A stretch of DNA of 64,000 nucleotides from the NCBI RefSeq assembly GCF_030068605.1, contig NZ_JASJOU010000001.1, positions 124,001 through 188,000 on the forward strand, given 5' to 3'. Source of the stretch: Xanthocytophaga agilis. GTDB taxonomy: Bacteria; Bacteroidota; Bacteroidia; Cytophagales; 172606-1. A program made the position numbers and the translations under genes. Numbering within the stretch: position 1 is the first letter of the stretch; each line of letters starts with the position of its first letter. Shown one piece after another: positions 1 to 64,000 of the stretch. Below the pieces are notes generated by a model that saw only the letters and a list, made by a program, of their open reading frames with translations, was not told the origin of the DNA and ran no database searches.

Positions 1-2
1 AT

Positions 3-1646
3 ACTCCCGGATTACCTGCTGCCATGGCTGCTTTATTCGGATGGGAATGGGACGTAATTACAGCTGTCAGAGGGCAAAAGGTGGAAACTGTGTCTGCTGC
101 TTTTACAGAACTGGCAGGGCGTCCGGTTGTGACAGGGGCAGACGTACAAGAAATAATTGAGGAACTTGGCAGACATATGTTTCAGATACTCTACCGTGAA
201 CGATTTCGGGTTGATTCTATACCTCAGGTAATTGCTGAGACATTTGGGGTAGAGTTTTTGCGGGATACAGCAGAGATTCATAAAATGCTAACGTTTGTTT
301 GCCAGCAACTTGTACCTAATCTGGCGCAAACATACGATGAGATAACGCATCTGTTACATGGATTATCCGGAGGTTATGTGCCAGCCGGCCCCAGTGGCGC
401 TCCTACACGAGGCATGGCCCATATTTTGCCTACTGGACGCAACTTTTATGCGGTAGATCCCAGAGCCTTGCCTTCACAAGCTGCCTGGCAGGTGGGACAA
501 CAGCTGGCAAAGGAGGTACTGGACCGTCATATGAAAGAGACAGGCCGCTATCCTGAAAACGTCGGCATCAGTATCTGGGGGACGAGTGCTATGCGTACCT
601 ATGGCGATGATGTGGCAGAGATTCTGGCATTATTGGGTGTGTGTCCTGTATGGCAGCCAGAGAGCCGGAGAATTACAGGGATAGAAATAGTGCCATTGGC
701 AGAACTAGGAAGACCACGTATAGATGTAACCATTCGTATCAGTGGCTTTTTCAGAGATGCCTTTCCGCACCTGATCGAACTCATGGATGATGCAGTACAA
801 CAAGTGCTTGCTTTGGATGAACCTGTAGAGCAAAACTTTGTACGGAAACATTATCTGACGGATCTGGCAGAACTGCAAACTCCTGATATGCCTGTAGAAG
901 AAGCAGAGCAACGGGCCAGCTACCGTATTTTCGGAGCTGCGCCGGGGAGTTATGGGGCAGGTATTTTACCACTGATCAATGAGAAAAACTGGCACAATGA
1001 AACTGACTTTGCTCAGGCGTATGTCAACTGGGGTGGATATACCTATACCCGAAGTGTAAGCGGAGTAGATGCCAGAAATGAATTCCGGCAGTGTTTGTCA
1101 GGAGTAGAGGTAGCGTTGCATAACCAGGACAACCGGGAACATGACATCTTTGACAGTGACGATTACCTGCAGTTTCATGGCGGAATGATTGCTACCATTC
1201 GCAGCCTGACAGGACATCAGCCAAAACATTATTTTGGTGATAGTCAGAATCCGGATCGGCCAGTAGTCCGGGATTTAAAGGAAGAAGCCTTACGCGTATT
1301 CAGATCCAGAGTGGTGAATCCCAAATGGATTGAAAGTATTCAGAAGCATGGGTATAAAGGAGGATTGGAACTGACAGCTACAGTGGATTACCTTTTCGGA
1401 TACGATGCAACAGCACAGGTAGTCGACGACTGGATGTATGAAAAAGTGGCAGAGACGTATGCCTTAGATGCTACTATGCAGCAATTCTTTGCACAAAGTA
1501 ATCCATGGGCTTTGCATGCTATTGCTGAACGTTTGCTGGAAGCTGCACAACGCGGTATGTGGAAAGAACCCTCACCAGAGATACTGGAAGCCTTGCAAGA
1601 GGTATATTTACAGAGTGAAGGCTTGCTGGAAGGAAGAGTTGAGTAA
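3..1646 (+). CDS. cobN: Cobaltochelatase subunit CobN, C-terminal part (5' end outside window)
   Basis: Large subunit of the ATP-dependent cobalt chelatase, which inserts Co2+ into the corrin ring during cobalamin synthesis; cytoplasmic. The reading frame is open to the window edge with no stop before the first ATG at 24, so the 548 codons seen are the C-terminal part of a protein that usually exceeds 1,100 residues. Regions typical of CobN/BchH are readable: the [12 protein letters not shown] block, the [14 protein letters not shown] block and the [19 protein letters not shown] block. These match CobN better than the chlorophyll-pathway BchH, and no other photosynthesis gene is present. The downstream AAA+/VWA gene at 2222 is the likely partner, although 575 bp containing a repeat lie between them. 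Family assignment is firm; the exact metal (Co rather than Mg) is inferred from the family match. Confidence 0.93.
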
Positions 1647-1793
1647 TCTTATCCTGTCCCATAGCTTTTTCAGAAATGAAAGTTTTAAAAAGGGAGCACT
1701 GGTTTGAATAGAAAGATGCTGGTTCGAACGTTTGGTCAAGGCTGTTAGCTTAAGCAGGTCTGCTTTGTAACATGTGCCAAAAAACGGACGCTT

Positions 1794-1839
1794 GAACCAC
1801 CCCGCCCTTCGGGCACCCCTCCTTAGAAAGGAGGGGAGT
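1794..1839 (+). repeat. Left arm of 46-bp perfect inverted repeat
   Basis: This arm is the exact reverse complement of 1951-1996. It is GC-rich compared with its surroundings and contains two smaller hairpins, one around CCCTCCTT/AAGGAGGG and one around GCCCTTCGGGC. Short GC-rich elements of this look recur between genes in many Bacteroidota genomes. No transposase lies nearby, so a REP-like or MITE-like element is the best description. Confidence 0.9.
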
Positions 1840-1950
1840 GGCGAGCCTGTTGTTACTAAAGCCGTCCATACGAACTGTAAAAATATATTTATAAAAATAG
1901 ATGTATTTGATTTTTAGGTATTTGAATAATGTAGACTAAAGGCTTTGTAA

Positions 1951-1996
1951 ACTCCCCTCCTTTCTAAGGAGGGGTGCCCGAAGGGCGGGGTGGTTC
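1951..1996 (-). repeat. Right arm of 46-bp perfect inverted repeat
   Basis: Exact reverse complement of 1794-1839, with a 111-bp AT-rich spacer between the arms. A partial third copy of the outer end, reading GGGTGGTTCAAACGCT, lies at about 2042-2057. It resembles the outward flank of the left arm (GGACGCTTGAACCACCCC read in reverse), which suggests that the repeat unit extends beyond the 46 bp. Confidence 0.88.
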
Positions 1997-2221
1997 AGAC
2001 ATTGTATTTTGAGAGAGGTTACAAATACGACTTGCCCTTATGGGTGGTTCAAACGCTTGGACTCTGAGTAATGGGGCAAATAATAGCCCTTAAGGGACAG
2101 CATCTCCTTGTAACACAAACTTTTTTATTTCCTCAAAAGACATGAGACACGATAAGTTGAGTAATAGGCCAGCAATGGGCAGGCAAAAAATAAAAACAGT
2201 CTTATAGCGTATTATCGATAC

Positions 2222-4201
2222 ATGAAGTATACACAGACATACTATCCTTTTGCTGCTTTAGTAGGACAGGAAAAACTGAAACGGGCTTTGCTGCTTTGTG
2301 CCATCAATCCGGAAATAGGAGGGGTGCTGATCAAAGGTGACAAGGGTACTGCCAAAAGTACAGCAGCCAGAGGGTTAGCACAAATAGCACCCACTATTAC
2401 TAAGGTGACAGGCTGTCCCTACAACTGTGATCCGGTTCACCTACTGGATACATGTGAAGTATGCCAGGATAAAACCAATCTGGTACAGGAAGTAGAGATG
2501 CCTTTCGTTACATTGCCTTTGGGAGCTACAGAAGAGCGTATTGTAGGAAGCCTGGATCTGGAAGGAGTGCTGAGTGAACGGAAAAAGAAATTCCTCCCTG
2601 GCCTGCTGGCTGCGGCACACAGAGGTGTATTGTATATTGATGAAGTCAATCTTTTGTCAGACCATCTGGTCGATGTATTACTGGATGCTGCTGCAATGGG
2701 AGTGAACACTGTACAAAGGGAAGGACTTTCGGTCAGTCACCCTGCACGATTTACATTGATTGGAACCATGAATCCGGAAGAAGGCAATCTGCGCCCACAG
2801 TTTCTGGATCGCTTCGGATTAATGGTAGAGATTGAAGCCCCTCGTGATACAACTGAACGAACCGAAGTAGTACGCAGACGAATTGCCTATGATGCCGACC
2901 CTGCTGCCTTTATAACACAATGGCAGATTGCCCAGCAAGCTCTGCAAAAGCAGTTGACAACAGCCCGCCAGTTACTGACCTCTGTACATATGCCAGATCA
3001 TTTACTGGAACTGATTAGTCAGTTGTGTATGGAAATGGGTGTAGTGAGCCTCCGGGCAGATATCGTCATGTACAAAACTGCACGCACTCTTGCAGCCTTA
3101 GCCCAGCGTATTGAAGTAGTGCCAGAAGATATCCGACACGCCGCAGAACTAGTTTTACTGCATAGACGTCGACAGAAACCTTTTTCGTCAGATACAAAAA
3201 TGGATGAAAAGGCACTGGATGACCTGATGCAACAAGCGCAATCTACGACAGAAAATAAAACCTCTGATTCCAAACCGGACGCTTCCGAGTCTTTGGAGAA
3301 TCAAGCTCCCGATAATGATTGCCTGACAGAGGACTGTTTGCCTGGCCCATCAGAAACGGAACAGGAAGGAGAGAAGGAACAGGTTTTTGCCAGTATACCA
3401 ATTGATAGTCTGCCTGACATTCAGATTGAGAATGGCGTCAAAACTTCACAGAATGCTACAGACGGAAACAGGAATCAAACCTATACTATACAGAAAGGGA
3501 AATCAATCCGGTCTGTTCCGGATAAGCAACCAACTAATCTGGCTATAGAGGCCACGTTACAGAAAGCCTTATTCCGGAATCCGGACGAATGGCAGATTAC
3601 GCGTGATGACTTACATCAGAAAATACGGGAGGACAAAAAAGGTAATCTGATCCTTTTTGTGGTAGATGCTTCCGGTTCCATGGCTGCCAGCCGACGTATG
3701 GAAGCAGTAAAAGGCAGTGTACTGTCCTTGCTCACCAATGCCTATCAGCAGCGAGACTGGGTCAGTGTCATTGCGTTTCGGGGTATTGAAGCACAGGTTG
3801 TACTTGAGCCAACCCATAGTATAGAAAAAGCCGAAAAGGCTCTTCACAGTTTACCAACCGGTGGGCGGACTCCCTTGCCCCATGCTTTGCAGTTGGTTTT
3901 GGAGATAATAAATGCTATACCCACAGACACTTTGCAGCCTTTAGTCGTGATTCTGAGTGATGGCAAAGCAAATGTACCCCTGCCCGGAGGAGGAAATCCC
4001 TGGAGCCAGATACAGATGCTGGGTAATCAACTAAAAGAGCAACAGATCCCTTCACTCGTACTGGATACCGAAAGCGATTATTTACGACTGGGAAAAGCCC
4101 GTGAACTGGCTGCTATAATGGGTGGCGAGTGCTTGTCGCTAGATGAAATTTCATCAGATTCGATACTCCAAACCATTACTATCCGGATGCATGCTGGATA
4201 A
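2222..4201 (+). CDS. Fused ChlI/ChlD-type chelatase subunit (AAA+ ATPase plus VWA domain)
   Basis: Motor and adaptor subunit expected to drive metal insertion by CobN. The N-terminal AAA+ module (about residues 8-320) has Walker A GDKGTAKST at 39-47, Walker B GVLYIDEVN near 137, and four cysteines (C65, C69, C78, C81) in an inserted loop typical of this B12-associated subgroup. A low-complexity acidic linker (about 330-430) leads to a C-terminal von Willebrand A domain with a MIDAS motif DASGSMA near 481 and a TGGRTPLPHAL segment. BchI and BchD are separate proteins in chlorophyll synthesis and are fused here; the alternative Co-chelatase pair CobS/CobT has a different architecture. The cobN neighbour supports a cobaltochelatase role, which is inferred rather than shown. 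Confidence 0.88.
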   Translation: MKYTQTYYPFAALVGQEKLKRALLLCAINPEIGGVLIKGDKGTAKSTAARGLAQIAPTITKVTGCPYNCDPVHLLDTCEVCQDKTNLVQEVEMPFVTLPLGATEERIVGSLDLEGVLSERKKKFLPGLLAAAHRGVLYIDEVNLLSDHLVDVLLDAAAMGVNTVQREGLSVSHPARFTLIGTMNPEEGNLRPQFLDRFGLMVEIEAPRDTTERTEVVRRRIAYDADPAAFITQWQIAQQALQKQLTTARQLLTSVHMPDHLLELISQLCMEMGVVSLRADIVMYKTARTLAALAQRIEVVPEDIRHAAELVLLHRRRQKPFSSDTKMDEKALDDLMQQAQSTTENKTSDSKPDASESLENQAPDNDCLTEDCLPGPSETEQEGEKEQVFASIPIDSLPDIQIENGVKTSQNATDGNRNQTYTIQKGKSIRSVPDKQPTNLAIEATLQKALFRNPDEWQITRDDLHQKIREDKKGNLILFVVDASGSMAASRRMEAVKGSVLSLLTNAYQQRDWVSVIAFRGIEAQVVLEPTHSIEKAEKALHSLPTGGRTPLPHALQLVLEIINAIPTDTLQPLVVILSDGKANVPLPGGGNPWSQIQMLGNQLKEQQIPSLVLDTESDYLRLGKARELAAIMGGECLSLDEISSDSILQTITIRMHAG

Positions 4202-4360
4202 AAGAAAGTATTTGTTGTGATATACTTGTTTGTGTTGATATATAATTGATTATCAGTTGTTTGTGTTTTGCTTGTAAATGGGTAAATAATTGGTCATATG
4301 AGAGATTTTTAGTATTTTTAAGCTACTAAAAAATCACTTTCTATCCTTTATTTTTATTTC

Positions 4361-5086
4361 ATGGCAAGACACACTACAGCTTCTGCATTACGCAAATACA
4401 GATCAGAATACTATCGCTTGATGGCTCAGGAGGCCCGACTGAATGAGCAGCTTTACCATATGCTGAAACGAATCAAAGCCATCAAAGCAGACGAAGAGAG
4501 AACTCTTGCCAATCATACCCATCTAACCGCTCTGCTGTCTCAGGCAACTCGGCAAAAAGCCGAACTGGAAGCTCAACCTGTTTCCAAAGAACGTAACAAG
4601 CAACTCAAAAAGGCTGAATCAGTATGGAAGGACATCCATATTCAATACAAACGCAGTGATCTTCGTCTGGCAGTGCTTGACAGAAAAAAAGACAAGGACA
4701 ATGCCGCTAACTATGTATTGAAAGAGAATTACCGTGATCAGGTACGTTTACGTGCTGACGTTGCCTATGCTATGTGGAAAGAACTGGAGAAAATATATCA
4801 GAGAGAATGCCAGCAGGAAAGTCGGTTAGTGACTGAAATAGCTTCTCTTGAAGTGAATCCTGCCTTACAGGCATCTGAAAGGGAAACAACAGATATTCCA
4901 TCAGTGACGGATGTTAGACAAGAGATTGTAACAGAAAATCAGGCAATGATTGTTTTTGCGTTATCCAATCAGTGCCTGTATATCCTTACACCTGTTAAAT
5001 CTTTCTTTTTAATTCAAAGTGTTTACCCAGATAAACGCGTCTTACCTGTTCATCAGATGCCAGGTCTTCGGGAGTACCAGATTTAA
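4361..5086 (+). CDS. Hypothetical coiled-coil protein, 3' end antisense to lptB
   Basis: A 241-residue protein that I do not recognise. Residues 1-165 are strongly charged and helical with heptad-like Leu/Ala spacing, which suggests a coiled coil; there is no signal peptide or membrane segment. The last 30 or so codons (4995-5086) lie antisense over the 3' end of lptB and read as a hydrophobic tail ([12 protein letters not shown]) quite unlike the rest. That tail may be a by-product of a lost stop codon. The start ATG follows an AT-rich stretch without a clear promoter motif. Real coding is supported by the long ORF and its consistent composition, but the natural C-terminus is uncertain. Confidence 0.62.
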
Positions 5087-5726
5087 GGATCTTACCTTCA
5101 AATAGCAAATAGGCACGGTCTGTAATAGACAAGGTCTCGTCCACGTTGTGGTCTGTGATAAGGATGCCTATGTTCTTTGTTTTGAGTTTGGCCACAATAC
5201 CCTGAATCTCTTCGACGGCAATCGGGTCAACACCTGCAAAAGGTTCATCCAGCAGTACAAACTTAGGATCTACTGCCAGTGCACGGGCAATTTCCGTACG
5301 ACGTCGTTCTCCTCCGGACAATACCCGTCCCAGGTTTTTGCGTACATGGGTAAGACTAAATTCTTCCAGCATTTCCTCTGTCTTCTCTTTACGGGCAGCT
5401 TTGGGTAAATCGGTCATTTCCAGTACCGCCATAATATTTTCTTCGACAGTAAGTGTTCTGAATACGGATGCCTCCTGTGCCAGATATCCTAATCCCCTAC
5501 GAGCTCGCTGATACATGGGTAAATGAGTAATATCCTCATCATCCAGGTAGATAGTGCCTTCATTGGGTTTAATCAACCCTACAATCATATAAAAGGTAGT
5601 TGTTTTTCCTGCACCATTCGGACCCAGAAGACCAATGATTTCACCTTGTTGTACCTGTACTGAGACATTGTTGGCTACAATACGGGCTCCATATTTCTTT
5701 AGTAAATTTTCAGAGCGAAGAAGCAT
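4995..5726 (-). CDS. lptB: LPS export ABC transporter ATP-binding protein LptB
   Basis: ATPase that powers extraction of lipopolysaccharide from the inner membrane by LptB2FG. All ABC motifs are present: Walker [10 protein letters not shown] at residues 35-43, signature LSGGERRR near 137, Walker [14 protein letters not shown] near 157, and the switch histidine in ITDHNVDET. The 243-residue length and the early [21 protein letters not shown] context fit LptB rather than other ABC ATPases. LptD is encoded about 38 kb away at 42670. The gene converges with, and overlaps by 92 nt, the coiled-coil gene at 4361. It lies 135 bp downstream of recJ on the same strand. Confidence 0.95.
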
Positions 5727-5861
5727 TTTTCAGTTTAAATACAATGTTCAGCTTTCGTTGAACCATTTCAGCCTTTTCTTAAGAAGAAGCCTAAGATAGA
5801 ATATTGTTTTGGGGAGCTACAAATTTTGTTCCAATCCATCAGATATGAGGCTAATACAATA

Positions 5862-7565
5862 CTAAAAAGCCTTAATATCTTTGATCAGAAGCTGCAGAGT
5901 CTGATTGCCACGGTAGTTGTTTTCAACAATCTGGTAACAGATACGGAATGGTTTACCTTCGGTGACTTTGTCCAGATGCAACTGAGACATGCCAAATCCA
6001 ATGGCATCAATGTAGGAAGTGCCTTCCTGGAATACACTCATTTTCAAGTGAACGTCTTTGAGTATACGTACATTATCTGCATACACAGGTTCGGACATAA
6101 ATACCGGACGCATATTTTCAGGGCCAAATGGCTCCATTTGCTTAATGATATTATAAAACTTGAAGTTGATATCCCGCAGATGCAATTTTAAATCAATTTC
6201 AATCTGTGGTATTAATTGCTCGGCTGTAATACGTTGAGCAACAATTGTTTCAAAACGTTCCCGAAACGCTTCCACATTCTCCCGTTTCAGAGTTAAACCG
6301 GCTGCATAGGTATGTCCTCCAAATTGTTCCAGCAAGTCAGCACATTCGGCAATGGCCTCATATACATCAAAACCTGGCACAGAACGGGCAGATCCTGAGA
6401 CAATCTCATGGGATTCTGTAAGAATGATGGTAGGACGATAATATTTTTCAACACAACGCGAGGCTACAATGCCAATAACTCCTTTATGCCAGTCACTTTT
6501 AAACAATACAGTACTTTTGGATAGCCGCAATGTCTCATCCTCTTCAATCATCGCCAGGGCTTCCTTGGTAGTATGTATATCGTATCCTTGTCTGTCGCGA
6601 TTATTAACATTAATTTCTTTGGCATATTGTTCTGCCTCTGCTTCAGAGTGTGCAAGTAACAGATTGACAGCTGCATGGGCATGGGCGATACGTCCGGCTG
6701 CATTGATACGGGGACCTATTCCAAAGACAATATTGGTAATATCCAGCTCCTTTTCAAATCCTGCTATTCGTGTCAGTGCTTTTAGTCCCGGACGTGGATT
6801 GTAGTTAAGTTGTTTAAGTCCAAAGTGAGCCATTACACGGTTTTCACCTGTTATCGAAACCAGGTCGGCTGCAATACTGACAACCACCAGATCCAGGAAT
6901 GGATAAAGTCGTTCTTCCAGCGATAGGTCATTTCGTTGACAAAAAGCTTGTAAAAACTTAAACCCAATACCACAACCCGATAATTCTTTGTAAGGATAAG
7001 GGCAATCCAGACGTTTGGGATTGAGGATTGCCACTGCTGTTGGAAGTGTATCATCCGGGCGGTGGTGATCACAGATAATAAAGTCGATCCCCAATGTTTG
7101 AGCATAACTGACCAACTCTCCTGATTTAATTCCACAATCCAGACAGATAATCAGTGAAACACCTGTTTTATGTGCATAATCAATACCTTGCCGGGAAACT
7201 CCATAGCCTTCATTATAACGATCCGGAATGTAAAAAGATAGATTGGAGTGAAATTGTTGGAGAAATCCATATACTATCGCGACAGAGGTCGTACCATCCA
7301 CATCATAGTCTCCATACACCATGATGGATTCATTATTACCTATGGCCTGCTCCAGTCTTTTAACTGCTTTGTCCATATCCTGCATGATAAAAGGGTCATG
7401 CAGATGAGATAATGAAGGCCGGAAAAACAACTTAGCCTTCTCGAATTCACTAATGCCACGCTGAGTCAATAATTGGGCGGATGCACGGCTAACATTGATA
7501 GCCGTAGTCAGAGACTGTATAGTTTCTTCAGAAGGGGTTGACTTAATGATCCAGCGGTTCTCCAT
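5862..7565 (-). CDS. recJ: Single-stranded-DNA-specific exonuclease RecJ
   Basis: 5'-3' exonuclease on single-stranded DNA, acting in recombination and mismatch repair. It belongs to the DHH phosphoesterase superfamily. Motif I YGDYDVDGTTS gives metal ligands D86, D88 and D90; the DHH signature is at 166-168 (ICDHHRP); GIGPRINAAGRIAHA and SGSARSVPGFD mark later catalytic and DHHA1 segments. A C-terminal OB-like region follows. The 567-residue length is normal for RecJ. A variant -7 motif (TACTTTG on the minus strand) lies immediately upstream of the ATG. Confidence 0.96.
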   Translation of the reverse strand: MENRWIIKSTPSEETIQSLTTAINVSRASAQLLTQRGISEFEKAKLFFRPSLSHLHDPFIMQDMDKAVKRLEQAIGNNESIMVYGDYDVDGTTSVAIVYGFLQQFHSNLSFYIPDRYNEGYGVSRQGIDYAHKTGVSLIICLDCGIKSGELVSYAQTLGIDFIICDHHRPDDTLPTAVAILNPKRLDCPYPYKELSGCGIGFKFLQAFCQRNDLSLEERLYPFLDLVVVSIAADLVSITGENRVMAHFGLKQLNYNPRPGLKALTRIAGFEKELDITNIVFGIGPRINAAGRIAHAHAAVNLLLAHSEAEAEQYAKEINVNNRDRQGYDIHTTKEALAMIEEDETLRLSKSTVLFKSDWHKGVIGIVASRCVEKYYRPTIILTESHEIVSGSARSVPGFDVYEAIAECADLLEQFGGHTYAAGLTLKRENVEAFRERFETIVAQRITAEQLIPQIEIDLKLHLRDINFKFYNIIKQMEPFGPENMRPVFMSEPVYADNVRILKDVHLKMSVFQEGTSYIDAIGFGMSQLHLDKVTEGKPFRICYQIVENNYRGNQTLQLLIKDIKAF

Positions 7566-7960
7566 ATCTGCAAAGTAAGCAAAAAAATGTTAATTGGTTT
7601 GGGTGAAGAATGGAATTCTTGGATTTAAATATTGTATTTTAATTATTTCTCTTAGGACTATGCATACTAATTTATGCGGATATATTAGTGATAATCAGGA
7701 TATAAAAGTAAAGTTTGGATAAGTAGTTATTTTTTTATCCCTCCAGAAAAACTAAAAAACGACATTCTGCTGTTTTTGTCAAAAGTTAGCCGGTTTCTGT
7801 TGGAATACTATTACATAAATCCGACAAAATGTCATATTTTTGTGGGCGCAATGTAATTGGCAATATTCTTGAACTGCTGACATTGCATTCAGGTAGCTTC
7901 TCTATCAGGGTAGATAGCGCCTGATTTTTCATAATGACTTCTTAAATTATTTGAATAGGT
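7566..7960. other. 395-bp divergent intergenic region, recJ / grpE
   Basis: AT-rich region between the divergent starts of recJ and grpE. It holds a TAnnTTTG-type -7 box at 7835-7842. I see no CIRCE-type inverted repeat (TTAGCACTC-N9-GAGTGCTAA), so HrcA control of grpE-dnaJ is not supported. No coding potential is evident. Confidence 0.5.
7835..7842 (+). promoter_or_regulatory. Candidate -7 box (TATTTTTG) upstream of grpE-dnaJ
   Basis: Exact match to TAnnTTTG, but no TTG lies at the usual 19-21 bp upstream, and the resulting leader to the grpE ATG would be about 110 nt. Confidence 0.3.
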
Positions 7961-8512
7961 ATGCAAAACGAATCAAATCAAGGTACAAACCAGCACGAAT
8001 CTGAAACTCCTGTAGATCTGAACGAAGAAACAACAGAGACTCAGGAAACGCAAGCCGCAGCAACAGATACTCCATCGGCTGATGCACAGGTTGCCGAAAT
8101 CAAAGATAAATATCTGCGTTTGCTGGCAGACTTTGAGAACTTCCGTCGTCGGACTGCCAAAGAAAAAATAGAATTTCAGCAAACTGCCGAAGAGGGTGTC
8201 ATTTTGGCCATTATACCTGTTCTGGATGATTTTGAAAGAGCTTTGAAATCAATAGAAAAAGCACAGGATATCAATTCTGTGAAGGAAGGTGTACAACTTA
8301 TCTACCATAAACTGTATAAAACACTTGAACAACGTGGTCTGAAGCCAATGGAAGCAATCGGGAAAGAGTTTAATGGGGAAACTCATGAAGCAATTACCCA
8401 AATTCCAGCTCCTACTGAAGATCTAAAGGGTAAAGTAGTGGATGAAGTAGAGAAAGGATATTCTCTGAAAGAGAAGATTATCCGCTTTGCCAAAGTAATT
8501 GTAGGTAACTAA
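7961..8512 (+). CDS. grpE: Nucleotide exchange factor GrpE
   Basis: Co-chaperone that releases ADP from DnaK. The 183-residue protein has a disordered acidic N-terminus (about 1-45), then the long helix carrying KDKYLRLLADFENFRRRTAKE, then the compact beta domain with the closing GYSLKEKIIRFAKVIVGN signature. It is followed by dnaJ after 78 bp, the usual grpE-dnaJ arrangement in Bacteroidota. dnaK is not in the window. Confidence 0.97.
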   Translation: MQNESNQGTNQHESETPVDLNEETTETQETQAAATDTPSADAQVAEIKDKYLRLLADFENFRRRTAKEKIEFQQTAEEGVILAIIPVLDDFERALKSIEKAQDINSVKEGVQLIYHKLYKTLEQRGLKPMEAIGKEFNGETHEAITQIPAPTEDLKGKVVDEVEKGYSLKEKIIRFAKVIVGN

Positions 8513-8590
8513 GAATCATAATCAATGGAGAAGTAACGTAGGGAAAGGTCTTCTTATCCCTGGTTTACGTTTCAATATATATCTTAACCC

Positions 8591-9736
8591 ATGACAAAAC
8601 GAGATTATTACGACATACTGGGAGTAAGTAAGACTGCTTCGGAAGAGGAGATAAAAAAGGCTTATCGTAAGTTAGCTATCAAATATCACCCCGACAAAAA
8701 TCCGGATGATCCTTCTGCAGAAGATAAGTTTAAAGAAGCTGCTGAAGCGTATGAAGTGCTGAGTGATGCTCAAAAGCGTCAGCGGTATGACCAGTTTGGG
8801 CATCAGGGCGTAAATGGTGGAGGTGGCTTCAATGGTGGAGGCTTCTCAGATGTCAATGACATTTTTTCACGTTTTGGAGATATTTTCGGTGACAGTCCGT
8901 TTGGTGATTTCTTTGGTGGAGGTGGCCGTGGTGGCAAGCGGGTCCGTAAAGGAGATAGCTTGCGCATCAAGCTTAAACTGAATCTGGAAGAAGTAGCTAA
9001 CGGTATTGAGAAAAAAATAAAAGTAAAGCGTTATACCAGTTGTAATACCTGTGGTGGAAATGGAGCCAAAGGTGGTACTGCACTTAAAACCTGTTCCACC
9101 TGTCAGGGGTCAGGTCAGGTACGTCGTGCTGTAAATACCATGCTGGGACAAATGATTTCAACCAGTACCTGTCCAACCTGTAACGGGGAAGGCTCTATTG
9201 TATCTGATCGTTGTGAGGTTTGTCATGGAGAAGGTCGTCAGCTGACAGAAGAAACTATTTCGGTACGTATTCCTGCCGGAGTAGCGGATGGTATGCAGCT
9301 AAATATGGCTGGAAAAGGTAACGTTCCTCCAAGAGGTGGTGTAGCAGGTGATCTATTGATTCTGATTGAAGAAGAAGACAATGAATTACTCAAACGGGAT
9401 GGTGACAATGTGGTATTTGATCTGTATGTAAACTTTGCAGATGCTGCATTGGGAACAAGTGTAGAAGTACCTACCATCGAAGGAAAAGTAAAAATAAAGA
9501 TAGATGCAGGTACTCAAAGTGGAAAAATCCTTCGTCTGAAAGACAAAGGAATCCGGAGCATCAATGGATACGGCAGAGGTGATCAGTTAATTTATGTAAA
9601 TGTATGGACTCCTCAGCAGCTATCACGCGAAGAAAGTGAGATTCTGGAAAAATTCCGTACAGCTCATAATTTCCAGCCTCGTCCTTCCAAAAATGAAAAA
9701 GGATTCTTTGATCGTATGAAAGAATTTTTTCAATAA
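8591..9736 (+). CDS. dnaJ: Molecular chaperone DnaJ
   Basis: Type I Hsp40 that delivers substrates to DnaK and stimulates its ATPase. The J domain (residues about 3-70) carries HPD at 33-35. A Gly/Phe-rich linker (about 75-120) follows, then four CxxCxGxG zinc repeats ([32 protein letters not shown]), then the two C-terminal substrate-binding beta domains. The 381-residue length is standard. Probably co-transcribed with grpE upstream and the 86-residue ORF downstream. Confidence 0.98.
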
Positions 9737-9770
9737 ATTAGCGATCATATTATCCTTTACTTAACTATAA

Positions 9771-10031
9771 ATGCATATGAGCGCAGACAAGTATTTTCAT
9801 AACACTGATGAATTTGATTTTTATAAAGATTTCTTTGATGAAGACACTGAAGCGCGAGTTGCGTTTAAGTTAGGGATGTATGAAGTTTTGCATAATCTAC
9901 CTAAGTATAAGGATATACTACCCACTAATGTATATAGTGCTTATAAAGCAGGTAGTTTGGCAAACAAAGATATTGAGAAGTTAAAGGATGAGGTAGATAG
10001 TATCCTTAAATTATATAAATACGAAAATTAA
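9771..10031 (+). CDS. Small acidic hypothetical protein downstream of dnaJ
   Basis: I do not recognise this 86-residue protein. It is acidic and aromatic-rich at the N-terminus (residues 6-26 contain many D, E, F and Y), then helical with Lys/Glu-rich ends; there is no signal peptide, membrane segment or metal motif. An alternative ATG two codons downstream (9777) would give 84 residues. It begins 35 bp after dnaJ, and the next downstream element is a strong terminator at 10053, so it appears to be the last gene of the grpE-dnaJ transcript. That position suggests, but does not show, a link to the heat-shock response. Confidence 0.65.
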   Translation: MHMSADKYFHNTDEFDFYKDFFDEDTEARVAFKLGMYEVLHNLPKYKDILPTNVYSAYKAGSLANKDIEKLKDEVDSILKLYKYEN

Positions 10032-10052
10032 AAGAATAAGACTTTTTATACT

Positions 10053-10086
10053 AAAAACACCTTTTGGAATTCCAAAAGGTGTTTTT
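10053..10086 (+). terminator. 34-bp perfect palindromic terminator after the grpE-dnaJ unit
   Basis: The two halves AAAAACACCTTTTGGAA / TTCCAAAAGGTGTTTTT are exact reverse complements. T-runs on both strands make it capable of bidirectional termination between the convergent dnaJ unit and M1 peptidase gene. Confidence 0.9.
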
Positions 10087-10131
10087 ATTTATAGACTGAT
10101 GTACTATACTTTTTTTGACTTTTCCAGACAT

Positions 10132-10161
10132 AAAAAAACGCAAGCCACTCTGGCTTGCGTT
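10132..10161 (-). terminator. Rho-independent terminator of the M1 peptidase gene
   Basis: Stem AACGCAAGCCA / TGGCTTGCGTT with loop CTC, followed on the minus strand by a run of seven T (10138 to 10132). It lies 33 bp past the stop codon of the M1 peptidase. Confidence 0.9.
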
Positions 10162-10193
10162 AACTATAAAAGAGACTCTACGTTTATCCAATC

Positions 10194-12530
10194 TTATCGG
10201 TTGCTTGGCTGACCACCTTGAATCTGCTGCGCTTCCTGCATAGGGTTGGCTGGACGACGGTTTTGCTGTTTGAACAACTGAAAACGTGTAGGTGCAGCTT
10301 TTGATGGGAATGCATTGTTATCCGTATCGATATCGGCAGTTTCCTGGAATGGATCTAGTGTAAACTGTACTACTTTTTTAGAAGTATGAATGACTTTGCT
10401 TACTTCTTTATTATTCATACGCCAGATTTCAGCAGGAATACGAACAATCTCATTGGTGCCATCTTCAAAATCCAGTTTCAGAATCACAGGCATTACCAAA
10501 CCACCATTGTTTTTCAGTTTCAGACTATAGAAGTTTTCTCCTGAGGCAAGCAATTTCTTTTCTTCATCACTTAACGAAGCCTGGTATTGTTCATAACGTG
10601 ACTTGCTTTGTGGGGTTACTGCATAGCGGTCATATGAGTTATAGAAATCTTTCAATTCCGGATTTTCATCAACCAGTGTTTTCTGAATATCTTTTTCGTT
10701 ACGAATCTGACTGATTGTCTTCTGTTCGTTTGCCTGTGCTTTGCTGATTGGGTTTTCTTTCTCCGGATTCTGTGTATCAGCATTGAATGCTTTTACATCT
10801 TCCAGTGCAATATCCACAGGTTCTGTGCCATAGAACCAACCTCTCCAAAACCAATCCAGATCCACACCTGATGCATCTTCCATCGTACGGAAGAAATCGG
10901 CAGGTTGAGGACTTTTGAATGCCCAGCGTGTAGCATATTGTTTGAATGCATAGTCAAACAGATCACGTCCCAGAATTGTTTCACGAAGAATATTCAGCGC
11001 AGTAGAAGGCTTTGCATATGCGTTGTTACCCAGCTGACTTACCTGTTCAGAGTTAGTCATGATAGGCTCCAGCTTATTTTGTTCCATACTCATATAAGGA
11101 ACAATTTTATAGGCTTCCCCGCGACGGCTTGGATATTCACGTTGCCATTCCTGCTCAGCCAGATACTGGCAGAATGTATTCAACCCTTCATCCATCCATG
11201 TCCACTGACGTTCGTCAGAGTTGATAATCATGGGGAAGAAGTTGTGACCTACTTCGTGGATAATTACAGAGATCAGACCATATTTGGTTTGTTCTGAATA
11301 GGTACCATCTGCTTCCGGACGACCACCATTGAAACAGATCATAGGGTATTCCATACCACCTACAGGACCATGTACTGAAATCGCTACTGGATAAGGATAA
11401 GAAACAGTACGTTTGCTATAGGTACGAATAGTATGTGCTACTGCCTGAGTAGAATATTTACCCCAAAGAGGATTACCTTCTTTTGGATAGTAAGACATAC
11501 ACATAACAGGCTTGCCATCCTGTGTAATCTGCATAGCATCCCAGATAAACTTACGTGAGGTAGCGAATGCAAAGTCACGTACATTCTGTGCTGCAAATTT
11601 CCAGGTCTTCTTTGTGGTAGATTTGTCTTTTTCGTTTGCCTCAGCTTCTTCCTGAGTTACGATTACTACAGGTGTTTTAGCTGTTTTAGCTTTTTGCAGA
11701 CGGGAAATCTGAGTAGCTGTTAATACCTCATTTGGGTTTTGTAGAACTCCTGTTGCACCCAGAATGTGGTCTGCCGGAACTGTAATCGATGCCTTGTAAT
11801 TTCCGAAAGGAAGAGTAAACTCTCCATTGCCCAGGAATTGTTTGTGTTGCCAGCCATATACATCGTCATAGACGGCCATGCGAGGGAAAAACTGTGCTAT
11901 CTCATACAGATAGTTGTTATCCTTAGCGAAATATTCATAACCCATACGACCATTGCCAGGAGCTCCTGCCAGTTTATTGTGGTCGTGTATATTGTAACTC
12001 CATGCAATAGAAAAGCTAAAAGAACCTTTTGATTTCAGTGCATGAGGCAGGTCAATCCGCATCATGGTACCGTTAACGGTATATTTCAGTGCATTGCCAG
12101 CTTTGTCTTTTACATATTTGATCTTATAGCCACCATCAAACTGTTCCAGTGTCATGAAACCGAGTTGGTACATAGACACCTTTTCTTCCATTGCAGAAGT
12201 TTTGGTCAGATTGGCTGTTGAGTTTTTGTCAAATATGTTTTGTTCCAGTTGTAGCCAAAGATAGCCTAGTTCATCCGGAGAGTTGTTGAAATAGGTAATC
12301 GTTTCGGTACCTGTGATCTGTTGTTTTTCATCGTTTAGCTCAATCTGCATGTCATAGTCGGCACGTTGTTGCCAGTAGTCATGACCAGGAGCACCAGATG
12401 CTGTACGATACGTGTTGGGAGTAGGGAGTAAGGTGCCTAACTGCTCAAATTTGGAGCGATTCTCCTCAAAACGTTGAGCCATGCCTGCTGTACTTGCCAG
12501 CAAAGCCGCTGCCAGAATTACTTTCTTCAT
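10194..12530 (-). CDS. Secreted M1 family metallopeptidase
   Basis: Zinc aminopeptidase of the M1 (gluzincin) family, probably periplasmic or secreted, acting in peptide degradation. An N-terminal signal peptide (MKKVILAAALLASTAGMAQ) is followed by the beta-saddle domain. The zinc site HEVGH is at 425-429 and the third ligand E448 lies in WMDEGLNTF, 19 residues after H429. GPVGGMEYPM near residue 390 is the G-x-M-E-N-like substrate motif, with Y in place of N. The C-terminal part (about 570-778) is Gln/Asn-rich and less conserved, ending in a disordered tail. Well-formed -7 box upstream and terminator downstream indicate a single-gene unit. Confidence 0.92.
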   Translation of the reverse strand: MKKVILAAALLASTAGMAQRFEENRSKFEQLGTLLPTPNTYRTASGAPGHDYWQQRADYDMQIELNDEKQQITGTETITYFNNSPDELGYLWLQLEQNIFDKNSTANLTKTSAMEEKVSMYQLGFMTLEQFDGGYKIKYVKDKAGNALKYTVNGTMMRIDLPHALKSKGSFSFSIAWSYNIHDHNKLAGAPGNGRMGYEYFAKDNNYLYEIAQFFPRMAVYDDVYGWQHKQFLGNGEFTLPFGNYKASITVPADHILGATGVLQNPNEVLTATQISRLQKAKTAKTPVVIVTQEEAEANEKDKSTTKKTWKFAAQNVRDFAFATSRKFIWDAMQITQDGKPVMCMSYYPKEGNPLWGKYSTQAVAHTIRTYSKRTVSYPYPVAISVHGPVGGMEYPMICFNGGRPEADGTYSEQTKYGLISVIIHEVGHNFFPMIINSDERQWTWMDEGLNTFCQYLAEQEWQREYPSRRGEAYKIVPYMSMEQNKLEPIMTNSEQVSQLGNNAYAKPSTALNILRETILGRDLFDYAFKQYATRWAFKSPQPADFFRTMEDASGVDLDWFWRGWFYGTEPVDIALEDVKAFNADTQNPEKENPISKAQANEQKTISQIRNEKDIQKTLVDENPELKDFYNSYDRYAVTPQSKSRYEQYQASLSDEEKKLLASGENFYSLKLKNNGGLVMPVILKLDFEDGTNEIVRIPAEIWRMNNKEVSKVIHTSKKVVQFTLDPFQETADIDTDNNAFPSKAAPTRFQLFKQQNRRPANPMQEAQQIQGGQPSNR

Positions 12531-12568
12531 GTTTGTTGGTTATGAGATATGGGAGGTCTTTAGTTTTT

Positions 12569-12576
12569 CAAAGATA
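12569..12576 (-). promoter_or_regulatory. Candidate -7 box (TATCTTTG) for the M1 peptidase gene
   Basis: Exact TAnnTTTG on the minus strand, 39 bp upstream of the ATG. No TTG at optimal -33 spacing was found. Confidence 0.45.
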
Positions 12577-12727
12577 CTACTTTTGATTACTGGTTGATGT
12601 AGGTACAAACTATTATTTTACTTTTTTTCCTGTATTGCGAATAATTATACTGCCAAGTACTTTGTAATTAGTAGAATATGTCTTTTACGAGGAATAAAAT
12701 TTTTATCCTTTATGTTGTATAAAGGAT

Positions 12728-13327
12728 TTAAAAGATCCATGTTTTCTGAATGAGAATGAGGGCAATTCCGCCTACTGCCCCTGAAAGTACAAGGTTCCAG
12801 TCACGTCTATTGGTATTTAAGATTCGTTCAAATAGTGACGCAACAATAACAAATATGGCAACAATAATTAACTGACCAAGTTCCAAGCCAATATTAAAGG
12901 CAAGCAGTGGTTGCCAGATACTTTCTTCTTTGCCTAGCAGACTACGCAGGTAGTTGGAGAAGCCCAGTCCATGTATCAGGCCAAAACCCATTGCCAGAAA
13001 ATAACGGGAATATTGTGGTTTGGTCGGATTTGAGAGAGAGTAAGATTTAGGAACTTTATAAAATAGATTGAATATAGCTGTAAGAAGTATGGTGACAGGA
13101 ATTAAAAATTCAACTACATCCGTTCTGTATGTGAAAAGCTGAAGGGTTGCAACAGCCAATGTAATGGAATGACCAATGGTAAATGCAGTGACTAATACCA
13201 GAATACGTTTCCATTCCGTTATCTGATAAATAGCACAAAGTGCTATAATAAATAAAATGTGATCATATCCATTCAGATCTGTGATATGGTCAAAGCCCAT
13301 AATCAAATAAGCCTGAAAACTATTCAT
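12728..13327 (-). CDS. HupE/UreJ-like membrane protein
   Basis: Polytopic membrane protein of 199 residues with about six hydrophobic segments. The N-terminal MGFDHITDLNGYDHILFIIAL and the later GHSITLAVA and GFGLIHGLGFSNYL segments, with conserved His and Asp residues inside the membrane, are typical of the HupE/UreJ_2 family. Members are proposed nickel or cobalt permeases, or accessory proteins for hydrogenase or urease, but many in Bacteroidota sit alone, as here: no hydrogenase, urease or nickel-enzyme gene is in the window. A cobalt link to the chelatase genes 9 kb away would be speculative. Specific substrate is unknown. Confidence 0.78.
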   Translation of the reverse strand: MNSFQAYLIMGFDHITDLNGYDHILFIIALCAIYQITEWKRILVLVTAFTIGHSITLAVATLQLFTYRTDVVEFLIPVTILLTAIFNLFYKVPKSYSLSNPTKPQYSRYFLAMGFGLIHGLGFSNYLRSLLGKEESIWQPLLAFNIGLELGQLIIVAIFVIVASLFERILNTNRRDWNLVLSGAVGGIALILIQKTWIF

Positions 13328-13677
13328 AAGATGTAAGTGGAATGTAGGTTGGTTAGAAAATGGCTTAAAATGTATAACCCCTAGTGTTCAGGTGTTTGTT
13401 ACAACCATATGCTATTTGCTGTTGAACTGGAATAATAACTGCTAAAGAGAACTAGTATACAAAGCACTTAGGCATAGTATTGCATAAAATAGGAACTGAA
13501 TTTCTGTAATTGGGTTAGAATTTCGTGAAAACTAAGAAGAAAAATGATGTTTTTTATTACATGGGCAGAAAAAAGTACTGAATTTTTAGGCACAAGAGGG
13601 TAGGGTCGTTGTATATTGCAACGCCAGAAGAAAAGTGAGTTTTTTGTTCTGCCTCATAGTCAAAGTTTTACATATAC
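13328..13677. other. 350-bp divergent intergenic region
   Basis: Lies between the start of the HupE-like gene and the GTG of the WG-repeat gene. I see no exact TAnnTTTG box, gene or strong terminator. A small imperfect inverted repeat (CGTTG...CAACG) sits at about 13608-13622. Confidence 0.5.
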
Positions 13678-16356
13678 GTGAAGACATACCTTTGTTGTTT
13701 GTGGGTAACTGTGTGTATTTGCATATCTTCTACAGCATATGCAGATCGTGTCACCTCTGCTTTAAAAAAGCTGAGAAAAAACCATACAGCAGAAGCCCGG
13801 CTGTCTCTTAATAAGGTTTTACGAAAGCAACCAAAAAATGCAGGAGCTAAATATGTATATGCTTTGTATTTTTTGTACCATTATTCACCTGTACAGGCAC
13901 AAGCTACCGCCTCTCTTACTACAACTTTTACAAACACTGAAATATATCTTGATTCAGCCTACGCCTATGTCCTGGAGGCATTGGTTGATTATCCGCAAAC
14001 GGAACGTTCTTCTCTAAAATCATGGAAGAAGGCGGGTATAGATCTAACCGCTATTGAGGCCAAGAAACGTGAGATAGATAGTCTTGCCTATGCCATTGCA
14101 GAAGGTAAAAATAGTATTCCAGGTTTTCAGTCATTTATAGATCGTTTTCCGGAAGCTTTGCAAAAAGCACAGGCGATAGAAAAGAGGAATGAACTAGCGT
14201 ATGCGGAAGCATCCAGAATTAATACCTATAAAAGCTATAAGAAGTTTTTAGATACCTATCCGGATGCCCGTCAGGCACATGAGGCGGTAAAACTATACGA
14301 TTTGCTGCTTTTTGAATTCCTGACACAGGATGATGATATTGTGTCGTATGAAAAATTCCTGGAAGTAGAGCCCAACAGTCCATACAGAGGAGAAGCCGAA
14401 AGACGCTTATTTGAACTTTCTACCTTATCTCATACCCGACAGACTTATTACGACTTTATTCAGCGGTATCCGAAGAGTCCATATGTTGAACAAGCGTGGT
14501 ATTGGATTTTCTCTTTGTATAAACAGGAAGATAACCCACTTGGAAACTTCCTGACTACTTATCCCGACTTCTTTGATAAAGCATATATTGAAAAACGTAT
14601 TGCCACACAACCGCTGGCGTATTTTCCTGTTTACAATGAGGAAAATGAAAAGTTTGGCTTTATTGATGCCAATGGAAAACTCCAGATAGAAGCAAAATAT
14701 GATTCGGTTGATACCGAGTATTTTTGTGATGGCGTAAAGGAAAATACAATGCTGGTGTATCGGCAAAACCGATTGGGGTCTGTTGACAAGACAGGCAAAG
14801 AGATTACTGGATTTGGCTATGAGAGCATCGAGCCGCTGGAAGGTGAGTTATTACTGGTAAAGCAGGAGGGCAAGGTAGGGGTATGGCACGAATCCGGATT
14901 TGCTGTATTACCTGTTCAGTATGAAGAAGTAGATGTATTGAATGAGACATTTCTGCTGGTAAAACAGGATGGCAAGTATGGTCTGACCAACTTCTTTGGT
15001 GGAAAAGTTGCAGATACAGAGTTCGAAGAAATTAAGAATCTGGAAGATGGGTTGATTGCTTTCAAACAAAACGGGCGATATGCTATTATTCGCAACCAAA
15101 GACTTTTGTTTAAGAAGTTTCCAACACTGGAATTTTTATATGATTCAGTTGACTGGATCAGACAGGATGCACTGAAAGTAAAAATTGGAGACTATGAGAG
15201 TATTATTAACTCCGAACTACAGACTATTGTAACTCCTGTTGCGGCTCAGCTAAAACCTCTGCCTAATGCATGGATAGCTCAATATGACAAATATCAGCAA
15301 CTCCTGAATAACAGAGGCAAGCTATTAGCTGATAGTTTGGATGAAGTAAGGGGGAATAACTCATTCTATGCTACCCGCAAAGGAGACTTCTGGGCAATCT
15401 GGAAAACCAATATTTCCCCTCGTCTGAAGTTTGACTATGATACGGTAATGTTATTGGGGCAAGATGGATTTGCCGTTAAGAAAGGAACTGTTTTCTACGG
15501 TTTTTTTGCCCCGGATGCATTCCTTAAACTTGGTAATTTCGTTAAAATTAGTTTACTACAATTGGAGGGACAACAGTCACGTCGTTGGATTTTGGTGGAA
15601 GATAAAGTAGGTGCACAGGGATTACTGTCAGCAAAAGGACAAGCTATTTTACCCGTTAAATACGACAAGATTGTACTATGGACACCTGACCTTATTGCTG
15701 TAGAAGCAGGAGGGAAATGGGGATTGATGGATGGCAACGGAAAACAGATTCTTCCTTTATTGTATAGTGCACTGAATTATGAGAATGGTTTTGTCAGTAC
15801 ACTGAAAAATGGAAAGTTTGGATTGCTGCATCTGGAAAGAGGAATCGATATTCCGCCACAGTATGAACGACTTATTAAACCGTATACAGATAACTCGCTT
15901 TTATTTGTAGCTGCCAAAAATGGAAAGTATGGATTTGTGACTGCGGACAATGAACCTGCTTCTGAATTTATTTTTGATGAGATAAATTACTGGCAATATG
16001 GAGTAGCTCTTGTAAAAAAAGGTGATCAATGGCAGTTTTATCAGATTGCAGAAAAGAAGTATACATTAAAGCCTGTAGATGCATTTGAATACATCCGGCA
16101 GGATGATAAAGAAATAATTATGCGTTTGTATGCCAACAAGCAGTATGGTATAGTTAGCAATACGCGTGGTATTGTAGTAGATCTCGAGTATGATGATCTG
16201 CGTAATGTAGGCACTAAGGAAATTCCATTCTATCTGGGCGAAAAGTATATTGATACTGCCGATGTATATCTGATATTTTACATAGACCGTGATGGCAAGA
16301 AAGTACATAAGCAATTGTTTGATCAGCAGCGATATGATCGCATTGTTTGTGATTAA
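13678..16356 (+). CDS. Secreted WG-repeat protein with N-terminal helical repeats
   Basis: Exported 892-residue protein starting at GTG; the first codons encode a signal peptide (MKTYLCCLWVTVCICISSTAYA), which supports this start. Residues about 25-300 are helical repeats with TPR/HAT-like spacing (FLDTYPDARQAHEA, FIQRYPKSPYVEQAW). From about 320 to the end there are roughly ten WG/KWG repeats of 45-50 residues, such as FGFIDANGKLQIEAKYDSV, WGLMDGNGKQILPLLYSAL and YGFVTADNEPASEFIFDEI. WG repeats form beta-rich scaffolds likely used for binding; no catalytic motif is visible. Ligand and role are unknown. It is followed by a clear terminator. Confidence 0.85.
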   Translation: MKTYLCCLWVTVCICISSTAYADRVTSALKKLRKNHTAEARLSLNKVLRKQPKNAGAKYVYALYFLYHYSPVQAQATASLTTTFTNTEIYLDSAYAYVLEALVDYPQTERSSLKSWKKAGIDLTAIEAKKREIDSLAYAIAEGKNSIPGFQSFIDRFPEALQKAQAIEKRNELAYAEASRINTYKSYKKFLDTYPDARQAHEAVKLYDLLLFEFLTQDDDIVSYEKFLEVEPNSPYRGEAERRLFELSTLSHTRQTYYDFIQRYPKSPYVEQAWYWIFSLYKQEDNPLGNFLTTYPDFFDKAYIEKRIATQPLAYFPVYNEENEKFGFIDANGKLQIEAKYDSVDTEYFCDGVKENTMLVYRQNRLGSVDKTGKEITGFGYESIEPLEGELLLVKQEGKVGVWHESGFAVLPVQYEEVDVLNETFLLVKQDGKYGLTNFFGGKVADTEFEEIKNLEDGLIAFKQNGRYAIIRNQRLLFKKFPTLEFLYDSVDWIRQDALKVKIGDYESIINSELQTIVTPVAAQLKPLPNAWIAQYDKYQQLLNNRGKLLADSLDEVRGNNSFYATRKGDFWAIWKTNISPRLKFDYDTVMLLGQDGFAVKKGTVFYGFFAPDAFLKLGNFVKISLLQLEGQQSRRWILVEDKVGAQGLLSAKGQAILPVKYDKIVLWTPDLIAVEAGGKWGLMDGNGKQILPLLYSALNYENGFVSTLKNGKFGLLHLERGIDIPPQYERLIKPYTDNSLLFVAAKNGKYGFVTADNEPASEFIFDEINYWQYGVALVKKGDQWQFYQIAEKKYTLKPVDAFEYIRQDDKEIIMRLYANKQYGIVSNTRGIVVDLEYDDLRNVGTKEIPFYLGEKYIDTADVYLIFYIDRDGKKVHKQLFDQQRYDRIVCD

Positions 16357-16380
16357 TACCAGCCATTCAAAAAATGTAGA

Positions 16381-16411
16381 AACCTGAGTTAACTCAGGTT
16401 TTTTCTTTTTT
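16381..16411 (+). terminator. Terminator after the WG-repeat gene
   Basis: Perfect 20-bp palindrome AACCTGAGTT/AACTCAGGTT followed by a T-rich tract. Confidence 0.88.
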
Positions 16412-16521
16412 AGAAAAAGCGATTCTTTCCTGACAATTTTTTGCGACTATCTTCGTCTGTATGTGTAGATTTAAACTTTGTAGAGGGTAAGGCATTTTTA
16501 GTTGAATATACTTTTATTTTT

Positions 16522-17538
16522 ATGGAGAATTTAGTTCCTGTTTCATATACATCCAATCCGGCATTACGCACTATTTTACCTGATGAAAAATGGAAAGGTA
16601 CTCCATTGGATGCCAAAGGGCGGTTTATAAACCATGAATTCCCTTTTTGGCCTTATTTGAAGGATGTATTGAAATGGCAAGTAGAACACAATCCCTATAA
16701 AGAAATAAAAAAACAGGAGCGGTGGCAGCTTCCCGTCAGAAAGAGTAATTCGTTTCTGACCTCATCTGACGATGTGATTGTATGGTTGGGACACGCTACT
16801 TTTTTTATTCGTATCAATGGAGTTAGCCTACTGACAGATCCTGTTTTTGGAAATGCAGGTCCTGTAAAACGCAAAGCTGCACTACCAGTTGCAGCTTTGG
16901 ATATCAAAGGATTGGATTATGTATTGATTTCCCATAACCATCGTGATCATTGTGATAAACCTAGTTTAAAAATAGTAGCCTCACAAAATCCTCAGACTAC
17001 TTATCTGACCGGGTTACGGATGAAGGGTTTATTACAAGACTTTACCAAAAGTACACAGATTCAGGAAGCAGGTTGGTATCAGCAATACATTACAGATAAC
17101 TCAAAAATTAAAGTTTACTATTTGCCATCCAGACACTGGGCCAGACGTGGATTGACAGATACAAACACTCAACTTTGGGGAGCATACATAATTGAAGCAG
17201 GAGGGAAGACAATTTATTTTAGTGGTGACACTGGGTATGGAAGCCATTTAAAACAGGTAGGTGAGCTATTTCCTCAAATAGATTATTGTATCATAGGAGT
17301 AGGAGCTTTTGCCCCCAGGTGGTTTATGGGCTCTAATCATATAGCCCCGGATGATGCAGTGAAGGGTTTTTACGAAATGAAAGCCAAGAATATGATCCCT
17401 ATGCATTATGGTACATTTGATCTGTCTGATGAACCATTAAGTGAACCACAGCGCATGCTTATTGATCTTAAAGAAAAGGGTAAAATTAATGGTGAATTAA
17501 AGTTACTGGATATTGGAGAGGTTTTGCCAATTGGATAA
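16522..17538 (+). CDS. MBL-fold metal-dependent hydrolase (UlaG / NAPE-PLD-like)
   Basis: Metallo-beta-lactamase-fold hydrolase of 338 residues. The metal-binding signature is SHNHRDHCDK (HxHxDH), with further ligand candidates in YFSGDTGYG (Asp) and MIPMHYGTFDL (His). The N-terminal WLGHATFFIRINGVSLLTDPVF segment is typical of the branch that includes UlaG and N-acyl-phosphatidylethanolamine phospholipase D. The substrate cannot be told from sequence. The frame is open further upstream to a TTG at 16441, but the first ATG at 16522 gives a natural N-terminus (MENLVPVSY) and was chosen. The stop is 8 bp from the convergent histidine kinase stop, with no room for a separate terminator. Confidence 0.85.
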   Translation: MENLVPVSYTSNPALRTILPDEKWKGTPLDAKGRFINHEFPFWPYLKDVLKWQVEHNPYKEIKKQERWQLPVRKSNSFLTSSDDVIVWLGHATFFIRINGVSLLTDPVFGNAGPVKRKAALPVAALDIKGLDYVLISHNHRDHCDKPSLKIVASQNPQTTYLTGLRMKGLLQDFTKSTQIQEAGWYQQYITDNSKIKVYYLPSRHWARRGLTDTNTQLWGAYIIEAGGKTIYFSGDTGYGSHLKQVGELFPQIDYCIIGVGAFAPRWFMGSNHIAPDDAVKGFYEMKAKNMIPMHYGTFDLSDEPLSEPQRMLIDLKEKGKINGELKLLDIGEVLPIG

Positions 17539-17546
17539 TTGTTTCT

Positions 17547-20525
17547 CTATGCGAGATTTGGTAAAGGTAAAGAGAAAGTAAAGGTAGTGCCTTGATTAAG
17601 TTCACTGGAAACCCAGATTTGCCCTCCATGTTTTTCTACAAACCCTTTGCAAAGTTCAAGGCCTATGCCTGAGCCTTTCTCTCCATGGGTACCATACGTA
17701 GTAAAGTTGGTGTGTTTTTGAAAAAGTTTTTCCAGGTTTTGGGGACTTATGCCTACTCCATGGTCCTTCACAGAAAATAGTATCATACTATCTTGTTGGC
17801 TGGCTGTTAAAATAATTTCTCCGCCTGATTTAGAGAACTTGATAGCATTGGACAACAGATTCCGGAGTATTACCTTAAGCATAGATTCATCTGTAAAGGC
17901 AACTAGATCTGGGGCAATCTGGTTCGTAATCACAATATTCTTTGCTAGTATCTGATATTGATTGTGTTCTAAAATGGATTTTGCAATATGCAATACAGTA
18001 CAAAGCCCCGGTTCAAATGATACTTTCTGAAACTGACTCTGAGCCCAGAGTAAAAGATCTTCCAGTAAGTCTTTTGCATTGACCGAACAAAGCTGAGATA
18101 GGGATAACAGTTCTTGTAAATCAGGAGCTAGTGATTCATTAGAGGAAAGTGAAAACTCCAGAAGTGTATTAATTTTTCCGATTAATCCCCGTAAATCATG
18201 TGCAATGACAGAAAACAGTTTATCCTTTTGTAAGTTTGAAGCTACTAGTTCATCTAACAACAGATTTATTTTTTGTTCTCTTTTCTTAAGCTGAGAAATA
18301 TCCTGAATAAAAGACCATACGTATTCTTCCCCTTTCCGGTTTTTTATAATGATTCCAGCCATTAATACTGCAATCCGTTCGCTGGATTTGGTAATATACT
18401 CTTTCTCATATGGTCCATATTGTCCTGTTTCTCCGGCAAGTATAATCTGAGCTTTATCGCTATCTTCATATTCGGGAGGCGTCAGGTCTATAAACGTCAT
18501 ACTTTTGAGCTCTTCCCTGGAGTAGCCAGTACTTTCTGCAAAGGCATTGTTAAATTCTACATACCTCCCTGTTGAAGGTTCTGTTAATACCATGCCTACA
18601 GGAGACAGATTGAACATAGTTCGAAATTTCTCTTCATTCTCTTTTATCTGTTCTTCTGTTTGTTTGCGGGATGTAATATCTTCTGTAAAAAGTAGAATTC
18701 CACCTACTTGTCCTTCTAAAGTATACCAGGGACGAGCCTCCCAGCGCATCCAAACAGCTGTTCCGTCTTCGCGTAAAATGTATTCTTCTTCACTGGATTC
18801 TACATTTCCTGCCAGACAACTGTCATGGCTAGTTCGGTGCATTTCGGCTATAAATGGAAGTAACTGATAATGATTTTGTCCCAGATAATTCTCTGGATCC
18901 AATCCATAATAAATTAACCAACGTTCACTGGCTGCCAGATAATCTAACTGGGTATCCAGCATAGCCAATGAAGAAGGTGATTGACTAATGAATAATTGTA
19001 GTTGGGTTTTGCTTTGCTGCAACAGTCTTTCTGCTTCTTTCCGGTCTGTAATATCCCGAGCTATGGCGTATATCTTCTCATTTTTAGTCACAGAGGTCCA
19101 TTCTAACCACAAATACTGACCATCTTTTGTGCGGTATCGATTGGTAAAATGCAGGGTTGGTATACCAAGATTCAACGTTTGCAGTTCTGCCTGTGTAGAT
19201 TCCAGATCATCGGGATGAATGAGCTCCAGAAATGGAATAGCTAGAACCTCTTCTTTGGAAAACCCAAGCATTTTAGTAAATGCCGGGCTCACCTGAATAA
19301 AATATCCTTCAAAGTTTGCAATGTTAAGTGCGTCAACAGAAATTTCAAAATAGGTTTGTAGTTCTTCCTGTACTTTTTTCTGCTCCTGAATATTTTGAGT
19401 GGCACCTCGCAGACCTGTTATCTTTCCTGTATTGTCAAATATGGGTTTGCCGAGAGTTCGTACCCAAATAATATCTCCTTTGCCAGTGATAATCTGAAAT
19501 TCTTCATTCCATGGCTTGCCAGTTTCTATGGCTTCTTTTACCTTTTGTTGTATCAAGGAGGTATAAGGTGGAATAAAACGACTCAGAACCTGGTCTAATG
19601 TAGGTGTAAAATCGTCTGGCATTTGCCAGATATCATACAATGCCTGTGACCAACGAAGCGATTGAGTTGCAAGATCATACTCCCAACCTCCTGCTTTGGA
19701 CATTTTAGAAACTTCCTGTAATAGGAATTCACTTTCAGCCAGTTCCAGTTGCAGCAACTTCTTCTCTGTGATATCAATAATAGAGCCACACATCTGAATG
19801 GGCTTGTTCTGGTTGTTAAACAGTGCTTTACCAGATGTTTCAAACCAATAATATGTACTATCCTTATGCTTTAGACGAATTTCCAGTTTATATGGAGAGG
19901 CTGTTTCCAGATGTAGTTTGATAGCTTTCTCAACCTGCTCTTTATCTTCAGGATGAAGGAGTACATTCATGAACGTGTCGTAGGAAGGAATAACATCACT
20001 TTCCTGATAACCCAATAATTGATAAAATTTAGTTGACCACCAGGTTTTCCCGCTTTCCATATCCCATTCCCATATACCGGCATCAATACCATCTACAATC
20101 AACTCTAATCTTTGATTACTTTTTTTAACCTCTTCCTGTATTTTCATCAAGGAGGATATATCGAAATATATACCTGTAAATAGAGTAGGTTTACCCTGAG
20201 TATCCCACTTGGCTATCTGACCTTTACTTAGGACATGCATAATGGACCCATCTTTATGCCGAAAGCGTAGTGTGGCTTCATACGGAATTTTGCCATCACT
20301 ATGAAGATAATTGGTCAAAGATTCCTGAGCTACTTCCAGATCTTCCTGAAAAACCAGCTGCCTCCAGTGATTGGATAGTTCGTTGGAATCCGTGATTTCA
20401 TAACCTAACTTTTTATAAAAGTAAGGATCTACAAAAACGTGGTTTGTCAGTATATGCCATTCCCAATAATCTGGAATAGTATTTACAAGAATTGGGAATA
20501 AGTTTTGGGTGTCAGAATTCATCAT
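17547..20525 (-). CDS. Multi-PAS hybrid-less sensor histidine kinase
   Basis: Sensor kinase of 992 residues without predicted membrane segments, so probably a cytoplasmic sensor. About six PAS/PAC units run in tandem (approximate residues 15-130, 140-255, 265-385, 390-500, 510-625 and 635-755), several with the WEWD or W-x-Y-D entry of PAS_3 domains. The dimerisation and phosphoacceptor domain has H776 in VIAHDLRGLIGKIN. The ATPase domain has an N box LLSNAIKFS and G boxes DHGVGISPQ and GEKGSGIGLELCKGFVEKHGG. There is no receiver domain and no response regulator gene in the window, so it is an orphan kinase. The HDLRG form of the H box is common in Bacteroidota. Signal and partner unknown. 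Confidence 0.93.
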   Translation of the reverse strand: MMNSDTQNLFPILVNTIPDYWEWHILTNHVFVDPYFYKKLGYEITDSNELSNHWRQLVFQEDLEVAQESLTNYLHSDGKIPYEATLRFRHKDGSIMHVLSKGQIAKWDTQGKPTLFTGIYFDISSLMKIQEEVKKSNQRLELIVDGIDAGIWEWDMESGKTWWSTKFYQLLGYQESDVIPSYDTFMNVLLHPEDKEQVEKAIKLHLETASPYKLEIRLKHKDSTYYWFETSGKALFNNQNKPIQMCGSIIDITEKKLLQLELAESEFLLQEVSKMSKAGGWEYDLATQSLRWSQALYDIWQMPDDFTPTLDQVLSRFIPPYTSLIQQKVKEAIETGKPWNEEFQIITGKGDIIWVRTLGKPIFDNTGKITGLRGATQNIQEQKKVQEELQTYFEISVDALNIANFEGYFIQVSPAFTKMLGFSKEEVLAIPFLELIHPDDLESTQAELQTLNLGIPTLHFTNRYRTKDGQYLWLEWTSVTKNEKIYAIARDITDRKEAERLLQQSKTQLQLFISQSPSSLAMLDTQLDYLAASERWLIYYGLDPENYLGQNHYQLLPFIAEMHRTSHDSCLAGNVESSEEEYILREDGTAVWMRWEARPWYTLEGQVGGILLFTEDITSRKQTEEQIKENEEKFRTMFNLSPVGMVLTEPSTGRYVEFNNAFAESTGYSREELKSMTFIDLTPPEYEDSDKAQIILAGETGQYGPYEKEYITKSSERIAVLMAGIIIKNRKGEEYVWSFIQDISQLKKREQKINLLLDELVASNLQKDKLFSVIAHDLRGLIGKINTLLEFSLSSNESLAPDLQELLSLSQLCSVNAKDLLEDLLLWAQSQFQKVSFEPGLCTVLHIAKSILEHNQYQILAKNIVITNQIAPDLVAFTDESMLKVILRNLLSNAIKFSKSGGEIILTASQQDSMILFSVKDHGVGISPQNLEKLFQKHTNFTTYGTHGEKGSGIGLELCKGFVEKHGGQIWVSSELNQGTTFTFSLPLPNLA

Positions 20526-20848
20526 TCGTGGATAGAGCTTACCCGACAGAGTTGTAGAGATGCAGATCTTGTATGGATACAGAAAAAAAGGTGCTCATAT
20601 AGGACTATTCAAATAAACGAAAAAAAAATGAAAAAGCAATACGTTGACTTTCAAATATAAAAAGAAGAAATGAGGGTGGTTGGCTTAGATGAGAATAGGA
20701 CTTTATCCTGAATAAAGTGTAGGAGTGATGTAGATAATTAACAGTAGAAAATATTCACAGAAAAATGTATAGGACGCTTTCCACTGTTAAAATATCAACA
20801 CAGCTAAATTAAGAAACTTACTTTTTATTGTTTTCTATAACAGAAATG
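20526..20848. other. 323-bp intergenic region upstream of the PAS kinase
   Basis: AT-rich. It contains one exact minus-strand -7 box, TATATTTG at 20652-20659, about 127 bp upstream of the kinase ATG, but without a TTG at -33. Nothing else is evident, and no clear terminator was seen for the upstream gene that ends at 20849. Confidence 0.45.
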
Positions 20849-23767
20849 TCAGAAGCCTATGTCTATGACGAGTGGCTGTATAATGATATCTCCCAACTGA
20901 AGACGATACACTGTGCGAAACCCAAGTTCCAGCTGAGGTAATAAACGCATAAAGTTGAAATCGGCAGATATATCTACTCCTATAGAAGTCAACTCTGCAC
21001 TTGCATTGCCAGTGGATAGACGTCCATAATCGGCAAAGAGATTGCCTTTAATCCGCTGTATATAGAACCATCTGCCTAATGTCCAGTCAGGATAAAAGAT
21101 AGGAAAACGATAATCAGCATATACGCCAGTATAATAGGTTGAGTTTGTATAAGATTGTCCTCTTACAAAGACGATAGGAGCTGCAAACCGATAGTTTTGA
21201 CGTGTGGCACTCACATCTTCGTATTTGAAATTACCTCTGAGTAAGAATCCATGATGTTTGGCTAGTCCTGGAAAGAATAAACCACCCTGGACTGTATATT
21301 GAGTTCCTGTAAAATCACTGCCTGGCAATGTGTGACGGTATTGTGAGGTAAGTGTTTGTCCCCATCTGGGAAATACATCCCGTAAGGCTTGTTTGCGCAA
21401 TCTGTTATATTGTAGCGCATATCGCATATCATATAAAGATCCATTGCTTTGTTCGCTATAAGATCGGGCTGTAAAATCATAATCTGTTACTTTTGTATAG
21501 CCACTATAAACAGATAGCACCAGACTTTCTCTAAATTTTGAGCGAGTAAATGTGAGCGGTAAACGAACACCTCCGGAGATGCTGGTTTCTCTCCATATAT
21601 CTGTACGAGTACTATCCAAAGGTAATTTACGATCTACATACCCGGTTCCACTTCGACTTCCGCTGGATACATTTAAATCCAGTACAGGATATAAGCCCTG
21701 ATAGCTAATATTTCCTATATAACTAGCTGTTCGTTGATTGGCATCATATCCAATTCCTGTTTGAATGGCTGTAGTACTTAAAATATCCTGAGACGAAATA
21801 CCGACAAAAAAGTCACTGCCAGTACTGTTTACCACAGGTCCCCAGCTATAAGGATTAATCAGATTGGCTAGTTTGCTGTATGGCTTTATGGTATAAGAAT
21901 CATGGCTGGTCATTCTTAACAGGTTTTTCTCTCCTTCCTGTAGAAGTAGTGGGCGATAGAAGGAAACTGTACGATTTGCTAGGTCCTCCAATGGTTGCCA
22001 GGAAGAAGGGTCGTTCTGCATGGTAGCAATACGAAACCCGTTTGGTGTAAAGTCATTGAACGCAATTTCTTTGCCATCAGGAGAGATTGTTGCATTGTAT
22101 GCTCCAAACTTTCGGGAAGTGACCTGATACTTTTTACCTGTAGGAGCATGAAGTGCATAAATATTGTCAATACCTGTAAAAGGTGAATTATAATAAATAT
22201 ACTCACCATGTTTAACAGGATGCGACACGTTTTCATCTCCAAATGGAAATGATTGTTTTGTTCTGTTCTTTAGATCAAATAATACAATACTTTTACTATT
22301 TTCCTGAAGAATGACAGACGTAATATAATTACCATCCGAAGAAAATCGTGGTAGTTGAAAAAGAGGGTGCTCGGAGGCATTAAATCCCTCATTCAACCAT
22401 TGAGATAAATCCGTTTGAACTATTTGACCAGTTTGTGTATCCAATAATTGTAAAGAAGACTGGTTTTGAGCAGTGTATTCTACTGCAAGTATGGTTTTCC
22501 CATCAGGTGAAAGCGAAGGTGCAAACAATTTCGTTCTGCGCGTAATTCTACGAATTTTTTGTGAAGACAGATCATACAATTTGATTACAGCATAGTCTCT
22601 CATATTCCAGCGGGGATCAAACCCATGTTCTGTCCATACAATCTTGCTATCAGCTACAGATAACATACCATTGGATGGATTGGATGCATGGCTGGTAAAT
22701 TCTACAATACCAGGAGTAAACAATTTCTCTTCTATTGCTTTTCCATTTTCCATTTTTTTCAGAGAAACATATGTTTCTATATCTCCAATTCCTGATTTAC
22801 GGCATACAATAGTGGTATTGTCCAGATATTGAGGAAACTCGTAATTCGTCATTACTTTGTTACGGGCAGTAGGCAGGAGAGTGGCTTGTGTCTCATTGAG
22901 CTGGTTTAGTTGATTACGCCATAACCCTGCCAGTTCTTTAGCGGCTTCGTGATACAGTTGTTCCACCTTCATTCCTGTTTCTTTACGGATAGCTCCTGAG
23001 AATGAAAAGGGTTCAAGAGGGAATTTATAATGACGCGTAAGTATTTTACCCCAGGCATCTCCTTCATAATGGCGTCTTAAATAAGAGGATAGAAAGTATC
23101 CAGATACATAGTGATTGGGTATATAATCTTTATATGAACGACAGGTTGCTTTTGAATACGAAAATTCGCTGCCTGTAAGTAACCGGGTTCGAAATTCGAG
23201 GTCAAAACGTGGAATACGACCTCGACCACCCGATGTTAAGGCTGTTTCAGTACTCACAGCATCTCCTTCCCAGAACCAGTTGGGTACGGTAAGACTAATA
23301 ACTCCCAATGCATTGTTTCCAAATATCCAGTAAGCTCCTTTGGTAAACCCAGTGAGCATCTTATCATATTGTACCACATGCCGAAATTCATGTACTGACA
23401 GGAGACCCAGCCAGTTATTGGTTCCGGCTAGGGTTGGGTCCTGAGGTGGTGTTGTGAAAAATTCAGAGTGCCGCGGAAACATAGTAACAAAACCATTGGA
23501 GATAGTAGTCTGGTTTTGCAATACAACGGATAGCTTTCGGGGTTGCTTTCCTAGTGTGTGAGATACCGATGCGTAATTGGTCTGTAGTAGATTGGCTGTA
23601 TATTGAGCTATACTATCTAATCCTCTGGGATAGATAATACGGAAACGAGGTGTTTGTAGCTGATTCCATCGAATACTGGTTGGATTCTGTTCCAGGATAG
23701 AAAAAGTTTGTGCATGTAAACTGAGCAAAAACCAGAAAAATAAAGCAGACAGACAAATAGGTTTCAT
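20849..23767 (-). CDS. Putative surface gluzincin with beta-propeller and barrel-like C-terminus
   Basis: Exported 972-residue protein with a signal peptide (MKPICLSALFFWFLLSLHAQ). The N-terminal domain has a zinc-peptidase-like HEFRH at 126-130 and a possible third ligand E167 in WFWEGDA, which resembles the gluzincin layout of HExxH plus a downstream WxxE. A central region (about 330-620) contains PD40/TolB-like repeats (SPDGKTILAVEYT, SSDGNYITSVIL, SPDGKEIAFNDFT). From about 650 to the C-terminus (ending in a hydrophobic Ile-Gly-Phe) the protein has alternating, aromatic-rich strands such as TASYIGNISYQGLYPVLDLNV, consistent with an outer-membrane barrel. I know no characterised protein with exactly this order. 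Protease activity is inferred from the motif only. Confidence 0.75.
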   Translation of the reverse strand: MKPICLSALFFWFLLSLHAQTFSILEQNPTSIRWNQLQTPRFRIIYPRGLDSIAQYTANLLQTNYASVSHTLGKQPRKLSVVLQNQTTISNGFVTMFPRHSEFFTTPPQDPTLAGTNNWLGLLSVHEFRHVVQYDKMLTGFTKGAYWIFGNNALGVISLTVPNWFWEGDAVSTETALTSGGRGRIPRFDLEFRTRLLTGSEFSYSKATCRSYKDYIPNHYVSGYFLSSYLRRHYEGDAWGKILTRHYKFPLEPFSFSGAIRKETGMKVEQLYHEAAKELAGLWRNQLNQLNETQATLLPTARNKVMTNYEFPQYLDNTTIVCRKSGIGDIETYVSLKKMENGKAIEEKLFTPGIVEFTSHASNPSNGMLSVADSKIVWTEHGFDPRWNMRDYAVIKLYDLSSQKIRRITRRTKLFAPSLSPDGKTILAVEYTAQNQSSLQLLDTQTGQIVQTDLSQWLNEGFNASEHPLFQLPRFSSDGNYITSVILQENSKSIVLFDLKNRTKQSFPFGDENVSHPVKHGEYIYYNSPFTGIDNIYALHAPTGKKYQVTSRKFGAYNATISPDGKEIAFNDFTPNGFRIATMQNDPSSWQPLEDLANRTVSFYRPLLLQEGEKNLLRMTSHDSYTIKPYSKLANLINPYSWGPVVNSTGSDFFVGISSQDILSTTAIQTGIGYDANQRTASYIGNISYQGLYPVLDLNVSSGSRSGTGYVDRKLPLDSTRTDIWRETSISGGVRLPLTFTRSKFRESLVLSVYSGYTKVTDYDFTARSYSEQSNGSLYDMRYALQYNRLRKQALRDVFPRWGQTLTSQYRHTLPGSDFTGTQYTVQGGLFFPGLAKHHGFLLRGNFKYEDVSATRQNYRFAAPIVFVRGQSYTNSTYYTGVYADYRFPIFYPDWTLGRWFYIQRIKGNLFADYGRLSTGNASAELTSIGVDISADFNFMRLLPQLELGFRTVYRLQLGDIIIQPLVIDIGF

Positions 23768-23880
23768 TAGAAATGAAGGATAAATCTTGGATGCAAAGGC
23801 AATGAATAGGATAAACTAATACATTGTTAGAATAGATGTACGAAAATGAGGCTTGGGAAACGTATGTGAATAGACTATAC

Positions 23881-24423
23881 TTAATATTCGTCTTTATCAA
23901 TTTTAGCACTTTGCTTAAAAGAAGCGATTTTCCCTGTTTGCGTTTGCGCAAGACCTTTAATATCAATATCCTTACCCTCTATAGTGGTTACTGTAATGCC
24001 TACCTTAGATGAATTAGATTGACTGTAATATTCTGAGTATACAGTATATTCTGTTCCTTTATTGGAAAATGAAAGCCAGTTAAGATCTTTTGCATCTGTT
24101 TCTTTACCACCTGTTCTCTGATAATAGCGAAAGGTAAATTTTTTCCAACTGGATTCATCCAACTGCTCCGGATATTGTAATTCGGTTTTAGCAGTTGTCC
24201 CAAATCTATATACCAGGTATTTATCTGACTTCTCTTTGCAGAGTGACACGGTCTTTTTGTTAGTCATCTGGAAGGAATATACATTGGTTTCATTTGCTGT
24301 ACACAAACAATTGCAGGGTTGCTGAGCAACAGCAGTTAGACACAAGCATGTGCAAATGAAGAAAAGACAAAATTTCATAGAATGGTATAGTAAAACTTTG
24401 TGAGTGAGTTTCTTGAAGTTCAT
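23881..24423 (-). CDS. Small secreted hypothetical protein
   Basis: I do not recognise this family. A hydrophobic Cys-rich signal segment (MKFCLFFICTCLCLTAVAQ) begins at an internal ATG at 24378. The upstream ATG at 24423 adds 15 residues and still fits a candidate -7 box at 24443-24450, so the start is unresolved. The mature part begins with QPCNCLCTANETNVYSF, whose Cys pairs suggest disulphides or metal binding, and then looks like a small beta-rich domain (SSWKKFTFRYYQRTGG, EYTVYSEYYSQSNSSKVGI). It lies 113 bp upstream of the gluzincin gene on the same strand and could be co-transcribed with it. Confidence 0.6.
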   Translation of the reverse strand: MNFKKLTHKVLLYHSMKFCLFFICTCLCLTAVAQQPCNCLCTANETNVYSFQMTNKKTVSLCKEKSDKYLVYRFGTTAKTELQYPEQLDESSWKKFTFRYYQRTGGKETDAKDLNWLSFSNKGTEYTVYSEYYSQSNSSKVGITVTTIEGKDIDIKGLAQTQTGKIASFKQSAKIDKDEY

Positions 24424-24442
24424 GTTTCCGGCTCGTTAGTAG

Positions 24443-24450
24443 CAAAACTA
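24443..24450 (-). promoter_or_regulatory. Candidate -7 box (TAGTTTTG) for the 23881-24423 gene
   Basis: Exact TAnnTTTG match on the minus strand about 20 bp upstream of ATG 24423. No matching -33 TTG. Confidence 0.35.
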
Positions 24451-24465
24451 TCTGTTTTTGGGAAA

Positions 24466-24497
24466 AAGAAAAACCTCTGGCCACCGGCAGAGGTTTT
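24466..24497 (-). terminator. Terminator of the SDR gene
   Basis: Stem AAAACCTCTG / CAGAGGTTTT (24470-24479 and 24488-24497), loop GCCACCGG, with a T-rich run following on the minus strand. It lies 57 bp past the stop of the SDR gene. Confidence 0.8.
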
Positions 24498-24553
24498 GTA
24501 AGGATAAAGAGTGTAATCTGATGTTTAAGCTGTCTTTTTTTGTGGCAGGTTCT

Positions 24554-25156
24554 TTAGGCATATACTTTTAGTATTTTCCCTGTTATTGCACCTTCTGTAC
24601 TGCGTATATAGGCGTTTACGACTTTATTCATCGGTACAGGATCAATTCCGGGAAAACTTGCTCCATAACGTTCTACAGAGTCTTCTACTAATCCGGGACT
24701 TACCACATTGATACGTATGCCTCGTGTTAGTTCCAGTGATGCAGCTAGCACAAAGCTATTGATGCCTCCATTGAGCATAGCCACGCAAGACGAATTACGT
24801 ACGGGTTCTTCAGATAAGATTCCGGATGTTAAGGTAATTGATCCAGTGTCATTCAGATAATGTTGTCCAATCAATACAACATTGATCTGACCCATAAGTT
24901 TGTTTCTAATACCACTATACACATTTTCCTCTGTCATGGTCTCCAGTTTGCCATAGTATCCTGTTCCGGCTGTGCAGATACAGGCATCCAGTGAACCTAT
25001 TTGTTTGAAACCTGCTTCAATCGATTGTGCAGAGGTAATATCCATCTGAATGTCCCCACTGGTGCGACCTGCAGTGATAATTTCGTGTTTTGTCGATAAT
25101 GCCTGAGCTACTTTCTTGCCAATAGTGCCATTTGCACCAATAATCAGAATTTTCAT
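24554..25156 (-). CDS. Short-chain dehydrogenase-like protein lacking the YxxxK motif
   Basis: SDR-superfamily protein of 200 residues with a Rossmann nucleotide-binding motif GANGTIG at 7-13 and the ITAGRTSGDIQMDIT segment that would discriminate NADP. The Ser-bearing strand TLTSGILSEEP is present, but where classical SDRs have YxxxK the sequence reads SCVAMLNGGINSFV, with neither Tyr nor Lys. Small SDRs of this type are common in Bacteroidota and proteobacteria and their substrates are mostly unknown; the lack of the usual catalytic pair suggests altered chemistry or a non-catalytic role. Its own -7 box at 25181-25188 separates it from the AraC gene upstream. Confidence 0.82.
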   Translation of the reverse strand: MKILIIGANGTIGKKVAQALSTKHEIITAGRTSGDIQMDITSAQSIEAGFKQIGSLDACICTAGTGYYGKLETMTEENVYSGIRNKLMGQINVVLIGQHYLNDTGSITLTSGILSEEPVRNSSCVAMLNGGINSFVLAASLELTRGIRINVVSPGLVEDSVERYGASFPGIDPVPMNKVVNAYIRSTEGAITGKILKVYA

Positions 25157-25180
25157 ATTGTTTTACGTTTAAGGTTTCTG

Positions 25181-25188
25181 CAAAATTA
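25181..25188 (-). promoter_or_regulatory. Candidate -7 box (TAATTTTG) for the SDR gene
   Basis: Exact TAnnTTTG on the minus strand 25 bp upstream of the SDR ATG. A TTG occurs only 12 bp further upstream, closer than optimal. Confidence 0.4.
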
Positions 25189-25223
25189 TAGTGCACTGAA
25201 CAAACCCTGATAACGCAAAAAGC

Positions 25224-26084
25224 TCAAAGAATTGCCTGATTGGTTCGATTCTGAGCTGGGGTAAAGCCATAGTGCTTTTTAAAAATCCGGATAAAGTGAG
25301 ACACACTTTCAAATCCACAGGCAAAAGCTGTTTCTGAGACATTATGGCTGGTATTGTCTAATAATACACGGGCATGAGCCAGACGTTGCTGATTAATCCA
25401 TTTCTTTGGAGAGGAATGATAATGTGCCTGAAAGTCGCGCTTAAATGATGCCAGGCTTCTGCCTGAGAGACTAGCTAACTCTTCAAGCGTGACCGGATGG
25501 AACAGGTATTGCTGCATAACATACTCCAATTCCAACGGTACCTTGTCGGTAATAGATCTTATAAAAGATAATACAGAATCTTTATGTGCTCCAAGACTCA
25601 GCAGCATAAAAAGCTCCTGAACTTTCATTTGCAGTAATTGATCAATATGTGGATAGGGACGTTTGAAATATGCCATATATTGCATCTTGAAACTGTTAAG
25701 CAAATCGTCGGATGGTAGTAGCAGATATTCTTTGTCCATTTTGGGAAGGGTGGCAGAGAGTGGATTTTCATATAAGAATTCATTCAAAAGCTTATCAGTA
25801 AAATAAACCACCAGTGCTTCGTAGTTGATACCTTGTGGCACATAATCTGACATCGCATATATCCCTCTTTTTAATAACAAAATAGTTCCTGGTTCAACTA
25901 CAAGTGTTTCTTCCGGAAAATGCAGGAGCTTTTGACCTTGCAGAACAAACAATAACGAATGCTCTTTTATGAAGTAAGTGCGTTTGTGCTGAGCTTTCTG
26001 AACAATATATTTGGCAAAATAGGTATCACCAGCCATAAGGAAGGTAGAATTTTCATTTGTTTCCTGTGGACTTCTTGTCAACAT
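25224..26084 (-). CDS. AraC family transcriptional regulator
   Basis: DNA-binding activator-type regulator with an N-terminal cupin-like effector domain (about 15-150) and a C-terminal pair of helix-turn-helix motifs (about 185-280): VTLEELASLSGRSLASFKRDF and the classic signature NVSETAFACGFESVSHFIRIFKKHYGFTP. The frame opens at a TTG at 26105, but a TATCTTTG -7 box at 26116-26123 would leave only a few bases of leader, so the ATG at 26084 (286 residues) was chosen. The SDR gene just downstream is a natural candidate target. Effector unknown. Confidence 0.9.
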   Translation of the reverse strand: MLTRSPQETNENSTFLMAGDTYFAKYIVQKAQHKRTYFIKEHSLLFVLQGQKLLHFPEETLVVEPGTILLLKRGIYAMSDYVPQGINYEALVVYFTDKLLNEFLYENPLSATLPKMDKEYLLLPSDDLLNSFKMQYMAYFKRPYPHIDQLLQMKVQELFMLLSLGAHKDSVLSFIRSITDKVPLELEYVMQQYLFHPVTLEELASLSGRSLASFKRDFQAHYHSSPKKWINQQRLAHARVLLDNTSHNVSETAFACGFESVSHFIRIFKKHYGFTPAQNRTNQAIL

Positions 26085-26115
26085 TGCATAAAGGGAATAA
26101 AACAAAATAATAACC

Positions 26116-26165
26116 CAAAGATACTGAGAGGTACAAAGCTTCTCAAATGAGATGAAGTATCTTTG
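26116..26165. promoter_or_regulatory. Mirrored divergent promoter between the AraC and Crp/Fnr genes
   Basis: A 10-bp perfect inverted repeat, CAAAGATACT (26116-26125) and AGTATCTTTG (26156-26165), places an identical TATCTTTG -7 box on each strand, one for each divergent regulator gene, 30 bp apart. Leaders would be about 20-25 nt (AraC) and 15 nt (Crp). The symmetry could be incidental to two like promoters, or could also serve a shared regulator. Confidence 0.6.
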
Positions 26166-26186
26166 CTAATACTTACTATACATTAT

Positions 26187-26762
26187 ATGAAGCATGAAGC
26201 GCTTTTGAGGCATATCCGTCGATATGTAGAGTTAAACGAAGAAGAGCAGGATTTGATTGGTGTATATAGTAGCATACAGGAGTTCCGAAAGAAAGATTTT
26301 CTATTACATCTGGACCAGATATGTTCAGCTCATTTTTTTGTAGCAAAAGGTTGTTTAAGAGCTTTTCTAATCAATGAAAAAGGTCAGGAACAAATAACTC
26401 AGTTTGCTATTGAAAACTGGTGGATTACCAACTATGATAGCCTGGACAACCAAATACCTTCTTCATTAGCTATTCAGGCAGTTGAAAATACAGAGGTGAT
26501 TCGCATACATAAGAATGATTATGAGATGTTATTGCATAAGATTCCTAAGCTTGAACGCTATTTTCGTCTTGTATTGCAGAAAGCTTATGGAGCATCTCAG
26601 CGACGGATACAATACATTTACACACTCTCAGGAGAAGAACGATATCATCATTTCAATGAATCGTTTCCTGAATTCGTTCAGCGAATACCACAATACATGC
26701 TGGCCTCTTACCTAGGATTTACGCCTGAATTTTTAAGTAAAATACGTGCAAAGAAAATCTAG
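26187..26762 (+). CDS. Crp/Fnr family transcriptional regulator
   Basis: A 191-residue regulator with a cyclic-nucleotide-binding-like beta barrel (about 20-130; QEFRKKDFLLHLDQICSAHFFVAKGCLRAF, AVENTEVIRIHKNDYEMLL) and a C-terminal winged helix-turn-helix, RIPQYMLASYLGFTPEFLSKIRAKK. The frame opens at a TTG at 26163, which lies inside the -7 box, so the ATG at 26187 was chosen. No Fe-S cysteine cluster is present, so it is not a classical Fnr. The AhpD-like gene 96 bp downstream is the likely first target or operon partner, a pairing often seen in Bacteroidota. Confidence 0.88.
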   Translation: MKHEALLRHIRRYVELNEEEQDLIGVYSSIQEFRKKDFLLHLDQICSAHFFVAKGCLRAFLINEKGQEQITQFAIENWWITNYDSLDNQIPSSLAIQAVENTEVIRIHKNDYEMLLHKIPKLERYFRLVLQKAYGASQRRIQYIYTLSGEERYHHFNESFPEFVQRIPQYMLASYLGFTPEFLSKIRAKKI

Positions 26763-26858
26763 GTATCTTCATTTCTTGAACTAGATTAATTTTTTTCAGC
26801 TCGAACTAAGGCACTTTTGTGATGTATTGAATTACTCACCAACTAAACATCACATAGT

Positions 26859-27302
26859 ATGAACACCCGAATCAAAATAAATACTGTAGAGCCTGAGGCT
26901 TACAACGTTATGTTTGCTTTTGAAAAATACCTATCTACTACAGAGATACCAAAGTTACATAGAGAACTTATTAAAATCCGGGCTTCACAAATCAATGGCT
27001 GTGCCTATTGTATAGATCTGCACACCAGAGATGCCCGTAAAGCTGGGGAAACAGAACAACGAATTTATGCTTTATCTGCCTGGCGTGAAACACCCTTCTT
27101 TAGTGAAGAAGAACGTGCTATACTGGCATTAACTGAAGAAGTTACCTTGATTCAGGGACGTGTATCCGATAAAACCTATGCAGAAGCAGCACGCTTTTTT
27201 GATGAGCAGTATCTGGCTCAACTAATAATGGCTATTATCGCAATTAATGCTTGGAACCGAATTGGTATTGCCACAGAATTAACACCTTCTATCAGGGAAT
27301 AA
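26859..27302 (+). CDS. Carboxymuconolactone decarboxylase / AhpD-like protein
   Basis: Small all-helical protein of 147 residues with the AhpD-type redox motif: C48 and C51 in NGCAYC and H55 in CIDLHTRDARKAGE. This resembles alkylhydroperoxidase AhpD rather than the decarboxylase itself, so a peroxide-reducing or stress role is probable. The C-terminal LIMAIIAINAWNRIGIATEL segment is typical of the family. It follows the Crp/Fnr regulator on the same strand and is succeeded by a 14-bp hairpin. Confidence 0.92.
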   Translation: MNTRIKINTVEPEAYNVMFAFEKYLSTTEIPKLHRELIKIRASQINGCAYCIDLHTRDARKAGETEQRIYALSAWRETPFFSEEERAILALTEEVTLIQGRVSDKTYAEAARFFDEQYLAQLIMAIIAINAWNRIGIATELTPSIRE

Positions 27303-27334
27303 TAGATTTGATGAGATTTCTAGTTTATATTCAT

Positions 27335-27369
27335 AATCCCTTGTAAATCTGTTGTATTTACAAGGGATT
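27335..27369 (+). terminator. Hairpin after the AhpD-like gene
   Basis: Perfect 14-bp stem AATCCCTTGTAAAT / ATTTACAAGGGATT with a 7-nt loop, 33 bp past the stop. No strong T tract follows, so termination efficiency is uncertain. Confidence 0.6.
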
Positions 27370-27597
27370 GTAATGCTGAATCATACCTTTTAAAGTAAAT
27401 CTTTCAATTTCTGGTGTCCTTTAAAAAATAGATATGCAGATTGATTATCTGTAACTTTTCTGTGTGATGGCTGATCCGATTGTATAGCAAAATGGGTAAA
27501 AAAGATCTTTGAGAAAAGCAAAAAAATCGGGCTTTTTATCTTCAGTTTTAATAAGAAACACCAGTCTTTTTACGACCACTTTTTCACTGAAAAGACT

Positions 27598-27605
27598 TAC
27601 ATTTG
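27598..27605 (+). promoter_or_regulatory. Candidate -7 box (TACATTTG) for tex
   Basis: Exact TAnnTTTG ending 29 bp upstream of the ATG at 27635. It lies inside the N-terminal extension predicted from the upstream TTG, which argues for the ATG as the true start. Confidence 0.55.
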
Positions 27606-27634
27606 CGGCCTCAAATCAAAATAGTCGGAGTTAC

Positions 27635-29878
27635 ATGAGTTTAACACACATTGCCAAAATTGCTCAGGAACTGTCCATTACACCTAAGCAGGTAGAAGCC
27701 ACAATTACCTTGCTTGATGAAGGTGGTACAGTACCTTTTATTTCCCGCTATCGGAAAGAAGTAACCGGATCTCTGGATGAAGTTGCGATTACTGCTATTC
27801 GTGATCGTATAGAACAACTACGTGAACTGGATAAGCGTCGTGAAACAATTCTGAAATCTATCAGTGATCAGGGTAAACTAACACCAGAGCTGGAAGCTGC
27901 CATTCATGCAGCAGAAACAATGGCTGTTCTGGAGGATATCTATTTACCTTACAAACCGAAAAAACGTACTCGTGCAACCATTGCAAAGGAAAAGGGATTA
28001 GAACCTCTTGCAGATATTATCTTTGTACAGCAAACGGCCGTTAATCCTCTGGCTGAAGCAGAGAAATTTGTAGATGTGGAGAAACAAGTTGCTTCTGCAG
28101 ATGAAGCACTCGCAGGAGCACGCGATATCATAGCTGAACGTGTGAATGAAAATGCAGAAGCACGTGCTGCAGTACGTGATCTTTTCTGGAAGAAAGGATC
28201 GTATAGCAGTAAGGTGATTCCTGGCAAGGAAGAAGAAGCTCAAAAATATAAAGACTACTTTGAATGGAGTGAATCGGTTTCCACTGCTCCATCACATCGG
28301 GTGCTGGCCATGAGAAGAGGGGAAAAAGAAGGATTCCTTTTATTAGATACAGCTCCTGAAGAGGAAGAAGCAATTGAATTACTGGAAAGACAGTTTATTC
28401 AGAATCGTAGTGATAGTGCAGATCAGGTAAAATTAGCGGTAAAAGATTCATATCGTCGTTTGTTAAAACCTTCAATGGAAACAGAGATCCGTCTGATGTC
28501 CAAGAAGAAAGCTGACGAAGAAGCTATTCGGGTATTTGCTGATAACCTGCGTAACCTGTTGATGGCTGCACCAATAGGTGAACGAAACATTCTGGCAATC
28601 GACCCGGGTTTCCGTACAGGTTGTAAGGTAGTTTGCTTGAACCGTCAGGGTAAGTTATTGCATAATGATGTGATTTATCCTGAGTTTCCAAATAAAAAAC
28701 AGGATGCTATTCATACAGTTATGGCATTGTGTGCCCGTTACGAGGTGGAGGCTATTGCTATTGGTAACGGAACGGCCGGTCGTGAAACAGAAAGTTTTGT
28801 GCGCAGCATTGGTTTGCCAAGTACAATACAGATCGTAGTGGTAAATGAAAGCGGAGCTTCTATTTATTCTGCATCCGATGTAGCTCGCGAAGAATTTCCG
28901 GATTATGATGTAACGGTTCGGGGTGCTGTTTCTATCGGACGTCGTTTGATGGACCCACTGGCGGAGCTGGTTAAGATTGATCCAAAATCGATAGGTGTTG
29001 GACAATATCAGCATGATGTGGATCAGTCTGCATTAAAGCAGAGTCTGGATGATGTAGTAATGAGTTCAGTAAATGCTGTAGGGGTAGAAGTCAACACTGC
29101 TAGTAAGCAGTTATTAACCTATGTATCGGGATTGGGACCACAACTAGCGCAGAATATCATTGATTATCGGAATACCAATGGTCCATTCAAAACCCGTGAA
29201 GAATTAAAGAAAGTGCCACGTCTGGGTTCAAAAGCATTCGAACAGGCAGCTGGTTTCCTACGGATTCGTAATGCAGAAAATCCATTGGATTCCAGTGCTG
29301 TACACCCCGAAAGATATGATCTGGTAAACAAGATGGCTACAGACTTGAATACTTCTGTAAAAGATCTGATGAAGACAGATAGCTTGAGAAAACAATTGGT
29401 TTTAGCCAAATACCAGAGTGAAGAAGTAGGATTACCTACGTTACAGGATATCGTTTCTGAATTGGCTAAACCAGGCCGTGACCCTCGTGAGCAATTTGAG
29501 ACTTTCCAGTTTGCCGATGGTGTTAATTCCATGGAAGATTTACGTGTAGGAATGAAATTGCCAGGTATAGTTACCAACGTAGCCGCCTTTGGTGCCTTTG
29601 TTGATATTGGCGTTCACCAGGATGGATTAGTGCATATCAGTGAGTTGTCAGACAAATATGTTTCTAATCCAAATGAGGTTGTAAAAGTACAGCAGAAAGT
29701 TGAAGTGACTGTAATGGAAGTGGATATTGCACGCAAGCGTATCGCTCTCTCTTTAAAAACTGGTAAACCAATTGATAAAGCAGGTGCTGGAAAGTCTAAA
29801 GAACGTTCGCAGAAAAATGCAGAACCAGAAAACGATCTACAGGCGAAATTGGCTCAGTTGAGAAGCAAATTTAAATAA
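27635..29878 (+). CDS. tex: Tex family RNA-binding transcription accessory protein
   Basis: Conserved cytoplasmic protein of 747 residues that binds RNA and associates with transcription. Domains in order: Tex N-terminal helical domain (LSITPKQVEATITLLDEGGTVPFISRYRKE), YqgF/RNase H-like fold (NILAIDPGFRTGCKVVCLN), helix-hairpin-helix repeats (LGPQLAQNIIDYRN, LKKVPRLGSKAFEQAAGFLRI), and an S1 domain near the C-terminus (GIVTNVAAFGAFVDIGVHQDGLVHISEL). The long frame reaches back to a TTG at 27509, but the promoter box at 27598 and the normal family N-terminus (MSLTHIAKIAQEL) support ATG 27635. Confidence 0.95.
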   Translation: MSLTHIAKIAQELSITPKQVEATITLLDEGGTVPFISRYRKEVTGSLDEVAITAIRDRIEQLRELDKRRETILKSISDQGKLTPELEAAIHAAETMAVLEDIYLPYKPKKRTRATIAKEKGLEPLADIIFVQQTAVNPLAEAEKFVDVEKQVASADEALAGARDIIAERVNENAEARAAVRDLFWKKGSYSSKVIPGKEEEAQKYKDYFEWSESVSTAPSHRVLAMRRGEKEGFLLLDTAPEEEEAIELLERQFIQNRSDSADQVKLAVKDSYRRLLKPSMETEIRLMSKKKADEEAIRVFADNLRNLLMAAPIGERNILAIDPGFRTGCKVVCLNRQGKLLHNDVIYPEFPNKKQDAIHTVMALCARYEVEAIAIGNGTAGRETESFVRSIGLPSTIQIVVVNESGASIYSASDVAREEFPDYDVTVRGAVSIGRRLMDPLAELVKIDPKSIGVGQYQHDVDQSALKQSLDDVVMSSVNAVGVEVNTASKQLLTYVSGLGPQLAQNIIDYRNTNGPFKTREELKKVPRLGSKAFEQAAGFLRIRNAENPLDSSAVHPERYDLVNKMATDLNTSVKDLMKTDSLRKQLVLAKYQSEEVGLPTLQDIVSELAKPGRDPREQFETFQFADGVNSMEDLRVGMKLPGIVTNVAAFGAFVDIGVHQDGLVHISELSDKYVSNPNEVVKVQQKVEVTVMEVDIARKRIALSLKTGKPIDKAGAGKSKERSQKNAEPENDLQAKLAQLRSKFK

Positions 29879-29937
29879 AGGCTGATAAAGCGAGCAATTT
29901 GCTTAAAATGAGAAAGTTGATTTAAAAATAGATAAAG

Positions 29938-29966
29938 AAAGGCTGGCAGTAATGTCAGCCTTTTTG
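29938..29966 (+). terminator. Terminator of tex
   Basis: Stem AAAGGCTG / CAGCCTTT, extendable by three pairs with one wobble, followed by TTTTTGTT; located 60 bp past the tex stop. Confidence 0.82.
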
Positions 29967-30297
29967 TTATCTTAATGTAATGTATTGATTAATTTTTGCT
30001 AAAAAAGAGTCATTTCTTTGTAAAAAACATAAGTTTATTTTGAGGGTCGTTACTTGTACTTTTTCTGGGTGAGTAAAATGTAAGTCGCTATAAATCAGTA
30101 TAAAACCTTTTTGGTGGGTTTTAAAAACATCACTATATCATTGAATTGATATTTGTTTTTGCAGATGGCGTTTGAAAAAAAGGAAGAATAGAGAAATTGA
30201 AGTTTACAAATAATGCATTTTTTTCAAAAACAGAAAAGAAGGTATATGTGTATGAAAATGAGTGAATTGTGACTTTACAGGGAAGGGATAGATATAG

Positions 30298-30430
30298 TAT
30301 CTTTGTAATGTAAATCAAGCAGATATATCCTCAGATGTAAGTCTGATTAAAATATAAAAATACGAATTTAGGTTGTAAGTGGTTTGTTACTGAAATTCTC
30401 CGAAGGTGTCCTTCGGAGAATTTTCGTTTT
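30298..30430 (+). ncRNA. Candidate small RNA (orphan promoter and terminator)
   Basis: An exact -7 box TATCTTTG (30298-30305), with a weak -33 (TTT at 30274, 21-bp spacer), would start a transcript near 30312. It would end at a strong hairpin ATTCTCCGAAGG / CCTTCGGAGAAT (30395-30406, 30410-30421; loop TGT) followed by TTTCGTTTT, giving about 115 nt. The enclosed ATGs are followed at once by TAA, so no peptide is encoded. The hairpin has no T tract on the minus strand, so it does not serve the convergent COG0523 gene, and tex already has its own terminator. Function unknown. Confidence 0.4.
30395..30430 (+). terminator. Strong orphan terminator
   Basis: Perfect 12-bp stem with a 3-nt loop and a T-rich tail on the plus strand; no annotated gene ends just before it. 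Confidence 0.75.
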
Positions 30431-30450
30431 ACTAGGGTGATACAATTGAA

Positions 30451-31650
30451 CTAATGCGGGAAATGATCGGTGAATTTATGACCATTATACATCTGTAGAA
30501 CTTCAAATGGAGTACATAGGCACAAACCAAGTTCCTGCTTGATGATTTTTTCTTCTATATCCTGACCAATAATTACCAGTTCATTTATACGATCACCAAA
30601 GTCACTATTCCACCGTTCCTCTATTAGTTGCTTGTTTTCCTGATATGCTGTATGTTGTTCTCTTTTCGCTTCCGGCATAGATGCCCACCATATACCCGCA
30701 GTTTCCGCTTGTAAGGATCCGCCTGCCTGGCTCCAGCTTAGTGCTACACTGGGACGAGAGGCCAGCCAGAATAGACCTTTACTACGAATAATATTGGCAG
30801 GCCAGTTCATATTTAAGTAGTTCCAGAATCTTTCAGGGTGGAATGGCAGTCGGGATCGGAATACAAAAGAGCTAATACCATACTCTTCGGTTTCTGGTGT
30901 ATGCGTTTTTTGTAACTCTTCCTGCCATGCTGACGAAATTTCAGCTTCTTCCAATGTAAAAAGTTGAGTATGAAGAATCTCTTTTAACTCAACCTGTCCA
31001 TACTGTGATTCAATAATACGGGCTTTGGGATTAAGCTTCTGTAGAATAGCTTTTAGCTCACCCAATGTTTGTGGTGTTACCAAATCTTCTTTATTCAAGA
31101 TAATAACATTGGCAAATTCAATCTGTTCTGTGAGTAAGTTAACGATTGGGCGATGGTCATCTTCCGTTTCATTTAGTTTTCTGTCTGTAACAGTTTCATT
31201 GCTTCCATAGTCTCTGGCAAAATTAAATGCATCCACTACTGTGACTAATGTATCTAGTTGTGAAAACCTGGAAAGATTAACACCTGATTGTTCATCTACA
31301 AAAGTAAAGGTTTGAGCAACAGGCAGTGGTTCTGAGATTCCTGAGCTTTCAATAAGCAAATAATCAAACCTTCCTTCTTTTGCAAGTTTCTCTACTTCCT
31401 GGATTAAGTCTTCCCGTAATGTGCAACAAATGCAGCCATTTGACATTTCAACCAGTTTTTCTTCGGTTCTGGATAAAGTATTTTCTCTTTGTACAGTCTG
31501 AGCATCAATGTTGACTTCACTCATATCATTGACAATAACGGCCACCTTCAGATTTTCTCTGTTATAAAGAATATGATTCAGGAGAGTAGTTTTACCTGCT
31601 CCCAAAAAGCCGCTGAGAACAGTAACAGGCAATTTTTTAACTTCTTGCAT
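30451..31650 (-). CDS. COG0523-family GTPase (CobW/ZNG1-like metal chaperone)
   Basis: GTP-dependent metal chaperone of 399 residues. The P-loop GFLGAGKTT is at 14-22, the family metal site CxCC at C73-C75-C76 ([11 protein letters not shown]), a Walker B-like [12 protein letters not shown], and the NKED base-specificity motif in [10 protein letters not shown]; the CobW C-terminal domain fills residues about 280-395. Members include zinc chaperones induced under zinc starvation and CobW of the cobalamin pathway. The palindromic promoter upstream favours a metal-regulated, probably zinc, role; the cobalt chelatase genes are 27 kb away. The frame opens at 31722, inside the palindrome, but ATG 31650 ([15 protein letters not shown]) matches the family start. 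Confidence 0.92.
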
Positions 31651-31662
31651 AAGAATAAGTAG

Positions 31663-31694
31663 TTGGTTACTTGAACGATGGATTTTTACTTTTG
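31663..31694 (+). promoter_or_regulatory. Promoter of the M28 peptidase gene (TTG-N21-TACTTTTG)
   Basis: TTG at 31663-31665, a 21-bp spacer and an exact TAnnTTTG at 31687-31694. Start of transcription is expected near 31701, giving a leader of about 88 nt. The -7 box lies within the left arm of the palindrome. Confidence 0.65.
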
Positions 31695-31724
31695 CAACAA
31701 TATTGCAAAAGTAAAAATCCATCG
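31676..31724. promoter_or_regulatory. Palindromic operator overlapping both divergent -7 boxes
   Basis: A perfect 22-bp inverted repeat: left arm 31676-31697, right arm 31703-31724, 5-bp spacer CAATA. Its inner part reads TTTTGCAACAATATTGCAAAA. Each arm carries a TACTTTTG -7 box, one per strand (31687-31694 plus, 31706-31713 minus), so any protein bound here would block both promoters. Size and symmetry are compatible with a Fur-family (for example Zur) dimer site, an inference from the metal-related gene it controls. It is not a terminator: no gene ends here. Confidence 0.72.
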
Positions 31725-31788
31725 GAACTTTTAAAAAAAATCCTACATTCGTTATCGCAACACCAATTGATCAAACCAACCATTCATC

Positions 31789-33888
31789 ATGAAGAAAACT
31801 TTCTGGAGACTTTCTATCTGTCTCTTTGTCGCAGCAGGAGCTCATACTCTCAATGCTCAATCTTTAACAGGCTTTTTACCTTCTCAACAGGCAAAAGAAC
31901 AAGAAGCTGAAAAACTTTTTTTGCAGAAACCTAAGCCTGAAGTCTATAAAAAACATCTGGAAGCATTGACTCGTGTACCACATTCTGCAGGTACTCCTGA
32001 GAATGCTCAAGTACGAGCATATATTGTAGATATAATGAAAAAAGCAGGTTGGCAGGTAGAAGAACCTGCCTATGACATTTTTATGCCTGTGTCTCCTGGT
32101 GAAAATACAGTTGAAATCATCACACCTGAGAAAATAAAATTAAATACTACTGAAACACCAGTAGATGCTTTTTCAGGCCAACCTCGTGTTACAGGTGGTT
32201 GGAACTCATTTTCCGGTTCTGGAGATGTAACAGCAGAAGTAGTGTATGCTAATTTTGGTACAAAGGAAGATTTTGAAAAGCTGGAGTCAATGGGAGTTTC
32301 TGTTAAGGGTAAAATTGTTATAGCCAGATATGGTGGGAACTTTAGAGGATACAAGGCCAAACATGCTCAGGCACATGGTGCTGCCGGAGTAATAATCTAT
32401 ACAGATCCGATAGATGCTGGATATATGAAGGGCATTACTTATCCGGAAGGACCTCAGGCAAATGATTCCTATATTCAGAGAGGATCTTTATTGACAGTAG
32501 ATTTTACAGGTGATCCTTTGACTCCTTTTGTGCCTGCATTACCATTAGATGGAAAGAAAAAAATAGAACGCTTATCTCCGGATAAAGTAGATTTACATAA
32601 AATTCCGGTGACTCCAATTTCTTATGGTGCTGCCAAAGAAATTCTAACCCGAATGACAGGACAGAGCGTGCCTGCTGGCTGGCAAGGGGCTTTGCCTTGT
32701 GCCTATCGGATTGAAGGAGGGAGTAAACTAAAAGTACATTTAAAAGTAGAGCAAAAGAATGACTTTACCAGAGTCACTAATGTGATTGGTACACTCAAAG
32801 GTAGTGAGTTCCCCGATGAGTGGATTATTCTGGGATCACACTATGATGCATGGGTTCATGGAGCAACAGATCCAAATAGTGGAACCTCTATGCTCATTTC
32901 TGTAGCAGAAGCACTGGGAGAGCTCACAAAGGCAGGTTACAGACCTAAGCGCAGTATTAAAATCTGTCATTGGGATGCTGAGGAATTTGGGGTAATCGGA
33001 TCGACAGAATGGGTTGAGCAATTTAAAGAAGAATTGTCTGCTAAAGCTGTTGCTTATATGAATGCAGATGCAGCTGTATCAGGTAAGTTCTTTGGAGGGG
33101 CTTCTTCCCCATCGTTGAAACAATTGTTAAAAGATGCTACACAGATGGTTTCTTATCCGGGTTCTGATAAGACAGTCTATCAGCAGTGGGCAGGAGCTAA
33201 ATCTGAACCTGAAGTAGGAAATCTGGGCGGGGGGTCGGATCATATCGCTTTTTATATGTATGTTGGTGTGCCTTCGTGGGGTGGGGGAACAGGTGGAGTA
33301 ACACCTTATCACTCGGCTTATGATAATTTTGAATATTACTCCCGCTTTGTTGATCCTACTTTTCAAATGGGGCCAATGGTTTCACAGATATTTGGTATTA
33401 TGGCTATGCGATTGGCTAATGCTGAAGTGATTCCTTATGATGTAAGTCGATATGCAACAGACCTGGAAAAGCATTTAAGTACTATTGAGAAAACGATAAA
33501 AGTGTATTCTCCTGCTTATTCTTGTGAAAAGCTAATGACTGCTGTTCATGAACTTGGAAAAAATATTGAAACATATAATGCAGCACAACAAAAATATATT
33601 CAAGCCAATAAGAGTGTTAAAAACACAACTGCAGAATTAAATAAAATTCTTATTTCTCTGGAGAAGTCATTTATAGATACACAAGGGATGGCCTATGGTA
33701 AATGGTATCAATCCTTGTATGCGTCTCCTGATCCTTATAGTGGCTATGCTTCCTGGATGTTACCAGGTTTTATGTATGAGGCATCTTTAAAATCAACAGC
33801 CAACCTGCCTCATTTAGAGACTCGCTATCTGAAGGCTATTCAATCTCTAAATGAAAAGGTAACGGCTCTGACCAAAAAGTTAGGATAG
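31789..33888 (+). CDS. Secreted M28 family peptidase (PSMA/transferrin-receptor-like architecture)
   Basis: Exported zinc peptidase of 699 residues, similar in layout to glutamate carboxypeptidase II. The signal peptide is MKKTFWRLSICLFVAAGAHTLNA. A PA domain (about 120-260; KGKIVIARYGGNFRGYKAKHAQAHGAAGVI) is inserted before the catalytic M28 domain, where GSHYDAWVHGATDPNSGTS gives ligands H351 and D361 and CHWDAEEFGVIGS carries the catalytic and ligand Glu pair. GGGSDHIAFYMYVGVPS and YHSAYD supply later ligands. A transferrin-receptor-like dimerisation domain ends the protein (about 580-699). Divergent from the COG0523 gene across the palindrome, suggesting shared metal control. Confidence 0.93.
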   Translation: MKKTFWRLSICLFVAAGAHTLNAQSLTGFLPSQQAKEQEAEKLFLQKPKPEVYKKHLEALTRVPHSAGTPENAQVRAYIVDIMKKAGWQVEEPAYDIFMPVSPGENTVEIITPEKIKLNTTETPVDAFSGQPRVTGGWNSFSGSGDVTAEVVYANFGTKEDFEKLESMGVSVKGKIVIARYGGNFRGYKAKHAQAHGAAGVIIYTDPIDAGYMKGITYPEGPQANDSYIQRGSLLTVDFTGDPLTPFVPALPLDGKKKIERLSPDKVDLHKIPVTPISYGAAKEILTRMTGQSVPAGWQGALPCAYRIEGGSKLKVHLKVEQKNDFTRVTNVIGTLKGSEFPDEWIILGSHYDAWVHGATDPNSGTSMLISVAEALGELTKAGYRPKRSIKICHWDAEEFGVIGSTEWVEQFKEELSAKAVAYMNADAAVSGKFFGGASSPSLKQLLKDATQMVSYPGSDKTVYQQWAGAKSEPEVGNLGGGSDHIAFYMYVGVPSWGGGTGGVTPYHSAYDNFEYYSRFVDPTFQMGPMVSQIFGIMAMRLANAEVIPYDVSRYATDLEKHLSTIEKTIKVYSPAYSCEKLMTAVHELGKNIETYNAAQQKYIQANKSVKNTTAELNKILISLEKSFIDTQGMAYGKWYQSLYASPDPYSGYASWMLPGFMYEASLKSTANLPHLETRYLKAIQSLNEKVTALTKKLG

Positions 33889-33909
33889 ACTAGTTGTATC
33901 TGACTAAGG

Positions 33910-33952
33910 AAGTCCAGATCTCGTTGATAACAGTGAGGTCTGGACTTCTTTG
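33910..33952 (+). terminator. Terminator after the M28 peptidase gene
   Basis: 13-bp stem AAGTCCAGATCTC / GAGGTCTGGACTT with one wobble, followed by CTTTGTT. Confidence 0.7.
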
Positions 33953-34142
33953 TTATACTTTATATAATTGAAATTTGCAAATTGAAGTTGTATAGAAACT
34001 TGCATTTTATATAGTAAAAAACTTTTTAGTGTTTTTTCAGAAAGAGAAAATCTTTTCTAAAAGACTTGGTTTTTCTGGTAAATGTAGGAGACAGGTCTGT
34101 TTGAATAACTATGTGAGACTATTTTGGGAGATGTGATTATTG

Positions 34143-34190
34143 TAGAATCTTACAATCAGATTCTATTTTAGATGGGAAATTTTATATTTG
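34143..34190 (+). promoter_or_regulatory. Promoter and small inverted repeat upstream of the M43 protease gene
   Basis: Exact -7 box TATATTTG at 34183-34190, 30 bp before the ATG. The -33 zone is covered by an inverted repeat TAGAATCT-N7-AGATTCTA (34143-34150, 34158-34165), a possible operator; the -33 element itself reads TTC rather than TTG. The rest of the 331-bp gap (33889-34219) holds only the M28 terminator. Confidence 0.5.
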
Positions 34191-34219
34191 GTTATCACAA
34201 ACTCCTAACTTAATTAAAC

Positions 34220-35185
34220 ATGAAAAAACTGCTTCTACCTTGCCTGATTATGGCATTGACTTTTCTGTCCTGTCATAAAGATGAAATTGAGTCTCAAAGC
34301 TCTGATATCACTATTGCTCCGACTGCACGTAAATGTGCTTCTATGGAACTGCTTGCCATTCAACTAAAGAATGATCCTGCTATGGCAGACAGAATGTTGC
34401 AAATAGAATCATTTACCAATAAGGTACTAAAAGAGCATAAGGCAGCTCGTTTAGTAAATGGTGTAATAGAAATACCTGTTGTAGTCAATGTCCTGTACAG
34501 GACTGCATCAGAAAACATATCTGATGCTCAGATACAATCTCAGATTGATGCATTAAATGAAGACTATAATGCAACCAATGCTGATTTCACGCTTGTTCCG
34601 GCAACTTTCTCAGGTGTAAAAGCCAACGTTGGAATTCGGTTTGTACTAGACCAGACTGTTCGCAAATCCACCAACAAGAGGTCATGGAATACCAATGATT
34701 ACATGAAAATATCATCACGTGGTGGAATTGATCCTACTTCGCCTGCTACTAAATTAAATTTATGGGTGTGTACCTTGTCAAATGATATTTTGGGGTATGC
34801 ACAGTTTCCTGGTGGAGCCTCTGCTACAGATGGCGTCGTAATATTAAATACAGCCTTTGGTCGCACCGGCACTGCTGCTGCACCGTTTAATAAGGGGAGG
34901 ACAGCAACCCATGAAGTAGGGCATTGGCTGAATCTGCGTCATATATGGGGTGATGCAACCTGTGGAACTGACTATGTAAATGATACTCCATTGCATAATA
35001 CAGCTAATTATGGTTGTCCTGCTGCTGGTCATAAATCTACCTGTACAGGTACTCCTGTAGAAATGACAATGAATTACATGGATTATACAGACGATGCCTG
35101 TATGTATATGTTTTCCAATGGACAAAAATCAAGAATGCTAGCTACTTTTGTTTCTGGAGGACCACGCTATAGCTTTGCTCAATAA
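34220..35185 (+). CDS. M43 (pappalysin-like) zinc metalloprotease lipoprotein
   Basis: Extracytoplasmic metzincin of 321 residues. The N-terminus MKKLLLPCLIMALTFLSCHKDE has an SPII lipobox with the acylated Cys in LSC, so it is membrane anchored and perhaps surface exposed. The extended zinc motif HEVGHWLNLRH puts ligands at H231, H235 and H241 with catalytic E232; the Met-turn follows in EMTMNYMDYTDDACMYMF. Cysteines around the active site (DATCGTDYVND, NYGCPAAGHKSTCTG) fit the disulphides of cytophagalysin-like M43B enzymes. No T9SS sorting domain is present. Confidence 0.93.
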   Translation: MKKLLLPCLIMALTFLSCHKDEIESQSSDITIAPTARKCASMELLAIQLKNDPAMADRMLQIESFTNKVLKEHKAARLVNGVIEIPVVVNVLYRTASENISDAQIQSQIDALNEDYNATNADFTLVPATFSGVKANVGIRFVLDQTVRKSTNKRSWNTNDYMKISSRGGIDPTSPATKLNLWVCTLSNDILGYAQFPGGASATDGVVILNTAFGRTGTAAAPFNKGRTATHEVGHWLNLRHIWGDATCGTDYVNDTPLHNTANYGCPAAGHKSTCTGTPVEMTMNYMDYTDDACMYMFSNGQKSRMLATFVSGGPRYSFAQ

Positions 35186-35197
35186 TGTCAGTTTTTG

Positions 35198-35236
35198 ATA
35201 GGTTGTTGTGTACATACAACAACCTATTATTTTTTA
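35198..35236 (+). terminator. Terminator after the M43 protease gene
   Basis: Perfect 12-bp stem ATAGGTTGTTGT / ACAACAACCTAT, loop GTACAT, then a T-rich tail. Confidence 0.88.
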
Positions 35237-35395
35237 TCTGTTCTCCTCATTTGTTTCTCTACAAGTTTCTCTCCATTCAGAAATTCATCGTTAGATTCTT
35301 GCATCCTAATTAGAAATTAAAGCATTTTATTTTTATACAGCTCATATAGTAATAAACTATCTCTCTGTCAGTGATATAAGAATTTCTTTGTTGTA

Positions 35396-35441
35396 ATAAT
35401 TAATTATATTTTCAAAATATTTTGAAAATATAATTAATTAT
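35396..35441. repeat. 46-bp perfect palindrome at a promoter
   Basis: Twenty-three bases and their exact reverse complement with no spacer: right half begins ATTTTGAAAATATAATTAAT. Almost purely AT with a TTTTCAAAATATTTTGAAAA core. It covers the -33 element of the promoter for the gene at 35502 and has no T-tract geometry of a terminator, so an operator or a cruciform-prone regulatory site is more likely. Confidence 0.8.
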
Positions 35442-35452
35442 CTGTAGTTTTG
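35422..35452 (+). promoter_or_regulatory. Promoter for the paralogous membrane-protein pair (TTG-N20-TAGTTTTG)
   Basis: TTG at 35422-35424, 20-bp spacer, exact TAnnTTTG at 35445-35452; predicted leader of about 40 nt to the ATG at 35502. Among the best -33/-7 matches in the window. Confidence 0.72.
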
Positions 35453-35501
35453 AATCGTTCAACAAGAACAAAGAGCATCAGAAAAACAAAATCCATTTTA
35501 T

Positions 35502-35858
35502 ATGAATGTGATTGCTTACCTAATCTATTTTGCTATAACCTATTGGGTTACAGTACATGTAGGGCTTAGTTTTTACAAGCATGGAAGACTTTATCTTCTT
35601 TCTCTTTTTCAAAATGATGAAAAGATTAGTGATAGTATCAATCGCTTACTGCTTGTTGGATACTATCTGCTTAATTTAGGCTATGTAACTATTATGATAC
35701 GCTTCTGGGACTCTGTTACTTCCTGGCAAATATTAGTCGCAAGTGTAAGTAATAGGGTAGGAAAGATCATGTTAACTCTGGCTATTATTCACTTTATCAA
35801 TATGACAGTACTTCTGTTTTTTAGTAAATCATATCATACATCTACTCATTCCAAATAA
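35502..35858 (+). CDS. Small membrane protein, first of a paralogous pair
   Basis: A 118-residue protein that I do not recognise by family. It has about three membrane helices (approximate residues 4-24, 46-66 and 88-108). Between the first two lies SFYKHGRLYLLSLFQNDEKISDSINRLLLVGYYLLNLGYV, which closely parallels the next gene's NSKVFMLDIF...STNKLFEVGFYLLNLGFAL. The shared YLLNLG motif begins the second helix. The ORF is 8 bp from its paralogue and both lie behind the palindromic promoter. No catalytic or metal-binding signature is evident. Confidence 0.72.
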   Translation: MNVIAYLIYFAITYWVTVHVGLSFYKHGRLYLLSLFQNDEKISDSINRLLLVGYYLLNLGYVTIMIRFWDSVTSWQILVASVSNRVGKIMLTLAIIHFINMTVLLFFSKSYHTSTHSK

Positions 35859-35866
35859 ACACTTTT

Positions 35867-36259
35867 ATGAAAACTTCATTTGTATTAACCTCGTATTTGA
35901 TCTACTTACCTGTTGTGGTAATGCTTACCTGGTATGTTGCTCATACCTTATTTAAAAATAGCAAAGTCTTTATGCTGGATATATTTCATGGGAAAAGTGA
36001 GATTGCCTATTCAACCAATAAATTGTTTGAGGTAGGATTCTACCTGCTGAATTTGGGTTTTGCTTTGTTGATAATGGAGACGAGTGCTGCTATAGCCAAT
36101 AGTCAGGGAATGCTGGAAGAGTTAAGTAGCAAAATAGGAGGGTTCAGTATCTATCTTGGTATAATGTTGTTCTTTAACCTGTATCTGTTTTTTAGAGGAC
36201 GTCGGATTTCTAAACAAAAAATGACGCAAAGTTTTGTACCACCTGCTGATTTGCAATAA
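35867..36259 (+). CDS. Small membrane protein, second of a paralogous pair
   Basis: A 130-residue paralogue of the preceding gene, with three predicted helices (about 8-28, 53-73 and 92-112), the same motif FEVGFYLLNLGFALLIM and a basic cytoplasmic tail RGRRISKQKM. The pair is probably co-transcribed (8-bp gap) and may form a hetero-oligomer in the inner membrane; this is inferred from duplication and spacing only. Function unknown. Confidence 0.72.
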   Translation: MKTSFVLTSYLIYLPVVVMLTWYVAHTLFKNSKVFMLDIFHGKSEIAYSTNKLFEVGFYLLNLGFALLIMETSAAIANSQGMLEELSSKIGGFSIYLGIMLFFNLYLFFRGRRISKQKMTQSFVPPADLQ

Positions 36260-36283
36260 ACAGAAACGAAATACAAAAGAAAT

Positions 36284-36314
36284 GCCAGTCGGAATATATT
36301 CTGACTGGCGTTTT
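36284..36314. terminator. Bidirectional terminator between the membrane pair and cysE
   Basis: 13-bp stem GCCAGTCGGAATA / TATTCTGACTGGC with one wobble pair and essentially no extra loop, followed by GTTTTG on the plus strand and a T-containing run on the minus strand. Both convergent genes end nearby. Confidence 0.75.
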
Positions 36315-36334
36315 GTTATGATAATCAGTAATTA

Positions 36335-37177
36335 TCAGATATAGTATTCAAGATATTCATCAGCCTTTTCGTATGCTGCTCCGCTCACTTTTATCTGAGT
36401 CTTATTATAAACTTTAGAATAGGGCTTGATACTTTCTGTAAGCCATACATTTCCGCCTATGATACTATCATGACCTACAACAACATGCCCACCCAGAATC
36501 GTTGCTCCTGCATAAATTACCACATTATCCTCAATCGTTGGATGGCGTTTTACACCTGCCAGGGTTTTTTCTACACTTAAAGCCCCCAATGTTACACCCT
36601 GATATATTTTAACACGATTTCCTATAACTGTAGTTTGACCAATCACAATACCTGTACCATGATCTATGCAGAAATGCTCTCCAATAGTTGCTCCTGGATG
36701 TATGTCAATACCTGTTTTCTGATGAGCATATTCTGTTAATAGACGTGGAATCAAAGGAACTCCTAACTGGCATAGCCGATGGGCCATACGATAAATAGCT
36801 ATGGCATAGAAGCCAGGATAAGCCAGTATAACTTCATTAGGACTTGTTGCAGCAGGGTCTCCATCTGCCATAGCACGTGCGTCGTTCAAGAGCAAATCAT
36901 AAATGCGTGGAAGGCTTTCTGCAAACTGATTAGCAATGGTCGCAGCAGGAGCGGGGAGATTAGGCTCAATATCAATTAAAAGCTTTTCTCCATTGTTTTG
37001 TAATTCATAGAGTTCTGCTTCTACACTTTCAGGTGTTTTGAATGTTTGATCTGCAAATTGTGGAAATAACATTTGCAAAACTGAGTCTATAAAACGATAT
37101 ACTTCAATCTTTTGTGGAAGTTTGTCATAACTTGTGTGTGACTGAAATAACGTTTGTGCAAAACGGTGGTAATTCAT
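36335..37177 (-). CDS. cysE: Serine O-acetyltransferase
   Basis: Transfers acetyl from acetyl-CoA to L-serine, the first step of cysteine synthesis. The N-terminal helical domain (about 1-135) is followed by the left-handed parallel beta-helix of hexapeptide repeats: GIDIHPGATIGEHFCIDHGTG, IGQTTVIGNRVKIYQGVTLGA, NVVIYAGATILGGHVVVGHDS. The catalytic His/Asp pair is in the FCIDHGTG segment. The 280-residue length and the EpsC-like N-terminus match Bacteroidota enzymes. It lies 65 bp downstream of the isochorismate synthase gene on the same strand, possibly co-transcribed. Confidence 0.93.
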   Translation of the reverse strand: MNYHRFAQTLFQSHTSYDKLPQKIEVYRFIDSVLQMLFPQFADQTFKTPESVEAELYELQNNGEKLLIDIEPNLPAPAATIANQFAESLPRIYDLLLNDARAMADGDPAATSPNEVILAYPGFYAIAIYRMAHRLCQLGVPLIPRLLTEYAHQKTGIDIHPGATIGEHFCIDHGTGIVIGQTTVIGNRVKIYQGVTLGALSVEKTLAGVKRHPTIEDNVVIYAGATILGGHVVVGHDSIIGGNVWLTESIKPYSKVYNKTQIKVSGAAYEKADEYLEYYI

Positions 37178-37242
37178 AATCGTGGCAAGATAGATGAAAT
37201 AAGCAGATAATGTAAAAGTAGTATAAAACCCAATGGTAATGG

Positions 37243-38475
37243 CTATACGCCTACAATTTTCCGCATAGTTTGTGTTTTTAATTCTGTTTCACGCCATTCC
37301 CGTTCTGGAATAGACCCTGTTGTAATACCTGCTCCTGCATAAAAAATAACCCGATTGCTGAGCCATTGTGTACATCGCAGGTTTACAAAAAGATGAGACT
37401 CTCCATCTATATTTACAGGACCTAGAAATCCGCTATAAAATTCCCGGTTATGAGGTTCGTGGTTAATAATGAAGTCCATGGCTGGTTCTTTGGGAGTACC
37501 ACAGACTGCAGACGTAGGATGCAATAACCGAAGCATAACTGTACCCAACTGGGGAAACTGAGTAGCTTGCATATCTACAGTCAAATCAGTTCGTAAGTGT
37601 AAAAGATTACCTGCGATCACAGTTTTTGGACCTTCTTCTTCAAATTCCCTCAAACGAATTTTTTTGAAACAGTTAATAATGTAACGGCTAACCAATGCCT
37701 GTTCTTCTATCTCTTTCTGCTTCCACATTACTTCAGACAATGGTACACCTGGCTCATAAGGTTGTGTTCCTGCCAAAGCTATTGTACGAAATATCTTTTG
37801 TTTATTCGTGCTGATAATCACCTCAGGAGAAGCTCCCATCCATGTACCATGTTCAGGTATACTGATTAATGAGACAAAAGCCAGTGGATAAGATTGAGTT
37901 AGCTTAAAGTAAGTTTGAATGATATTGATATCTTCCTTGATTGGAACTGTAATAGTGCGGGAAAGTACAACTTTTTGAAAGTTTCCTTCTTCCATCTCCC
38001 GAATAGCCTTAGATACCATATCTTCAAATATGGCTTGATCTGCATCCTGCGTTTGATAGGAAGTTCTGGAAGATATAACTGATGAATGATTTCTGGTTTG
38101 TAAAATATTCTCTACAGTCTGATAGAAATTTTCTTTTCGAATCTGTAAGATAGGATCGTTAAGAGGAAGATTCTTATCCGAGAATATGTAGGTTTCTCTT
38201 GATGGATCTTGTTCTAGCGTAAAATGAATGTCCGCATGAATAAATAAAGACTGATCTGCTTCAGGGTTAATGAAGGGACTGACTGCAAATCCGGAATGCA
38301 GTTCTTCAAGATCAATGACCGTTTTTTGAGGTTGCCCTGAAAGATCTATTATTCCCTGAATTTCCTGAGTTTCTGGTAACCGCCATAATGCGATAGGTAA
38401 ACCCATTTGGTGTGTAGCAATCCAGAGTGCTTGTATATATTCTAAAGTATTTGTTAATGTAATAGAAGAAACCAT
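37243..38475 (-). CDS. Isochorismate synthase
   Basis: Chorismate-binding enzyme that converts chorismate to isochorismate, probably for menaquinone. The catalytic half holds FQKVVLSRTITVP, the GTWMGASPEVII block, KIFRTIALAGTQP, the KEIEEQALVSRYI helix, HLRTDL, LHPTSAVCGTPK and the terminal FYAGAGITTGSIPEREWRETELKTQTM. These are features of MenF/EntC/DhbC rather than TrpE or PabB. No other men gene is in the window. The frame extends to an ATG at 38517, but a weak promoter-like sequence (TTG-N22-GAACTTTG) on the minus strand makes ATG 38475 (410 residues) slightly more likely. Confidence 0.88.
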   Translation of the reverse strand: MVSSITLTNTLEYIQALWIATHQMGLPIALWRLPETQEIQGIIDLSGQPQKTVIDLEELHSGFAVSPFINPEADQSLFIHADIHFTLEQDPSRETYIFSDKNLPLNDPILQIRKENFYQTVENILQTRNHSSVISSRTSYQTQDADQAIFEDMVSKAIREMEEGNFQKVVLSRTITVPIKEDINIIQTYFKLTQSYPLAFVSLISIPEHGTWMGASPEVIISTNKQKIFRTIALAGTQPYEPGVPLSEVMWKQKEIEEQALVSRYIINCFKKIRLREFEEEGPKTVIAGNLLHLRTDLTVDMQATQFPQLGTVMLRLLHPTSAVCGTPKEPAMDFIINHEPHNREFYSGFLGPVNIDGESHLFVNLRCTQWLSNRVIFYAGAGITTGSIPEREWRETELKTQTMRKIVGV

Positions 38476-38654
38476 GGAAATGTGCAAAGTTCGATACTCA
38501 GAAAGGTAATAGACCAAAATAGTACCCTGATAAGATTCTCATGCTCACCTTAGGATATACAAAGAACTGAAAAAAAAAACTTTCAGTTTCCATTTTTTTC
38601 AAAAAATAAGAAAACCAATCAGAGTGGATGATCAGGCTGGATAAATACCTATAC

Positions 38655-38662
38655 TATATTTG
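38655..38662 (+). promoter_or_regulatory. Candidate -7 box (TATATTTG) for the histidine phosphatase gene
   Basis: Exact TAnnTTTG, 74 bp before the ATG at 38737; no TTG at the right distance. Confidence 0.35.
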
Positions 38663-38736
38663 AGGGAATTGGGAGTGATATTCACGTCTTTGTATAAATT
38701 AATTCTTATTTTTACTCTGTTAACAAACGTTTACTT

Positions 38737-39249
38737 ATGAAGAGATACTATCTTGCCCTATTCTTTTTCCTTGGTTATATAGGTAATGGCATAAACCTCT
38801 ATGCACAACAAGTAGCAGGAAAGGAGACTGTTATATTTCTTGTCCGACATGCAGAGAAAGATCTTACGGAAAGCTCAAGTGATCCCTCACTTTCTTTGGA
38901 GGGAAAGAAACATGCGGAACAATTGGCTGCAATTTTGAAAGATGCAGGAATTGAAGCTATTTATTCCACGGCAACTAAGAGGACAGAACAGACTGCATTG
39001 CCTTTGTTGCAGAAGTTGGGCTTATCTATTATTCACTATGATGCCAAAGACTCTGATCTGGCTATAAATTTAGCGAAGAAGGGAAAAGATAAACGTATTT
39101 TAGTAGTAAGTCACTCAAATGTGGTTCCTAAGCTGCTAAATGAGTGGACAAAGTCAAAAAAATATACAGAGTCAGAGGATTATGGTGATTTGTATATTGT
39201 AAAAATTAGTGATAGTCAACCTGCTAATGTGATTAAATTATACTTCTAA
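38737..39249 (+). CDS. Secreted histidine phosphatase (phosphoglycerate mutase-like)
   Basis: A 170-residue protein of histidine phosphatase branch 1 with a signal peptide (MKRYYLALFFFLGYIGNGINLYAQ), so it acts outside the cytoplasm. The catalytic phosphoacceptor His lies in FLVRHAEKDL, in place of the usual RHGE; the second active-site His is in VVSHSNVVPKLL. The RHAEK form is typical of small SixA-like and other short phosphatases. Substrate unknown. Confidence 0.88.
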   Translation: MKRYYLALFFFLGYIGNGINLYAQQVAGKETVIFLVRHAEKDLTESSSDPSLSLEGKKHAEQLAAILKDAGIEAIYSTATKRTEQTALPLLQKLGLSIIHYDAKDSDLAINLAKKGKDKRILVVSHSNVVPKLLNEWTKSKKYTESEDYGDLYIVKISDSQPANVIKLYF

Positions 39250-39250
39250 T

Positions 39251-39280
39251 AAAACTGCCTATGTTCAATACATAGGCAGT
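39251..39280 (-). terminator. Terminator of the pseudopilin-tailed gene
   Basis: 10-bp stem ACTGCCTATG / CATAGGCAGT, loop TTCAATA, followed by TTTTATT on the minus strand. Confidence 0.68.
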
Positions 39281-39326
39281 AAAAAGAGATAATTGACCGA
39301 ATTGTTTGGATTGACAAGTAGAGTAA

Positions 39327-39920
39327 TTAACGAACCTGATAGAGCAGATCATCCTCTGTATCTGTATTTCCATCTGCTCCGGATGATCGTAACATAAAAG
39401 ATTGTCCGTTATTGAGAGTATTGTACTGATATACGTTTTCCCAACTATCTTTATCCCAATCTCTTCGTAATGGATCGTTACCTATTATTTCTGTAAGAGT
39501 TGCCGGATAGGTCTTTGTACTCTCTTTATAGAACTGTAAGGCAGATACTATCTGATCACATTCCTGGCGTGTGTTTCTTTTGTGGAAATAATTTTGTCCA
39601 AAAATAAATATACAGGAAATAACAAGTGCAAGAATGAGTAGGGTAACAAAAGTTGATTTTACTATTGATTTAAAGATGTATAGGTAATTTATAGATGAAA
39701 GATCTACATTCCATTTTGATACAGAAACAAATGGTAGAGTAAATGTATCATGGTTCATAGAGCGTACAATAACGTATCCTATTACCATAAGGAGGATACA
39801 CATAAGTCCAGGTAGAAAGCCAGATAGCAATGAAACTACTGCAAATAGAAATCCTGTACAGAATAAAGTTATTCCGGCAGAATAAAGTAATGTGTATAAG
39901 GTAGGATGGGAAGATTTCAT
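39327..39920 (-). CDS. Membrane protein with pseudopilin (GspG)-like C-terminal domain
   Basis: A 197-residue protein with three hydrophobic segments (about 8-30, 32-50 and 88-110), then a periplasmic C-terminal domain, IVSALQFYKESTKTYPATLTEIIGNDPLRRDW...LRSSGADGNTDTEDDLLYQV. That domain closely resembles the C-terminal region of the type II secretion major pseudopilin GspG, including the SSGADG and D-rich calcium-binding end. The usual prepilin peptidase site (GFTLIE) is absent and three membrane helices replace the pilin helix, so it is not a normal pilin. It follows the penicillin acylase gene by 10 bp and is probably in its operon. Confidence 0.72.
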   Translation of the reverse strand: MKSSHPTLYTLLYSAGITLFCTGFLFAVVSLLSGFLPGLMCILLMVIGYVIVRSMNHDTFTLPFVSVSKWNVDLSSINYLYIFKSIVKSTFVTLLILALVISCIFIFGQNYFHKRNTRQECDQIVSALQFYKESTKTYPATLTEIIGNDPLRRDWDKDSWENVYQYNTLNNGQSFMLRSSGADGNTDTEDDLLYQVR

Positions 39921-39930
39921 AGTATGTATC

Positions 39931-42408
39931 TTAATGTGTTAATGTCCAGGTAGTTTTAATACGTTCATTTTTTTCCACTGATTTATGTAAGAATACAACA
40001 TCCAGCAATTCTCCTTTAGACCATTTGTCTATCATATTATCATAATAGTAACTGCCAGGGTTACCAGATTGGCCACCTGGATAGAGTGCATACGCTTTAA
40101 GGCTTGGTCCTAATGCCACTACCATACGCCATGACGGGCCGTTGCGTTCAGAGGTTGCATTTACAATTCCTCTGCCTCCTCCAATCCATATATCCTTTCG
40201 TGAGAAAGGAAGAATTGAACGGGACAAATGTAGAATGGTTGTACTTTTGTATTTTGCCCAAGCCCAGGATTCTGGATTTAATTCTCCTTTTTTAGTTGTG
40301 AGTGTGTCAATGGTAGCTCTGAATGATTGAGTTGCTATATCTGCCAGTGTTTCTTTTTGTTCTGTTTCTTTATTGTCAATCCATGGGGAGGTAGGTTCTG
40401 TTGTTACAAGTTTTACCGTTCTATCCTGGTTGGGCATTCGCATAGGTTTGTCATCTGTACTACGAAACTCATCCCATAATTTTAGTGAGAAATATTGCCA
40501 CCAAACATAAAATATTGTTGGTCCAATCTCTGCAGGGTTATTTTGTTTATTCCATGCAGCAATTGTTTGATATGCTTCTAATTGTTCCTTACTAAGTTGA
40601 CTTTGTGAAACATACGATAATAACTGTGGCAATACATCCCGTGCGTGAATATTATAGTTGTCATTTTGCAACATACGAAGGCTATCAGGGGTGATCTGTT
40701 GCATGCTGGTTAATCTTTGATTGATGCGTTCGCCACGAGAGTAGTTGGAAAATTCCCACCCCAGATAATAAGGATATGTTGTATCAGCAGAAAATTGGTT
40801 GGCAGAGCTGACAAACCCACGAGGAGGGTTAAGAACATGGGGATTCTGAGCATGAGGAATCCACCCTTGCCAGTCATAGGCAGAGTTAGATCCATCCAGA
40901 ATAAACTTACCCTGTTCTTTCCATTTGATAGGAAATTTACCATTAGGCCACAAGGCAATATCATTGTCAGCAGATGCGAAAACAAAGTTTTGAGCTGGGC
41001 TTATATAATAAGATAGGGCTTTTACATAATCTGAGTAATTTTTGGCCCGATTAAGGTAATAGAATGTAACCAGTTCGTTGGATGGTTCATGAGCAATCCA
41101 TCGCATAGCGCAACCAACAGGCGTTCTGCCATTTAATGATTGCATTCCTTCATTATACACTATAGGACCATGGTGGGTATATAAAACAGTATCTATAACA
41201 TCCGGTTTGCCCCGAACTTTAATAATTTCAGTAACCTGTTTTACTGGTTTGTAAACACCATCATATAAGTATTCTTTGTGGGTTTGATCTTTGAATGTAA
41301 TTTTATACCAATCCATTACATCTGATCCTACATTGGTTACACCCCATGCTACTTTCTCATTAAAACCACTAATAACATTAGGTGCTCCAGGTAATGAGGC
41401 CCCACATACATTTACGTCCGGACCGATAAGCTGAATCTGATACCAGATGGATGGTAACGATAGTTCCAGATGAGGGTCATTGGATAAAATAGGATAACCA
41501 GTGGCTGATTTCTGACCGTTTACAGCCCAATTGTTACTGCCAATTTCTTTCTCTGCCTGAGGATCATTGTATACAAGAGATGGATTTGCTTGAGAGATTT
41601 TGGATGAGCTGATAGCAGAGTTTGTGAGTGGTTTAATAAAATCTTTTGGAGGTTTTGGAGAAGGGAGTGGTTCAAAATCCCATTTGGTACCGACAGGGAT
41701 GACTGGATTTTCGTGAAATGGATAGTCAGGGAATAAATCTTTGACAACATCATAGCCATATTGAGCCAGCACATTTGTCATCTGACCATCATCATCACCC
41801 GTTGCCAGAGTGGTTGCCATTTGTTTTAATAGCAAGGCAGACTTTAGAGGTTCCCAGGGTTCTGGTGAATAATCAAGAATTTTGTATTCAACCGGATAAT
41901 CTTTTGGAGATAAGCTTGAAATATAGGCATTGACTCCTGCTGAATAAGCTTCCAGAATTTGTTTGCTTACAGAATCTGACATCATTTGTGTCAGTGTTGC
42001 TTTGGCCGCAACAACCATTCCTCTTCTACGGGCATTTCGATCTATTTCCAGTGTACGGTCTCCTATAATTTCAGATAACCTGCCTGCTGCGGCGTGAGTT
42101 TGCAATTCCATCTGCCATAACCGATCAGAGGCAGTGATATATCCCTGAGCATAAAACAGATCATAGGTATTATTAGCAAATATATGTGGTACATGATTGT
42201 CATCAAACCGGATCGTTACTTTATCCTGTAATCCTTTAAGAGAGAGACTCTTCTCTGATTCTGTTTTAGTTGGTTCTGCATTAGCCCAGAACCCGTGAAA
42301 GGGATTCAGTAGCTTTCCTATAGGAGGGAGAACCCCCAACTTGGTATTAAATAAAAAGATAAGTACAATTGTTAAAAGAGAAGAGAGAATGGCTTTAATC
42401 CATTTCAT
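39931..42408 (-). CDS. Penicillin acylase family protein (Ntn hydrolase, S45)
   Basis: An 825-residue precursor of the penicillin G acylase superfamily, which cleaves N-acyl bonds; targets in this group include acyl-homoserine lactones and beta-lactams, and the substrate here is unknown. A single N-terminal hydrophobic segment (ILSSLLTIVLIFLF) acts as signal or anchor. The alpha chain contains the FIRFD-like VTIRFDDNHVPHIFA start. The nucleophile Ser is in GSNNWAVNGQKSATGYPILSNDPH, where autoproteolysis would release the beta chain, and the oxyanion Asn lies later (NQFS). The chain ends with GGQSGNPGSYYYDNM, typical of the family. Confidence 0.94.
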   Translation of the reverse strand: MKWIKAILSSLLTIVLIFLFNTKLGVLPPIGKLLNPFHGFWANAEPTKTESEKSLSLKGLQDKVTIRFDDNHVPHIFANNTYDLFYAQGYITASDRLWQMELQTHAAAGRLSEIIGDRTLEIDRNARRRGMVVAAKATLTQMMSDSVSKQILEAYSAGVNAYISSLSPKDYPVEYKILDYSPEPWEPLKSALLLKQMATTLATGDDDGQMTNVLAQYGYDVVKDLFPDYPFHENPVIPVGTKWDFEPLPSPKPPKDFIKPLTNSAISSSKISQANPSLVYNDPQAEKEIGSNNWAVNGQKSATGYPILSNDPHLELSLPSIWYQIQLIGPDVNVCGASLPGAPNVISGFNEKVAWGVTNVGSDVMDWYKITFKDQTHKEYLYDGVYKPVKQVTEIIKVRGKPDVIDTVLYTHHGPIVYNEGMQSLNGRTPVGCAMRWIAHEPSNELVTFYYLNRAKNYSDYVKALSYYISPAQNFVFASADNDIALWPNGKFPIKWKEQGKFILDGSNSAYDWQGWIPHAQNPHVLNPPRGFVSSANQFSADTTYPYYLGWEFSNYSRGERINQRLTSMQQITPDSLRMLQNDNYNIHARDVLPQLLSYVSQSQLSKEQLEAYQTIAAWNKQNNPAEIGPTIFYVWWQYFSLKLWDEFRSTDDKPMRMPNQDRTVKLVTTEPTSPWIDNKETEQKETLADIATQSFRATIDTLTTKKGELNPESWAWAKYKSTTILHLSRSILPFSRKDIWIGGGRGIVNATSERNGPSWRMVVALGPSLKAYALYPGGQSGNPGSYYYDNMIDKWSKGELLDVVFLHKSVEKNERIKTTWTLTH

Positions 42409-42604
42409 AAAATCAGAAATAAGAGGTTAGATCAGACAGATACTGTGTTTGATTCAGACAGACAATTAAAATATGTGTAAAAGATACTAGTGCAGTTGAA
42501 AAGTACCAAATACTTCTGGGAAAATTGATTATATCTTGATCTATATGCTTCTATAAATAACTTTAGAGGAAATTCTCTCATAGAATGACTTTTCATATTC
42601 TGAT

Positions 42605-42644
42605 AAAAAAATATCCCTCTGATTAATCAACATCAGAGGGATAT
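42605..42644 (-). terminator. Terminator of lptD
   Basis: 13-bp stem ATATCCCTCTGAT / ATCAGAGGGATAT, loop TAATCAAC, then six T on the minus strand; 25 bp past the lptD stop. Confidence 0.88.
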
Positions 42645-42669
42645 ACTTATTTAAAACAGACAAATTAGT

Positions 42670-45585
42670 TTAGCGTCCTTGGTCATACCAGGTACGACGG
42701 CGACTAAGTTTAAGATCTTTCAGCATAGAAGCTTTCACTTGAATATCAATAGAATAATATTGATAGGTACCAAAAGGAGCCCAGTTGGCGGTCATTTGCC
42801 AGCAGTGTAAATCTCTGAATATATTGATGGCTGTAGTATTGACAACATAATTTCTCGTAAAATCATATCCTGATGTAACTCCAATACGCCATTTTTCAGT
42901 AAGTTTTACTTCTCCATTAAAAGTAAGCGTTTGGACAACACTTGAAGTACTAAAACCATTTTTAGAATAATTGAAGTTATATGCCAGATTGACGTTCCAG
43001 GGAATATCAAAATCTACATACAGATTAGGATTGGCTTTTATCTGTTGTTTGGTTTGTTCATCCAATGTTGGGTCTTTGTCTACCTTTTCAGCTGTCTTTT
43101 TACTCGCATTTGGATTTAAACTGGTACTAATGCTTAGGTTTAAACTAGTAATACGTCCTAAGCTGCTACCCTGTACTTTTCCCACTCTTCCTGTATTAGA
43201 AGTATAATGACTGGAACGCCAGGCAAATTCATCTACACGACGTTGTATATAAACCGGATTGCCATTAGAATCAAAAACTGGATTATTATCTGCGTCGACC
43301 GATTGAAATTGAACCATCCGGTAAGGATCTAAGGTAGATGTGAAATTGATATCTACTTTTTTGAATAGTTTGGTACGTGCTGATATACTAATGTTGGACA
43401 GTTTTAATGAATCTGCTGCTAAGTTATAACTGCCTGAAAAACCAAAATTATCTAGAAGGCTTACTTTTTCGTACTTCACTTTTGCTGTATCGCTTTTGGC
43501 TTTTATTTTGGCTTCAAGTGTATTACTCAAACTAAATGTAATGCTTTTTGAAAGACTGGCACTGGGTAAGTTACTGGTACTGGCAAAACGGGGGAGCCTC
43601 ACCTTTGTCATTTCTCCTGAAGAGTCTCTTACCATGGCTATCTGATAAAACCCAAATTTATCAGGTGATAAATCAGGTGTAAAGCTAAAACCTATACTTG
43701 GAACCATTCGGTGGCGAATTGCCTCAATTCGTTTGCCATGAACATTAAACATCCCATAAATATTGGTTGTCAGACTGGCACTGGCAGAATAAGAGCTTGA
43801 ACGGGCAAATCCACGTGCTGTATCAACCCGAATACTATCACCCTGATTGAATGAAAGTGCTGAGTTAATTAATTGATTGTTAGCATCATAGAACGTTAAT
43901 TTTTGAGGATACCAGGTTTCTTTGTAATTGAAACTATAGTTCATACTCAGATATTTAAGTAGCTTCATAGTCATAGAAACTGGTATAGTATGGGTTACAC
44001 CTTTATCCGCTCTTTTCCACAGTAATCCAGCATTTGAGAAATTGAAAGGAAGAGTATCTCCGTTGGTCTGATATGCATTCAATATAGGTAGTCCCTGATA
44101 GGATGTGGCAAAAGATTGAGGTGAGTTACTGATTCTGTTATATCCATCTAATTGATATGCCATATTTAAGGTTTGCCAGAAATATTTGCTGCTGCTTCCT
44201 CCTTTTCCTTTCAATGGGTAGAATCTGTTAAGAGAGATGTTAAATTCAGGTAGAGATGTATTAACAATACCTGTTACTGTATTCATGTCCTGTCTGGCAC
44301 TTGCACTATAGGTTACCGGCAGGTTTTTAATTGAGAAAGAGTTGGAGTAAGAAATACTAGAAGTAAACGAAGACGAGATTCTTCGGCTAATATCATTTTG
44401 TACACCTGCACCTGCATAGGCAAATTTGGAGTTATAATTGGTAGAACCTAAGTTAACACTTGCGGAAAAACGTCCTGTTCCTTTACTGAAAGGCGTATGT
44501 GACCAGCTAATCCAGAATGCATCTGTACGTGATTTAAATCCTTCATCACCTGTACTTTGTCGGTTAAAGCGTAAGTCAAGTGAACCGCTGTATGTATATT
44601 TCTTCGTATAGGCTGAACGAACATTCAGACCCCATCCACCCCTCGAATAAACCTCACCCAGGAAACTCATATCCATATAATCACTCATCGCCCAATAGTA
44701 GCCACCCTGGCGTAAGAAAAAGCCTCTATTAGTAGGTTCTTCTCCATAAGTTGGTACAATAACACCTGATTTGCGTTTTTCAGAAGAATAGGGAAAGAAA
44801 CCAAACGGAAGTCCTAAAGGCAAGGGAATGCCACTCAGATAAAAATTAAAAGGACCAGAAACAACCTGTTTATTACCTACCACCTTAATTTTCCGGGCTG
44901 CAATATGGAAGTGAGGATTGGGTAAATTACAGGTTGTATAAATAGCACCTTTAATGTAAAGGTTATCATATGGATCTTTAAATACATCTGTTCCTCTAAC
45001 ATATCCTTCCCCTTGTTGGGTTATAACGCCACTGATTATCGCCTTTTTGGTTTTAATATTATATTGAATATTTTCTGTTTCATATTTTTGGCTCCCTTCT
45101 GTAAAAACGGGCGCTCCAACCACTTTACCTGTGGAATCTTTTACCCCTTGCGCCTCTACAATTCCTGTTTCCCAGTTTATTTCTATGTATTCTGCATCCA
45201 AGGCAATATCTCCATAATTGATCTTTGCCTGACCATATAGTCGGGCTATTTTACCATTAACATCCAGTATAATAGAATCCTGAGCACTATATGTAACAGA
45301 AGTCTCAATTTCTCTGCTTTGTCTTCGCAAACTGTCTGTTTGTGCTCCCTGAGCTGTTGTGTCTCTCAACAAAGACGGTTTTTTTAACGAATCAAGTGCT
45401 GTGCTACGTGGAGAAACACGTACGCTGTCACGGCGATTCTGACCATAAGTGGTTATTATTGTACCTGTAAGAATACAACCGAATACTAGAAGAAGGCAAG
45501 ATAAACGCAAAAGATGTTTCAGTTTTATTAAAAAATTTACATTTTTGCACAAATTTAGGGCATTCGAGACAAAAAATTGAAGCAT
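42670..45585 (-). CDS. lptD: LPS assembly protein LptD (Bacteroidota type)
   Basis: Outer-membrane component that inserts lipopolysaccharide into the outer leaflet, together with LptE. An N-terminal signal region (LLRLSCLLLVFGCILTG) is followed by an OstA/LptA-like beta-taco domain (ILDVNGKIARLYGQAKINYGDIALDAEYIEI, TENIQYNIKTKKAIISG), then the large barrel starting at LYIKGAIYTTCNLPNPHF and KSGVIVPTYGEEPTNRGFFL. Start is uncertain: ATG 45585 is the last in-frame ATG but abuts the divergent amidase start at 45587, while an exact minus-strand -7 box at 45550-45557 points to a start nearer 45510 (TTG), just before the hydrophobic core. The frame also continues upstream to 45711, which would overlap the amidase and is rejected. 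Confidence 0.9.
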   Translation of the reverse strand: MLQFFVSNALNLCKNVNFLIKLKHLLRLSCLLLVFGCILTGTIITTYGQNRRDSVRVSPRSTALDSLKKPSLLRDTTAQGAQTDSLRRQSREIETSVTYSAQDSIILDVNGKIARLYGQAKINYGDIALDAEYIEINWETGIVEAQGVKDSTGKVVGAPVFTEGSQKYETENIQYNIKTKKAIISGVITQQGEGYVRGTDVFKDPYDNLYIKGAIYTTCNLPNPHFHIAARKIKVVGNKQVVSGPFNFYLSGIPLPLGLPFGFFPYSSEKRKSGVIVPTYGEEPTNRGFFLRQGGYYWAMSDYMDMSFLGEVYSRGGWGLNVRSAYTKKYTYSGSLDLRFNRQSTGDEGFKSRTDAFWISWSHTPFSKGTGRFSASVNLGSTNYNSKFAYAGAGVQNDISRRISSSFTSSISYSNSFSIKNLPVTYSASARQDMNTVTGIVNTSLPEFNISLNRFYPLKGKGGSSSKYFWQTLNMAYQLDGYNRISNSPQSFATSYQGLPILNAYQTNGDTLPFNFSNAGLLWKRADKGVTHTIPVSMTMKLLKYLSMNYSFNYKETWYPQKLTFYDANNQLINSALSFNQGDSIRVDTARGFARSSSYSASASLTTNIYGMFNVHGKRIEAIRHRMVPSIGFSFTPDLSPDKFGFYQIAMVRDSSGEMTKVRLPRFASTSNLPSASLSKSITFSLSNTLEAKIKAKSDTAKVKYEKVSLLDNFGFSGSYNLAADSLKLSNISISARTKLFKKVDINFTSTLDPYRMVQFQSVDADNNPVFDSNGNPVYIQRRVDEFAWRSSHYTSNTGRVGKVQGSSLGRITSLNLSISTSLNPNASKKTAEKVDKDPTLDEQTKQQIKANPNLYVDFDIPWNVNLAYNFNYSKNGFSTSSVVQTLTFNGEVKLTEKWRIGVTSGYDFTRNYVVNTTAINIFRDLHCWQMTANWAPFGTYQYYSIDIQVKASMLKDLKLSRRRTWYDQGR
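45550..45557 (-). promoter_or_regulatory. Candidate -7 box (TAAATTTG) for lptD
   Basis: Exact TAnnTTTG on the minus strand lying inside the N-terminal codons predicted from ATG 45585; TTG -33 element not found at usual spacing. Confidence 0.4.
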
Positions 45586-45586
45586 T

Positions 45587-46372
45587 GTGAAAAATATTAT
45601 TCTCATTTTTGTACTGGGTATTATAGTTTCGTTATGTGCTTTTACTCCATTAGAAAAACGCCCCCAATACAAACTACGTCTGGTGGTTATTGATGCAGGC
45701 CATGGTGGCAAAGATCCAGGTACTCATGGAAAATATGTACAGGAAAAAGAAATTGCTTTGAAAGTAGCCTTGGAAGTAGGCAAAACTATAAAAAAGAACT
45801 TTCCTGATGTAAAAGTACTTTATACCCGTATGACTGATAAGTTTGTGGACTTACAGGAACGTGCTGCAATTGCTAACAGAAATCATGCCGATCTTTTCAT
45901 CTCGATTCATTGTAACTCAAATAATTCCAAAGCGATAGCTGGAACAGAAACCTATACAATGGGGTTACATACTTCGGAAGGAAATCTGGAGGTTGCTAAA
46001 CGGGAAAACTCTGCTATTCTGTTAGAAGATAATCACGAAAAAAAATATGGTGGGTATGATCCTGACTCTCCTATGGGACATATTTTGTTTGCCAATTATC
46101 AAAGTGCTTATATGGAAAATAGCCTTAGATTTGCTAGCCATGTAGAGTCTCAGTTTGAAAAAAGAGCAAACCGGCACAGCAGAGGGGTGAGACAGGCAGG
46201 ATTTATCGTTCTATGGAAAACAGCTATGCCTAGTGCTCTTATTGAGATTGGCTTTCTGAGTAACCTGACAGAGGAAAAATATCTTAGAACAGAAGAAGGC
46301 CGTTCAAATATTGCAAACGCCATTTATCGCGGATTTAAAGCGTATAAAGAAGATATGGAAACAACAGATTGA
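45587..46372 (+). CDS. N-acetylmuramoyl-L-alanine amidase
   Basis: Zinc amidase (Amidase_3, AmiC-like) that cleaves the amide bond between muramic acid and the stem peptide, used in cell separation or remodelling. A GTG start gives an N-terminal signal or anchor (MKNIILIFVLGIIVSLCAF). The catalytic domain has VVIDAGHGGKDPGTHG (zinc His), EKEIALKVALEVGK (zinc Glu), FISIHCNSNNSK (zinc His) and PSALIEIGFLSNLTEEKYL (catalytic Glu). No LysM or AMIN domain is present. The MlaD-like gene follows 120 bp downstream, as is common in Bacteroidota. Confidence 0.94.
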   Translation: MKNIILIFVLGIIVSLCAFTPLEKRPQYKLRLVVIDAGHGGKDPGTHGKYVQEKEIALKVALEVGKTIKKNFPDVKVLYTRMTDKFVDLQERAAIANRNHADLFISIHCNSNNSKAIAGTETYTMGLHTSEGNLEVAKRENSAILLEDNHEKKYGGYDPDSPMGHILFANYQSAYMENSLRFASHVESQFEKRANRHSRGVRQAGFIVLWKTAMPSALIEIGFLSNLTEEKYLRTEEGRSNIANAIYRGFKAYKEDMETTD

Positions 46373-46492
46373 ACTTTCTGTATCATGACAGATAAAAGCC
46401 ATTTTTATTTCCTAACAATTTTGTTTTTCTAGTATTATTGGACCAATTTAAATAGGGTTTAAACATTGATTTTTTAACTTAATTATTTTGCT

Positions 46493-47428
46493 GTGGCAGT
46501 CTCGAAAGAAATTAGAATAGGTATACTGGCTCTTGTGTCAGGTGTTGTTTTATATTTTGGTTTCAATTACCTGAAAGGTTCTGATCTTTTCTCTAACAAG
46601 GAGTATTATTATGCTATTTATCCTAATGCTGAGGGATTAAATGTTTCAAATCCTATTACAATCAATGGGGTGCAAGTGGGGCAGGTAGCTGGTAAAACAT
46701 TACTTCAGAATCATGGAAATCATGTGCTTATCACATTGGATATAGAAAAAGAAGTAAAACTCAATGATTCAACTGTTGCAATAGTTGCCAGCACTGGTTT
46801 ATTGGGTGGCAAAGAAATTAAACTTCTGATTGGTAAAGGTGGTCGTCCATTGGATGAAGGGGATACTTTGATCTCACAAACTGAAGTAGATATGTTGGGA
46901 AAACTCGCTGACGAAGCAAAGCCTTTAAGTCGTGACCTGGATACCGCCTTGAATAACCTGAATGTTTTGCTAAAACAATTTCAACAGATAAGCAAGCCTT
47001 TGGGAGGAACATTACAAAATCTGGAGAATACTTCTTCTGCTTTAAATGGTATACTGGCACAAAATCAGGCTGCTATCAAGGGTATTCTAACAAATCTGAA
47101 TGCAATGTCTAGTGCTCTAAATGATCCTCAAACAGGAGTAAAACCTTTAATGGCAAAATTGAATGCAACAGGGGATAGCTTAAGCCGAATACAGTTAGGC
47201 CAGACAGTTGACAAGGCCAATGCATCACTTGCTAATATTAGCAAATTGTTAAATGAGATTAATCAAGGACAAGGATCATTGGGCAAACTGGCAAAAAATG
47301 ACTCACTTTATAATAACCTGAATCGATTTTCTGCCAATCTGGATAGTCTGATGGTTGATTTCCGTGAACATCCTAAGCGATATGTACATTTCTCTGTGTT
47401 TGGAAAAAAGGATAAGACAAAAAAATAA
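46493..47428 (+). CDS. MlaD/MCE family lipid-transport protein
   Basis: Membrane-anchored protein of the MCE family, which binds lipid in the periplasm for ABC-driven transport between membranes. One N-terminal helix (IGILALVSGVVLYFGFNYL) is followed by the MCE domain (about 35-115: YYAIYPNAEGLNVSNPITINGVQVGQV, LLGGKEIKLLIGKG) and a long helical region (about 125-280) with repeating LN-rich segments. The start is GTG; no ATG is available near it. Spacing to the amidase suggests one transcript. MlaE and MlaF partners are not in the window. Confidence 0.92.
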   Translation: MAVSKEIRIGILALVSGVVLYFGFNYLKGSDLFSNKEYYYAIYPNAEGLNVSNPITINGVQVGQVAGKTLLQNHGNHVLITLDIEKEVKLNDSTVAIVASTGLLGGKEIKLLIGKGGRPLDEGDTLISQTEVDMLGKLADEAKPLSRDLDTALNNLNVLLKQFQQISKPLGGTLQNLENTSSALNGILAQNQAAIKGILTNLNAMSSALNDPQTGVKPLMAKLNATGDSLSRIQLGQTVDKANASLANISKLLNEINQGQGSLGKLAKNDSLYNNLNRFSANLDSLMVDFREHPKRYVHFSVFGKKDKTKK

Positions 47429-47448
47429 AACAGCTAATTAGCTAGTCA

Positions 47449-47482
47449 AAAACCTTCAGTATCTCACTGAAGGTTTTTTTAT
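47449..47482 (+). terminator. Terminator after the MlaD-like gene
   Basis: 12-bp stem AAAACCTTCAGT / ACTGAAGGTTTT, loop ATCTC, followed by T-rich sequence. Confidence 0.9.
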
Positions 47483-47573
47483 TTCCATTGTTTTTGATTT
47501 TTGTCTATATTTTTCCCGTAAAAGTATAACTTAGTTCCAGTTAGATTTCATCACGCAACTGATAAGCCATTCT

Positions 47574-49202
47574 ATGAATTCGGAATTAGCTAAAAATGAA
47601 CAGACAAATAAACAGCTAAGCGCTGATCTTATTGAAAAATTAAAGAAGATACATCTGGGTGGAGGAGAGAAAAAAATTGCAGACCAGCATCAGAAAGGTA
47701 AGCTTACCGCAAGAGAACGTATCCAATACCTGATTGACAAGGAAAGTGATTTTCTGGAAGTCGGAGCCTGGGCGGGATATGGTATGTATGAGGCTGATGG
47801 CGGATGTCCAGCTGGAGGAGTAATTACAGGAATTGGCTATATTCATGGACGTCAGTGTGTGATTGTTGCCAATGATGCTACTGTTAAAGCAGGAGCCTGG
47901 TTTCCTATTACAGCAAAAAAAAACCTTCGCGCACAGGAAATAGCAATAGAAAACAGATTGCCAATCATATATCTGGTTGACAGTGCAGGGGTTTATCTAC
48001 CTATGCAGGACGAAGTTTTTCCGGATAAAGAACATTTTGGACGTATTTTCAGAAATAATGCTCAGATGTCTTCATTGGGAATTGTTCAGATCGCAGCCAT
48101 TATGGGGTCTTGTGTAGCCGGAGGAGCTTATTTACCTATAATGTCAGATGAAGCTATGATTGTAGAAGGAACAGGCTCTATATTTCTGGCAGGGTCTTAT
48201 CTGGTCAAGGCTGCTATCGGGGAGGATGTAGACAATGAGACTCTGGGTGGTGCTACTACTCATTGTGAAATTTCAGGCGTAACAGATAATAAATATCCTA
48301 ATGATCAGGAATGTCTTGCTGCTATTCGTCGCATAATTGATAAAATGGGTCATGTTCCTAAAGCAGGATTTGATAGAGCCGCACCTGTGCCGCCTAAAGA
48401 GAACCCTCAGGAACTGTATGGCTTATTTCCATCGGATCGGGTAAAACCCTATGACATGCGTGAAATTATCAAGCGTTTGGTTGATAATTCAGAGTTTGAT
48501 GAATATAAAGAATTGTATGGGAAAAGTTTGCTTTGTGGCTTGGCACGTATAGACGGGTGGGCTGTTGGAATTATTGCCAATCAGAGAACTATGGTAAAGA
48601 CAAAAAAAGGAGAAATGCAGATGGGCGGAGTAATCTATTCAGATTCGGCAGATAAAGCGGCACGATTTATTATGAATTGTAATCAGAAACGTATACCACT
48701 GGTGTTTTTACAGGATGTAACCGGGTTTATGGTAGGGAGCCGTTCTGAACAGGGAGGAATTATAAAAGATGGCGCGAAGATGGTAAATGCAATGGCAAAT
48801 TCTGTAGTGCCTAAATTTACAGTAGTAGTAGGTAATTCATATGGTGCAGGAAATTATGCGATGTGTGGCCGTGCATATGACCCCCGATTAATGGTTGCCT
48901 GGCCTTCAGCTCAACTGGCAGTAATGAGTGGGGCTTCTGCTGCCAAAACATTGTTGCAAATTCAGCTGGCAGCCTTAAAAGCTAAAGGAAAAGAGATTAC
49001 ACCTGAGGAAGAAAAAAAGATGTTTGAAACCATTAAGACTCAGTATGATAATCAGTTGTCTCCATATTATGCTGCAGCCCGGTTATGGATTGATGCAGTA
49101 ATAGACCCACTGGAAACTCGTAAAATACTATCAATGGGAATCGAAGCTGCTAATCATGCACCTATTGAAAAACGGTATAATGTAGGAGTTATTCAGACGT
49201 GA
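47574..49202 (+). CDS. Acyl-CoA carboxylase carboxyltransferase subunit (methylcrotonyl-CoA carboxylase type)
   Basis: Beta subunit of a biotin-dependent acyl-CoA carboxylase, 542 residues. Both crotonase-like halves are present: LTARERIQYLIDKESDFLEVG and VDSAGVYLPMQDEVFPDKEHFGRIFRN in the first, and GFMVGSRSEQGGIIKDGAKMVNAM with NSYGAGNYAMCGRAYDPR in the second. The LPMQ-EVFPD-FGR sequence and the length are closer to methylcrotonyl-CoA carboxylase (leucine degradation) than to propionyl-CoA carboxylase, but substrate should be regarded as provisional. The biotin carboxylase subunit is not adjacent. Confidence 0.9.
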   Translation: MNSELAKNEQTNKQLSADLIEKLKKIHLGGGEKKIADQHQKGKLTARERIQYLIDKESDFLEVGAWAGYGMYEADGGCPAGGVITGIGYIHGRQCVIVANDATVKAGAWFPITAKKNLRAQEIAIENRLPIIYLVDSAGVYLPMQDEVFPDKEHFGRIFRNNAQMSSLGIVQIAAIMGSCVAGGAYLPIMSDEAMIVEGTGSIFLAGSYLVKAAIGEDVDNETLGGATTHCEISGVTDNKYPNDQECLAAIRRIIDKMGHVPKAGFDRAAPVPPKENPQELYGLFPSDRVKPYDMREIIKRLVDNSEFDEYKELYGKSLLCGLARIDGWAVGIIANQRTMVKTKKGEMQMGGVIYSDSADKAARFIMNCNQKRIPLVFLQDVTGFMVGSRSEQGGIIKDGAKMVNAMANSVVPKFTVVVGNSYGAGNYAMCGRAYDPRLMVAWPSAQLAVMSGASAAKTLLQIQLAALKAKGKEITPEEEKKMFETIKTQYDNQLSPYYAAARLWIDAVIDPLETRKILSMGIEAANHAPIEKRYNVGVIQT

Positions 49203-49285
49203 GGATTGTTATCTATATAACAAATCTGAGAGGTTCTCTAATCAGAATGTATCTGTTTGAATTGTTATCGAATCTGATTATTTGT

Positions 49286-49316
49286 TTGTTTCTTGTTTTT
49301 AGAATTGACACATTTG
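49286..49316 (+). promoter_or_regulatory. Promoter for the SirB1-like gene (TTG-N20-CACATTTG)
   Basis: TTG at 49286-49288, 20-bp spacer, -7 box with one mismatch at 49309-49316. It places the start of transcription near 49323 and so supports translation from ATG 49342 rather than 49318. Confidence 0.5.
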
Positions 49317-49341
49317 CGTGTACGCTACGTTTTGCCTTGCT

Positions 49342-50193
49342 ATGAATACAAATGAAATCAAAGCTTTGGTGTCTCTATTAGATGACGATGATAAGGAAGT
49401 CCAACTACATGTAGAGCAAAGGATTATTTCTTTGGGTGGGCCAGTGATTCCTTTTCTGGAGGCTGAGTGGGAGACAAATTTTAATCCAATTGTTCAGAAG
49501 AAGATAGAAGAACTGATTCATACCTTACAGTTTGATGCTTTAAAACAACGTTTAAGGGAATGGAAGGATAGTGAGACACAAGATTTGCTGGAAGGCATGT
49601 GGTTAGTGGCTACATATCAATATCCTGATTTGTCTTTGGAGAGATTGAAAAAAGATCTGGAACAGATCTATTATGATGCATGGCTTGAATTTAAGGCCGA
49701 CGTGCATGCATATGACCAGGTGAAAATACTAAACAGTGTGATGTTTAGTAAATTGAAGTTTGCTGCTAATACAAAAAACTTTCATTCTCCTGCCAATTGT
49801 ATGATCAATATTGTGCTGGATTCTAAAAGAGGTAATCCTATTTCACTTTGTGTGATTTATATGCTTATTGCTCATAAGTTGAAACTGCCTATTTATGGAG
49901 TAAACCTTCCTAATCTATTTATTCTGACATTTAAAACGGCAGAAACTCAATTTTATATAAACGTATTTAATAAAGGGATTGTCTTTTCCAGATCTGATAT
50001 AGATAGTTATATCAAACAGTTAAATTTACCTCCTTCTGATATTTTCTATGAACCTTGTTCAAATGTAGATATTATCAAACGGGTGCTTCGTAATTTGTCT
50101 CTGGCTTTTGAGAAAACAGGTGATAGTGATAAGATGGAAGAAGTACGTTTACTATTGGATGTGGTGACAGAAAACAAAGAGAGTCAAGAGTAA
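49342..50193 (+). CDS. SirB1-like transglutaminase-fold protein
   Basis: A 283-residue cytoplasmic protein. An N-terminal HEAT-like helical part (LVSLLDDDDKEVQLHVEQRIISLGGPVIPFLEAEWE) leads into the SirB1/Transglut_core2 domain, recognised by FHSPANCMINIVLDSKRGNPISLCVIYMLIAHKLKLPIYGVNLPNLFIL; in this family the transglutaminase Cys and His are usually altered and the position usually held by Cys here reads SLCVIY. Biochemical role is unknown. ATG 49342 was chosen over 49318 because of the promoter. It converges with the LEA-like lipoprotein gene across a perfect terminator. Confidence 0.82.
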   Translation: MNTNEIKALVSLLDDDDKEVQLHVEQRIISLGGPVIPFLEAEWETNFNPIVQKKIEELIHTLQFDALKQRLREWKDSETQDLLEGMWLVATYQYPDLSLERLKKDLEQIYYDAWLEFKADVHAYDQVKILNSVMFSKLKFAANTKNFHSPANCMINIVLDSKRGNPISLCVIYMLIAHKLKLPIYGVNLPNLFILTFKTAETQFYINVFNKGIVFSRSDIDSYIKQLNLPPSDIFYEPCSNVDIIKRVLRNLSLAFEKTGDSDKMEEVRLLLDVVTENKESQE

Positions 50194-50210
50194 TTTGATA
50201 TCTTTTACAG

Positions 50211-50256
50211 AATAATAAAAAAGACTGAAGAACATTCTTCAGTCTTTTTTATTATT
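50211..50256. terminator. Bidirectional terminator with perfect 21-bp stem
   Basis: AATAATAAAAAAGACTGAAGA paired exactly with its complement around a 4-nt loop (ACAT), between convergent genes, with A/T-rich arms giving T tracts on both strands. Confidence 0.92.
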
Positions 50257-50259
50257 CTG

Positions 50260-50856
50260 TTAGCTGCCTGTTCCAAAGTTTGTACTTAGCGTAATATAGC
50301 CTGGATAAGGAATCGTAAGGCTGCCAATCATAATAGATGGCTTTATCTTGAGAGATAATTTAGGAGACGGTTTATTCCCTGCTCCAACAAGCCCTAAGCC
50401 TAGGTTGATATTTTCATCCATGCTATTCTTAGCCATGATTTTGCGTAAATCAGCATTGATTTGTACAGGAATAGTCGCTGTTCCTCCACTGGGGGCAATA
50501 CTTACTCGATCATTTAATGTACCCGTTACGATCTCTTTGCCTTCAATCAATAATATCCACTCCATCTTATTCATGGCAGCTGTCGCATCATTAGGATTTT
50601 GAGCATCTACATTAATAGTTAGTGATAAAGGCATCGTACCTGATGCATAAGCTGCTGTTAATTTACCAGCTTGCAGAAGGTTCATGTCGGATAAACTTTT
50701 TATCTGCTGTACATTAACGCCTGCCAGGTTTGTGTTTTGGACTGAACTCATTCTAAACTGGCACTTGGTAAAATTGGCCATTTGTTTGAGTTGAGTACAG
50801 GAAAAAGAAACCAGCAATAGTGCTATTATCCATAATAAAGAACTTTTTTTCAACAT
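50260..50856 (-). CDS. LEA type 2 / WHy-domain-like lipoprotein
   Basis: A 198-residue lipoprotein with lipobox LLLVSFSCTQ at the signal-peptide end. The mature part resembles the water-stress/hypersensitive-response (WHy, LEA_2) beta-sandwich: LSLTINVDAQNPNDATAAMNKMEWILLIEGKEIVTGTLND...ATIPVQINADL, with the NPN motif typical of the fold. Such proteins are common in Bacteroidota but poorly understood. Assignment rests on motif recall, so moderate confidence. Confidence 0.72.
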   Translation of the reverse strand: MLKKSSLLWIIALLLVSFSCTQLKQMANFTKCQFRMSSVQNTNLAGVNVQQIKSLSDMNLLQAGKLTAAYASGTMPLSLTINVDAQNPNDATAAMNKMEWILLIEGKEIVTGTLNDRVSIAPSGGTATIPVQINADLRKIMAKNSMDENINLGLGLVGAGNKPSPKLSLKIKPSIMIGSLTIPYPGYITLSTNFGTGS

Positions 50857-51079
50857 AGGTATGGTATTTTAGTAACTAATTGGACTTAATAACTGAGAGT
50901 AAAAATTAACCTTACAAAAATAAGGCCTTTCTTGTGTTAGAGATGAAATTTTTGTATGTTAACTGAACGTTCTATGTACAGAATTAAAGTGAATAATAAA
51001 AATGTTTGCTTCTACTTTATTGGTATATAGAGGTTTATGTTTCTTGTTTGATCTGATGGTTGCATAAATTTTGTGTAAA

Positions 51080-51637
51080 ATGATAGAACAAATTCCAGCT
51101 AAGGGTAAATTACTGATTGCGGAACCTTTTTTGGGGGATCCTAACTTTGAACGTAGCGTTGTTTTACTCTGTGAACATACGGAAACAGGATCTTTTGGTT
51201 TTGTTCTGAATCAGACTACAGTACTGACGCTTAAAGATGTAATTGAAGATGAAATCTATGCAGACCTCCCATTACATATTGGTGGACCTGTAGAGCATAA
51301 TACACTCCATTTTATCCATCGCATGGGAACAATCATTGATGATACAATTCCGATAGCTGATGATTTATATTGGGGGGGCGATTTTGAACAGGTGAAGAGT
51401 TTGCTTAACATGGGAAAAATGTCAACAGATGATATTCGTTTCTTTGTTGGATATTCCGGATGGGGTGAACAACAGTTAGAGAATGAACTGAAACAAAATG
51501 CATGGATTGTTACTGATGCGGAATCTTCCTTTATTTTTCAAACACCAGCAGATCAATTCTGGCGTAATATATTGCGTCGTATGGATGGTAAATATAAAGC
51601 TTTTGCCAATTATCCAACAGATCCCCGCTTGAACTAA
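51080..51637 (+). CDS. YqgE/AlgH family protein
   Basis: A 185-residue protein of the UPF0301 family. The N-terminus GKLLIAEPFLGDPNFERSVVLLCEHTETGSFGFVLNQ and the middle LPLHIGGPVEHNTLHFIH and FFVGYSGWGEQQLENELKQNAWIV blocks are family hallmarks. Despite the name AlgH, its molecular role is not established. The frame opens three codons earlier at a TTG, but ATG 51080 is the natural start. Confidence 0.93.
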   Translation: MIEQIPAKGKLLIAEPFLGDPNFERSVVLLCEHTETGSFGFVLNQTTVLTLKDVIEDEIYADLPLHIGGPVEHNTLHFIHRMGTIIDDTIPIADDLYWGGDFEQVKSLLNMGKMSTDDIRFFVGYSGWGEQQLENELKQNAWIVTDAESSFIFQTPADQFWRNILRRMDGKYKAFANYPTDPRLN

Positions 51638-51643
51638 GAATGA

Positions 51644-51690
51644 GTTTACTGCCTGTACATTTGTTTTGAACAGGCAGTAAACATATCTTT
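51644..51690. terminator. Terminator-like hairpin between yqgE and the GT4 gene
   Basis: Perfect 13-bp stem GTTTACTGCCTGT / ACAGGCAGTAAAC with a 13-nt loop, followed by ATATCTTTTTT. Confidence 0.7.
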
Positions 51691-51705
51691 TTTCAGATTT
51701 TTACT

Positions 51706-52770
51706 TTAAAAAAAGGTTTGATATATATTCCTGTATTTTTGAGCAGCTTTCTCCCAGCTAAATGAGCAGGCTCTTTGACAAATTTCTACTGATCTTGTGG
51801 TAGACTTATTCTCATGGAGACCCTTTTCCAGTACCTCCTGCATATGTTGTGGATCGAAGTTTAAGAAATAATTGGCTACATTACCACCTATTTCTGGTAA
51901 GGATGCCAGAGATGATAAAAATACCGGTTTGCCAAAATACATTGCTTCAATAACAGGTAATCCAAATCCCTCTGCCAACGAAGGAAATACAAAGGCTGTA
52001 CAATGCTTGTAATACCATGATTTTTCTTCTTCTGAAATAGATCCAGTGAAAATAACTCTATCCTGAACTTTCCATTTTTTTGCCTCTGCCTCAATTTTTC
52101 GTTTATAGTCTATATCATGGTTTACTCCTGCAATCACAAGAAATAAATTGTTTTTGGTTAGAATAGCTGGTAATACATGAAAGTTCTTCTTTGGGACCAC
52201 CGTCCCAATCGTAAATAGGAAGTTTGCTGGAGGTATATACGAAGGAATAGTTATCACCGTTTGAGAAGAGAAATTGCAACCATTATGAATAACCTGTACA
52301 GGAATATTTCCTATAGTAAGGTGAGTCTTTACTTCCTTGAGTGTAAATTCTGAGATAACAGTCAGATAACTGGCCTGATCTATCTTAACCTGTAATTTTC
52401 GTAATTCCTCCTTCTTTTTTGATGCTGACAATCTATAATCATGCATGAAGTTTAGGTCATGAATGGTTAAGATAAGAGGTGGTTTTATACGGTTAGGTAG
52501 ATAATTAGTTCCTTGATATATACTATGCCATAGATCAAATTGATTTTTGGATGGCATATAAAATTTGTGAAAAGTATTATGATGTATTGGGGTAAACAAG
52601 CAAGATTTAAATATTTGTTGTTCCTGGCGAGGTAAATACAAATATAGGTGCTCAGAAGAAGGCTCAATCTGCTTCAGAAGAGCTTTTCCTAATTGAGAGC
52701 AAAAATGATATAGCCCCGTATGAGGATATCTCATTCGTTCAAAATCAATAAATATTTTTTTACAAAGCAT
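51706..52770 (-). CDS. Glycosyltransferase family 4-like protein
   Basis: A 354-residue GT-B fold glycosyltransferase. The C-terminal GT1/GT4 domain shows FLFTIGTVVPKKNFHVLPAIL, VIFTGSISEEEKSWYYKHCTAFVFPSLAEGFGLPVIEAMYFGKPVFLS, containing the E-x7-E sugar-nucleotide motif. An N-terminal domain binds the acceptor. It is next to a GT9 gene on the same strand, separated by 317 bp, and both probably act in LPS core or cell-surface polysaccharide synthesis; sugar specificity is unknown. Confidence 0.9.
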   Translation of the reverse strand: MLCKKIFIDFERMRYPHTGLYHFCSQLGKALLKQIEPSSEHLYLYLPRQEQQIFKSCLFTPIHHNTFHKFYMPSKNQFDLWHSIYQGTNYLPNRIKPPLILTIHDLNFMHDYRLSASKKKEELRKLQVKIDQASYLTVISEFTLKEVKTHLTIGNIPVQVIHNGCNFSSQTVITIPSYIPPANFLFTIGTVVPKKNFHVLPAILTKNNLFLVIAGVNHDIDYKRKIEAEAKKWKVQDRVIFTGSISEEEKSWYYKHCTAFVFPSLAEGFGLPVIEAMYFGKPVFLSSLASLPEIGGNVANYFLNFDPQHMQEVLEKGLHENKSTTRSVEICQRACSFSWEKAAQKYRNIYQTFF

Positions 52771-53087
52771 TAGTTTAGATAATACATATCTATTCTGCAG
52801 ATACTATTTATTATCTGCAGTCCAGACTGTCGTAGTCAGTTGGGTGATTGATTATGTGATTAGTTAGTCAGACTTGAACGTCTAAGAGAAGATGTCTAAA
52901 CTAGTATTAAAGGAACTCGACGAGTAGATTTTGTAGCCAGATGAGTTTATACCTATGAACAATTCGCAACATAGCTTTTGCTATGGGCCGAAAAATAGGA
53001 TGAGGGCACTGGACTGTCTGTTTAGTTCTTCAAGAACTTTTATAATATCTACCTTTGTAGCCTTTATTAAATAGGTTAGACTATCTC
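52771..53087. other. 317-bp region between the two glycosyltransferase genes
   Basis: No gene found. It includes an inverted repeat CTGCAGATA-N8-TATCTGCAG (52795-52803, 52812-52820), 25 bp upstream of the GT4 ATG, and a small hairpin CATAGCTTTTGCTATG at 52970-52985. No exact TAnnTTTG box was seen for the GT4 gene. Confidence 0.5.
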
Positions 53088-54080
53088 CTAAGAATGGTTA
53101 ATGGCAATGATTTTGTTCAGAATGGATGTGGGGGTTATGTTTTGAATACAGAAACATTGATGGGGAGTGTGGGAACATGTATTGCAATCAGATTGCATAA
53201 AAGTGATAGTAGTTGCATGAATACCTACTGGCTGCCATCTGCCTGGATGCATCGGGCGAATAGTAGGATATAGACCAATTGCATATTTACCTAGTGCCGA
53301 TGCAATATGAAGTGGGCCTGTACTGCAGGCAATAAGTACATCCGTATGGTGTAAAAAGGAAATTAATTCCTGTAAGGATAGCTTACCCAATAGGTTAGTT
53401 ACATTTGGTAAAGTAAGTATCTCAGGAAATTCTTCCTGAATTTTAGCTTCCTCTGTTAATGTACCTGTTATAAATATCTGAATAGTAGAGGGTAAGCTAC
53501 TAGCTAATTCATAATAATGTTTTAATGGCCATTCACGGGCACTTCCTTTAGATTTCGGGTGTAAAACGAGTTTTAGGGAAGACTGTTGTAATTTTTCTTC
53601 CAAGAATGCTGGAATTGGAGTTTTAATTTTTTTTAGTCCATATAATGAAGAAATCTCGTTAAGTGTTACAGTTTCAGATATGCCAAGCGGTTTAAGTAAT
53701 TTAAAGTTAAGCTGTGTCTCATGCAGATTTGACTTTTTTCGGCTGAAATTGACACGTTTGTTACAATAAAGCCAATGCCACCAACGATGACTTGTACCTA
53801 TTCGTAAAGGTATTTTTCTTTTAGCAGCCCATCGTGCAACTTCACGGTCCGGAAATAAAAAAACGATTGTATCAACATGATCTGTCTTATAGTTGTCTAG
53901 TTGATCTTTATCCCAGTACTCATCAATATAAATAGAGGCACTGATTACAGGTTCAGTATATTTCTTCCCAAGAAAAATGATATGAGAAGATGGATATACT
54001 TCTTTAAGTTTACCTGCTACAGGGAGAGATAACACCACATCGCCTAAATTGTCAGTACGGCTTATGATGATTGTCTGCAT
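53088..54080 (-). CDS. Glycosyltransferase family 9 (heptosyltransferase-like)
   Basis: A 330-residue GT9 enzyme, the family of ADP-heptose:LPS heptosyltransferases. Typical features are the N-terminal IIISRTDNLGDVVLSLPVAGKLKE, the nucleotide-binding block LVLHPKSKGSAREWPLKHYYELA and the C-terminal ACSTGPLHIASALGKYAIGLYP. A Cys-rich tail (CNTCSHTPHQCFC) follows, common in Bacteroidota GT9 proteins. Sugar donor unproved. A TATCTTTG -7 box lies at 54124-54131. Confidence 0.92.
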   Translation of the reverse strand: MQTIIISRTDNLGDVVLSLPVAGKLKEVYPSSHIIFLGKKYTEPVISASIYIDEYWDKDQLDNYKTDHVDTIVFLFPDREVARWAAKRKIPLRIGTSHRWWHWLYCNKRVNFSRKKSNLHETQLNFKLLKPLGISETVTLNEISSLYGLKKIKTPIPAFLEEKLQQSSLKLVLHPKSKGSAREWPLKHYYELASSLPSTIQIFITGTLTEEAKIQEEFPEILTLPNVTNLLGKLSLQELISFLHHTDVLIACSTGPLHIASALGKYAIGLYPTIRPMHPGRWQPVGIHATTITFMQSDCNTCSHTPHQCFCIQNITPTSILNKIIAINHS

Positions 54081-54123
54081 ATTTATAAAAATGATTGATT
54101 AAGCTATGATTTATCAAAAGTTT

Positions 54124-54131
54124 CAAAGATA
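54124..54131 (-). promoter_or_regulatory. Candidate -7 box (TATCTTTG) for the GT9 gene
   Basis: Exact TAnnTTTG on the minus strand 44 bp upstream of the ATG; no TTG at -33. Confidence 0.45.
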
Positions 54132-54271
54132 GAAATTTACATGAATGTAATAGGTGTTTTTAAAAGGAGTATTCACAATTCTGTAATGTTCGTAAGATAG
54201 ATAAAGAGTTTTATAATAGTAATAAAATAATCTAAAGTATAACTATAAGTGAATGCAACCTTTCTCGGATT

Positions 54272-54301
54272 TTGAGGGTCAAATAGTTGTGACATAATTT
54301 G
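54272..54301 (+). promoter_or_regulatory. Promoter-like sequence for the serpin gene (TTG-N20-TAATTTG)
   Basis: TTG at 54272-54274, 20-bp spacer, then TA with only one base before TTTG. It ends after ORF position 54299, supporting ATG 54326 as the start. Confidence 0.42.
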
Positions 54302-54325
54302 TCTTTTAATCAAAAATCGAGATAT

Positions 54326-55597
54326 ATGAAAAATTGCTACCTTATTTATTTCTGCATGGCAGTTGGTATTTTACTTTTTTCTGCCTGTAAGCAGAATGAA
54401 GTTTCACCAGACAATAAACCTAATGTTCGGGCTTTGCGAACTAATGAAACACAGACTGTTAAAAATTCCACGGATTTTGCTTTTAATGTATTTCATAAGC
54501 TAAATGAAATACAGCCTGCTGATAAGAATCAGTTTATTTCTCCCTTTAGTATTGCCATGGCTGTAGCTATGACATATAATGGAGCAAATACTACTACGAA
54601 GGATGGAATAAAAAAAGCATTAAGTATGCAAGGCTTGACAGATGAAGAACAAAACAGTGCTTTTCAATCAATAGCAGCATATTTAAATGGCATTGATAAG
54701 ACGGTTACTTTTTCGCCTGCTAACTCTATCTGGTATAAAAAGGATCTTACACCACAAACAAATTTTGTAGAAGCCAATCAGAAATATTTTGATGCAGAAG
54801 TAAGAGGGTTAGATCTAATAAAAGATAAAGAGGGTTCAAAGAATACCATAAATAATTGGGTAAAGAATAAAACCAATGGTAAAATTGATAGGATTATAGA
54901 AAATATAAGTGATGATCAGGTAATGTTTTTAATCAATGCTATTTACTTTAAAGGAACATGGGCCTATAAGTTTGATAAAAATAAAACGCAGGAAGATGAC
55001 TTTTATCTTGAGAATGGTTCAACTGTCAGAAAGGAATTTATGAGAGGTAATGCTACTGTAGGTGTATATACAGATGCGGACAAGGTGCTGATTGATCTAC
55101 CTTATGGCAATAAACAATTTACAATGACATTGATAATGCCAAATAGTAATAAGTCAATAGAGAGTCTACTAAAACAACTTACTTCTGAAAATTTTGCCAA
55201 CTGGCTGGCAAAGTCAGATACAACTACAATAGACATTAAATTACCTAAATTCAAATTTGAAGGTAATTATATAAAACAGGAATTTAACACTGTTCTAGCT
55301 AATTTGGGAATGGGAGAAGCATTTTCGGATTACGCTGACTTCAGTAATTTATTAGTTGGCTTTACTAAAGGAGATTTGAAGATTAATGAGGTGGCACATA
55401 AAACTTTTGTGCAGGTAGATGAAACAGGAACTGAAGCTGCTGCTGTTACATCTATTGGAATGGTAGAGACTACGTCTTCTATACCTCGTATCTGGACTGT
55501 TAATCGTCCATTTATTTATATAATTCGGGAAAAGAGCTCCGGGGCTATTTTATTTATTGGCAAGGTGATGAATCCTACCATCGAAAAATATCAATAA
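54326..55597 (+). CDS. Serpin family lipoprotein
   Basis: A 423-residue serine protease inhibitor homologue. The N-terminus has an SPII signal (MAVGILLFSACKQ), so it is a lipoprotein of the envelope. The serpin fold is complete: FISPFSIAMAVAMTYNGA, VMFLINAIYFKGTWAYKF, and the ending RPFIYIIREKSSGAILFIGKVMNP. The reactive-centre hinge ETGTEAAAVTSIGMV (E366, G368, T369, then Ala residues) has the small residues of inhibitory serpins; counting 17 from E366 predicts P1 near Thr within GMVETTSS. Secreted proteases in the window could be related, but the target is unknown. ATG 54326 was preferred to 54299 because of the promoter. Confidence 0.92.
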   Translation: MKNCYLIYFCMAVGILLFSACKQNEVSPDNKPNVRALRTNETQTVKNSTDFAFNVFHKLNEIQPADKNQFISPFSIAMAVAMTYNGANTTTKDGIKKALSMQGLTDEEQNSAFQSIAAYLNGIDKTVTFSPANSIWYKKDLTPQTNFVEANQKYFDAEVRGLDLIKDKEGSKNTINNWVKNKTNGKIDRIIENISDDQVMFLINAIYFKGTWAYKFDKNKTQEDDFYLENGSTVRKEFMRGNATVGVYTDADKVLIDLPYGNKQFTMTLIMPNSNKSIESLLKQLTSENFANWLAKSDTTTIDIKLPKFKFEGNYIKQEFNTVLANLGMGEAFSDYADFSNLLVGFTKGDLKINEVAHKTFVQVDETGTEAAAVTSIGMVETTSSIPRIWTVNRPFIYIIREKSSGAILFIGKVMNPTIEKYQ

Positions 55598-55609
55598 ATA
55601 GATACCCGA

Positions 55610-55645
55610 TACCCATCTGCAAAATCTTAAAAGTGCAGATGGGTA
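55610..55645. terminator. Terminator between the serpin and DUF1501 genes
   Basis: 12-bp stem TACCCATCTGCA / TGCAGATGGGTA with a 12-nt loop; AT-rich tails on both sides; convergent genes end at 55597 and 55650. Confidence 0.72.
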
Positions 55646-55649
55646 AATT

Positions 55650-56855
55650 TTACACTAGGTCTAAATGACCTATAAGATTACTTAGGATCATCTTATCATC
55701 TACCTTGAGCCAGTCTTTTAGCAAGGTGGCATAAATGCTGCGAAAATCGATCTGGTATTTGAGGTCACCTTCATCCAGATTTTGAAGATTAGGAGATTCA
55801 TTAAAGAACCCCGGCTTTTTCAGTTTCCCTCCTATAAGAAATACATTATTGGCAGTTCCATGATCTGTACCCCCGCTACCATTCTGAGCAACTCTGCGAC
55901 CAAATTCTGAAAATGTCATAACCAACGTTTCATTGAGTTGATTGTTCTGTTTCATATCTTGTATAAAAGTGGACATTGCCTCTGAATACTGTTTCAACAA
56001 TTGTCCCTGTCGTAGTTTCTGATTGATATGTGTATCAAACCCGGAGATTGATACATAAAAGATATTGGTTTCTATTCCTGATACGATAAGTTCGGCAATG
56101 GTTTTTAACTTTCTACCAAGTTCAGTAGGAGGGTAGAATGCTTTGGTTTTATAGATTTTGGATTTGTCATAGATATAAGCAGCAGATGAGACAGTTTCAC
56201 CTAGCGTTTTATATAAATAGCTTACCTGCTCATGATCCGCCTCAGTGTGTTGTGCTGAATTTATATCTGTAATCAACCTGTTATGTGTTAACTGATAAAG
56301 TTTTTGAGGATTTGACACTGCCAGTCCCTTCAGGCGATCTCCTTTCATTGCCAGGCTTAATGTGTCATCTACTTCAATGGCTTTGTAGGGCTGATTACAG
56401 TATCCTCCACAGGCTGAGTCCAGGTATCTGCCGATCCAGCCTGTACTCAGAAATTCATCCGACCCAGATGCTGTTTGCCAGATATCCATCGAACGAAAGT
56501 GAGATCGGTCGGGATTAGGGTATCCAACACTATTGAGAATAGTAAGCAGACCATCATCGTATAACTGTTTCATACCTGTCAGAGCTGGATTAAAACCTAA
56601 TTCATCAGATACCTGTAATACATATTGTGATTCGATGGCAAGTTTGGGACGTACTTTATAATAGATATCATTTCGGAATGGGATAATGGTATTTAGTCCA
56701 TCATTTCCCCCCGACAGTTGAATGATAACTAGTTTTTTATTGTTTAAACCTAAAGTATTGAGGTGCTGTCTTTCAAAGGCTTTCAGAAAATTGGGAATCA
56801 GCATTGTTCCTGCTGTTGCCAGGGCTGATCGGGAAAGGAAATCACGTCTTTTCAT
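55650..56855 (-). CDS. DUF1501 domain protein
   Basis: A 401-residue exported protein with a twin-arginine-like N-terminus (MKRRDFLSRSALATAGTMLIP). The DUF1501 core is seen in VIIQLSGGNDGLNTIIPF, PALTGMKQLYDDGLLTILNSVGYPNPDRSHFRSMDIWQTA and VMTFSEFGRRVAQNGSGGTDHGTANNVFLIGG, with conserved Asp and His that recall the alkaline phosphatase/sulfatase fold. ATG 56855 was chosen over the longer frame start at 56951, which would overlap the DUF1800 gene. The DUF1501-DUF1800 pair is widespread in Bacteroidota and Planctomycetota; function is not established. Confidence 0.88.
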   Translation of the reverse strand: MKRRDFLSRSALATAGTMLIPNFLKAFERQHLNTLGLNNKKLVIIQLSGGNDGLNTIIPFRNDIYYKVRPKLAIESQYVLQVSDELGFNPALTGMKQLYDDGLLTILNSVGYPNPDRSHFRSMDIWQTASGSDEFLSTGWIGRYLDSACGGYCNQPYKAIEVDDTLSLAMKGDRLKGLAVSNPQKLYQLTHNRLITDINSAQHTEADHEQVSYLYKTLGETVSSAAYIYDKSKIYKTKAFYPPTELGRKLKTIAELIVSGIETNIFYVSISGFDTHINQKLRQGQLLKQYSEAMSTFIQDMKQNNQLNETLVMTFSEFGRRVAQNGSGGTDHGTANNVFLIGGKLKKPGFFNESPNLQNLDEGDLKYQIDFRSIYATLLKDWLKVDDKMILSNLIGHLDLV

Positions 56856-56944
56856 AGCTTTCGGTTGTATATGTAAGTATCCGAGGTAATAGAAGGATGG
56901 ATATGACCAAGTGGGTACTGGCGATTTTAGATAGACTTGATAGA

Positions 56945-58387
56945 TTAACAAAGTTGATATTCAGGCAGAGAAACCAATGCAGAAGAAAGACTTTTAATCA
57001 AGGCATCTTTACTGCTTTTATCAGCTCTTCGCCAGATCAGATCTTTTTGGGCCTGTGTGATAGGTAAGGATAAGAGATAACCAGCAAGAGCATCAAGAGT
57101 TTCCGTATCCTTCACTTTTTTAAAGGCATTTTGCAATCCAGTCCAATTGGCGGATGCCTGAATAGTTTTTCCTTTGCGATTGTTCAGATATGCTGTATTT
57201 ACATCTCCTTCTTCTTTTGCCTCAACCCTTACTTCTGCTGACTGGAAAAGTAATTCGGGGAGTTGCATCCGAAAAAGAAGACTGCTACTGTCAATCCAAT
57301 TTTTTCCTTCTTTCCAGCCAGCTACATTTGGGGGATTGAGTAGGATTTGTCCCAGAACTTTCTGAAGGAAGATAATATTTTGTGTCTCCTGAAACTGAAT
57401 AGTGAATGTTTGTTGTAAGCCTACTAACAGCTCTACCGGACTTTTTACTCTGCTACCAATGATAGAAGACTGATAAAACCAGTCTGCGGTAAAGATAGAT
57501 TCCATTAGTTGAGCTATATCATAATCCGACTTATAAAACTGGTCTGACAGGCTATTGATAATTGTTGGATCAGGTTTTTCATTAACAAAGTATTGATAGA
57601 TTTTAGTGGTAATAAATCGGGCTGTTTGTTTGTTTTCCAGAATGGTAGTGAGTATATCTTCTCCTGTAAAGTTGCCTGTCTTACCAAAGAATGTTTTTTC
57701 TCCCTCATCGTGTTGTCTTTGGTTAAAGAAAAATTCTCCGTCATGTCTGAACTGCCATCCTGTGAAGGCCCTTGCTGCATTTTTTATATCCTGTTCTGTA
57801 TAGTGATCTCTTCCTAGAGTAAATAACTCCATTACCTCGCGTGCAAAATTCTCATTGGGGCTATCTTTGCGGTTTTGTTTGTTATTGAGAAAGCCCAACA
57901 TAGCTGCATCCTTCGAAATAGCCATCAGTAAATCACCAAACTTGCCCAATGCATGTTTGCGAAGTGTATTGTTCTGAATTTGCATAAAATAAGCATTGTT
58001 GCTACGACAGGCAAAATGGCCATGCCAGAACAATGTCATTTTTTCTCTTAGCATCGCGTTACCACTGACCATTTGGCTGACCCATGCAAGATTCAGGGAT
58101 TTTATGCTTTCTATGCGATCTTTGATAATAGTTTTAATTTTTTCCTGAGGGGTTGCGCTTTGTGTAAAGGTTTGTTTACTGTCCTTTTTTTCCTCTCTTT
58201 CCAATCTCATTTGTTCTGCTGTTACTACTTGCAGAGGATAAATATTCTTTGATTGAACAAACAATTCCCTTACTGCTTTCTCAATAGATTTGTGATCAAC
58301 TGTTTCTCTCGTAAGTGGTGAGATACCAAAACCTGCCCGATTGTAAAGGTGTTTAATCTTTTGTTGGTTGGATATTTTTGTTTGCAT
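56945..58387 (-). CDS. DUF1800 domain protein
   Basis: A 480-residue protein of the DUF1800 family. Readable blocks are KIKHLYNRAGFGISP at the N-terminus, EKMTLFWHGHFACRSNNAYFMQIQNNTLRKHALGKF, GFLNNKQNRKDSPNENFAREVMELFTLGRDHYTEQDIKNAARAFTGWQF and PNVAGWKEGKNWIDSSSLLFRM. No clear signal peptide. It lies 89 bp upstream of the DUF1501 gene and on the same strand, so the pair is probably one operon and may act as a complex. Function unknown. Confidence 0.9.
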   Translation of the reverse strand: MQTKISNQQKIKHLYNRAGFGISPLTRETVDHKSIEKAVRELFVQSKNIYPLQVVTAEQMRLEREEKKDSKQTFTQSATPQEKIKTIIKDRIESIKSLNLAWVSQMVSGNAMLREKMTLFWHGHFACRSNNAYFMQIQNNTLRKHALGKFGDLLMAISKDAAMLGFLNNKQNRKDSPNENFAREVMELFTLGRDHYTEQDIKNAARAFTGWQFRHDGEFFFNQRQHDEGEKTFFGKTGNFTGEDILTTILENKQTARFITTKIYQYFVNEKPDPTIINSLSDQFYKSDYDIAQLMESIFTADWFYQSSIIGSRVKSPVELLVGLQQTFTIQFQETQNIIFLQKVLGQILLNPPNVAGWKEGKNWIDSSSLLFRMQLPELLFQSAEVRVEAKEEGDVNTAYLNNRKGKTIQASANWTGLQNAFKKVKDTETLDALAGYLLSLPITQAQKDLIWRRADKSSKDALIKSLSSALVSLPEYQLC

Positions 58388-58484
58388 AGCTTTTGATCGT
58401 TTTCATCACCTAATTGTAAATCTGTGAGGTTAGATGAAAATTAGTAGCAAACGTTTAAATTAGCGGGAGACTTTGCTGTAAAAA

Positions 58485-59000
58485 ATGAATAACTCCCATA
58501 AGTTCTTTTATCTAATCCTCGTTTTTTTGTTGAGTATTTTTATTGCCTGTTCTAAAAAACAACCTGCAATTCATGATAAAGCAGATAAAGTTTTGGTATT
58601 TAAAGCAAAACGAAAAATGCAGTTGTTGAAGGGTAATAACGTATTGCGGACCTATACCATCGCTTTAGGAGAAAGTCCTGAAGGTCATAAAGGAAAGGAA
58701 GGAGATGAAAGAACTCCGGAAGGAAAATATACGTTGGACTGGCGAAATGCCAAAAGTAGCTGTTATAAATCACTGCATGTTTCTTATCCTAATGAACAGG
58801 ACCGCAAGAGTGCAGAAGAGAAGGGTGTATCACCAGGAGGGATGATTATGATTCATGGTTTGCATCCAAGTATTACATGGGTGGGTCGCTTTCATACACT
58901 TTATGACTGGACAAATGGATGTATAGGAGTCACAAATGCAGAAATGGATGAGATATGGAAGGCTGTTCCGGATGGAACAACCATTGAAATAAAGCCATAA
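58485..59000 (+). CDS. L,D-transpeptidase (YkuD) lipoprotein
   Basis: A 171-residue envelope enzyme with an SPII signal (LLSIFIACSKK). The YkuD domain has the GTPEGK-like DERTPEGKYTLDWRN, the His in MIMIHGLHPSITWVG and the catalytic Cys C146 in WTNGCIGVTNAEMDEIW. Such enzymes form 3-3 crosslinks in peptidoglycan or attach lipoproteins; which one applies here is unknown. The stop codon lies in a hairpin shared with the convergent quinone oxidoreductase. Confidence 0.92.
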   Translation: MNNSHKFFYLILVFLLSIFIACSKKQPAIHDKADKVLVFKAKRKMQLLKGNNVLRTYTIALGESPEGHKGKEGDERTPEGKYTLDWRNAKSSCYKSLHVSYPNEQDRKSAEEKGVSPGGMIMIHGLHPSITWVGRFHTLYDWTNGCIGVTNAEMDEIWKAVPDGTTIEIKP

Positions 59001-59016
59001 TGTATGTTATGGCTTT
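58991..59016. terminator. Hairpin formed by the last codons of two convergent genes
   Basis: Perfect 10-bp stem AAAGCCATAA / TTATGGCTTT around TGTATG. Each arm contains the final Lys-Pro codons and stop codon of one gene. With few T after it, strength is uncertain. Confidence 0.55.
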
Positions 59017-59972
59017 AACAAAACTTTTCCTGTTGTGATACGTGCTGCGAGATCTTTGTGTGCCTGGGCGACTTCCTCTAGGCGATAAACGTGTTCTATC
59101 TGCAACTGGAGTTTTCCCTCTGCTATCCATTGAAACAAATCATTTGTCCGTTGCAATAGTTCATCACGAGTCAATACATAATGACCTAATGTAGGCCTGG
59201 TTAGAAATATAGATTTCTTACTTAAATGTAATGGATCAAATGGGGGCACTGCTCCACTGGAGGCTCCAAACAAAACCATATACCCTCGAGGTCGCAAACA
59301 TGCCAGACTTTTATCAAAGGTTGTTTTACCTACTGAGTCATATACTACCTGAACACCAGATTGATTAGTAATTCGCATGACTTCTGTTTCAAAGTCTTGT
59401 TGCGTATATAGAATGACTTCATCGGCTCCGGCTTGTCGGGAAAGCTGAGCTTTTTCTTCTGTTGAAACCGTGGTAATGATTTTTGCTCCAATTTGCCGAA
59501 TCATCTGGGTTAATAATAGTCCTACGCCTCCTGCTCCTGCATGTATCAATATAGTGTCGGTTGGTTTTACAGGGTAGGTACTATAACAGAGATAATGGGC
59601 TGTAAGTCCTTGTAAAAGGACAGCCGCTGCTCTATCATCATCCACCGAATCTGGAATAGGTACCAGTTTACTGACTGGGACAACGGCATATTCGGCATAA
59701 CTGCCTATCTGTAAGGCATAGGCAACCCTGTCGCCAGGTTTTACTTCTGTCACCCCATCTCCGATTGATTCTACAACTCCGGCTGCTTCTGAACCCGGAG
59801 TAAAGGGAGTTGGAAGAGGATATCGACCCTCCCGATGGTAGATATCAATAAAATTGACTCCAATGGATTTGATTCGAACAAGTGCTTCTCCTGGTTTAGG
59901 AGTTGGTATGACTACTTCCCGATATTCCATTACTTCAGGACCGCCGGGGATGGTAACTTGAATGGCTTTCAT
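59007..59972 (-). CDS. Quinone oxidoreductase (zinc-independent MDR family)
   Basis: NADPH-dependent quinone or enone reductase of the medium-chain dehydrogenase family, 321 residues. N-terminal catalytic domain VRIKSIGVNFIDIYHREGRYPLP, PGSEAAGVVESIGDGVTEVKPGDRVAY; Rossmann site LIHAGAGGVGLLLTQMIRQIGAKIITT (GxGxxG variant AGAGGVG). The zinc-binding Cys set of alcohol dehydrogenases is missing, which fits the QOR subfamily. Physiological substrate unknown. Confidence 0.92.
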   Translation of the reverse strand: MKAIQVTIPGGPEVMEYREVVIPTPKPGEALVRIKSIGVNFIDIYHREGRYPLPTPFTPGSEAAGVVESIGDGVTEVKPGDRVAYALQIGSYAEYAVVPVSKLVPIPDSVDDDRAAAVLLQGLTAHYLCYSTYPVKPTDTILIHAGAGGVGLLLTQMIRQIGAKIITTVSTEEKAQLSRQAGADEVILYTQQDFETEVMRITNQSGVQVVYDSVGKTTFDKSLACLRPRGYMVLFGASSGAVPPFDPLHLSKKSIFLTRPTLGHYVLTRDELLQRTNDLFQWIAEGKLQLQIEHVYRLEEVAQAHKDLAARITTGKVLLKP

Positions 59973-60033
59973 ACTATGATTATGAGAATAAAGCAGATAA
60001 GTATTTCAGAACCTTACCGGGTATGTAAAATGC

Positions 60034-61353
60034 TTATCCTATGTTGGACTTAATATATTTAAAGCCGAATAACACGAATAGAATTAAAAAGAAAAATAAT
60101 AATCCAAAAAAGATAGCACTTAACAGAGGATAGAAATAACTAATAGCTGCTGTACAAAACAAGGCCAAAACTAATGCCAGATAAGGAAAAATGGGATAGA
60201 ATGGAGTTTTATAAGGTCGTTCCAAATCTGGTTCTTTCTTTCGCAGAACCAGCAGGCTCACCATACTAATCGCATACATCACAACCGCTCCAAGTCCGGA
60301 CATAACAATGATCTGGTCTGTTTTACCAGAATAAATTGCTAGTACCCCAATCAACCCTCCTGCTATGAGTGCCCAGTGCGGGGTTTGATAACGATTCAGA
60401 AAACTTAGTTGATTGGGTAGATAATTTTCACGTGCCAATGCAAAAATCTGTCTTGAATAGCTAATAGTATTGCCATGAAAAGAAGCAATTAAACCAAATA
60501 GGCCTAAACTAGTGAATATTTTGGTCCATCCACTTTCATGTCCAAACACCATTGCCAGTACCTCTGGTAATGGGTGATCTATCTGTTGGAGTTTTCTCCA
60601 ATCTCCTACGCCAGCACTCAGAATCATAATACCTAGTGCTAAGATAACAAGTGTAATGATAGCAGAGATATATCCTCTTGGAATAGTTTTCTGAGGATTT
60701 TTCACCTCTTCTGCTACCATAGCAACACCTTCGATAGCGACAAAAAACCAGATAGCAAACGGAATACCGGCAAATATGGAACCGAAAGAGATTGTTGGAG
60801 GATTATGAGCAAAAAAGTTGTCTGATTTAAAATTAAAAACAATCAATCCCATGAATAATAGGATTTCGCCCACAGAAAGCAACGTTACAATCAAAGAAAT
60901 ACGGGCACCTTCCTTGATTCCAAACCAGTTAACTGCAATGAATATTACATACATGCTGATTGCCGTCTCTTCTACCGGAATTTGGGGAATCAGAAAGTGT
61001 ATGTAGGCACCTAAGGCATATGCAATGGCTGGCATGGCTAATAAGAAGTCAACCAGCGTTGCAAAACCCGCTATAAAGCCGCCAATGGGACCAAAGGCAC
61101 GTGTAGCAAAAGAGAATGGTCCTCCGGCCTTAGGAATAGCAGCAGTAAGTTCTGTATAGCTGAAAATAAAAGTGACATACATTAGCGTAACCAGAAGAGT
61201 CGAAAAAAGAAACCCTATGGTACCTGAAGTTTGCCAACCATAATTCCATCCAAAATACTCTCCGGATATGACCATACCAACTGCCAGCGACCATAATTGT
61301 ATGGTGTTTATCTCTTTTTTTAGTTTGGGTTGTGTTTCTGTGATGGTTTGCAT
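60034..61353 (-). CDS. Amino acid/polyamine permease, ethanolamine permease-like
   Basis: Inner-membrane transporter of the APC superfamily with about 12 helices in 439 residues. The start of helix 1, WSLAVGMVISGEYFGWNYGW, and FIFSYTELTAAIPKAGGPFSFATRAFGPIGGFIAGFATLVDFLLAMPAIAYALGAYI resemble ethanolamine permeases (TIGR00908 group) more than general amino acid permeases. No ethanolamine ammonia-lyase or other eut gene is nearby, so the substrate is unproved. It lies downstream of the M61 peptidase start region on the same strand and 54 bp after that gene's stop. Confidence 0.85.
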   Translation of the reverse strand: MQTITETQPKLKKEINTIQLWSLAVGMVISGEYFGWNYGWQTSGTIGFLFSTLLVTLMYVTFIFSYTELTAAIPKAGGPFSFATRAFGPIGGFIAGFATLVDFLLAMPAIAYALGAYIHFLIPQIPVEETAISMYVIFIAVNWFGIKEGARISLIVTLLSVGEILLFMGLIVFNFKSDNFFAHNPPTISFGSIFAGIPFAIWFFVAIEGVAMVAEEVKNPQKTIPRGYISAIITLVILALGIMILSAGVGDWRKLQQIDHPLPEVLAMVFGHESGWTKIFTSLGLFGLIASFHGNTISYSRQIFALARENYLPNQLSFLNRYQTPHWALIAGGLIGVLAIYSGKTDQIIVMSGLGAVVMYAISMVSLLVLRKKEPDLERPYKTPFYPIFPYLALVLALFCTAAISYFYPLLSAIFFGLLFFFLILFVLFGFKYIKSNIG

Positions 61354-61371
61354 GGTAGTTTGTATGGTTTA

Positions 61372-61395
61372 CCTGCCAGAGCAATCTCTGGCAGG
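61372..61395 (-). terminator. Hairpin between the M61 peptidase and permease genes
   Basis: Perfect 9-bp stem CCTGCCAGA / TCTGGCAGG, loop GCAATC. The minus-strand T tract is weak, so it may attenuate rather than fully separate the two genes. Confidence 0.5.
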
Positions 61396-61406
61396 AGGAA
61401 TTATGA

Positions 61407-63242
61407 TTATGGTAAAGCTTTGCTTTTTAACCAGTTGTCACGTAAAGCCAGCATTTCCTTTGTTGTTTTCATTCCTGCTTTCTCATAGGTAACTACTTCT
61501 AGTTGTGGATTCTCGCTTAGTGTAACCTTAGTGGTTTTGACAGCACCTTTGTGGTTATATTGTACAGCTACTACATCTCCTGGCTTGTGTTTTTTTATGA
61601 GCTCATCCAGATTTTTAGTATCTGTTACAGTTGTATTTTCAACCGAAAGAATAATATCTCCCTGATCAATACCTGCATTGTAAAGCGGGGTATTGATTTG
61701 TGTTCCTGTTCTGACACTAATCTGTCCCTGTTCTCCTTTCAGATTTCTTCCAAAGAAAGCCTCATTGGGTCTTGCTTTCCGAAGCAGGAATCCCATTTTG
61801 CTTAATAGAGTCTGATAATCTGCTACTTCATGGCCAGTTACATGTTTACGGAAAAAGGTATTGGCAAACGCTGTGTCCTTGGTGACTTGTCCAAGAATGG
61901 TTTGGAGATCCGAAACAGTATAGGGTTTTTCCGGTTTCCCCTGAGTCTGCCAAACTGATTTCATAAAATCATCCAGAGTCAGGTTTTTAAATTTTGTTCT
62001 CAGAGATAAGTCAAGAGCCAAGCCAACTACACATCCATAAGGATAATAGGAAGTATAGGTATTGGCAAAGTTGACTGGATCTACATAACTGGCCGCATCC
62101 ACAAACGGAGCCTGCTGACTCATCTCTACAGGTGAAAAGCGATACGTACCAGGAGAATTAAGTACATAATTTAACTGTCCTGACAGACTTTGTGTATATT
62201 GGTCATTGTCATAAAATCCTGCTCTTCGTAAAATAAGCTCACCATAATAGCTGGTAAATCCTTCTGCAAACCAAAGTTCGCTGCTCATATTGGAATGCTC
62301 AAAATTGAATGGTTCCAATGACTTGGGACGAATCCGCTCTACATTCCAGCAATGAAAAAATTCATGAGAAACTGTACCCAGAAAATCTTTCGGATTGCCT
62401 TTAAAAGATGCCGCATCTGTAATGAATGTTGAATTGCGGTGTTCCATTCCATCCCCATCATTATCTGGAAACACATCCTGGATAAAGGTGTAGGTACTAT
62501 AATCATAGGAAGGCCATTCACCAAAAATACCTCCTGCTTCCTGTACTACTTTTTGTACCATAGGAGTATAGGTAGTTACATTTTCATCTGTACCATCATG
62601 ATGTAAGGCAAGACGAATGGTAAGAGACTTTTTATCAGTGTTGGTTACAGTCCATTCTTTCAGTGTAAAGTTGCTTAGCTCAGTTGGTGAATCCATGAAG
62701 TATTGCAGATTCGGAGCTGAGAAAGTATTTGGCTCAGGGGCTGGTTTGAGTTGGGTGGCTACTTTCCAGTTTGAACCATCTGGTATGTCAAATGTAATAC
62801 TGATAGGTGCACTCTCTAAACCTTTGGCCCACAGAAAGGTGGCAGGCATATTCAAATGGGCATGTGTTTCATCAATGCCCACATACGTACCATCGACCAG
62901 ATTTCCAAATAATGTGTACAGAATATTGACCGTGGTCCCATGTTTCGGTATTTCCCATACATCTGACTCTAGCCGATTGATTGCAATATAATTTCCATTG
63001 GCATCAGTAGCCTTCAGATTATAAATATTCTTACCAAACTCATGTGTTGCATAACGGCCTGGAGAAGATCGGCTCATTCGAACTATCAGTGGCTGACTGG
63101 ATAAACCTGAGAAGTTAGCTGTAATTTCTGCTTCGTGATGAACCGCATTGGGAAAAGATACTCTATAATAGATTGCTGATTGGCAATACCCTAAAGAGAC
63201 AATGAAAAAGATTGTAAAAACAGATACTAGTGTTTTTTTCAT
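61407..63242 (-). CDS. Secreted M61 family peptidase with PDZ domain
   Basis: Glycyl-aminopeptidase-like gluzincin of 611 residues with a signal peptide (MKKTLVSVFTIFFIVSLGYCQ). The N-terminal beta domain (about 20-185) is followed by the catalytic domain with HEFFH at 293-297 (VSHEFFHCWNVERIRP) and third ligand Glu in LWFAEGFTSYYGEL. A PDZ domain lies near the C-terminus (about 500-590; LYNAGIDQGDIILSVENTTVTDTKNLDELIKKHKPGDVV). The layout matches M61 peptidases throughout. Confidence 0.94.
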   Translation of the reverse strand: MKKTLVSVFTIFFIVSLGYCQSAIYYRVSFPNAVHHEAEITANFSGLSSQPLIVRMSRSSPGRYATHEFGKNIYNLKATDANGNYIAINRLESDVWEIPKHGTTVNILYTLFGNLVDGTYVGIDETHAHLNMPATFLWAKGLESAPISITFDIPDGSNWKVATQLKPAPEPNTFSAPNLQYFMDSPTELSNFTLKEWTVTNTDKKSLTIRLALHHDGTDENVTTYTPMVQKVVQEAGGIFGEWPSYDYSTYTFIQDVFPDNDGDGMEHRNSTFITDAASFKGNPKDFLGTVSHEFFHCWNVERIRPKSLEPFNFEHSNMSSELWFAEGFTSYYGELILRRAGFYDNDQYTQSLSGQLNYVLNSPGTYRFSPVEMSQQAPFVDAASYVDPVNFANTYTSYYPYGCVVGLALDLSLRTKFKNLTLDDFMKSVWQTQGKPEKPYTVSDLQTILGQVTKDTAFANTFFRKHVTGHEVADYQTLLSKMGFLLRKARPNEAFFGRNLKGEQGQISVRTGTQINTPLYNAGIDQGDIILSVENTTVTDTKNLDELIKKHKPGDVVAVQYNHKGAVKTTKVTLSENPQLEVVTYEKAGMKTTKEMLALRDNWLKSKALP

Positions 63243-63871
63243 GAAGATTGTAAAGTGAATAAAGATTTTTAGCTTGTTTTTAATGTCCGGAATGGTACTA
63301 TTCTTAGTTTCAGATACCTTCCGGTTTTGAAGATACTATTTTTTGCTCAAGTCTGTGAAGGATGATGGATTATTTTCAGTTGCAAGTATGCTTAGTTAGA
63401 TAATAACATTAAAATATATAGACTTTTTCATAGAATCGAACATATCACTAGGTATAGGCAAATCATCACTTGTATAGTAATGTTATCCTAGTTTACTGGT
63501 AAACATACTATATACTCTGGTGAATCTAATCTGGCTATGCTTATTTTGGGCCATCTGTCTCTCTCCAAATCCTCAATGATAATCAATCTGTGTGCACTTG
63601 ATAGTGCTTTGCCTCAATCCTCAAATTAGTGAAATACTTGGAATATGAAATAAAGATAGGAAATATTCTTTTGAGAAGATGTAATTGTATTTACTATTAA
63701 AACAACTCTCAGAATGAATATAATTACTTAGAAAAAAAATATTATATCAATTGTTTATCCTGCCAAAAAAACAGAATTAATAGATTGAGAGTCACCTGTT
63801 TAATACACAGACGAGTGGAAATCTCCACTTCTTAATACCTGTTTAATTTCCATTTAAAAACACCTAAAGCT
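63243..63871. other. 629-bp intergenic region before the last partial gene
   Basis: AT-rich, between divergent starts. I see no gene, no exact TAnnTTTG box near either ATG and no strong terminator; only a small stem AGTGGA/TCCACT at about 63814-63829 near the downstream gene. Confidence 0.5.
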
Positions 63872-64000
63872 ATGAAACATTTTTATTGGTTGCTGATGTT
63901 ATTCGGCAACATTTTCACAACCAGCTATGCGATTCAGTCGCCTGTATTAATTTTCCCGCAGGCAAATTCTACAGTTAGTCTTAAAGATCTTTCTGGATTT
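63872..64000 (+). CDS. Start of a secreted protein (3' end outside window)
   Basis: Forty-three open codons beginning MKHFYWLLMLFGNIFTTSYA, a clear signal peptide with likely cleavage after YA, then IQSPVLIFPQANSTVSLKDLS. Too little is visible to name the product. The AT-rich leader and signal peptide make real coding likely; truncated by the window edge. Confidence 0.55.
   Translation, partial: MKHFYWLLMLFGNIFTTSYAIQSPVLIFPQANSTVSLKDLSGF

Follow-up and report, generated by a model that had tools for sequence, protein, structure and literature searches.

The window analysed here, a stretch of 64,000 nucleotides from Xanthocytophaga agilis, carries a COG0523 GTPase gene and an M28 peptidase gene in divergent orientation. 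The features of the locus are listed below with the basis of each assignment in brackets:

30451..31650, minus strand: COG0523 GTPase, ZigA-like, with a CICC motif, 399 aa from the ATG at 31650-31648 (homology, profile match)
31663..31665, plus strand: TTG, possible -33 element of the M28-facing promoter (sequence only)
31676..31697, plus strand: left arm of a perfect inverted repeat, CGATGGATTTTTACTTTTGCAA (sequence and repeat search)
31687..31694, plus strand: -7 box TACTTTTG, facing the M28 gene (sequence; consensus TAnnTTTG)
31692..31708, no strand: predicted Zur box TTGCAACAATATTGCAA, one mismatch to TTGCAACA-N-TGTTGCAA (recurrence, conservation)
31703..31724, minus strand: right arm of the inverted repeat (sequence and repeat search)
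31706..31713, minus strand: -7 box TACTTTTG, facing the COG0523 gene (sequence; consensus TAnnTTTG)
31789..33888, plus strand: M28 peptidase, glutamate carboxypeptidase II-related, 699 aa (PF04389 match, alignment)

The perfect inverted repeat with 22-bp arms and a 5-bp spacer, as given in the preliminary description, was confirmed at 31676-31724 between the two genes, where it reads CGATGGATTTTTACTTTTGCAA-CAATA-TTGCAAAAGTAAAAATCCATCG (spacer CAATA). The longest perfect arm in 15 first-order random sequences built from the window was 12 (spacer ≤12). The listed COG0523 ORF begins within the palindrome, with an ATG at 31722. Relatives show homology only from the internal ATG (31650-31648) onward, and the palindrome is therefore most likely intergenic. 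No Rfam family matched at gathering score across 31000-32500.

Perfect inverted repeats (arm ≥14, spacer ≤8) were surveyed in 409 kb of the genome, and 30 were found. The repeat studied here was the only one between divergent ORFs; the others lay between convergent (13) or codirectional ORFs (10), inside an ORF (1) or at the end of a stretch with one neighbour unseen (5). Within the window, one long perfect repeat stands between convergent ORFs and resembles a terminator (50207-50260), and another, A/T-rich and with spacer 0, stands between codirectional ORFs (35396-35441); as these are equally long, palindrome length by itself is not unique in the window. The palindrome folds strongly (-24.5 kcal/mol as DNA, z -13) and the long perfect repeats of this genome lie mostly at gene ends, as a transcription terminator or a purely structural hairpin would; its position between divergent starts, however, and a 17-bp core that is common to other loci, the outer arms being unrelated to theirs, make such a role very improbable. 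The terminator reading was rejected for this repeat on its placement between divergent ORFs.

Each arm of the palindrome carries a -7 box, one on either strand, and a TTG (31663-31665) stands 21 bp upstream of that on the plus strand, as had been stated before and as the letters bear out. By eye, no comparable -33 element was seen in the local sequence for the minus-strand box. The TAnnTTTG consensus occupies -12 to -5 in the part of the source considered (PMC9723704). By this rule, transcription is predicted to start at about 31699 (plus) and 31701 (minus); two polymerases could therefore hardly initiate simultaneously, and the two directions would be mutually exclusive. Both messages would have 22 bases in common near their 5' ends. 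Among 43 boxes located before COG0523 genes, TAnnTTTG overlapped the box facing the gene in 19 cases, facing away in one, in both directions in one and in neither in 22; overlap with a -7 box, which occurs on both strands in the window, was thus seen for 21 of the 43, all starts being predicted ones.

The conserved core is shorter than the palindrome. The element TTGCAA-N5-TTGCAA that had been proposed as the core proved correct and incomplete: refinement on the first relatives examined gave a 17-bp box, TTGCAACA-N-TGTTGCAA, with an 8-1-8 layout. In the own genome, TTGCAA-N5-TTGCAA was found at ≤1 mismatch in 59 places (18 for the reversed pattern), and exactly at four sites. The exact sites and the C5 pair adjoin the COG0523 and M28 genes of the window; at L011, a gene for a CFFCG protein that precedes a TonB receptor and has a dCTP deaminase-type gene on its other flank; an ABC ATPase, an FtsX/MacB-type permease and a DUF3299 protein, divergent from MerC (L016); and, at L019, a TonB receptor and a lipoprotein, of which the second has two sites separated by 38 bp. 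The remaining places among the 50 of 59 that were listed lay mostly within called ORFs and looked like chance matches; a one-mismatch match at 53182-53198 of the window, within a called minus-strand ORF, is probably of this kind. The refined box at ≤3 mismatches gave 65 sites against 35 for the reversed pattern in the own genome, a weak excess that counts against the Zur reading. The CFFCG protein (L011:3555-4028) had no Pfam match. Small lipoprotein-like proteins are encoded behind boxes at L019:8501-9106, L150:1490-2119, L152:777-1352 and L214:4162-4728, and no Pfam match was obtained for the first three.

In relatives the refined box was enriched, with 62 sites at ≤1 mismatch in 29 of 59 genomes (own included) versus two places for the reversed pattern. 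Of 148 genomes from the order, 43 contained the exact 16-mer TTGCAACANTGTTGCA (control places, 2). In a draw of 395 genomes across the phylum, just five had the exact 17-mer, and the box is therefore lineage-limited or variable. The genes behind boxes include those for COG0523 proteins, some Fur-family proteins, TonB receptors, MerC, ZIP, GTP cyclohydrolase I and DUF1826 (ZIP, GTP cyclohydrolase I and DUF1826 assigned by Pfam). With tblastn, 79 of 110 box loci gave a match to one or more of 16 query families and 31 gave none; some of these places had been fetched twice, two of the queries derive from box loci themselves, and the TonB and ABC matches are unspecific. Thioredoxin-reductase-like or pyridine nucleotide-disulphide oxidoreductase genes (GGSYAGLSAAMALGRSLR) also adjoin boxes in several genomes (L068:1595-2530; L135, L136, L138, L155, L159). 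Where boxes lay less than 120 bp apart, the commonest distance was 38 bp (10 of 29 distinct pairs); tandem boxes at this distance occur upstream of COG0523 or its operon at L036, L041, L044, L046 and L288. The preliminary description had expected the core near metal genes, and MerC, the TonB receptors and the ABC/FtsX/DUF3299 cluster, together with ZIP in relatives, agree with this. A dyad-symmetric site that recurs ahead of zinc-homeostasis genes is expected of a Zur operator, and the box recurs in this way; ZIP, GTP cyclohydrolase I, DUF1826, ABC/FtsX/DUF3299 and ZigA-like COG0523 are families linked to Zur.

The COG0523 protein is a P-loop GTPase with a CxCC motif, and GAGKT and CICC were invariant in 14 sequences. 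It scored 562.4 bits with the NCBIfam ZigA model, below the cut-off of 600, and is therefore described as ZigA-like only. A box at ≤2 mismatches was located within 1 kb upstream at 35 of 80 COG0523 loci and was absent by this rule from 45, the reversed pattern being found at 0 of 80, so that the conservation in relatives anticipated earlier holds for this gene. Less than 1 kb of upstream DNA was available at L255, L277, L314 and L315, the first two of which have a box. No box was found in the upstream search at L309-L315, seven COG0523 loci whose records are labelled as Proteobacteria, Bacillota and Anaerolineae. L250, L255 (with box) and L256 carry non-Bacteroidota labels and may be mis-binned. 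These comparisons give good support to a predicted Zur operator that overlies the promoter of COG0523.

Three FUR-family matches were obtained in the own genome. By eye, the first adjoins a purA-like ORF and the second sits in a heme-uptake-like cluster. The third, a small Fur-family protein (L103:2847-3320; G000:C23:86930-87217), matches PF01475 with 46.3 bits (cut-off 23.1). Its H (IHKV) and C (YALC) are in register with the presumed zinc-site residues of E. coli Zur (4mtd), and its CxxC...CxxC pattern was invariant in 11 aligned relatives; by eye, the other two proteins have no IHKV/YALC/CxxC...CxxC pattern. The NCBIfam Zur model NF008646 gave a weak match to this candidate (32.5 bits vs cut-off 167). 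Its structure as predicted without an alignment (pLDDT 39) was set aside. The candidate zur gene has no good box, the one site being a 3-mismatch match 2.9 kb downstream. Among 49 loci with Fur genes of this third type, a box lay within 300 bp of the domain start at eight by a loose rule and at four with ≤2 mismatches; in two of the 49 (L200, L206) the frame is very long and perhaps not a Fur gene. No box was near any of 30 canonical Fur loci, and the contrast of 4/49 with 0/30 is not convincing taken alone. At L169, L195, L203 and L208, shorter Fur-family proteins that look distinct from the candidate of the own genome have a box directly in front.

Recurrence of the box and its conservation at COG0523 support the earlier suggestion of zinc and Zur, and the best explanation of the whole is, with high probability, that a Zur-type zinc repressor uses the palindrome core (31692-31708) as its operator. 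The protein that binds, zinc as the signal and repression as the mode are inferred. A zinc-loaded dimer of the L103:2847-3320 protein would sit on TTGCAACA-N-TATTGCAA and cover the -7 box of the ZigA-like COG0523 gene; because the arms are symmetric, the -7 box pointing to M28 would, we propose, be covered too. On zinc shortage, the repressor would leave and the chaperone GTPase would be produced. The regulon would also hold the TonB receptors, MerC and the ABC/FtsX/DUF3299 transporter. COG0523 proteins can serve metals besides zinc, and neither TonB receptors nor MerC are exclusive to it, which would suit a box for a Fur-family regulator that responds to a different metal (iron, manganese, cobalt) or for some other dimeric repressor. 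ZIP, GTP cyclohydrolase I, DUF1826, ABC/FtsX/DUF3299 and ZigA-like COG0523 jointly fit zinc starvation, however, and the 30 canonical Fur loci fetched are free of the box, and a different regulator is accordingly held to be improbable.

The case for the M28 gene as a second target is weak. Residues 40-665 of its product align with glutamate carboxypeptidase II and, by eye, the N-terminus resembles an export signal. When GSHYDAW, DPNSG, DAEEFG, NADA and YHSAYD were aligned to 9hlw, the presumed metal-ligand positions were in place. A second M28 copy elsewhere in the own genome (40% identical) is without a box. Relatives of the M28 protein, defined at E 1e-40 or better, were found in 10 of 59 genomes, and among these a box precedes the gene only in the own genome (G000) and its sister genome G001. 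In the DNA fetched, no box accompanied the closest relatives (G002, G016, G034, G040, G054); three of these five genomes have no COG0523 match, and that of G016 is weak (E 4e-11). An M28 neighbour was sought at 80 COG0523 loci and found at none. G002 is a fragmented genome in which COG0523 and M28 lie on separate contigs. COG0523 has a pair of core matches there, spaced 38 bp and each with one mismatch, and M28 has none; a further fragment (L235) has a weak core match that is not positioned before M28.

On these data, M28 was rejected as a conserved member of the regulon, and the zinc chaperone/peptidase unit of the preliminary description found no support as a conserved pairing. Of the dimer-type operator that was to shut both genes, the part over the COG0523 -7 box is supported and the M28 half is weak. 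The same distribution speaks for an operator that serves COG0523 alone, M28 being next to it by chance and regulated separately, with the -7 box that faces M28 a by-product of symmetry. Against this, the M28 start is 81 bp from the box in both G000 and G001, and the promoter towards M28 shows a -7 box, joined in the window by the upstream TTG. Control of COG0523 alone is a serious contender, at somewhat below even chances, and joint control of M28 with COG0523 in this organism is judged about evenly balanced.

The outer arms of the palindrome are unlike those at other boxes and do not belong to the shared box. Perfect symmetry continued outward for 8 bp or more at 13 of 183 distinct boxes (≤2 mismatches, all fetched loci), with 0.30 expected when right flanks were permuted and at most three per permutation in 1000; as the loci were picked for boxes, this is a rate among boxes. 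The first box set, which prompted the idea of long arms, contributed eight extended boxes among 109 sites (0.15 expected). Later loci had 94 sites, 20 of them already counted, and the 74 new ones gave five extended boxes (0.31 expected, maximum 2 in 1000). A set of 82 loci selected by their Fur or M28 genes (287 kb) contained 12 long repeats; one coincided with a box, and none was flanked by divergent ORFs. The 13 extended boxes lie between divergent ORFs (4), +/+ ORFs (6) or -/- ORFs (1) or inside called ORFs (2); with only four in divergent settings, a two-way promoter was rejected as the general cause of long arms.

As the outer arms are unrelated in sequence, a common contact sequence is unlikely, and the arms probably arose by outward palindrome growth instead of as extra contact sequence. 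The excess of extended boxes with unrelated outer arms suggests that such growth has occurred repeatedly, and in the window it perhaps made the two-way promoter. By template switching, a single event can create a perfect inverted repeat or turn an imperfect one into a perfect one, as stated in the part of the source considered (PMC8794818); this was demonstrated there for hairpins of RNA genes, and its extension to the operators described here is our proposal. One might go further and suppose that a Zur box of the Bacteroidota's own, often fused to a -7 box, repeatedly seeds long perfect palindromes in independent events, and that growth in this lineage copied the COG0523 promoter to the opposite strand and so recruited an adjacent GCPII-like zinc peptidase to the zinc regulon at one stroke; taken whole, this scenario is rather unlikely.

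The box and its regulon are testable, and they concern a large bacterial group for which the literature searched holds no description of either. Palindrome growth in a promoter may be a route by which an adjacent gene joins a regulon and is countable in any genome set. No described Bacteroidota Zur box was found in the literature searched (RegPrecise lay outside the scope of the search). Five exact box strings were sought in paper texts; 770 papers contained one or more of them and, among the matches listed, only the shortest, an 8-mer, appeared; a motif printed as a logo would escape such a search. The available portion of a review on Zur (PMC6103462) contains no 'bacteroid', and that of a study on COG0523 (PMC2770081) contains neither 'bacteroid' nor 'flavobacter'; Cytophaga has a single mention there, within a table on UreG.

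COG0523 genes behind Zur sites, as treated in the latter source (PMC2770081), share with the present case the gene family and the predicted logic. A Zur-controlled endopeptidase of Vibrio cholerae (PMC6381278) is likewise a peptidase in a zinc starvation response; according to the part of that source considered, it is a cell wall hydrolase, whereas the enzyme encoded here is M28/GCPII-like and its control is not conserved. The Zur regulons of other phyla, as far as covered by the portion of the review considered (PMC6103462), resemble this one in having a palindromic operator in the promoters of uptake systems, and two-box promoters are known among them. Their boxes are typed 9-1-9 or 7-1-7, whereas that described here is TTGCAACA-N-TGTTGCAA, of 8-1-8 type, and about half of its copies before COG0523 genes overlap a TAnnTTTG -7 box.
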